From an uncultured Bacteroidota bacterium (GTDB lineage: Bacteria; Bacteroidota; Bacteroidia; UKL13-3), in NCBI GenBank assembly GCA_903834625.1, contig CAILJQ010000097.1, positions 1-34,002 of the forward strand: 34,002 bases of DNA, written 5' to 3'. The notes under the pieces are model-generated. The model saw only the letters and a program-made list of their open reading frames with translations, made no database searches and was not told the DNA's origin. A program made the translations under genes and the position numbers. Shown here piece after piece: positions 1 through 34,002 of this stretch. How positions within the stretch are numbered: the stretch's first letter is position 1; each line of letters begins with the position of its first letter.

Positions 1-443
1 TAATCTGGTTGTATGGGTAAATCTCTGCTATAAACTCTATCTATTAAAACCAATAATTCAACCTTACCGGGCCTGCCAAAATCTGTAAGGGCATCTAAGG
101 CAGAACGTATGCTTCTACCTGTGTATAAAACATCGTCTATGAGAACTATCTTTTTGTCTTGAATATTGAAATCAATTTTTAATTCAGAAGGTACAATTTG
201 GTCGTGACCTCTTCTAAAATCATCTCGGTAGAAAGAGATGTCTAATTCTCCATATTCAAAAGGTTGTTTGCCTAAAATTTGAATGAGGTTATCTTTAATT
301 CGCCTGCTAAGAAATATTCCCCTGGGCTGCATACCAATTAGCGCGGTATTGCTAAAGTCACCCAAACGTTCAATTAACTCATAACATAACCTGTTAAGGG
401 TAATTTCAAGTTGTTTTTTTTCAAGGATTATTCTTGATTTCAT
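1..443 (-). CDS. pyrR: Bifunctional pyr operon regulator / uracil phosphoribosyltransferase PyrR (C-terminus cut by window edge)
   Basis: Reverse-strand translation from ATG at 443: MKSRIILEKKQLEITLNRLCYELIERLGDFSNTALIGMQPRGIFLSRRI...KIVLIDDVLYTGRSIRSALDALTDFGRPGKVELLVLIDR; PRPP-binding motif VLIDDVLYTGRSIRSA. Open at the edge, so absent from the ORF track. Confidence 0.93.
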   Translation of the reverse strand, partial: MKSRIILEKKQLEITLNRLCYELIERLGDFSNTALIGMQPRGIFLSRRIKDNLIQILGKQPFEYGELDISFYRDDFRRGHDQIVPSELKIDFNIQDKKIVLIDDVLYTGRSIRSALDALTDFGRPGKVELLVLIDRVYSRDLPIQPD

Positions 444-522
444 GCGTAAATTGAGCAGGAAGGATGAGTTAATTTGCGATTCAAAGATGCAGAAAAGTTT
501 TGAATTTTGGAATTCATATTCT

Positions 523-933
523 TTACTTCCCGGCTGACAAATCTAAAATGGCATCAAATTCAACAGCTTCTAGTGCCTGAACCGATAACCTTCCTTGTCG
601 CACCAAGCCTATATTTTGAAGCCTTGGATCGGCCTTAATTGTTTCAAGTGTTACCGGCTTTTTTAGTTTTTTAAATGGTTTGAGGTCAACAACCACCCAA
701 TTGGCATTATCTGTTGTTGGGTCTTGGTAATGCTCCTTTACTACCTTGGCAATTCCAACAACCTCGAGTCCTTCATTGCTATGATACCATAACACCAAAT
801 CACCTTTTTTCATGTTGCGGAGGTTGTTTCTTGCTTGGTAATTACGCACACCATCCCACATGGTTTTTCCTTCTGCTACAAATTGATCCCAGCTATATTT
901 AAAGGGTTCTGATTTAACCAACCAATAGTTCAT
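523..933 (-). CDS. EVE domain-containing protein
   Basis: MNYWLVKSEP.YSWDQF...WDGVRNYQARNNLRNMKKGDLVLWYHSNEGLEVVGIAKV is the typical EVE/thymocyte nuclear protein 1-like pattern. Confidence 0.92.
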   Translation of the reverse strand: MNYWLVKSEPFKYSWDQFVAEGKTMWDGVRNYQARNNLRNMKKGDLVLWYHSNEGLEVVGIAKVVKEHYQDPTTDNANWVVVDLKPFKKLKKPVTLETIKADPRLQNIGLVRQGRLSVQALEAVEFDAILDLSAGK

Positions 934-1049
934 TTGCTTAATTTTTAGTGCAATTTATTGCTTTTTAAAGAAGGAACAACTATCGGTCTTTTTGGATTTA
1001 AATAAATAATAAAAAGATGTATTTCCTTTGTTTGTTTGGCTTTGGGTTC

Positions 1050-1059
1050 GGTTCGAACC
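1050..1059. repeat. GGTTCRRACC motif, site 1 (GGTTCGAACC)
   Basis: Perfect palindrome in intergenic DNA; preceded by a second ggttc half (ggttcGGTTCGAACC). Confidence 0.7.
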
Positions 1060-1065
1060 AACTTT

Positions 1066-2331
1066 TTAACCTTTTCTCAACTCAATAAGGGTTACTTCTG
1101 GCCAAATGCCAACCCTTCCTCCAAATCCTAAAAATCCAAAACCTCTGTTGATATGCAGAAATCGATCGTTTTCCTGATACAAGCCAGCCCATTTAGGGTA
1201 GCGATATTTTATAGGACTCCATTTTAACCAAGGAAATTCAACGCCCATTTGCATGCCATGCGTGTGGCCAGCTAATGTAAGATGAATATGTGTATCATGG
1301 GTTTTTACCACATGCTCAAAATGGGTTGGATCATGCGACATTAAAATTTTGAAATCGTTTTTGTTAACACCTTCCAAGGCGCGGTTTAAATCGCCCATTT
1401 TTATAAAACCATGGCCCCAATTCTGCACGCCAATTAAAGAGATGGCCTGACCATCTTTTTCAATTTTAACATGTTCATCGCGCAATAATTTGAACCCAGC
1501 ATTTTCATGGTGTTTAATAATACCAAGATGATTATTGATTTTTGCTTCCTTGCTAGGCCAATCTCTGTAATCGCCATAATCATGGTTACCTAAAACAGAA
1601 AACTGTCCGTATGGCGCTTTAATTTTTCTAAATGCGTTTATCCAAGGTTCAAATTCTTCCGCATTGTTGTTCACCAAATCACCGGTGAATAGAAATAGGT
1701 CCGACTTCTGTTCATTGATGAGGTCTATTCCTAAAGCAACCGCTTCGTGGTCGTTTAAGCTGCCTGCATGAACATCTGATATCTGTGTAATGGTAAAGCC
1801 ATCAAAGGCCTCAGGAAGGTCTTTAAATGTTAAAATATGCTTATGGAGTTTGTAATTGTATTTACCTTTAACAATGCCATAAACAAAAGATGCAAAAGGT
1901 ACGGCAGCAACTAATAAGGCAAGTTGGGCAATAAATTTTCTGCGTTCAGGAATATAGGCATGACCTTCAGGGGTAGGTTTTCCAATGCTTTGAACATAAT
2001 TAACCACGCCCACCAAGCCTCTATATACATCACCGCCAAACACTACTATAATGATAGTTAACTGAACAAAAAACAAAGTAATAAGGCTATTAAAACCAAT
2101 GGCACCCCAATAACCTAAGCCATTGTTTTTGCTCATATTGGCAAGGCCATAAACGGTTAGAAATAAACTTAGATAGGGAATAGTCCAATAAAGAGTTTTA
2201 AGTAGTTTCCTTAAAAAGTTATGTTCAATGGAATCGAACAATACTTTTAATCCCTGAAACGAATACCAATTCATCACAAAGATTAAAACGAAAATGAGAA
2301 GAATAGGGAAGAAGGGGCCATTTCCTTGCAT
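1066..2331 (-). CDS. Membrane-anchored metallophosphoesterase
   Basis: N-terminal TM helices followed by metallophosphoesterase motifs ISDVHAG, FTGDLVNN, LGNHDYGD, LAGHTHGMQ. Confidence 0.9.
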   Translation of the reverse strand: MQGNGPFFPILLIFVLIFVMNWYSFQGLKVLFDSIEHNFLRKLLKTLYWTIPYLSLFLTVYGLANMSKNNGLGYWGAIGFNSLITLFFVQLTIIIVVFGGDVYRGLVGVVNYVQSIGKPTPEGHAYIPERRKFIAQLALLVAAVPFASFVYGIVKGKYNYKLHKHILTFKDLPEAFDGFTITQISDVHAGSLNDHEAVALGIDLINEQKSDLFLFTGDLVNNNAEEFEPWINAFRKIKAPYGQFSVLGNHDYGDYRDWPSKEAKINNHLGIIKHHENAGFKLLRDEHVKIEKDGQAISLIGVQNWGHGFIKMGDLNRALEGVNKNDFKILMSHDPTHFEHVVKTHDTHIHLTLAGHTHGMQMGVEFPWLKWSPIKYRYPKWAGLYQENDRFLHINRGFGFLGFGGRVGIWPEVTLIELRKG

Positions 2332-2436
2332 AGCTAATTAATTTATGGAAACAAAGGTTGGCAATAATAATTAAAGGTGAATTGGATTGTCGACGAAACT
2401 ACGCATTCAATCGATGGAAGGCCTGAATTAACTGAC

Positions 2437-2477
2437 AAAAAAAATCCTCCTTCACTTGCGTAAAGGAGGATTTTTTA
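2437..2477 (-). terminator. Rho-independent terminator downstream of rpsA
   Basis: aaaaaaaatcctcc-ttcacttgcgtaaa-ggaggatttttt: perfect A/T-flanked stem just after the rpsA stop. Confidence 0.8.
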
Positions 2478-2492
2478 TTGGATTATCAGGTA

Positions 2493-4292
2493 TTATTTAC
2501 CTTCTAATTTAGCTTTTAATTCTGCCAAACCACCAACATCAGCAAATGTAGATTTCTCATTTGAGTCGTTGATTTTCTTAGCAACCTTAGCTACTTTTTC
2601 TTTTTCTGCTTCTTTGGTTTTCACTTCTGTTTCTTTCTTCACCACTTCTTCTTCTCTCCACAATGCAGTATGTGAAAGCACAATTCTACGGTTTTCTTTG
2701 TTGAACTCAGTTACTTTGAAAGTAAGAACCTCGTCTTCTTTAGCGGTTTTCTTATCTTCTTTTACTAACTGCTTCACTGGAGCATAACCCTCAACACCGT
2801 ATGGAAGAGCAACGATAGCACTCTTATCTTCGATTTTAAGGATAGTACCTTCGTGTTCAGAACCAACAGAGAATAAGGTTTCAAAAGCATCCCAAGGATT
2901 TTCGTCTAATTGTTTGTGGCCTAAGCTCAAACGACGATTTTCTAAGTCAACTTCTAATACCAATACATCTAATTCTTGGTTTACTTTTACAAACTCATTT
3001 GGATGTTTGATTTTCTTAGTCCAGCTCAAATCTGAAACGTGAACCAATCCATCAACACCTTCTTCAAGTTCAACGAATAAACCATAGTTGGTCATGTTAC
3101 GCACAACACCTTTATGACGTGAACCAACTGGGTATCTGTCTTGGATAGCAACCCAAGGATCAGCTTTCAATTGTTTAACACCTAAAGACATTTTACGTTC
3201 GTCTTTGTCTAATGTTAAGATAACAGCTTCCATTTCGTCACCCATTTTCAAGAAATCTTGAGGGCTACGTAGGTGCTGACTCCAGCTCATTTCGCTTACG
3301 TGAATTAGACCTTCAACACCTGGAGCAATTTCTAAGAACGCGCCGTAATCAGCGATGTTCACGATTTTACCGGTTACTTTAGCACCAACAATTAAGTTTT
3401 CAGCTAAAGAATCCCAAGGATGTGCGCCTAATTGTTTTAAGCCAAGAGAGATACGTTTTTTCTCATCATCAAAATCAAGTACAACCACATTGATCTTTTG
3501 ATCCATTTGTAGTACTTCTTCTGGATGGTTGATACGTCCCCATGAAATATCTGTGATATGCAACAAACCGTCAACACCACCTAAATCGATGAACACACCA
3601 AAAGAAGTCATGTTTTTCACAGTACCTTCTAATACTTGTCCTTTTTCTAATTTAGATAAGATGTCAGATTTTTGTTTTTCGATATCCTCTTCAATCAATA
3701 CTTTGTGTGAAATTACCACATTTTTGAAGGCATGATTTACCTTAACCACCTTAAACGGCATGGTTTGGCCAACATACACATCATAATCCTTAATAGGTTT
3801 GGTGTCGATTTGTGAACCTGGTAAGAAAGTGTCAATACCAAATACTTCAACAACCAATCCGCCTTTGGTGCGGGTTTTCACGTAGCCATTTACAACTACA
3901 TCATTTTCCTGAGCCTGCAGGATGTTTTCCCATGCACGTTCGCTAACCGCTTTCTTGCGGCTAAGAATGAGCTGTCCGTTGGGATCTTCTTTGGTTTCTA
4001 GTAATACTTCAACCTCATCGCCTACCTTCAAATCCGGCATGTCGCGGAATTCTGTGCGTGCAATAAGACCATCAGATTTGAATCCAATGTTTAATACTAC
4101 TTCCTTTTCGGTAAATCCTACTACGGTACCTTTAACAATTTCCTTTTCATTGAAGGCGTTCAAGGTGTTTTCATAAAGAGAGGCTAACGTTTGGTGTTCC
4201 TCTTTCGAGTAGCCGCCAAATCCGGCTTTGTCCATACTCCAGTCGAAATCTGAATCTGGAGTTGCGTTTGTGTGGTTAATGTTTTGTGACAA
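2493..4292 (-). CDS. rpsA: 30S ribosomal protein S1
   Basis: Multiple S1 RNA-binding repeats (GTVKNMTSFGVFIDLGGVDGLLHITDISW; GKIVNIADYGAFLEIAPGVEGLIHVSEMSW; GVVRNMTNYGLFVELEEGVDGLVHVSDLSW). Confidence 0.97.
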   Translation of the reverse strand: MSQNINHTNATPDSDFDWSMDKAGFGGYSKEEHQTLASLYENTLNAFNEKEIVKGTVVGFTEKEVVLNIGFKSDGLIARTEFRDMPDLKVGDEVEVLLETKEDPNGQLILSRKKAVSERAWENILQAQENDVVVNGYVKTRTKGGLVVEVFGIDTFLPGSQIDTKPIKDYDVYVGQTMPFKVVKVNHAFKNVVISHKVLIEEDIEKQKSDILSKLEKGQVLEGTVKNMTSFGVFIDLGGVDGLLHITDISWGRINHPEEVLQMDQKINVVVLDFDDEKKRISLGLKQLGAHPWDSLAENLIVGAKVTGKIVNIADYGAFLEIAPGVEGLIHVSEMSWSQHLRSPQDFLKMGDEMEAVILTLDKDERKMSLGVKQLKADPWVAIQDRYPVGSRHKGVVRNMTNYGLFVELEEGVDGLVHVSDLSWTKKIKHPNEFVKVNQELDVLVLEVDLENRRLSLGHKQLDENPWDAFETLFSVGSEHEGTILKIEDKSAIVALPYGVEGYAPVKQLVKEDKKTAKEDEVLTFKVTEFNKENRRIVLSHTALWREEEVVKKETEVKTKEAEKEKVAKVAKKINDSNEKSTFADVGGLAELKAKLEGK

Positions 4293-4414
4293 TTAAAAAT
4301 TCTCCTTTCGCTTAAAAAAGCCTGCAAATATAAGTTTAATAAATAGAACAACAAGCAGAATTTCAGGAATTTTCAGGGGTTTAAATCTTTTTTTTTGCTC
4401 GAACCGATGTTTTA

Positions 4415-4789
4415 CTATGAATTCTGTAATCGCTTGTATTTCAGTTTAAAGCCTAGAAATAATCCTGCAAACACTAATAAAATAATTTGCCTATCTATCG
4501 GAGCATCCGGATCGTCGGGGTTTGCAGGCGCATCCATTTCATTTCCATCAGTTAAATTTATTTCTGCAGGTAAACCTTGCCATTCAGATTCATTTTCACT
4601 TTCTTTTTCTGGATTGTGTTGGATGAAAGTATGCGTTTCGTAAATGAGTTTATTCGACTCTTTTTCTTTCCATTTGTCTTTTGACCAATCCCTTCCTTGT
4701 GTTGAATAGCAAAATGAAATGATAAATATTATTCCTATGAAAAACCTGCGCCATTGAAATAAAAGATTGCCTTTTTGAGATGTTACCAT
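4415..4789 (-). CDS. Small protein with PID-CTERM-like C-terminal sorting motif
   Basis: Hydrophobic N-terminus; C-terminus PANPDDPDAPIDRQIILLVFAGLFLGFKLKYKRL matches the Bacteroidetes pattern Pro/Asp-rich + PID + TM + basic tail. Start overlaps the stop of the upstream T9SS gene. Confidence 0.65.
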   Translation of the reverse strand: MVTSQKGNLLFQWRRFFIGIIFIISFCYSTQGRDWSKDKWKEKESNKLIYETHTFIQHNPEKESENESEWQGLPAEINLTDGNEMDAPANPDDPDAPIDRQIILLVFAGLFLGFKLKYKRLQNS

Positions 4790-7700
4790 GATGCACTCCT
4801 TTCTGATTTAAGAAGCTTTATAAATTTTGTTTGGCCCGAATTAAATTGTACTCTCAACAAATAAACGCCATCTTTAAACTCACCAAGGTTGATTTCCCCC
4901 GTGGGTAAAACCTCTTTGTGTAGCAAAATCTTTCCACCTATTTCCATCAAATCGATGCTTGCCTCTTGGGTTCCATTCCAATCAAGTATGTTTTGAAAAG
5001 GATTAGGATAAACCATGAACCTTTCTTGTGGAGTAGTGGTGCTTCCAAATCCTGAGGAATGCGGCCTTTTATTTGCAATTTTGATTGAAAATCGGTTCAA
5101 ACCGAAACTGTTACTATCTACATTTACCTGAAAAGAAATGGATTGATGAAGGTCTGTTACCAAGTATTCCTTTGATAAATAATTATCTAAAATATACACT
5201 TCATAAAAATAGGGTAGTCCAAATGATTGCAGGTTCATTTGAAACCATCCGGTGTCGGAGGTAAATATGGCTAAAGGAATATTCTTTTCTTCAGATTCTG
5301 TGATTTGCTTTCTTTGATTTAAGGCACATGATATGCCATTTGGTGTAAGACTATAAACATTTAAATTACCCGGATTTTTCCATTTTAAGATATCTGTCGC
5401 ATTGTCAAATTCATCATTAGCTTCAGGCGAGAAGCTTAGGATGGTTTCATCTGTTGCACCCAGATTGTCCATTAAAGAAATGGCAATTTTTTGAAGTTTG
5501 TTTTGTTTCAATAAAGGAGAGAAACCATGAGTTGATTTAACCATTTCGGTACAACTTAAGTTCAATCCTTGGGCATTGGTTCCAGTAGCCTTTACAAAAA
5601 AGGCTGTCCCAGATGGGATGTATCTAGCACCTCCATTTACTCCTCCAGAACTGCTATTGTATGCAGCAAAATTTTGTTGGGAAGGATTGTATACATAAAT
5701 GGTATTTCCTACCATAGATTTTGTCCAACCAGTTGCAGCATCCCAGTCAATTTCTGATGGATAAGGATTTCCTAGCAAATTCCAACCATCGCCATTGCTG
5801 GGGTTATAACTAAGGGAAAAGGTGAAATCTCCTGTTTTTACAAAGCCGGTTGCTTTAAGTATAACATCATCTGGTATCGTATTTGGCTGTGTTAAAAGGG
5901 AGCACCCTTGGTTTCTATTTCCTCTAACAAAAACATTATATCCTTTGCCGCAAACCATAGTATCTGTAGTGCTTAGAATACTTTTCCAGGCATTGGTGAA
6001 AACACTACTTCCACCAATACTGGCAGAAGGAATGGCTAAAGATTCCTCAAAAGTAAATACACTAGGTAAATTGGTGGCGCTTAGGTCGAACCCTTTTGAA
6101 TTAACCAATCCTGCATTTCCAACGCTGCATTGTATACCGCCCGCTCCACTCCCAGTAATATGAATTTGTTTTTGCCAACCATTGGCAAAGTTTGCGGAGT
6201 TAATAAGTGGTACAGAAAGGTACCTGTATTTTCTCTTACCAAGTCCACCTTTTACAAACCGCTCTATGGTTACTTTACCAATTATACTGGCACTTGCAGG
6301 CAAAGGTGCAATTCTCGCGCTACCCAACTCGTTTGAGCCAAGCACTAAAAAACCACCTGTTTCCAATTGCGCATTGTTGCCTAACACCAATTGTCCGTTA
6401 GCACCAACCTGAAGGGTATCTGCCAACGTTAAGGAGCCATTAGCTGAAATTGTTAAGTTTTTTAAGGTATTAGCTCCTTTTAAACACCTGAAGTTATTTG
6501 TAATTCCATTAATAATCACTTCAGAAGAATCTGTAAGAGAAAAAGATCCTAAGCCACTCAAAGCACCACTTATAGTAAGTTGGTTCGAACCAATATGTAA
6601 GGTGTCATTTTCATTAAAATAAAGATTGCTAACAAAAGAATGAGCACTTAATGAGAGCTTTTTTCCTTGAAGATTGAAGCCAAAACTTGGGATGCTTAAA
6701 AGGCTTAAGTCTGTGTGCTGAAACCAATTCAAGCTGTTATTGAGGAAAGAGGCCAACATGTTTTCTGGTCCTTGTTGCATTTTAGAATAGTAACCATTTT
6801 CTTGAGTGCCTTGCATAGAAATAGCGCTTACTTGGTTTACCAAACCTGAAGGCAAATAAGAGGTATTGGTGTTGGTAGTTCCACTCTGGAGCCAATTTCC
6901 ATTGCTGCCAAAGTTCATTGCAGCAATAAAATATGGGATGGTATTGCTGCCTTGATAAATCAAAACCTGATCGCCAGAAGCAGATAACCCATTGATGGAA
7001 CCTGTGCATGTGCCGTTTCCAGTAGGACTAATTAGCGTGCTGCTTCCAACGCTTGCAGTGAATGTAATGGTAGTTCCTTCCATGATTCCATTCGTTGGGG
7101 TTGTCCAAACAATGCTGCTTTCATTGGTGGCCAAAGGTCCATTTGTGCTTGTCCAAGCATTATCTGTAAAGACAATTTGTTGTGAACCTATGATGTCCTT
7201 TAAAACTACAATAGTAAAGGCATCGGGGGCATCTGCCTGATAGTGTACAAAGGCAATAGAACCTCGAGGCAAATAAGAAACAATGTCAAATGAATTGCTA
7301 TTACCAGTGCCTTGCAAACCACTTGCATTTACTTGAACTACCTTTGCTGTGGCGGCTGTGCTAAATGAAATGCTTGGAAAAATACCCATACCCTCAGAAG
7401 GATTTATGGTTAATGTTGAACCAACATTTAATGTGCCAGTACTGCTTAATGTTAATGAACTCAAGAAATCAATGTCTTTATTACCAAAAGTATCAACTAC
7501 TGCCACGCTAATGGCAGGTGAAATATTCTCATTTGTATTTACTTGCGTGGGTTGTTGCGTAAAAATCAATTTACTGGCATTTACCTGAATGGTGTTCAAA
7601 TTACTTGCCGTTGAACTTTGTGCAGCCCCAGCATTGCTTGTGGCAAATCCTGATCCTGCAGAGTTTGCAGATACAACCTTAAATGAAAACTGCCTCCGAT

Positions 7701-8658
7701 CTATTTGGGTTTGTAAAAAAGTAACTCTTAGGCTAAAATCAATGGTTCCGTTATCCGGTGCAATTAAGCTTGTTAAGCTTAAAAATTGAATCAATGTATC
7801 ATTGCTTGTGCTTTCGGCCAGTTTGGTTCCACCTAAATATAATGCCACTTTTTTAAAAATATTGGCTGTGGTTTGAAAAGTAATTTGGTTCAATTCACAG
7901 GAAGTTGCATCGGCATCAGCAGAAGGACCAGAGTCTCTAAGTGTAAATTTTGCCACTTCAAGGGAGTTTATTAGAGTTATTGAACTTGTATCTGCATACA
8001 ATAAATAGTTTATAAGACTGGGTTCAGTAAAGCTGCTATGCCTTATTATATCTGCAGTTTGCGAGTTGGTAGAAACGGTTTGAACCGAACCATAAAGAGT
8101 GAAGTCATCAATTCTACAGGTGCCACTTCCACTGGCACCTGAAAAGGTTATAACCATGGTTACAGTGCCACTTAACTGGTTATTGCCTGCTAAAAAACTG
8201 CTATTTCCTGTATTGGCACCCGTTGTAGCAAGTGAGCCAGTAGCAGCGCTTACTCCATTGATACTTATGGCCCAATTTTGTGCACCAGTGCTACTCCTAA
8301 TGCGCCAAAAATCAAAGGAATTTAATGTTAATTGAAAACCCGTTTGTATGGAAAAAGTTAATGTAAAACTGGGAGTTCCTGAAGAATTGCTTAAGGATAA
8401 ACCAGCACCTGAACTACCCGACAAACCTCCAAAAGCGGCGGCAGAAGTTGTCCAAGATGAATTGCTTATAACAGAATTGGCAATGCCTGGCGGACCAACA
8501 TAAGGTTTGCTGGTAATTGAGGTGCTTCCAAATTGTTGTTGGTAAACTTGAGCGCTTAAATGGGATTGACCATAAAAGCATGTTATATAAATTAAGAAAA
8601 ATTGTTTTGCTTTTGTCCAATTCCAAGACAAAAAGCGAGGGTAAATGTGGGTAAACAT
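4783..8658 (-). CDS. Large secreted protein with T9SS type A C-terminal sorting domain
   Basis: 1291 aa, Ser/Thr/Asn-rich, signal-like N-terminus; C-terminus YPNPFQNILDWNGTQEASIDLMEIGGKILLHKEVLPTGEINLGEFKDGVYLLRVQFNSGQTKFIKLLK is a typical Por-secretion CTD. Confidence 0.9.
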   Translation of the reverse strand: MFTHIYPRFLSWNWTKAKQFFLIYITCFYGQSHLSAQVYQQQFGSTSITSKPYVGPPGIANSVISNSSWTTSAAAFGGLSGSSGAGLSLSNSSGTPSFTLTFSIQTGFQLTLNSFDFWRIRSSTGAQNWAISINGVSAATGSLATTGANTGNSSFLAGNNQLSGTVTMVITFSGASGSGTCRIDDFTLYGSVQTVSTNSQTADIIRHSSFTEPSLINYLLYADTSSITLINSLEVAKFTLRDSGPSADADATSCELNQITFQTTANIFKKVALYLGGTKLAESTSNDTLIQFLSLTSLIAPDNGTIDFSLRVTFLQTQIDRRQFSFKVVSANSAGSGFATSNAGAAQSSTASNLNTIQVNASKLIFTQQPTQVNTNENISPAISVAVVDTFGNKDIDFLSSLTLSSTGTLNVGSTLTINPSEGMGIFPSISFSTAATAKVVQVNASGLQGTGNSNSFDIVSYLPRGSIAFVHYQADAPDAFTIVVLKDIIGSQQIVFTDNAWTSTNGPLATNESSIVWTTPTNGIMEGTTITFTASVGSSTLISPTGNGTCTGSINGLSASGDQVLIYQGSNTIPYFIAAMNFGSNGNWLQSGTTNTNTSYLPSGLVNQVSAISMQGTQENGYYSKMQQGPENMLASFLNNSLNWFQHTDLSLLSIPSFGFNLQGKKLSLSAHSFVSNLYFNENDTLHIGSNQLTISGALSGLGSFSLTDSSEVIINGITNNFRCLKGANTLKNLTISANGSLTLADTLQVGANGQLVLGNNAQLETGGFLVLGSNELGSARIAPLPASASIIGKVTIERFVKGGLGKRKYRYLSVPLINSANFANGWQKQIHITGSGAGGIQCSVGNAGLVNSKGFDLSATNLPSVFTFEESLAIPSASIGGSSVFTNAWKSILSTTDTMVCGKGYNVFVRGNRNQGCSLLTQPNTIPDDVILKATGFVKTGDFTFSLSYNPSNGDGWNLLGNPYPSEIDWDAATGWTKSMVGNTIYVYNPSQQNFAAYNSSSGGVNGGARYIPSGTAFFVKATGTNAQGLNLSCTEMVKSTHGFSPLLKQNKLQKIAISLMDNLGATDETILSFSPEANDEFDNATDILKWKNPGNLNVYSLTPNGISCALNQRKQITESEEKNIPLAIFTSDTGWFQMNLQSFGLPYFYEVYILDNYLSKEYLVTDLHQSISFQVNVDSNSFGLNRFSIKIANKRPHSSGFGSTTTPQERFMVYPNPFQNILDWNGTQEASIDLMEIGGKILLHKEVLPTGEINLGEFKDGVYLLRVQFNSGQTKFIKLLKSERSASW
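5094..5103 (+). repeat. GGTTCRRACC motif, site 2 (GGTTCAAACCg)
   Basis: Inside T9SS gene. Confidence 0.65.
6582..6591. repeat. GGTTCRRACC motif, site 3 (ttGGTTCGAACCaa)
   Basis: 14-nt perfect palindrome inside T9SS gene. Confidence 0.65.
8077..8086 (-). repeat. GGTTCRRACC motif, site 4 (cGGTTTGAACCgaacc)
   Basis: Inside T9SS gene; extra gaacc half downstream. Confidence 0.65.
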
Positions 8659-8748
8659 AGACTAAATATTTGTCCCACAAATGACGCAAACATAAAATAA
8701 TCAAACAAGGCGCAAGGCCTTATTCAATCGGGTTTTCCTGAAAAAATG

Positions 8749-9963
8749 TTAGGCAGATTTTAGCTCTTCCAAAGCAAGATAAGTCATTAATCCTACACCC
8801 AAACTCAATGCCTTTTCATCAATATCAAAAGTGGGCGTATGCACACTAGAAACAATTCCTCTTTCTTCATTTCTAGTTCCTAATCTATAAAAACATGCTG
8901 GAGCAACTTGAGAATAATAAGCAAAGTCTTCAGCGGCCATCCAAATATCCAAATCAAGTACATTCTCTTCTCCTAAAAAGTCAATGGCAGCTTTCTTGGC
9001 ACGTGCTGTTACATGAGGGTCGTTCATAAGGAATGGATATCCCTTTCTAATTTCAAAATCAACTGTTCCGCCATATGCAGCCGCAATGTTTTGTGCGGTT
9101 TGAACCATTAATTCATGCGCCTTTTGTCTCCAAGATTCATCTAAGGTCCTAAATGTTCCTTCAAGATAAACTTCATTTGGAATTACGTTTGTTGCTCCGT
9201 TGGCAATCACTTTTCCAAAACTTAGTACCGTTGGTAAAATTGGGTTAGCTTGTCTGCTTACCAATTGCTGCAAGGCCGTGATCATTTGAGCTGTTATAGT
9301 TACAGGATCTATACATAAATGAGGCATGGCTCCGTGTCCACCTTTTCCTTTAATGGTTACATAAATTTCATCTGTACTTGCCATATATAATCCGCTTCTA
9401 AATCCAACTTTTCCAACAGGAATAAGCGGCATAACATGTTGACCAAGGATGCTATTCACTTTTGGATTTTCTAAAATCCCTTCTTGTATCATCATAGAAG
9501 CTCCACCAGGTATTTTCTCTTCACCTGGTTGAAAAATTAATTTAAAACTTCCTTCAAATTCACCTTTTAAACTTTGCAGAATACTTGCCACACCCAATAA
9601 ACAGGTGGTATGTACATCATGCCCGCAGGCATGCATTACACCATGGTTTTTAGATTTATAACTTACTTCATTTGCCTCTACAATTGGTAAAGCATCCATA
9701 TCTGCCCTAAGAGCTACAACTTTTTTAGTAGGGTTTTTACCTTCAATGAGTACCTCCAAACCTGTATTGGCCATAGGTTTAATTTGGGTAATACCTAATA
9801 ATTCTAATTGACTTTTTACATAGGCAACTGTTTCATATTCTTGAAAGGACAACTCGGGGTTGCTGTGAATGGTTCGTCTAATATCAACCAATTGATCATA
9901 TAGGGCAGTTGCCTTTGTTTGAATGCTATTCTTTAAACTCATATATGGCGCAAATGAAACCAA
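8749..9963 (-). CDS. M20 family metallopeptidase / amidohydrolase (hippurate hydrolase-like)
   Basis: IRRTIHSNPELSFQEYET, ALRADMDALPI, HACGHDVHTTCLLG, FQPGEE, WMAAEDFAYY. Confidence 0.93.
   Translation of the reverse strand: MVSFAPYMSLKNSIQTKATALYDQLVDIRRTIHSNPELSFQEYETVAYVKSQLELLGITQIKPMANTGLEVLIEGKNPTKKVVALRADMDALPIVEANEVSYKSKNHGVMHACGHDVHTTCLLGVASILQSLKGEFEGSFKLIFQPGEEKIPGGASMMIQEGILENPKVNSILGQHVMPLIPVGKVGFRSGLYMASTDEIYVTIKGKGGHGAMPHLCIDPVTITAQMITALQQLVSRQANPILPTVLSFGKVIANGATNVIPNEVYLEGTFRTLDESWRQKAHELMVQTAQNIAAAYGGTVDFEIRKGYPFLMNDPHVTARAKKAAIDFLGEENVLDLDIWMAAEDFAYYSQVAPACFYRLGTRNEERGIVSSVHTPTFDIDEKALSLGVGLMTYLALEELKSA
9097..9106 (-). repeat. GGTTCRRACC motif, site 5 (cGGTTTGAACC)
   Basis: Inside M20 peptidase gene. 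Confidence 0.6.
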
Positions 9964-10054
9964 ATATCTTCATTTTACCAATTAAAGACAATTCTAAATT
10001 CCTAGTTTCTTGAGGGTTAAAATAAATCTTCTAAGAATTGGATATAAATCATCT

Positions 10055-10083
10055 TTTGTAATTAAACCTTAACCTTACTTTTA
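10055..10083 (+). promoter_or_regulatory. Possible Bacteroidetes-type promoter upstream of the PqqD/ATP-grasp cluster
   Basis: TTTG (10055-10058), 17 nt spacer, TACTTTTA (10076-10083), resembling TTTG/TAnnTTTG; spacing is slightly short. Confidence 0.25.
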
Positions 10084-10154
10084 TATCCATGCTATGAAGG
10101 GTACGTATCTTTTTTAATAACCAACCTTTCTTTCACTCAATAAATTGAATTTAA

Positions 10155-10403
10155 ATGAAACTCAACAAAAACATTGCAGTAAGCGAGAACGGATTTATTT
10201 TTAATCCAGTTAGCGGCGATTCTTTTTCAACCAATCCATTGGGGCAGGAGGTAATTAGAATGATGAAAGACCAAAAGGAGAAAAAAGAGATTGTGAAAGC
10301 CATTGCAGAAAAATATGCGGCAGATGATTCAACCATTGAAAAAGACCTGAATGACTTTTTCCAAATGTTGTTGTCCTATCAATTAATCAATGAGCATGAG
10401 TAA
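10155..10403 (+). CDS. PqqD-like (RRE-type) small protein
   Basis: 82 aa: NIAVSENGFIFNPVSGDSFSTNPLGQEVIRMMKDQKEKKEIVKAIAEKYAADDSTIEKDLNDFFQMLLSYQLI has the PqqD-family layout (beta segment, N.lG..i...., eia..l...y, v..fl..L...gll). Confidence 0.75.
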   Translation: MKLNKNIAVSENGFIFNPVSGDSFSTNPLGQEVIRMMKDQKEKKEIVKAIAEKYAADDSTIEKDLNDFFQMLLSYQLINEHE

Positions 10404-11445
10404 GCGCAAAATAACAGTTGCTGTTACTGGGCTTAATAATATTGACAGTCCAGGTCCGGGCATACCGGTAATTAGGGCTTTAAAGGAAAGTGCCGAATTT
10501 GAAGTTCGTATTATTGGCCTTTCCTATGAAACCTTAGAGCCAGGTTTGTATATGCATGATTTAGTTGATAAATCATATAGCATACCCTTACCATCTTCTG
10601 GTATGGATAGCCTCATGTCGAGGTTAGAATACATACATTCTAAAGAAAATATTCAAGTAATCATTCCAAACTTTGATGCGGAATTGCATAGTTTTATAAA
10701 GCTTGGAAATAGATTAAAGGCAGAGTTGGGTATTGCCACCTTTATGCCAGATTTAGAAACCTTTGAATCTCGACACAAATCTGTATTATATGAGTTTGGT
10801 GAGAAAAATGGGGTGAAAGTGCCTAAATCTAAAATGATTTATTCACCAAACGAAATACATTCCATTGGGAATGAATTGGGTTATCCATTGGTGGTGAAAG
10901 GTAAATATTATGATGCAAGCATAGCCGCCACCCCTGAACAAGCGAATAACTACTTCCATAAAATATCTAATAAATGGGGACTTCCCATTATCCTTCAGGA
11001 GTTTGTTTCTGGTAATGAAGTAAACATTACCGCTATTGGCGATGGCAATGGAAATTGTATTGGGGCTGTTCCTATGCGCAAATTGTACATTACTGATAAA
11101 GGTAAAGCGTGGGCCGGAATATCCTTATTAGATGAAGAACTCTTAACAATTGCCAATAGAGTAATTGGGAACTCAAAATGGAGAGGTGGTTGTGAGTTGG
11201 AATTCATTAAAACCAAAGAAGGAAGTTATTATTTATTAGAGATGAATCCACGCTTTCCGGCTTGGGTTTATTTAGCAGTTGGTTGCGGTCAAAACCATCC
11301 AGAGGCATTGGTGAAATTGGCCTTAGGAGAGAAGGTAACGCCCTTTACAAGTTATCAAAATGGAAAATTATTTGTTCGATATAGCTTTGATCAAATAGTG
11401 GATATTAGTGAGTTTGAAAAGATTTCTACACTTGGTGAATTATAG
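10390..11445 (+). CDS. ATP-grasp domain ligase (carbamoyl-phosphate-synthase-like)
   Basis: YPLVVKGKYYDA, PIILQEFVSGNEVNITAIGD, YYLLEMNPRFPAWVYLA: ATP-grasp lysine, hinge and metal-binding E/N motifs. Overlaps upstream gene by 14 nt. Confidence 0.85.
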   Translation: MSMSKRKITVAVTGLNNIDSPGPGIPVIRALKESAEFEVRIIGLSYETLEPGLYMHDLVDKSYSIPLPSSGMDSLMSRLEYIHSKENIQVIIPNFDAELHSFIKLGNRLKAELGIATFMPDLETFESRHKSVLYEFGEKNGVKVPKSKMIYSPNEIHSIGNELGYPLVVKGKYYDASIAATPEQANNYFHKISNKWGLPIILQEFVSGNEVNITAIGDGNGNCIGAVPMRKLYITDKGKAWAGISLLDEELLTIANRVIGNSKWRGGCELEFIKTKEGSYYLLEMNPRFPAWVYLAVGCGQNHPEALVKLALGEKVTPFTSYQNGKLFVRYSFDQIVDISEFEKISTLGEL

Positions 11446-11463
11446 AATTAAATAGGTAAAATT

Positions 11464-12822
11464 ATGACAAAATTGAGTTATGAACGTCCGGTTATTCAAA
11501 AGTTAAATACCGGCATGATGAATAAATTTGGCACCAGAACAGAATATGCTCCGGTTAGCCATATAGAAGGTGTTGCGGTGAAAGATTTAATAGCAAAATA
11601 TGGGTCACCTTTGTTTGTTATTAGCGAGCAACAAATTAGGCGTAATTACCAAAATGCCTTGAGAGCATTCAAAACCCGTTACCCTAAGGTGCAATTTGCT
11701 TGGAGCTATAAAACGAATTATTTAAATGCTGTTTGCAATGTATTCCATCAAGAGGGATCTTGGGCAGAAGTAGTTTCAATTTTTGAATACAAAAAGGCAT
11801 TAGGTAATGGGGTTCCGGGAAACAAAATTATATTTAATGGCCCTGATAAATCTGAAGAGGATTTAACATTAGCAGTTCAAAATAAATCGCTTATTCATAT
11901 TGATCATTTTGATGAATTATACTTATTAATTGAAGTGGTTCAAAAGCTACAATTAAAAGCTTCAGTAGCAATTAGAGTAAACATGGATACTGGTATTTAT
12001 CCTATGTGGGATAGGTTCGGCTTTAATTATGAAAATGGTCAGGCTTGGAATGCCATTAATAAAATAATGAGTCATCCAGAATTGGAGTTAAACGGCTTGC
12101 ATTGTCATATTGGAACTTACATGTTAAGTGCTGGTGCATATGCAACTGCTGCTTATAAGTTATGCGATTTAGCCATTAACGTTAAGGCTAAGTTTAACAA
12201 AACCATTCAATACCTCGACTTAGGTGGTGGCTTCGCTTCGGCCAATACCTTAAAAGGAAGTTACCTGCAAGGTTCAGACATTATTCCTAGTATGGAAGAT
12301 TATGCAGAGGCTATTGCTTCAACCATTCTAAATTTTGGGTTCAAATCTGCCGATTTACCTACACTATTCTTAGAAACTGGCCGTGCCTTAATTGACGATG
12401 CAGGATATTTATTAGGTTCGGTAATAGCTACAAAAAGATTGAGCGACGGAAGAAGAGCAACTATCATGGATTTTGGGGTGAACCTATTGTTTACAGCATT
12501 TTGGTATAACCACAAAATTTCGCCTGCCCAAGATTTTTCACATCATACAGAAGACATGGTGGTGTACGGACCATTATGTATGAATATTGATTGTATCAGA
12601 GAAAGTGTGAACTTACCTCTCTTAAGTAAAGGAGACCAAGTGGTGGTGCATAAAGTAGGAGCGTACAACATGACCCAATGGATGCAGTTCATTCAAATGC
12701 GCCCTAATGTGGTGATGATAGACACCAAACAGGAAGTACATCTCATTAGAAACAAGGAGTCATTAGAAACCATGTTGAGATATGAAGAGATGCCAGCTCA
12801 CTTAAAGCAGGTGAATTTATAG
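11464..12822 (+). CDS. PLP-dependent fold-type III decarboxylase (Orn/DAP/Arg decarboxylase family)
   Basis: SYKTNYL (PLP Lys), HCHIGTY, LDLGGGFA, ETGRALI, YGPLCMNIDCI (Cys-xxx-Asp substrate motif), VGAYNMTQWMQF. Extra N-terminal segment MTKLSYERPVIQKLNTGMMNKFG. Confidence 0.88.
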   Translation: MTKLSYERPVIQKLNTGMMNKFGTRTEYAPVSHIEGVAVKDLIAKYGSPLFVISEQQIRRNYQNALRAFKTRYPKVQFAWSYKTNYLNAVCNVFHQEGSWAEVVSIFEYKKALGNGVPGNKIIFNGPDKSEEDLTLAVQNKSLIHIDHFDELYLLIEVVQKLQLKASVAIRVNMDTGIYPMWDRFGFNYENGQAWNAINKIMSHPELELNGLHCHIGTYMLSAGAYATAAYKLCDLAINVKAKFNKTIQYLDLGGGFASANTLKGSYLQGSDIIPSMEDYAEAIASTILNFGFKSADLPTLFLETGRALIDDAGYLLGSVIATKRLSDGRRATIMDFGVNLLFTAFWYNHKISPAQDFSHHTEDMVVYGPLCMNIDCIRESVNLPLLSKGDQVVVHKVGAYNMTQWMQFIQMRPNVVMIDTKQEVHLIRNKESLETMLRYEEMPAHLKQVNL

Positions 12823-12870
12823 TTGATTGATGCGCAAAAAAATTGTAAGATGCGCGCTGAATAACAAAGA

Positions 12871-15054
12871 ATGAAAACAGAATATAAGATAAGCTATTGG
12901 TTTGAGGCAACTATGCACAGCTATAGTCAGATCTTTTTTTCACTCAATAAATTCTTTGCTGCTATCATTCTTTTGGTTACCTTTTTTAGTCCATTTATTG
13001 GTTTATGTGGTTTGTTGGCTGTAACACTAACCAACGGTTTGGCTTATATATTTGGATTCAAACAACAAGATATTCGTGAAGGAATATTTGGTTTTAATGC
13101 CTTGTTATTTGGTTTAGCACTGGGGTACACCTTTGAACCAAATGCTGCATTTTGGGTACTGTTTGTAATTGCTTGCTTTACCCTCTTGGTGTTAATTGCA
13201 GTGTTTTCTGGAACCTTTGCTAAAATTGGATTGCCGTTTTTAAGCTTTCCTTTTTTGATTTGTTTTTGGATGATAACACTCGCAGGAAAGGAACTAAGCC
13301 ACCTTGCATATGCGAACCATTTTTTACCTAATATGGTTCAAATGCCTGGTCCAGCCAAATTGTTGTCTCTGTGGGTTCATTCAGCAGATAATTTGGAATT
13401 ACCTAGCCTGTTGCGAACATTTTTTCGAACCCTTTCGGCAACCTTTTTTCAGGATTCAATCCTCGGTGGAATGCTTATTTCATTGGGGTTGTTTTTGTTT
13501 TCAAGAATTGCCTTTTCATTAGCATTCATGGGCTTTTGTGTGGCCTTTTGGTCGTACCACTTTTTTGGCGCCAATGTGTTAGAGTTATCCAATAATTTGG
13601 TTGGTTCAAACTATATCTTTTTTGCCATTGCAATTGGTGGTTTTTATTTAATTCCTAATAAGTACTCATATGGTATAAGCATATTACTCATCCCGGTTTT
13701 AATGCTTATGCAAATAGCATGTGATAAACTGTTTAGCGGATTGAACCTAAAAACCTTCACCTTGGCATTTAGCCTGCTCACCGTTGTTTTTTTATATGCC
13801 CTACATCAGCGTTGGTTACATCAGTTTTTGCACTTGGTTACCATCCAATATTATTCCGCTGAAAAAACAGTGTATAAATATTTATCAGCCTTAAGTAGGT
13901 TCAAGGAAAGCCATCACAAAAACATAGCCTTACCTTTTTGGGGCGATTGGTTTGTAAGTCAAGGGTACGATGGTAAAATTACCCATTTAGGTGATTGGAG
14001 TAAGGCCCTAGATTTTGTTATAGTGGATGAAAATGACAAAACCTACCGTGAGCCTGGTATATTGGTGGGTGATTATTATTGTTACAACAAACCTATTTTA
14101 GCCCCAGCAGATGGTTATGTTTATGAGATAACCAATCATACAGAAGATAATGTGATAGGAGAGGTGGATACAGATAAAAACTGGGGAAATACGCTCATTT
14201 TAAATCACCTCGATGGCTTGTATACACAATTGAGTCATATCAAAAAAGACTCTTTTAAAGTGGCAGTTGGTGATTTTGTAACCAAGGGAACCATTCTTGC
14301 AACATGCGGTAGCAGCGGACGTTCACCCGAACCACATGTGCATTTTCAAGTTCAACATTCCCCCCAAATTGGTGCTAAAACAAGTGCTTATCCTATTTCT
14401 TGTTTCATAGAAAAAAGAAATGGAAAGGTAAGCTCCCTTAAATTACATGCCATACCAGAAGAGAATACCCACATAAGTAATATTGAAACCTATCCACTCT
14501 TAACAGATAGTTTTCACTTTATTCCCGGAAAAACTTTGCGTTTCCATAAAGATTCAAGCAATGAATTAATAGAGTGGGAAGTGGCCACAGATGCTTGGAA
14601 TAGGAGTTTTTTTTATGATAAAAAGAGTAAGAGTTATGCCTATTTTATTAATGATGGCAATAGGTTTTACTTCACAGATTTTGAAGGTAGTAGAGGCAGT
14701 GATTTGTTTCATTTTTACTTGAGTTGTTATGCGGTATTAATGGGGGTTTACCCAGAAATTGAGATGGAAGATCAAGTACCACTTATTCATTTTAATTATC
14801 CAGTTCTTATTTGGGTTCAGGACATATTAGCCCCATTTTATTTGTTTACCAAAGCTCATTTTTATGCAAAAGTGAAGGAGGTAAATTCAATTTTGGCATC
14901 TGGTACCATGCAGCTTGAATCACACATTGAGGCGAGTTTTATGGGAGTAAAAATGAAGAAATATACCTATCAAATAACCTTAGGCGAAAAGGGGATTCAG
15001 GAGCTTATTTGGATAAATGGGAGCAGAAAGGAGACTTGGGTATGCATTCAGTAA
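12871..15054 (+). CDS. Urea transporter-like membrane domain fused to M23 (LytM) peptidase domain
   Basis: Residues ~20-310: polytopic, UT-like (FFSPFIGLCGLLAVTLTNGLAYIFGFKQQDIREGIFGFNALLFGLALG). C-terminal half: ITHLGDWSKALDFV...PILAPADGYV...GNTLILNHLDGLYTQLSHIKK...GDFVTKGTILATCGSSGRSPEPHVHFQVQ = M23 H..D and HxH motifs. Confidence 0.85.
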   Translation: MKTEYKISYWFEATMHSYSQIFFSLNKFFAAIILLVTFFSPFIGLCGLLAVTLTNGLAYIFGFKQQDIREGIFGFNALLFGLALGYTFEPNAAFWVLFVIACFTLLVLIAVFSGTFAKIGLPFLSFPFLICFWMITLAGKELSHLAYANHFLPNMVQMPGPAKLLSLWVHSADNLELPSLLRTFFRTLSATFFQDSILGGMLISLGLFLFSRIAFSLAFMGFCVAFWSYHFFGANVLELSNNLVGSNYIFFAIAIGGFYLIPNKYSYGISILLIPVLMLMQIACDKLFSGLNLKTFTLAFSLLTVVFLYALHQRWLHQFLHLVTIQYYSAEKTVYKYLSALSRFKESHHKNIALPFWGDWFVSQGYDGKITHLGDWSKALDFVIVDENDKTYREPGILVGDYYCYNKPILAPADGYVYEITNHTEDNVIGEVDTDKNWGNTLILNHLDGLYTQLSHIKKDSFKVAVGDFVTKGTILATCGSSGRSPEPHVHFQVQHSPQIGAKTSAYPISCFIEKRNGKVSSLKLHAIPEENTHISNIETYPLLTDSFHFIPGKTLRFHKDSSNELIEWEVATDAWNRSFFYDKKSKSYAYFINDGNRFYFTDFEGSRGSDLFHFYLSCYAVLMGVYPEIEMEDQVPLIHFNYPVLIWVQDILAPFYLFTKAHFYAKVKEVNSILASGTMQLESHIEASFMGVKMKKYTYQITLGEKGIQELIWINGSRKETWVCIQ

Positions 15055-16370
15055 GACTCTTTCTTTTCCTTTACTTATTTTCCCTTTCGGGATTTGTAAT
15101 GGCACAAACCAATAAACTTACCTATACTTCTGTGGCTGTTCAAAGCGAAGAATATTTCAATTTGTTTCAATACAAGGAATTGATCAAATTAGGTGATGAT
15201 GCCTTGAAAGCGCACATAGATTTTTATGACTTACGAGTGAGATTAGGGCTGGCTCATTATAGAAAAAGCAATTATGAAGCTGCAAGCATTCATTTTGAAA
15301 GAGCTATTGAAATGAACCCATCAGACCTAGAAATATTAAAATATGCCTACCGGTGTTTTTTGTATACTGGGCAATACCAAAGAGCAAATATGCTATTGAT
15401 TCATTACCCTCAAATTAATCCAGATTATAAACCAAAGATGAAAGGTATTCACTTGGTTGAGGTAGAAGCTGGAAGCCTTCAAACCAGCCAAACTGATGCT
15501 TATGATGGACAAAAATTAGCGCCAAATGGCAATGTGGGTGAAGCCAATCTTTTCTCTAGCATGGATTACTTGAGGCTATACAATGAAGTATTGCTTTCAC
15601 CAGATACCAAATTGCATTTTGGAACAAATGTGTTTCAAACCAATCAACTTTCTATCCTACAGTTCTTTCAAAAAAATGTGAACCAAACCTATAGCTCGCT
15701 GAATATGCAAGCCAATGTAGGATTTAGTAAATTATGGAGTAGGGGCTGGGCAACAGGTTTAGGTATGGGGTTTTACAGACAAAATTATACACATCCATAT
15801 GTTGCAAGTGATATAAATCCGCCAACACCCAATTCTCTGGTTAAGGATACAAGTGAAATTACCCATGCTATTTCAATGAGTTTGTATGCAAGTAAACGCA
15901 TGAAGTTTATTGAACCTGTTGTGTTTTTGAATTATGGTAATTTTGATTTCTTACCAAGGTATCAATTGGAGATGGGATTAACCTATTATCCTTTGGCAAA
16001 AGATAAATTGTTTTCATACAGCAGCATTTCTTTGAACCATACTGATGGCACAAGTTCTATTGCTTATCAACAGAAAGTAGGGTATACCTTTCTTCCATTT
16101 ATGTCGGCAGAATTAAGTTATATGGGAGGAAGTTTAGACAATTACATGGGCCATATGGGCTTCTTAACTTTAAATACTTTTGATCCAATTACCTATTCTC
16201 TTGGAGTTGATTTGCACCTTTTTAAAGGTAAATACGCGCTTACTCCGGGTTACAGATACCAAGAAAGAAGCTCTTCTTATTTTTTAGAGGAAGGTTTTGG
16301 TAACATTGTTACCAAAAATATCAATTATATTAATCACTTATTTTTTATCACATTCAAATGTCAACTTTAA
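15042..16370 (+). CDS. TPR protein with C-terminal outer-membrane beta-barrel (YaiO-like)
   Basis: ATG at 15042 gives signal peptide MHSVRLFLFLYLFSLSGFVMAQ (ORF track start 15009 is upstream of it); TPR segment YEAASIHFERAIEMNPSDLEILKYAYRCFLYTGQYQRA; then alternating beta-strand C-terminus ending in an aromatic-rich strand LFFITFKCQL. Confidence 0.7.
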   Translation: MHSVRLFLFLYLFSLSGFVMAQTNKLTYTSVAVQSEEYFNLFQYKELIKLGDDALKAHIDFYDLRVRLGLAHYRKSNYEAASIHFERAIEMNPSDLEILKYAYRCFLYTGQYQRANMLLIHYPQINPDYKPKMKGIHLVEVEAGSLQTSQTDAYDGQKLAPNGNVGEANLFSSMDYLRLYNEVLLSPDTKLHFGTNVFQTNQLSILQFFQKNVNQTYSSLNMQANVGFSKLWSRGWATGLGMGFYRQNYTHPYVASDINPPTPNSLVKDTSEITHAISMSLYASKRMKFIEPVVFLNYGNFDFLPRYQLEMGLTYYPLAKDKLFSYSSISLNHTDGTSSIAYQQKVGYTFLPFMSAELSYMGGSLDNYMGHMGFLTLNTFDPITYSLGVDLHLFKGKYALTPGYRYQERSSSYFLEEGFGNIVTKNINYINHLFFITFKCQL

Positions 16371-16966
16371 GAAAAATAATGACGGCACTGCTGCTACTAG
16401 GAAGCATGCAAGCCAACGCGCAAAACTTGAGTGAAGTTTTTGCCAAAAGTTACGCAGCAGAAAAAAATGCAAATTATACCGAAGCTATTTCTGTATTAAA
16501 CGCCACTTCAAATGCCAATGTGTATGAAGTAAATTTGCGATTGGGCTGGCTACATTATGCCAATAAAAGTCATAAAGAGTCTATTTCATTTTATCAGAAG
16601 GCAATGACATTAAAACCTATGGCTACCGAGCCTTTGTGGGGATTAATTTATCCGCTTAGTGCTCAAGAAAATTGGGTAGCTGTGGAACAAGCATATAAAG
16701 ATATCTTAAAACTCGACCCTAAAAATTCAAAGGCAAACTACTATTTGGGTTCTATCTTTTTTTATAGAAAAGATTATACCACAGCTAAAAAGTACTTAAT
16801 GGAGGTAGTTCAGTTATATCCTTTTGATAGAGAAGCCTTATTGTTATTGGGTTGGAGCCAATTTTATTTGGGGAATAAAGCAGAATCGAAAAAAATATTT
16901 GAACATGTGCTTAACAATAAACCCGATGATAGCTCTGCGATAGAAGGATTGTCCTTGCTTAAATAA
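16358..16966 (+). CDS. Exported tetratricopeptide repeat protein
   Basis: Signal peptide IMTALLLLGSMQANAQ; TPR units (SISFYQKAMTLKPMATEPLWGLIYPL; VEQAYKDILKLDPKNSKANYYLGSIFFYRKDYTTAKKYLMEVVQLYPFDREALLLLG). Confidence 0.85.
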   Translation: MSTLRKIMTALLLLGSMQANAQNLSEVFAKSYAAEKNANYTEAISVLNATSNANVYEVNLRLGWLHYANKSHKESISFYQKAMTLKPMATEPLWGLIYPLSAQENWVAVEQAYKDILKLDPKNSKANYYLGSIFFYRKDYTTAKKYLMEVVQLYPFDREALLLLGWSQFYLGNKAESKKIFEHVLNNKPDDSSAIEGLSLLK

Positions 16967-16973
16967 TTTAAAA

Positions 16974-16990
16974 GGAAAGATTATCTTTCC
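16974..16990 (+). other. Short hairpin between TPR gene and SRPBCC gene
   Basis: ggaaaga-tta-tctttcc: 7-bp perfect stem, 3-nt loop, ending 3 nt before GTG start at 16994; no U-tract. Confidence 0.45.
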
Positions 16991-16993
16991 TCC

Positions 16994-17380
16994 GTGAAAG
17001 ATTTTAAAAAGTACTATATCATTCCTGCGCCTCCAGAGGATGTTTATTTGGCACTCACCATTGAGGCTACCATCATGCTTTGGACCAGTGATCAGGCTAC
17101 TTTTGTGGCTGAACCTAATACTGAATTTACTCTGTGGGATGGAAGTATTGTAGGTAAAAATTTAGAGTTTGAACCCAATAAAAAAATTGTGCAACAATGG
17201 TTTTTTGGAGAAGAAGAAACAGAGTCGCCAAGCATTGTTACCCTTAAATTGCATGAGCATAACCAAGGTACTTCATTAGAGGTGCGTCATACCAATATAC
17301 CCGACGATGTTTTTGATGACATAGCAGATGGTTGGACACATGAATATGCTGCCTCACTCATTGATTTTTACGACGAATAA
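16994..17380 (+). CDS. SRPBCC (START/AHSA1-like) domain protein
   Basis: KYYIIPAPPEDVYLALTIEATIMLWTSDQATFVAEPNTEFTLWDGSIVGKNLEFEPNKKIVQQWFFGEE...SIVTLKLHEHNQGTSLEVRHTNIPDD; GTG start. Confidence 0.8.
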   Translation: MKDFKKYYIIPAPPEDVYLALTIEATIMLWTSDQATFVAEPNTEFTLWDGSIVGKNLEFEPNKKIVQQWFFGEEETESPSIVTLKLHEHNQGTSLEVRHTNIPDDVFDDIADGWTHEYAASLIDFYDE

Positions 17381-17391
17381 AAACCAAACCT

Positions 17392-17847
17392 ATGAAAACA
17401 CTATTCACCTTTACATTATTGCTTTTATTTACCGGAGCCTTTGCCCAGGAAAACAAGGGTCTTTATGATGCAAACCTTGCACAAAAGCTTGGTGCAGATG
17501 CCTACGGAATGAAGAACTACATTTTTGTTATTTTGGTTACAGGTAAATACCTACCCAAAGATACAGCAGAAAGCAATAGGTTATTTGCAGGACATATGGC
17601 CAATATTGGTCAATTGGCTAAAGAGGGTAAGCTTATTGTGGCTGGACCTTTTGGTAAAAATGATAAAAGTTATAGAGGCTTATTTATTCTAAATGCCAAT
17701 AACAAAGAAGAGGCCATGAAATACCTTCAAGCAGATCCAAGCATTGCCATTGGGTTGTTTGATGTAGAATTGTTTCCATGGTATGGTTCTGCAGCCTTAC
17801 CTGAATACTTACCTATTCACGACAAAATTCAACAGAAAGGATTTTAG
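17392..17847 (+). CDS. YCII-related domain protein with signal peptide
   Basis: MKTLFTFTLLLLFTGAFAQ signal; FAGHMANIGQLAKEGKLIVAGPFGKNDKSYRGLFILNANNKEEAMKYLQADPSIAIGLFDVELFPW. Confidence 0.82.
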   Translation: MKTLFTFTLLLLFTGAFAQENKGLYDANLAQKLGADAYGMKNYIFVILVTGKYLPKDTAESNRLFAGHMANIGQLAKEGKLIVAGPFGKNDKSYRGLFILNANNKEEAMKYLQADPSIAIGLFDVELFPWYGSAALPEYLPIHDKIQQKGF

Positions 17848-17863
17848 GTTCAGACCGAACCTA
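17845..17863. repeat. GGTTCRRACC motif, site 6, within inverted repeat TAGGTTC-agacc-GAACCTA
   Basis: 7-bp arms, 5-nt spacer, located exactly from stop codon to stop codon of two convergent genes. Confidence 0.75.
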
Positions 17864-18538
17864 TAACTGCCATTGAATGGTAGTTTGATTTGTACTTGCT
17901 AAATACGCATTAACTTGACTAAAATGCTTACAATCAAAAAAGCCTCTATAGGAAGATAATGGCGAAGGATGTGGCGCTTTTAATACCAGGTGTTTTTGTG
18001 TGTTTATGAGAACAGATTTATTTTGCGCATAACTGCCCCATAACATAAAAACAAGATGCTCTCGCTTATCGCTTAAGGTAGTAATAACAGTATCTGTAAA
18101 TTCTTCCCATCCTTTGTTTTGGTGTGAACCCGCTTCTCCAAGCCTTACCGTTAAGGTGGCATTTAACAATAATACCCCTTCATCTGCCCATGCGCTTAAA
18201 TTACCGCTTTTAGGAATTTTGTAATTGGGAAAATCAACGGTTAAACCTTTGAAAATATTAACCAACGAGGGAGGAAAAGAAATGCCATCATTCACAGAAA
18301 AGCAAAGTCCGTGTGCCTGACCCAAGCCATGGTAGGGGTCCTGACCCAATAAAACCACTTTCACTTTTGAGAATGGGGTTCTATTAAATGCTTCGAAAAT
18401 TTGTGGTCCCGGAGGTAGGACGGTTTTACCTATAGCTTTTTCATTTTTTAAAAAGCCCACCAATGCTTGAAAGCTAGTTTTATTAAAAGCTTCAGTCAAT
18501 TCTTGTTTCCAAGTTTCCTCTATTTGAACCGTTGACAT
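17861..18538 (-). CDS. ung: Uracil-DNA glycosylase (start likely at 18538, MSTVQIEETW; ORF track extends to 18592)
   Basis: VVLLGQDPYHGLGQAHGLCFSV, GVLLLNATLTV, FMLWGSYAQNK, APHPSPLSSYRGFFDCKHFS: UDG family 1 motifs. Confidence 0.96.
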   Translation of the reverse strand: MSTVQIEETWKQELTEAFNKTSFQALVGFLKNEKAIGKTVLPPGPQIFEAFNRTPFSKVKVVLLGQDPYHGLGQAHGLCFSVNDGISFPPSLVNIFKGLTVDFPNYKIPKSGNLSAWADEGVLLLNATLTVRLGEAGSHQNKGWEEFTDTVITTLSDKREHLVFMLWGSYAQNKSVLINTQKHLVLKAPHPSPLSSYRGFFDCKHFSQVNAYLASTNQTTIQWQL

Positions 18539-18580
18539 ATTTATCTTGTAAATATCAGCGAAGCTATTCACTTTTGCCAT

Positions 18581-19393
18581 ATGAATGAGCAATTAATTAT
18601 TGAAAAAGCATGGGAGGATCGTTCCCTATTAAATAACCCTGAAACCCAAGAGGTAATAAACGCAGTAATAGAGAAATTAGATAAAGGTGTTCTACGCGTT
18701 GCCCAACCTAGTGAAAACGGCTGGATAGTGAATGATTGGGTAAAGAAAGCAGTAATCCTGTATTTCCCCATCCGTAAAATGGAAACAATTGAATTGGGGC
18801 CATTGGAGTTTCATGATAAAATGGCTTTAAAAACCGGATATGCAGCTTTAGGAGTTCGTGTAGTGCCGCATGCTGTTGCCCGTTATGGCGCCTATTTAAG
18901 CAAGGGAACTATTCTTATGCCAAGTTATGTTAATATTGGTGCTTATGTTGATGAAGGAACCATGGTTGATACTTGGGCAACTGTAGGCTCATGTGCGCAA
19001 ATTGGAAAGAATGTTCACCTTAGTGGTGGCGTGGGAATAGGAGGGGTTTTAGAGCCAGTTCAAGCAGCTCCAGTAATTATTGAAGACAATTGTTTTATTG
19101 GTTCTAGATGTATTGTGGTAGAAGGTGTGCATGTAGAAAAAGAAGCTGTTTTAGGCGCTGGTGTAACCTTAACAATGAGTACCAAAATAATTGATGTTAC
19201 CGGTCCTGAACCTATTGAATATAAAGGAAGAGTGCCAGAAAGATCGGTGGTTATTCCTGGGTCATATACCAAAGAATTTCCTTCTGGCTCATACCAAGTT
19301 CCTTGTGCCTTAATTATTGGTAAAAGAAAACCTAGTACCGATTTAAAAACTTCCTTGAATAACGCTTTAAGAGAATACAGCGTGGCAGTTTAA
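18581..19393 (+). CDS. dapD: 2,3,4,5-tetrahydropyridine-2,6-dicarboxylate N-succinyltransferase
   Basis: Hexapeptide-repeat enzyme; VVPHAVARYGAYLSKGTILMPSYVNIGAYVDEGTMVDTWATVGSCAQIGKNVHLSGGVGIGGVLEPVQAAPVIIEDNCFIGSR. Confidence 0.97.
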   Translation: MNEQLIIEKAWEDRSLLNNPETQEVINAVIEKLDKGVLRVAQPSENGWIVNDWVKKAVILYFPIRKMETIELGPLEFHDKMALKTGYAALGVRVVPHAVARYGAYLSKGTILMPSYVNIGAYVDEGTMVDTWATVGSCAQIGKNVHLSGGVGIGGVLEPVQAAPVIIEDNCFIGSRCIVVEGVHVEKEAVLGAGVTLTMSTKIIDVTGPEPIEYKGRVPERSVVIPGSYTKEFPSGSYQVPCALIIGKRKPSTDLKTSLNNALREYSVAV

Positions 19394-20298
19394 TGACTGC
19401 CACCCCGTGCCATCTTAAATATATGTAACAAAGCTGGGAACACTGCATCCATTGATTCTTCAGCGCCTCTAGTACTTCCAGGTAATGCCAACACAAGGGT
19501 ATTGCCAATGAATCCGCACATACTTCTAGATAACATGGCATAAGGCATGCGTTGTTGCCCATAGTTGCGAATTACCTCTGCAATGCCTGGAACTTCTCTT
19601 TCTATTAAAGGTTTGAGTGCTTCTGGAGTAACATCTGTTGGAGAAAGGCCTGTGCCACCGGTGATAATGAGCAAGTCGGTGCCCTCATTGCACAAAGCTT
19701 TTACGGTATTTCTAATTCCTTCAATTTGATCGGCTATGATAAAGTAGCCAGGGTTTTCAAATTGCATATTTTCCAATTTAGTCATAATTGCCAGTCCAGC
19801 TTTATCAGTTTTTTTACCAGCAGAAATACTGTCGGAACACACAACCACAGAGGCTTTTAGACTTGAACCAATATCATTCTTATAGTCTGATTTGCCCCCT
19901 TTTTTCTCTAATAGTTTTATGCTTTTGATTTCTATTTCTTTGTCGATGGGCTTAAGCATATCATAAATTGTAAGAGCTACTACAGATGCCCCATGCATAG
20001 CTTCTACTTCAACTCCCGTTTTGTATATACTTGCAACTTCAACCCAAATTTGAATAAAGTTTTCGCCCAATTCATAACTAATATGGGTGTATTCTATGGG
20101 CATTGGATGACAGTCTGGGATCATGTCTGCCGTTCGTTTTACCGCAAAAAGTCCAGCAGTTTTGGACATTTCTAACACATCACCTTTAGGTACACGCTTT
20201 TCTTTAACTGCTAAAATGGTAGCAGCAGAGCCGGTTTGAACCAAAGCCCCAGCTTTTGCAATACGGTAGGTGTTTGATTTATGGGTAATATCTATCAT
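19390..20298 (-). CDS. moaCB: Bifunctional molybdenum cofactor biosynthesis protein MoaC/MoaB(MogA)
   Basis: N-terminal MoaC (PDCHPMPIEYTHISYEL..., GVEVEAMHGASVVALTIYDMLK) and C-terminal MoaB/MogA (VVCSDSISAGKKTDKAG, LLIITGGTGLSPTDVTPEAL, ALPGSTRGAEESM). Confidence 0.95.
   Translation of the reverse strand: MIDITHKSNTYRIAKAGALVQTGSAATILAVKEKRVPKGDVLEMSKTAGLFAVKRTADMIPDCHPMPIEYTHISYELGENFIQIWVEVASIYKTGVEVEAMHGASVVALTIYDMLKPIDKEIEIKSIKLLEKKGGKSDYKNDIGSSLKASVVVCSDSISAGKKTDKAGLAIMTKLENMQFENPGYFIIADQIEGIRNTVKALCNEGTDLLIITGGTGLSPTDVTPEALKPLIEREVPGIAEVIRNYGQQRMPYAMLSRSMCGFIGNTLVLALPGSTRGAEESMDAVFPALLHIFKMARGGSH
20233..20242 (-). repeat. GGTTCRRACC motif, site 7 (ccGGTTTGAACC)
   Basis: Inside moaCB. 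Confidence 0.6.
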
Positions 20299-20301
20299 GT
20301 A

Positions 20302-20754
20302 CTATATGTTAACTTTCCATTGAGAACTATCGTCAGTAATCTCTTTTCCCCAAATGGGTACTTCTTTTTTGATGCGCTCTACCACATAGGCGCAGGCTTC
20401 TGTAGCAGGAGCGCGGTGAGCAGAAGAGGTAAATACAAACAAACAAATTTCACCCGTTTTTACTTCTCCTAAACTGTGGTAAATATGCATACAGCTAAGC
20501 TTGAATTTGGCAAAACAATCTTCCCTAATTTCATGAAGTTTGGTATTGGCCAATTCTTCATAGGAGCTGTATTCTATAGATACTACAGGCTTTCCTTCAA
20601 TAAAATCATTTCTCACCTGTCCAAGAAAAATTTGATGAGCGCCTATATCTTTTTTTTCTGCATGTTTGGCAATGGAGTTTGCAATGAATACCGGACTAAT
20701 TGGGCCATCAACCCATACTTTTTTTGGTTTTTTTTCTGCCTTCTCTTCGCTCAT
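20302..20754 (-). CDS. moaE: Molybdopterin synthase catalytic subunit
   Basis: IFLGQVRNDFIEGKPVVSIEYSSYEELANTKLHEIREDCFAKF...MHIYHSLGEVKTGEICLFVFTSSAHRAPATEACAYVVERIKKEVPIWGKE. Confidence 0.95.
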   Translation of the reverse strand: MSEEKAEKKPKKVWVDGPISPVFIANSIAKHAEKKDIGAHQIFLGQVRNDFIEGKPVVSIEYSSYEELANTKLHEIREDCFAKFKLSCMHIYHSLGEVKTGEICLFVFTSSAHRAPATEACAYVVERIKKEVPIWGKEITDDSSQWKVNI

Positions 20755-20993
20755 AATGCAATTATTTCAATGATATGTACCGGACAATTTGTTTGGGCTC
20801 TTTTGTTTTCATCCAATTCCCAATCGGGGATATTTACGGTAAATATACCTTTCTTTTCTTTGGCACCAACCAATACAGATTTACCATCTAACCTAGAAAC
20901 ACCCCATCTTTGTGGAGCGGCCTCTACACATGCATTACAGCCAATACACTTTACTCTATGTTGTATAATTTTATGCATCTTGTGCCGCCACAA
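20751..20993 (-). CDS. Single-cluster [4Fe-4S] ferredoxin (start possibly 20978)
   Basis: CIGCNACVEAAPQRW ... TNCPVHII: CxxCxxC plus distal CP. Confidence 0.88.
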   Translation of the reverse strand: MWRHKMHKIIQHRVKCIGCNACVEAAPQRWGVSRLDGKSVLVGAKEKKGIFTVNIPDWELDENKRAQTNCPVHIIEIIAL

Positions 20994-22215
20994 TTTTGTA
21001 TAACTTATCTGAGGTTCTCAATTTGCTTGGCATTGGTATAGAAAAAATAGCTCCCTTACCCACTTCATCAACCTTGATATCGTTCACACGTATTTCTTCA
21101 ATGTAGGTTTCTGTATAACCGGAATTTGGACCAAGAATAATTACTTTATCGCCAACCTTTAATTGATGACTTTCTGCCAAAAACTCCCCAATACCTGCTT
21201 TTGGGTAGTATTTAACGCCTTTACCAATATATATTTTGCGTTCAGTGGCCTTCGAACCATATTCATCATTCCACTCACCAAGTTTTCTTCCTAGGTAATA
21301 TCCATCCCAAAATCCGCGATTAAATACGGTGGCTAATTTTGTTTTCCATGCTTGCACTTTTTCTTCAGAAAAGGAACCATCATACCAAGCATCAATGGCC
21401 TCTCTATAGCATTTGGTAACGGTATACACATAATCAGCACTTCTTCCTCTGCCTTCAATTTTCATTACTTTAACACCAGCATCCATAATTTTATCAATAA
21501 AATCAATGGTACAAAGGTCTTTTGCCGACATGATATATTCGTTGTATATCTCTAATTCATATCCTTCATCTTTATCTGTAACCACATAACTTCTTCTACA
21601 ATTTTGAATACAAGCACCTCTGTTGGCAGAAGCATTATGGGTATGCAAACTCAAATAACATTTACCAGAAACAGCCATACACAAAGCACCATGAACAAAC
21701 ATTTCTATTTCTATGGGTTTACCAGAAGGGCCACAAATATTTTTGCGTTTAATTTTTGAACAAATATCTGCCACCTGCTTTAAGGTTAATTCTCTTGCCA
21801 AAACCACTACATCTGCAAAAGTGCTGTAGAACTCTATGGTTTCAACGTTTGATACATTAGCTTGGGTAGATATGTGCACTTCAACTCCTTCTCTATATGC
21901 GGTGTTAATAGCAGCATGATCTGCCGCAATAATGGCCGTAATACCTGCTTTTTTTGCTGCAATAATGATATCTTTCATGAGGCGGATATCATGATCGTAC
22001 AACACGGTATTTAGCGTTAAATAAGTTTTAACATCATGCTCTTTTCCAATGGAGGCAATTTTCTCTAAGTCGTTAACGGTAAAATTATTGGTAGAGCGGG
22101 CACGCATATTCAATTGCTCAACACCAAAGTAAACCGAGTTGCAGCCGGCCTGTATAGCGGCCATCATAGATTCATAGGAGCCAGCTGGCGCCATTAACTC
22201 AATGCGAGTTTCCAT
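20971..22215 (-). CDS. U32 family protein (TrhP/RlhA/YegQ-like)
   Basis: ELMAPAGSYESMMAAIQAGCNSVYFG; EMFVHGALCMAVSGKCYLSLHTHNASANRGACIQNCRRSY (conserved four-Cys signature); VMKIEGRGRSADYVYTVTKCYREAID. Confidence 0.93.
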   Translation of the reverse strand: METRIELMAPAGSYESMMAAIQAGCNSVYFGVEQLNMRARSTNNFTVNDLEKIASIGKEHDVKTYLTLNTVLYDHDIRLMKDIIIAAKKAGITAIIAADHAAINTAYREGVEVHISTQANVSNVETIEFYSTFADVVVLARELTLKQVADICSKIKRKNICGPSGKPIEIEMFVHGALCMAVSGKCYLSLHTHNASANRGACIQNCRRSYVVTDKDEGYELEIYNEYIMSAKDLCTIDFIDKIMDAGVKVMKIEGRGRSADYVYTVTKCYREAIDAWYDGSFSEEKVQAWKTKLATVFNRGFWDGYYLGRKLGEWNDEYGSKATERKIYIGKGVKYYPKAGIGEFLAESHQLKVGDKVIILGPNSGYTETYIEEIRVNDIKVDEVGKGAIFSIPMPSKLRTSDKLYKIVAAQDA

Positions 22216-23227
22216 ATAATTTTTCTTGATCTTTTAATGATTGATGGTGAATCAATTCAAATAGTTCTTCTATGAGTGATGGATTCAATCCTAGTTGTAT
22301 AGCTTCCTGTTTCCTTTGGTTTAAGCTGTTTTCCCAAACCGAAGATTGAAATATATCTTGTTGAAGTTCCTTTTTAAGCAGGCCTATTTCATGCACCAAA
22401 TTTTTTCTATAGGCCAACAAATGCAAAATTTGCTGGTCGTTTTTTTGCAAATCGGCCCGTAACTTTACCAATTTCTCTTGGGCCGAATCTTCAGAAATAA
22501 TGGCTTGTTCTACGTGGGCATGGTAAAACTGATTGGTCAAACTATTATAACTCAACAGGGTGCCTTCTAAACTTTCACCCATACCACAAATGAGTTTAAT
22601 AACTTCCATTACCTGCAAGCAAGCCGCCGCTCCGGCAAGGGCACCAATAACGCCGGCCTCAGCACAATCTTCTATCAAGCCAGCTTTTGGTTCAAGCGGA
22701 AATAAATCTCGGTAATGTACTTTTGGTTTAACATCCTTTCCATCATTAAACACCGAAACTTGAAATTCATACCTAGATACAGAACCATATACCCAAGGTT
22801 TATTTAGTTCTTTACATACGTCGTCTACCAAATATCTTGTTTCAAAATTATCAGAAGCATCCAACACCAAATCTGCCTCGCCAATGAGTTGTTTGGCATT
22901 TTGTTTTTCCAATTTTTGGTTCAGACCGATAACAACTATTTCTGGGTAGGATTGGGAAATTTTCTTCGCAGCAACTTCAGCTTTAAATTGGGTTAAATCA
23001 TTTTCATCAAATAAAATCTGACGATGTAAATTACTCAATTCAACCGTATCAAAATCAACAATGGTTATATGGCGCACTCCTGCAGCAGCCAGATATAATA
23101 GGGCAGGGCAGCCTAAGCCACCTACGCCAACCAACAATACATTTGCCTCTGCTAATTTGCGCTGATTGTTTTGCCCAAAGCCTTTGAGCAAAATCTGACG
23201 ATGATATTTTTTCCAGTTTATCTCCAT
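22199..23227 (-). CDS. MoeB/ThiF-family adenylyltransferase with C-terminal AroQ-type chorismate mutase-like domain
   Basis: YHRQILLKGFGQNNQRKLAEANVLLVGVGGLGCPALLYLAAAGVRHITIVDFDTVELSNLHRQILF (E1 fold); C-terminal LRADLQKNDQQILHLLAYRKNLVHEIGLLKKELQQDIFQSSVWENSLNQRKQEAIQLGLNPSLIEELFELIHHQSLKDQ (AroQ pattern). Confidence 0.88.
   Translation of the reverse strand: MEINWKKYHRQILLKGFGQNNQRKLAEANVLLVGVGGLGCPALLYLAAAGVRHITIVDFDTVELSNLHRQILFDENDLTQFKAEVAAKKISQSYPEIVVIGLNQKLEKQNAKQLIGEADLVLDASDNFETRYLVDDVCKELNKPWVYGSVSRYEFQVSVFNDGKDVKPKVHYRDLFPLEPKAGLIEDCAEAGVIGALAGAAACLQVMEVIKLICGMGESLEGTLLSYNSLTNQFYHAHVEQAIISEDSAQEKLVKLRADLQKNDQQILHLLAYRKNLVHEIGLLKKELQQDIFQSSVWENSLNQRKQEAIQLGLNPSLIEELFELIHHQSLKDQEKLYGNSH
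22918..22927 (+). repeat. GGTTCRRACC motif, site 8 (GGTTCAGACCg)
   Basis: Inside moeB-like gene. Confidence 0.6.
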
Positions 23228-23228
23228 A

Positions 23229-23462
23229 TTAGCCGCCCGAAAATGGAGGCATTATTCCAATTTCAGCCATGGGTTTTAGTAAAATATCCTCTGCACAAAT
23301 TTGATGGTTCATAGAAAAAACCAAGGGTATTTCTGATAGTGCGGGATATTCTTGTTGCAATATTATTTTGAGTTCTTTGAGCGTGTTTGCTCTACTTTCT
23401 TCCCAAGTAGTTTTTTGGGTAATTTCTGCAACTTGTCCAAATGCTCTTATCGTAACTATCAT
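23229..23462 (-). CDS. moaD: MoaD/ThiS family sulfur carrier (molybdopterin synthase small subunit)
   Basis: 77 aa, ends IGIMPPFSGG with the activatable GG terminus; adjacent to moeB-like gene. Confidence 0.92.
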   Translation of the reverse strand: MIVTIRAFGQVAEITQKTTWEESRANTLKELKIILQQEYPALSEIPLVFSMNHQICAEDILLKPMAEIGIMPPFSGG

Positions 23463-23514
23463 GTGTTAGGTTCTCTATCTTTTGACAAATTTCCTCATTT
23501 TTTTTCAAAAGACA

Positions 23515-24267
23515 TCAGATAACCCATATGAGTTTAATCACTGCTAGGAGCAAAACAATACCTAAAACCTTTCCCAATACTTTATTGCTAAAGCGTTTGC
23601 TACCATAAAAAGCGCCCAATAAACCACCCAAAAAAGCTAGAAAGATATAAATAAGCATTTCTACGTGAAATACTTCAAAATAAGAAGATGAACCTGCTAA
23701 GCCAGAAATGGAATTAAAGGTGATAAACAAAGCGCTAATACTTGCAGTGGTTTTAAGGTTACTCCATCCCAATAAAAGCAAAATGGGAGATAAGATAATT
23801 CCTCCACCTATTCCAATTAATCCAGAAAAGAAGCCTATAGAGATGCCTAATAACAGCACAAGGAATGGGTAGTGTTCTTTTATTTCTGTTTCTTTTAATG
23901 GAAAAAATCCCAATAACCTTACTACAGGAATCAATAAAAATATACCCAATATGATTTTGTAAACATGGGTTTCAACATGTATTTGCCCACCTAGAAAAGC
24001 TGCAGGTACAGAGCCCAGCACCAAAACAATAAATAATTTTATGGGCATGGGTGCAGTCTTTCTATACTGCATATAGGCCACAAAAGAAACCAGCACATTT
24101 AGGATCAATGCCATTGGTTTCATTTCCTCGGGGGCAAATCCAAATAAGGCCATTAAGGCCAAGTAACCACTGGCACCTCCATGACCAACAGAAGCGTATA
24201 AGAAGGCTACCAAAGGAAGTAGCAACAAAAAGATAATGTCTTGTATGCCTACCTGACTTAATTCCAT
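23515..24267 (-). CDS. TauE/SafE family anion (sulfite) exporter
   Basis: Polytopic; ASVGHGGASGYLALMALFG and GFFSGLIGIGGGIILSPILLLLGW motifs. Confidence 0.9.
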   Translation of the reverse strand: MELSQVGIQDIIFLLLLPLVAFLYASVGHGGASGYLALMALFGFAPEEMKPMALILNVLVSFVAYMQYRKTAPMPIKLFIVLVLGSVPAAFLGGQIHVETHVYKIILGIFLLIPVVRLLGFFPLKETEIKEHYPFLVLLLGISIGFFSGLIGIGGGIILSPILLLLGWSNLKTTASISALFITFNSISGLAGSSSYFEVFHVEMLIYIFLAFLGGLLGAFYGSKRFSNKVLGKVLGIVLLLAVIKLIWVI

Positions 24268-25454
24268 AGGTTAGAAATCCAAAATACTTCTACCATATCT
24301 CCCTTGTTAACAAGTGCTGTATCCTCTGGTATTTTTACAATTACTTCAGAGATTACAAACGGATTTAACTTATAACTTTCTTGGTTGGTTAATAAAGAAA
24401 CCTCTCCATTCTTTACAATACCTTTCATAAAATGGGTAAGTCCAACTTTCTTATGGTAGGGAGCATTTATGGGCATTTTTTTACCTTGAGTTATTTTAAA
24501 GGGTTTGCCAGAAAGTTTATGCAAAGAGGGAATGACATAAGTTTGAAAACAATGCAAAACAGAGGCTGGATTACCGGGTAAACCAAAAATGGGAACATTT
24601 TTTTTACGCGCAAATAATAGGGGTTTGCCTGGTTTTTGTTTAATCTTGTGAAAGATAATTTCTGCCTTATTCGCCAAAACGGCCTGAGAAACAAAATCAA
24701 AATCGCCCACAGATACTCCGCCCGTTAAAAGCAGTAAATCACATGTTTCAACGGCTTTCTGAATAGCATTTTCAATCAAAGAAGGAACATCATCTACCGT
24801 TTCAATAGTCAATACATCAAATCCTCCCTCTTGTAAAGCCATTTTTAACATCAAAGAATTGCTTTCATAAATTTGGCCATAGAGCAATTCATCTCCGGGC
24901 CGAACCAATTCCTTGCCTGTGACAATAATGCCAATTTTGGGTTTGGGTACTACAGTTATTTGGGTAATTCCTAAACCTGCTAAAAAACCCACTATACCAG
25001 AGTTAATAATACACCCAGAAGCAACAGCTAAGGCTCCCTTGTTTATTTGTGAACCCTCTTTTCTAACATGACTACCTTTTGTTTGAGCTGGGTTTATAAG
25101 CGTTAAAAATCCATCCTTTATTTGCACATGTTCCTGCATCACTACGGTGTCTGCACCAAGTGGGAGAGGCGCTCCGGTGAATATTCTTAAAGCAGTACCC
25201 TTGGGTAATTGTTTGTTTTCTGTGTCTCCGGTCTGAACCAAGCCTTGAACAGGAATAGGTCTATTTGATTCAATACTTTCCCATTCAAGTGCATATCCAT
25301 CCATGGCAGATTGTGGAAAGGGTGGAGAGTCTATGGGTGAAAAGATATCTTCTGCAAGTACATTGCCCAAACATTGAGAAAGGGGCAATACTTGCTTTGT
25401 TAAGCTTGAAGTATGCGTGTTTATGAATGATAAGGCTTCATCTACGCTAATCAT
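24258..25454 (-). CDS. moeA: Molybdopterin molybdotransferase MoeA
   Basis: SPIDSPPFPQSAMDGYAL, RIFTGAPLPLGADTVVMQE, LLLTGGVSVGDFDFV, KPGKPLLFARKKNVPIFGLPGNPASVLHCF. Confidence 0.96.
   Translation of the reverse strand: MISVDEALSFINTHTSSLTKQVLPLSQCLGNVLAEDIFSPIDSPPFPQSAMDGYALEWESIESNRPIPVQGLVQTGDTENKQLPKGTALRIFTGAPLPLGADTVVMQEHVQIKDGFLTLINPAQTKGSHVRKEGSQINKGALAVASGCIINSGIVGFLAGLGITQITVVPKPKIGIIVTGKELVRPGDELLYGQIYESNSLMLKMALQEGGFDVLTIETVDDVPSLIENAIQKAVETCDLLLLTGGVSVGDFDFVSQAVLANKAEIIFHKIKQKPGKPLLFARKKNVPIFGLPGNPASVLHCFQTYVIPSLHKLSGKPFKITQGKKMPINAPYHKKVGLTHFMKGIVKNGEVSLLTNQESYKLNPFVISEVIVKIPEDTALVNKGDMVEVFWISNLWN
25230..25239 (-). repeat. GGTTCRRACC motif, site 9 (cGGTCTGAACC)
   Basis: Inside moeA. 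Confidence 0.6.
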
Positions 25455-25459
25455 TTTAC

Positions 25460-26470
25460 CTAGCCTCCAATGTTTATCATGCTCCTATTTTGAATAGCAT
25501 CTGGATTATTCAGGCGATAATTTTCTTCCAATTGTCCACCCTGGCGTTCATGTTTGTCCATGATAGATTTGAAAATAATCGGACGAATGTCGCCGCCTTT
25601 TCTCATTGTACCAATTAAATCTGTTTCCTCTGGCGAGAATAAACAATTTTTTATTTTACCATCAGCAGTTACCCTAATGCGGTTGCAATCATGGCAGAAG
25701 GGTTGAGTCATGGTACTTATAATTGCAAAGGTTCCTTCATGCCCATATACTTTGTATTTGCGGGCAGTATCATGCTTTCTATCTGTGAGTTTTAAAAAGC
25801 TATACTGTTTGTCAACTTCAGAAAGAATAAATGACAAAGGAACTACTTTGTTATCTTCCCATTTATTACCAGAAAAGGGCATAAACTCAATAAATCTTAC
25901 ATGAATGGGTTGGTCTTTGGTAAGGGCTACAAACTGGTTTATTTCATCATCATTATAGCCTTTCATCAATACCACATTGAGTTTAACATGCATTTTTAAG
26001 GCCAACAAGCGCTGAATATTCTCCCAAACTTTTGCAAAAGCATCTCGTTGGGTAATCGACTTAAACTTCTCTGGATTTAAAGAATCTATGCTAATATTAA
26101 TAGATTTAATGCCTGCTTCCACAATGGCATCAAGGTTTTCACCAATAAATACCCCGTTTGTTGTAAGTGTTAATTCTACAGGGTATTTGGCCAGGCCAAG
26201 GATAATTTTTTTGATGTCTTTACGAACCAAAGGCTCCCCACCAGTTAAGCGTATTTTTCTAACGCCATGTTCAATAAAAATAGAAGCAAGTTTTAAAATT
26301 TCCTCTAACGACATCAAATGGTCGTTTGGCATAAACTTCATTTGCTCATTAGGCATGCAATATAAACACCTAAAATTACATTGGTCGGTAACCGACAACC
26401 TGAGGTAATCATGTATGCGCTTATGAGTATCTATTAATCCTAAATCACTGTAATCCTCCTCCATAAACAA
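25460..26470 (-). CDS. moaA: GTP 3',8-cyclase MoaA (radical SAM)
   Basis: LRLSVTDQCNFRCLYCMP, IRLTGGEPLVRKDI, MTQPFCHDCNRIRVTADGKIKNCLFS; C-terminal GG. Confidence 0.97.
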   Translation of the reverse strand: MFMEEDYSDLGLIDTHKRIHDYLRLSVTDQCNFRCLYCMPNEQMKFMPNDHLMSLEEILKLASIFIEHGVRKIRLTGGEPLVRKDIKKIILGLAKYPVELTLTTNGVFIGENLDAIVEAGIKSINISIDSLNPEKFKSITQRDAFAKVWENIQRLLALKMHVKLNVVLMKGYNDDEINQFVALTKDQPIHVRFIEFMPFSGNKWEDNKVVPLSFILSEVDKQYSFLKLTDRKHDTARKYKVYGHEGTFAIISTMTQPFCHDCNRIRVTADGKIKNCLFSPEETDLIGTMRKGGDIRPIIFKSIMDKHERQGGQLEENYRLNNPDAIQNRSMINIGG

Positions 26471-26473
26471 TAA

Positions 26474-27160
26474 CTATGGTCTCTTTTTAAAGTTCTTGAA
26501 GTTTCTGTTTTTGTTGAATTTGTTTCTATTTTGGTTGTTACGATGTCCGTTGCCGCCACCATTAGAGTATTTATCCTCACCAATGGCATTTACCTTGCGC
26601 TGTTGCATGTTTTTGAACTGCAAGTCTTCACTTTCACTAATGGCAATTTTTCCACCACTCATGTTTTCCAAATGGGCCATTACCTCTTCATCGTTTAACA
26701 TCTCTAGGTTCCATGCTTTAGAGCTCATTTTCATGAATGAACCTATAGCATTGATATAAGAGGTTCTGAACTGACCTTCCTCCAATTCCGAAACGCGTTC
26801 AATCATTTTAGGAACAATTTTTCCATAAAATCTGAACTTAATGCGTGATTGAGAATATCCCATTGGATCGGGCTTAGCCTTAATGGTTTCTGGTGTTGGA
26901 ATAGGGTAGGGTGAATCAACATCCAATTTAAAATCACTCATTACAAAAAGGTGATCCCATAATTTATGTTTATAATCTGCAACGTCTCTTAAGTGCGGGT
27001 TTAATTGACCCATCAACTTAATGATTTCGTTCGCAATCAATTGACGCTTTTCTTTATTGGGCTCATCAACCGCCACTTTAATCATTTTTTGAATGATCCT
27101 TCCATACTCAGAAATAAGCAATTTGCCTCTTTCGGTATTATATTCTAAGGTACCTGTCAT
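26474..27160 (-). CDS. DUF4290 domain protein (start likely MTGTLEYNTERGKL at 27160)
   Basis: LEYNTERGKLLISEYGRIIQKMI...LMGQLNPHLRDVADYKHKLWDHLFVMSDF; Bacteroidetes-restricted family. ORF-track start would overlap recN. Confidence 0.85.
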   Translation of the reverse strand: MTGTLEYNTERGKLLISEYGRIIQKMIKVAVDEPNKEKRQLIANEIIKLMGQLNPHLRDVADYKHKLWDHLFVMSDFKLDVDSPYPIPTPETIKAKPDPMGYSQSRIKFRFYGKIVPKMIERVSELEEGQFRTSYINAIGSFMKMSSKAWNLEMLNDEEVMAHLENMSGGKIAISESEDLQFKNMQQRKVNAIGEDKYSNGGGNGHRNNQNRNKFNKNRNFKNFKKRP

Positions 27161-27182
27161 GTGTATTGATTTGCAAGATAGA

Positions 27183-28853
27183 TTAATTTCCTGAATTGCC
27201 AATGAGTTCTCGGGCAGCCTCAATCACCTTCTCTGAAGGATTTTCACCGCTCAGCATTCGGGCAATTTCTTCCACTCTTTCTTGTGGGTTTAAACTACGA
27301 ATATTGGTTGCTGTTTGAACACCTTCATTGCTTTTGTAAACATATAAATGTAGGTCGGCCTTACCTGCAATTTGGGGCAAATGACTTATGGCGATTACCT
27401 GGTGTACTTGGGCGTGTTTGCGCATAACAGTAGCCACTTTTTGGGCTGCTTCACCAGATATACCGGTATCAATTTCATCAAACACAACTGTAGGTAAGTG
27501 TATTTGGTCTGCAATGAGTGATTTTATGCACAACATCAACCTACTTAATTCACCACCACTCGCAACTTTATTAATTGGCTGTGGCGTAAAACCCTTGTTG
27601 GCACTAAATAAAAAGGTTATTTCATCTACGCCATCTACACCAGATTTTTCAAGTCCATTGCTTATAAATTGCATATCAAAATGAGCATTAGGCATGGCAA
27701 CTTGAACCAACAACTCATTCACTTTTTTATTGGCTGCTGGTATAGCCTCTTTTCGTTTTAAACTCAGTATTTGTGCGTCTTTCAACAATTGTTTTTGGGA
27801 TACCTCTAATTGCTTTTCTGCCTCTAAAATATTCGACTCTAAGGAGTGCAAGTCTTGGAATTGCTGTTCAAATTTTGCTTTTAACGCCAATAATTCCTCT
27901 ACAGTTTGAACCCGATGCTTTTTAATAAGATTATATAACAATTGCAATCGCGCCTCAATTTCAGCCAAGCTTGCTGGATCAGACAAGGTGGCTCTACCCG
28001 TATCTTCTAACTCTGCGGCTATGTCTCTTAAATCAACCAAATTACTTTCTAAGCGCTCTAATAGTGCATTTATAGTTGGATGATGTTTTGCGGCGGCCGC
28101 TAAAATTGATTTAATTTCTCTTAAGGTATCTGCCACAGAACCTTCTTTACCTTCCAATAAATGGGATGCTTGAAGTGAAGCCTGCTGAATGGTCTCTGCA
28201 TGCGAAAGTTCATCGAGGCGCTGCTCTAATTGCTGCTGTTCACCTTCTTTAGGGTTTAATTCGGTGAGTTCATTTAATACAAATCGGAGGTAGTCCTCGT
28301 CTTGTTTTGAACGCAATTCCTTTTCCTTTAATTCACGAACCATAGCCTCATTTTCCCTGTATTTACGGTAACTTAGGCGGTAAGCGTTTTTTTCTTTTTC
28401 GGTTTGGGCAATCGCATCAAGCACCTCTAATTGAAACCTAGATTCGTTTAACTCCAAGGTTTCATGTTGGGATACTATATCAACCAAATACACTCCCAAC
28501 TCTTTAAGAATGGGCAAGTTTACAGGTGTATCATTTATAAAAGCCCTACTCTTTCCTGCTGTAGTTAACTCCCTTCGGATGATACAAAGAGGTTCGTAAT
28601 CCAATTCATGGTGGGCAAAAAAATGTTGAATATGGTATGCCTCAATATCAAAATGCGCTTCTACCACACATTTTTCGGTACCTTCTAAAATTACTTTTGA
28701 ATCTGCTCTTTCTCCTAAAATTAGACCAAGGGCACCCATCAAAATTGACTTACCTGCACCGGTTTCTCCCGTGATAATGCTAAATCCTTTGTGAAAATTA
28801 ATTTCACTTTGCCGGATGATGGCGTAATTCCTGATTTTTAAACAACGTAACAT
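27183..28853 (-). CDS. recN: DNA repair protein RecN
   Basis: IITGETGAGKSILMGALGLILGERAD; NKVASGGELSRLMLCIKSL; PTVVFDEIDTGISGEAAQKVATVM. Confidence 0.97.
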   Translation of the reverse strand: MLRCLKIRNYAIIRQSEINFHKGFSIITGETGAGKSILMGALGLILGERADSKVILEGTEKCVVEAHFDIEAYHIQHFFAHHELDYEPLCIIRRELTTAGKSRAFINDTPVNLPILKELGVYLVDIVSQHETLELNESRFQLEVLDAIAQTEKEKNAYRLSYRKYRENEAMVRELKEKELRSKQDEDYLRFVLNELTELNPKEGEQQQLEQRLDELSHAETIQQASLQASHLLEGKEGSVADTLREIKSILAAAAKHHPTINALLERLESNLVDLRDIAAELEDTGRATLSDPASLAEIEARLQLLYNLIKKHRVQTVEELLALKAKFEQQFQDLHSLESNILEAEKQLEVSQKQLLKDAQILSLKRKEAIPAANKKVNELLVQVAMPNAHFDMQFISNGLEKSGVDGVDEITFLFSANKGFTPQPINKVASGGELSRLMLCIKSLIADQIHLPTVVFDEIDTGISGEAAQKVATVMRKHAQVHQVIAISHLPQIAGKADLHLYVYKSNEGVQTATNIRSLNPQERVEEIARMLSGENPSEKVIEAARELIGNSGN

Positions 28854-28906
28854 CTTTCAGGAGCGAATATAGGTTTAACTTTTCTGTGGTTTTCCACAGC
28901 TTAAAA

Positions 28907-30487
28907 TCAATGTGAGGTCAAAACCAATTTACCCATGAAATTTTCACTTCCTTGTATTATATGCACTAAATAAACACCTGGGGCTAATTGCCCCACATTT
29001 ACTTCGCTTTCTTTACTACCATCAAGGGTTTCAGTGACAACCACTTTACCAGAAAAATCAATGATATCAAGATGTGCAGGAAGGTTTTTGTCAAATTCAA
29101 AGTGTACCACATCTTTTGCAGGATTTGGGAAATAACTCACAGAAAAATTATTGCTCGAAGAAGATAAACCTGTAGGATAAACGTTGATATAACCAGTTCT
29201 CATCACTGCATTGCTGCCTCCCGCACCTGTTACCCTTAATTGTACATTGTATGATCCAGGCATAAGAAAAGACACCTGAGGATTTGGAGAGGTCATATCA
29301 GTTCCATTCACATATTTAATGGTTGTTGCAGGGGTGATGTTCCATAAATATGCACTTGGATTTCCTTTACTTTTATCTGTAAATATGACCGTTTCATTGA
29401 TTGTAGGTTGGTTATTGCTAGCTGAAAAATCTGCAATTACCGCCTCTCTTACCTTAATATAAGCCACCTTTATGGTGTCGTCTGTTCCTCCTAAATAATT
29501 TACTCTTAACTTAATGTCGTAGTTGCCAATACTATCAAAAATTATTTTAGGCATCTCAGAGGTGGCAGATGAGCCTGAAGCAAAATGATAGGTTGAAGGA
29601 GTAATCGTCCAATTAAAAGAGCTAGGATTTCCGAAAGAAGTATTGGTAAATGTTACCGTATCTGCCGGTTTAATTAAGGTTCTATTGGCGTTGAAATTGC
29701 AATTATTTACATAGGCTTCTGGACGGTACCTGTCTTTCATTTTTATGCTGGTAACCAAGCTGGTTGAATTGTTTACAATTACTTCGAGGATAGGAAAACG
29801 TTCACCTTTCGCTAACCAAGTGTATTCTGTTCTGTTAGCTGGAATAGGTATTCCAAATCCACCAAATACGATAGAATCTGTGCCCAATACGGTTGATTTT
29901 ACTCTAATACAATCAAAGGTTCCATAAGGCGTAGTTATTTTTCCCCAACCATCAACAATAGTAGTTCTTGTACCCGATTGTTTAAGGGTTCCAACACCTG
30001 CCAAACCTGCTTCGCCATAATAACTGCTTGAATAAGTTTTACCATATATCATGGGATATTTGTAAATAGTATCTCTGCTGCTATATACAATTCCTAAGGG
30101 CAAATTTTGAATAGTAGCTCCTCTTCCAACCACAACTAAAGCAGCGGCACTTGTTTTGAAAAAACTATATACATCGGAGGCTGTTCCACCTCCAACCGGA
30201 CCTAAATTCAAATTGCTTTCAGGAATGCCATAAGTAGCCGATAGAAATTGAAGAACATATGGGGTAGAAAGAGGAGTGTAGTACTTCTGAATATCCTGAT
30301 TGTTTATTTTCAATGTGCTAAAATCCCAGGTATAATTGGTATCTGTTGCAGAATAGTTAATTGTACTTGTACTGGTGCTGTATCGCAAAGTATCATTAGC
30401 TCTTGGCATATCAGCATTTAAAATACTTATTTGGGCAAATACAAAATTGTTTAAAGCCAAAAGAAACAGTAGTAACTTTATTCTCAT
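28907..30487 (-). CDS. PKD-domain protein with T9SS C-terminal sorting domain (start likely MRIKLLLFLLALNNFVFAQ at 30487)
   Basis: Signal peptide at M(30487); two PKD-like repeats (DTVTFTNTSFGNPSSFNWTITP; ETVIFTDKSKGNPSAYLWNITP); CTD SYFPNPAKDVVHFEFDKNLPAHLDIIDFSGKVV...GQLAPGVYLVHII. Confidence 0.88.
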   Translation of the reverse strand: MRIKLLLFLLALNNFVFAQISILNADMPRANDTLRYSTSTSTINYSATDTNYTWDFSTLKINNQDIQKYYTPLSTPYVLQFLSATYGIPESNLNLGPVGGGTASDVYSFFKTSAAALVVVGRGATIQNLPLGIVYSSRDTIYKYPMIYGKTYSSSYYGEAGLAGVGTLKQSGTRTTIVDGWGKITTPYGTFDCIRVKSTVLGTDSIVFGGFGIPIPANRTEYTWLAKGERFPILEVIVNNSTSLVTSIKMKDRYRPEAYVNNCNFNANRTLIKPADTVTFTNTSFGNPSSFNWTITPSTYHFASGSSATSEMPKIIFDSIGNYDIKLRVNYLGGTDDTIKVAYIKVREAVIADFSASNNQPTINETVIFTDKSKGNPSAYLWNITPATTIKYVNGTDMTSPNPQVSFLMPGSYNVQLRVTGAGGSNAVMRTGYINVYPTGLSSSSNNFSVSYFPNPAKDVVHFEFDKNLPAHLDIIDFSGKVVVTETLDGSKESEVNVGQLAPGVYLVHIIQGSENFMGKLVLTSH

Positions 30488-30682
30488 ATCAATCAATGGT
30501 TTAGGTTTATATAATCTAAGTGGGCAAGATAATGTTTTTTGTTTAATCCATTTTATGCCTAATTGAAACTGCCATCCACAGGCAGGAATAAAGTTGTACA
30601 CAAGACATTTTATATTTGTGGAAAGCTTGTGGAAATAGCATTACACACATTTTCTTACTTTGTGTATTGTAAAAAGCACAAA

Positions 30683-32059
30683 TTGAGTATCGGCAGCAGC
30701 AAAATATGGCCCATAATTATCCACTACCTGCACAAGCATAATGAGTTATGTTTGGCGGGTTTAGGTCGTTTCGCTGCAGATACAAGCGAGTTTCATGTTG
30801 ATCCTGTTTCGAAAAAGATATTCCCTGCCTCTAGAAAAATCTATTTTCAGTATGGTGAATTTGAAAATAGTGCAGAATTTTTAGCTTTTGCGAACCAACT
30901 GAACAAGACAAACCAAGAGGTTTTTGTGGATAAGTTGGCCCATTTTGCAGAAGTTTTGCAAGGAGAAGTGAAAGAGCTAAAACGCATAGAAATAGAGCAT
31001 TTTGGAACTTTTAAGCTCAATGTAATGGGTGAACTCGATTTTGAATCAACCAAAGGCGATTTGTTTGATGAAAATTCTTTTGGATTAAAGCCAGTTCATT
31101 TTGCGGCCAATTTGCTGAAAACAAAGAGAATTATTGTTGAGCAAGAAGATGAGAAAGAGGAGGAAGAATTAACCCAACTGCGCGAGAGTTCTCTCAAAGA
31201 ATTGAAAATTCTATTGGATCAAGCGCGCATTGCAGAAAGTAGCAAGGAGCAAAAAAGTTCCAAAATATTCCCAGTTGTTGCAACTGTTTTAACTATTATC
31301 CTTTTGGTAAATTTAGGTTTCTTTTTATTTAACGGCCCAGTAGATGAAATTAAAAACCAAATTTCACAGATGAGCTTTTTTGGTAATACCGCTGAAATCA
31401 TTGATACCCAAATTACCCATTCTACCACTTCTAAAGTGACAGAAAAGGTTAATGAAATTCCTGCTCCTGTTGAACCAATTGAAGTTCCTGCCGATACAAC
31501 AACAATTCAAAATATTGCCCCTGCAACTGCAGTTGAGCCAACTCAAAAAGTTGAAGTGGAGAAGCCAATTGCTCATGTCTCAGTAGAGGAAGCCCAAGTA
31601 ATACCAGCTGCTCCAACAGGTTTTATGTCACTATACCAAAAGGGTGTTTTTGATTTTGATAGTACCTTTTATTCCGAGCCGGTTTTGGTTCAGACCGAAA
31701 CCCCAAATACTGAAGTAAGCGTAAATATCCCAACCGAAGAATTAGGTAAACCAATTGTTGTTGACAACACTGTGCCCAACTATGATGAGCCAAATATGGT
31801 AAATGTTGATGCCGCTCAACAAGGAATTGATAGAGGTTTTTATGTAATTGCCGGAGCATTTAAAAACGAAACAAATGCAAATAGGCTCAAAGTTAAATTA
31901 CAACAAGCTGGTGATTCACAAGCAGTGGTTTTTAAACCCGCTTATTATCCTTACTATCTGGTAGCATACAAAAACAGTCCAAACCTCAATCAAGCCTTAA
32001 GTTTGATGGAACAAAAGCAAGCCAAACAACCCTCAGTTTGGGTGTATTGCGCGTTTTAA
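30683..32059 (+). CDS. HU-CCDC81-like / SPOR domain protein (start uncertain; TTG at 30683 proposed, ORF track starts at TTG 30563)
   Basis: Conserved-looking region begins near KIWPIIIHYLHKHNELCLAGLGRFAAD; TM segment FPVVATVLTIILLVNLGFFLF; C-terminal SPOR GFYVIAGAFKNETNANRLKVKLQQAGDSQAVVFKPAYYPYYLVAY. Confidence 0.78.
   Translation: MSIGSSKIWPIIIHYLHKHNELCLAGLGRFAADTSEFHVDPVSKKIFPASRKIYFQYGEFENSAEFLAFANQLNKTNQEVFVDKLAHFAEVLQGEVKELKRIEIEHFGTFKLNVMGELDFESTKGDLFDENSFGLKPVHFAANLLKTKRIIVEQEDEKEEEELTQLRESSLKELKILLDQARIAESSKEQKSSKIFPVVATVLTIILLVNLGFFLFNGPVDEIKNQISQMSFFGNTAEIIDTQITHSTTSKVTEKVNEIPAPVEPIEVPADTTTIQNIAPATAVEPTQKVEVEKPIAHVSVEEAQVIPAAPTGFMSLYQKGVFDFDSTFYSEPVLVQTETPNTEVSVNIPTEELGKPIVVDNTVPNYDEPNMVNVDAAQQGIDRGFYVIAGAFKNETNANRLKVKLQQAGDSQAVVFKPAYYPYYLVAYKNSPNLNQALSLMEQKQAKQPSVWVYCAF
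31687..31696 (+). repeat. GGTTCRRACC motif, site 10 (GGTTCAGACCgaaacc)
   Basis: Inside SPOR protein gene. Confidence 0.6.
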
Positions 32060-32613
32060 ATTCTAGGTCTCCAAAGAACCTCTTCCCCTTTGTTTTCGTA
32101 TACAATCATGCGAGATAACACAAAAAGAAAATCGCTCAAACGGTTCAAATAAGTAATCACAAGATCTGGTGCATCTTCAGATTCTCCAAACAACAACACA
32201 ACCATTCTCTCTGCTCTCCTGCAAATACATCTAGCAACATGACAATGAGAAGCCAATAAATTGCCACCTGGTAAAATAAAACTTTTTAACTCGGGCAATA
32301 CTTCATTCATTCGGTCTATTTCAGATTCAAGCAACTCAATATCCTTCATCTCAATATCTGGTAAGATCATTTTGCTTTTGGTTGGGTCGCTAGCTAACAC
32401 AGAACCAATAGTGAATAACCTGTCTTGAATTTCAGAAATCAATTGGATACGCGCTTCATCGGATACCTGATCGCGAATCACACCCAAATAGGAGTTTAAT
32501 TCATCAACCGTTCCATATGATTCAATTCGTATATGTGATTTAAGTACGCGAGTACCTCCAATCAATGAAGTTAATCCTCTGTCGCCTGTTTTGGTATATA
32601 TCTTAAATGTCAT
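32056..32613 (-). CDS. Cob(I)yrinic acid a,c-diamide adenosyltransferase (PduO-type ATR)
   Basis: KIYTKTGDRGLTSLIGGTRVLKSHIRIESYGTVDELNSYLGV; FILPGGNLLASHCHVARCICRRAER; YLNRLSDFLFVLSR. Confidence 0.96.
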   Translation of the reverse strand: MTFKIYTKTGDRGLTSLIGGTRVLKSHIRIESYGTVDELNSYLGVIRDQVSDEARIQLISEIQDRLFTIGSVLASDPTKSKMILPDIEMKDIELLESEIDRMNEVLPELKSFILPGGNLLASHCHVARCICRRAERMVVLLFGESEDAPDLVITYLNRLSDFLFVLSRMIVYENKGEEVLWRPRI

Positions 32614-32664
32614 AAAAAAAGCCTGCTTATCTTAACGCAAGTAAAAGATTAAACAGGCTTTTTA
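32614..32664 (-). terminator. Rho-independent terminator downstream of DUF3078 gene
   Basis: aaaaaagcctgcttatctt...aagattaaacaggcttttt: long A/T-flanked inverted repeat between the two minus-strand genes. Confidence 0.75.
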
Positions 32665-32681
32665 AAAATAAGTTTCGAAGC

Positions 32682-33569
32682 TTACTCTCTTGAGATTGTG
32701 TATAACATTCCTAAAGATAAAATTTGCGACCATTGCAAATCTTTGCTTTGGTCATAATCCTTAATCATATTCACCTGGAAATTGGTGCTTATATACTTCG
32801 TTGCTTTAAGAGTTAAATTGGCATTTAAGATGTGAACAAATGCATTGGGAGCACCTGATTTAAAGTAATCAAAGTTCACCATATAACGGGTTTTGAAGTT
32901 TACATTCTTAGCCAAATCCTTATCAAAGTTAAAGATGAATTGTAATACAAATTGGTTTCTAAGCTTGTCTCCAGCTTTTTCTAAACCATACAATTGTGCA
33001 TCTGAAATTGCTTTATCTAAAACAATGGTTTGCCTCAAAGTACCAACTCCTAAACGTGCCCACATATAACTCAACGGCTTATATTCTAAACCAACTGAAG
33101 AAGTTAAATAGGCTGGAGCCATGAATCTTGAAACCAAAGAGTCTTTGGTGATATCAGCAACCGATTTAATTTTGTAATCAAAGCCATTATCAAATTGGGT
33201 AAGAAAGTTGAGTGAACCAAAGATATTCACTTTGCTGTTAAGTATATAACCAGCTTTCAAGTCGTAAAAGAACCTATCAGCATTCTTAATTTTAATACCG
33301 TCTTGGTTCAAATAACCCAATTGCAATTGCAAATCACTGTTAAAATCCCAATTATCTGTTTTGTGTTTAACAGTGTAGTTGAGGTAACCACCAAAGGCAA
33401 AACTACTTTTACCCCCACCTTTCCAATTGTCGCTAAAGGTACTTTGGTTCAGGGTGAAACCTGCTTGAAAATTGTGTTTAAATGGATGACTAACTTTGCT
33501 ACTATCTGATTGTGCTTGTATGGTGTTTAGGCACAAAAATCCCAGTAAAACGAGTAATACTCTATTCAT
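32682..33569 (-). CDS. DUF3078 family outer-membrane protein
   Basis: Signal peptide; KHNFQAGFTLNQSTFSDNWKGGGKSSFAFGGYLNYTVKHKTDNWDFNSDLQLQLGYLNQDG...KNADRFFYDLKAGYIL. Confidence 0.85.
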   Translation of the reverse strand: MNRVLLVLLGFLCLNTIQAQSDSSKVSHPFKHNFQAGFTLNQSTFSDNWKGGGKSSFAFGGYLNYTVKHKTDNWDFNSDLQLQLGYLNQDGIKIKNADRFFYDLKAGYILNSKVNIFGSLNFLTQFDNGFDYKIKSVADITKDSLVSRFMAPAYLTSSVGLEYKPLSYMWARLGVGTLRQTIVLDKAISDAQLYGLEKAGDKLRNQFVLQFIFNFDKDLAKNVNFKTRYMVNFDYFKSGAPNAFVHILNANLTLKATKYISTNFQVNMIKDYDQSKDLQWSQILSLGMLYTISRE

Positions 33570-33579
33570 GATTAATAAA

Positions 33580-34002
33580 TTATTGTTTTGCAGTAATTTG
33601 AAGCATGCCCACTAACTTCTCTACCACATAATCTACTTCCTCGCGGGTATTTTGTTTACCAAATGAAAATCTCACACTAGGTCGGTCTGGAGATACCTTT
33701 AACGCACTTAATACATGTGACCCAACATTTGAACCAGATGAACACGCACTTCCTCCAGATGCAGAGATTCCTTCAATATCTAACTTGAATAATATCATTT
33801 CAGATATTGGACTAGGAGGTAGGTTCACATTTAAAACGGTATACAATGATTCACCCTCTGGGTCGCCATTAAATGCTACACCCGGGATGTTTTTCCTCAA
33901 TTGTTCCATCATATACATTTTCAGGTCATAGATATGTTTATGATCATTCTCGTAATGCGAATAAGCTAATTCTAAAGCTTTTGCTAAGCCAACAATGCCA
34001 TA
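33580..34002 (-). CDS. Cysteine desulfurase, C-terminal part (N-terminus beyond window)
   Basis: Reading frame open to the edge: YGIVGLAKALELAYSHYENDHKHIYDLKMYMMEQLRKNIPGVAFNGD...EGISASGGSACSSGSNVGSHVLSALKVSPDRPSVRFSFGKQNTREEVDYVVEKL. Confidence 0.92.
   Translation of the reverse strand, partial: YGIVGLAKALELAYSHYENDHKHIYDLKMYMMEQLRKNIPGVAFNGDPEGESLYTVLNVNLPPSPISEMILFKLDIEGISASGGSACSSGSNVGSHVLSALKVSPDRPSVRFSFGKQNTREEVDYVVEKLVGMLQITAKQ

Follow-up and report, generated by a model that had tools for sequence, protein, structure and literature searches.

Six co-directional genes (A–F) of an uncultured Bacteroidota bacterium, lying within a window of 34,002 nucleotides (the whole stretch of DNA that was analyzed), are one conserved unit, undescribed within the open papers searched, in which a discrete RRE (protein A) very probably docks on a leader-like N-terminal tail of a PLP-dependent decarboxylase (protein C). 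The original prediction, made from the DNA letters alone, had recognized the six packed genes and named their families; all six open reading frames were found on the forward strand (Table 1), and domain searches upheld the assignments of A–F as PqqD, ATP-grasp, decarboxylase, UT plus M23, TPR/barrel, and TPR, respectively. It had also remarked on the lack of a radical SAM enzyme, an HprK, and a separate precursor peptide, and none of these is apparent among the six genes. Its overall interpretation, the synthesis and export, or envelope attachment, of an amidated and decarboxylated amino acid derivative, is partly supported; the tail on C was not foreseen.

Table 1. Genes of the cassette and selected features within them (positions are those of the window).
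Feature	Coordinates	Strand	Basis
A: discrete RRE (PqqD/lasso-B1 type), 82 aa	10155..10403	+	Pfam PqqD 5e-12
A, codon 64 (Asp): counterpart of LppB D70	10344..10346	+	Alignment spacing; pairing with tail residue 6
B: ATP-grasp carboxylate-amine ligase, 351 aa, PRK12767/ATPgrasp_Ter type	10390..11445	+	Domain matches
C: fold-III PLP decarboxylase, 452 aa, leader-like N-terminal tail	11464..12822	+	Orn/DAP/Arg decarboxylase 6e-31
C, residues 1-33: tail, proposed docking site for A	11464..11562	+	Motif conservation
C, codon 21: invariant Lys, candidate modification or contact site (putative role)	11524..11526	+	86/86 Lys
D: UT channel + M23 metallopeptidase + C-terminal β domain	12871..15054	+	Pfam UT 7e-53, Peptidase_M23 2e-15
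E: signal peptide, N-terminal TPRs, 14-stranded outer-membrane barrel	15042..16370	+	AF2 model, Foldseek
F: TPR protein, 202 aa, predicted exported	16358..16966	+	Pfam; apparent signal peptide read from sequence

Mapping of ∼85 loci with tblastn and HMMs revealed that almost all complete loci, drawn from many families of Bacteroidota as broadly defined by GTDB, keep the order A-B-C-D. E and F usually follow, with F retained in almost all complete loci; F is found upstream instead in loci L006, L047, and L048. A distant clade has F followed by a separate barrel gene of ∼280 aa, one example of which gave a weak match to the OmpG-porin Pfam model. Across 396 evenly sampled Bacteroidota genomes, D (E ≤ 1e-60) and B (E ≤ 1e-40) were present in the identical 34 genomes, representing 27 of 172 genera. 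Together with the recurring gene order, this co-occurrence places the clustering far beyond chance. The homologs are thus not scattered, the neighborhood being conserved within the collections searched, and no match to a characterized pathway was found in those collections, nor was a paper describing this gene set found in the open-access literature. The cassette is patchy, occurring in ∼9% of the sampled genomes and in about half of the genomes of the host genus. No further gene family is common to most of the flanks, and no cassette genes were found there beyond the six; PADLOC returned no match to a defense system and Rfam none to an RNA element.

The known role of RREs is that of adaptors, which hold precursor peptides for the enzymes of RiPP biosynthesis. 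A belongs with the lasso/LPP-type RREs by homology, its match to Pfam PqqD being above the cut-off and its only significant PDB match being the lasso RRE TbiB1 (5v1u/5v1v, E = 5.6e-7), and it is the sole protein of its kind in the genome. The alignment to TbiB1 is gap-free (residues 15–79 against 21–85), and the same constant offset of 6 equates N27 and D64 of A with N33 and D70 of LppB. Both 5v1u and 5v1v are complexes of TbiB1 with its leader, and discrete RREs bind a [YW]xxPx[LVIFA] motif in lasso and LPP leaders; in LppB, D70 hydrogen bonds the leader Tyr and N33 holds the Pro kink, with N33A nearly abolishing leader binding and D70A weakening it (PMC13381572). Position 27 of A is Asn in 78 of 81 loci and position 64 is Asp or Asn in 66 of 81, with the other pocket positions mostly hydrophobic too. 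Of the "carrier/recognition protein" originally proposed, the recognition half is supported by RRE homology (PqqD and TbiB1). A LysW-like carrier was rejected, since the C terminus of A is variable, and the conserved C-terminal Glu of the LysW-type system is missing.

The counterpart of A within the cassette appears to be the N-terminal tail of C. This tail of ∼33 residues is present in all 86 C proteins, and absent from the LysA of the same genome, with the consensus [YF]E[RK]Px[IVL]x5Gx3K[FY]G (numbered [YF]6-E-[RK]-P9-x-[IVL]11-x5-G17-x3-K21-[FY]-G23). Pro9 and Lys21 are invariant (86/86 each), and Glu7 and Gly23 are nearly so (84/86 and 85/86, respectively). Change frequencies of 0.17, 0.12, and 0.51 at codon positions 1, 2, and 3 of the motif indicate that the tail is translated and under strong purifying selection. 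The sequence fits YxxPx[LIV], the leader-peptide motif recognized by RREs of the lasso/LPP type, and the strict full motif has a single match in the genome, in C itself. The pair A and C thus resembles the known lasso and LPP pairs of RRE and leader (TbiB1, FusB1, PbaB1, and LppB) in that A keeps the Asn/Asp and the tail keeps the motif, and differs from them in that the motif is the N terminus of a 452-residue PLP enzyme rather than part of a precursor peptide.

A holds the Asn and Asp for YxxP capture, and where residue 64 of A differs, the tail is changed with it. In the 81 loci having both genes, Asp or Asn at A64 occurs with Tyr6 of the tail in 66 of 66 cases, and the loci where A64 is Tyr, Ser, Ala, or His all have Phe6 (15/15), giving agreement in 81/81. 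Twelve of these 15 Phe6 loci have a Tyr64/Phe6 pair, as if the hydroxyl had been shifted from the peptide to the RRE. Of all columns compared (1530 in B, C, and D together and the remaining 81 in A), only C6 separates the A64 groups perfectly, and in an information-based ranking over 51 deduplicated loci the C columns most associated with A64 were 6, 20, and 19, all within the tail. Placed on a tree built from the catalytic core of C, the trait requires only 3 changes, with one strongly supported independent pair, so that a sign test cannot be significant and no formal significance is claimed. Collectively, the motif and the residue pairing argue strongly for docking of A on the tail of C, and such docking would explain the missing precursor peptide, for which the leader-like tail is probably the substitute.

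Alternatively, the cassette could be an ordinary RiPP cluster with its precursor elsewhere in the genome, the tail of C being an incidental second leader-like sequence. In its favor, homology marks A as a bona fide RRE, and unlinked precursors are known for some RiPPs; nevertheless, the residue pairing links A to the tail of C, the motif occurs only once in the genome (in its strict form), and no extra conserved small open reading frame was seen in the cassette, which together make this explanation very unlikely. The original prediction had set the cluster apart from lasso peptide and GAK systems, and the features compared agree with it. The six genes include no precursor, transglutaminase-like B2 protease, or asparagine-synthetase-like cyclase of a lasso cluster, and the flanks add no further conserved gene. 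The GAK/HPr-rel-A system combines the PqqD protein with an HprK-related kinase and a GAK ATP-grasp; here the TIGR04353 score of A is 23.4 against 35, and a kinase is absent from the cassette. Separately, a relative of A in locus L112 was observed to score 36.9 on the TIGR04353 model. In borosins (OphMA) a leader/substrate peptide is fused to the biosynthetic enzyme, the fused peptide becomes the product, and no separate RRE is involved. The cassette shares with them a leader-type peptide fused to an enzyme, and differs in using a separate RRE.

The catalytic residues of B, C, and D are intact by sequence comparison. In B, residues such as Lys170, Glu269, Glu271, Glu284, Asn286, and Arg288 are conserved in at least 97% of 82 sequences, and the conserved residues of C include the PLP lysine Lys83, GGG254–256, EtGR304–307, and CMNID372–376. 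The closest solved relative of C is FslC, the N-citrylornithine decarboxylase of rhizoferrin synthesis (217 bits), with which C shares a C-M-x-x-D motif (C-M-N-I-D in C and C-M-Q-H-D in FslC) and the absence of the DAP-binding Glu and Arg. C scores 239 bits on NCBIfam NF041039, for which the cut-off is 500, and is thus related to the FslC type and not a member of it; unlike the FslC system, the cassette has no NIS synthetase, and C carries an RRE-type tail and has an ATP-grasp partner.

In LysA, the Glu of CE(S/T)xD and the Arg of RPxLY bind the far end of DAP. C lacks both specificity motifs (CETD and RPxLY), and the genome carries a separate canonical LysA (G000:C58) with CETD and RPMLY. Judged by these motifs, C is not a DAP decarboxylase, and a role as a plain Lys/Orn decarboxylase is likewise disfavored by the motifs and the separate LysA. 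The same evidence bears on the possibility that nothing special is encoded here, only a diverged decarboxylase of lysine biosynthesis and a urea-uptake channel adjoining by chance. The families are individually ordinary, but the separate LysA, the strict synteny, and the co-occurrence data already contradict such an account, and it is hardly credible.

A fold-III decarboxylase requires a free α-amino acid head, so the likely substrate of C is an amino acid that has been acylated, or loaded, via the side chain, and we infer that B is the obvious maker of the side-chain amide. A precedent for this pairing is found in butirosin synthesis, where BtrI, BtrJ, and BtrK combine an ATP-grasp enzyme (BtrJ) with a fold-III decarboxylase whose amino acid substrate is held through the side chain; BtrK is among the PDB matches of C. 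Unlike the butirosin system, the cassette has no acyl-carrier protein, and A lacks any conserved attachment site, whether C-terminal or of the pantetheine type.

D is composed of a UT channel (residues ∼12–312), an M23 module (∼350–510), and a C-terminal β domain (∼511–727). A Foldseek search with its model matched dvUT and LytM-type domains; the C-terminal β-rich domain (∼215 residues) has no evident match. The M23 zinc ligands and catalytic residues His372, Asp381, His489, and His491 are present in 77/77 sequences. The channel resembles the urea transporters dvUT and UT-B in its UT fold and in most pore residues, including Gln and Phe, and differs from them in its fusion to M23 and at the position of dvUT E187, which in D is mostly Ala, also Leu, Ser, and others, with no Glu among the residues listed. 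Consequently, this putative small-solute channel need not carry urea. The UT matches in L050 belong to an unrelated UT-only gene and were set aside. D is split in L132, which was rejected as evidence for two separate genes: the reading frame is interrupted within a linker that is contiguous and homologous, and the portion after the break lacks a signal peptide.

Ten transmembrane helices are predicted in D with no further hydrophobic segment, which would place its N and C termini on one side of the membrane. The loops on this terminal side are richer in Lys and Arg in 77/77 sequences (mean 9.0 versus 2.8), in agreement with UT-B, whose termini are cytosolic. On this basis the M23 module is predicted to lie in the cytosol, beside A, B, and C. 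This positive-inside prediction conflicts with the periplasmic peptidase of the original reading. M23 enzymes normally act outside the cytosol, however, so the topology prediction may be wrong. Were the module periplasmic, it could act with F and E to attach a polyamine-like compound, made by the cytosolic enzymes, to peptidoglycan or the outer membrane, or to use it in remodeling either of these. Such an envelope role, close to the one first proposed, would suit the normal function of M23 enzymes as peptidoglycan hydrolases, the envelope architecture of E and F, and the stress-type regulators found upstream of several loci (an ECF sigma factor with a Metal_resist/LTXXQ protein, AraC, and a histidine kinase). 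The ten helices and the charged loops that put M23 on the cytosolic side without exception render it improbable.

The structural model of E (AF2, pLDDT 83) comprises TPR helices followed by 14 strands, and its Foldseek matches include FadL, OmpG, and BcsC, in keeping with the TPR-bearing outer-membrane barrel first proposed. Like the TPR-barrel exopolysaccharide secretins BcsC, PgaA, and PelB, E has periplasmic TPRs before the barrel; unlike them, it has 14 strands and is encoded in a cassette without a polysaccharide synthase. An alternative start for E is possible at a TTG upstream, at 15009. Together, E and F resemble a route from the periplasm to the outside.

Taken together, these observations are best accommodated by a pathway of amide ligation and decarboxylation that is guided by an RRE and has an exit route of its own, a reading judged to have slightly better than an even chance of being correct as a whole. 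A would bind the tail of C through lasso-type Tyr, Pro, and Ile pockets and would thereby bring the ligase B, whose gene overlaps that of A, to the decarboxylase. B would form an amide on the side chain of an amino acid, e.g. ornithine or lysine, and C would strip the α-carboxylate, as FslC does from N-citrylornithine, to give an acylated product resembling a diamine. This product would then leave through the UT channel of D, with the M23 module trimming or releasing it on the cytosolic face of the channel, and F together with the TPR barrel E would move it across the outer membrane.

In a variant of this scheme, A would present the tail of C as a carrier arm and B would load an amino acid by its side-chain carboxylate onto Lys21. 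The principle would be that of BtrI/BtrJ/BtrK or LysW, except that the arm is part of the enzyme. C would decarboxylate the attached amino acid and the cytosolic M23 module would hydrolyze the bond or the tail before exit through the UT channel. The invariance of Lys21 in 86/86 proteins at a fixed spacing from the docking motif is consistent with this, as is an intact M23 zinc site predicted to be cytosolic, and a weak hint is provided by the association of tail columns 19, 20, and 24 with B289, which adjoins the catalytic residues Asn286 and Arg288. On the other hand, the role of Lys21 may be no more than a contact with B or with the core of C, and the association between tail and B is confounded by lineage and amounts to ∼1.8 times the core background. 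Loading of the tail in this manner is considered unlikely. It would make the cassette a new class of RRE-dependent assembly line, with a built-in carrier arm that is loaded by an ATP-grasp enzyme, decarboxylated by the enzyme that bears it, and released by a cytosolic M23 module fused to the channel that serves as the exit, a proposal that appears quite unlikely.

Since the lasso, GAK, LysW, and LysA systems each fail on a tested feature, the cassette is classed as a variant of RRE-guided biosynthesis. Its domains are individually known; to our knowledge and within the papers searched, neither their combination nor a leader tag on a decarboxylase has been described. If the pathway with docking of A on the tail of C is correct, leader recognition would work as an enzyme-recruitment tag in apparent small-molecule metabolism, there would be a reason for the occurrence of PqqD-like genes without a precursor peptide, and the tails of neighboring enzymes would be worth searching for RRE clients. 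As the cassette is patchy but widespread in Bacteroidota, the product of the pathway is probably ecologically meaningful.

Neither Pfam nor the PDB search produced an evident match to the C-terminal domain of D, the cassette protein that joins a urea-transporter (UT) channel to an M23 module. The frame of D is broken in two of the loci compared: the D of L132:9944-12198 is interrupted within the UT-M23 linker and that of L009:9992-12174 within the M23/C-terminal part. These frame changes may be either natural or the result of sequencing error. A membrane-anchored M23 protein that resembles the M23 module of D is encoded separately from it in the genome of the window (contig C284 of G000, locus L014) and in those of its relatives.

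Features of gene D and of the cassette surroundings in the window
Feature	Window coordinates	Residues	Remarks
D C-terminal domain	14401-15051	~511-727	conserved, beta-rich
M20 amidohydrolase gene	8749-9963		divergent from A; window's own genus only
AHSA1-type and YCII-type genes	16994-17847		downstream of F; window's own genus only

Within a distant clade, the gene immediately 5′ of the cassette encodes a secreted protein of ~280 amino acids, with FG-GAP-like repeats and a type IX secretion C-terminal domain (L118, L119, L121, L124, L125, L127, and L135). The cassette of L006 lies on a contig labelled Victivallaceae (Lentisphaerota), and is very close to the Bacteroidales cassette L003, which may reflect either recent transfer or mis-binning.

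Six loci (L003, L008, L041, L043, L044, and L049) carry a small AraC-type regulator gene 5′ of the cassette, directly adjoining A in most and separated from it by one gene in L003; the N-terminal segment of this regulator is HMA-like, with its cysteines only partly retained. In L002, L039, and L046, three genes precede A: those for an ECF sigma factor and for a periplasmic protein of the Metal_resist/LTXXQ (Spy-like) type flank one that encodes a small protein, a set that hints at control of the cassette by envelope or metal stress.
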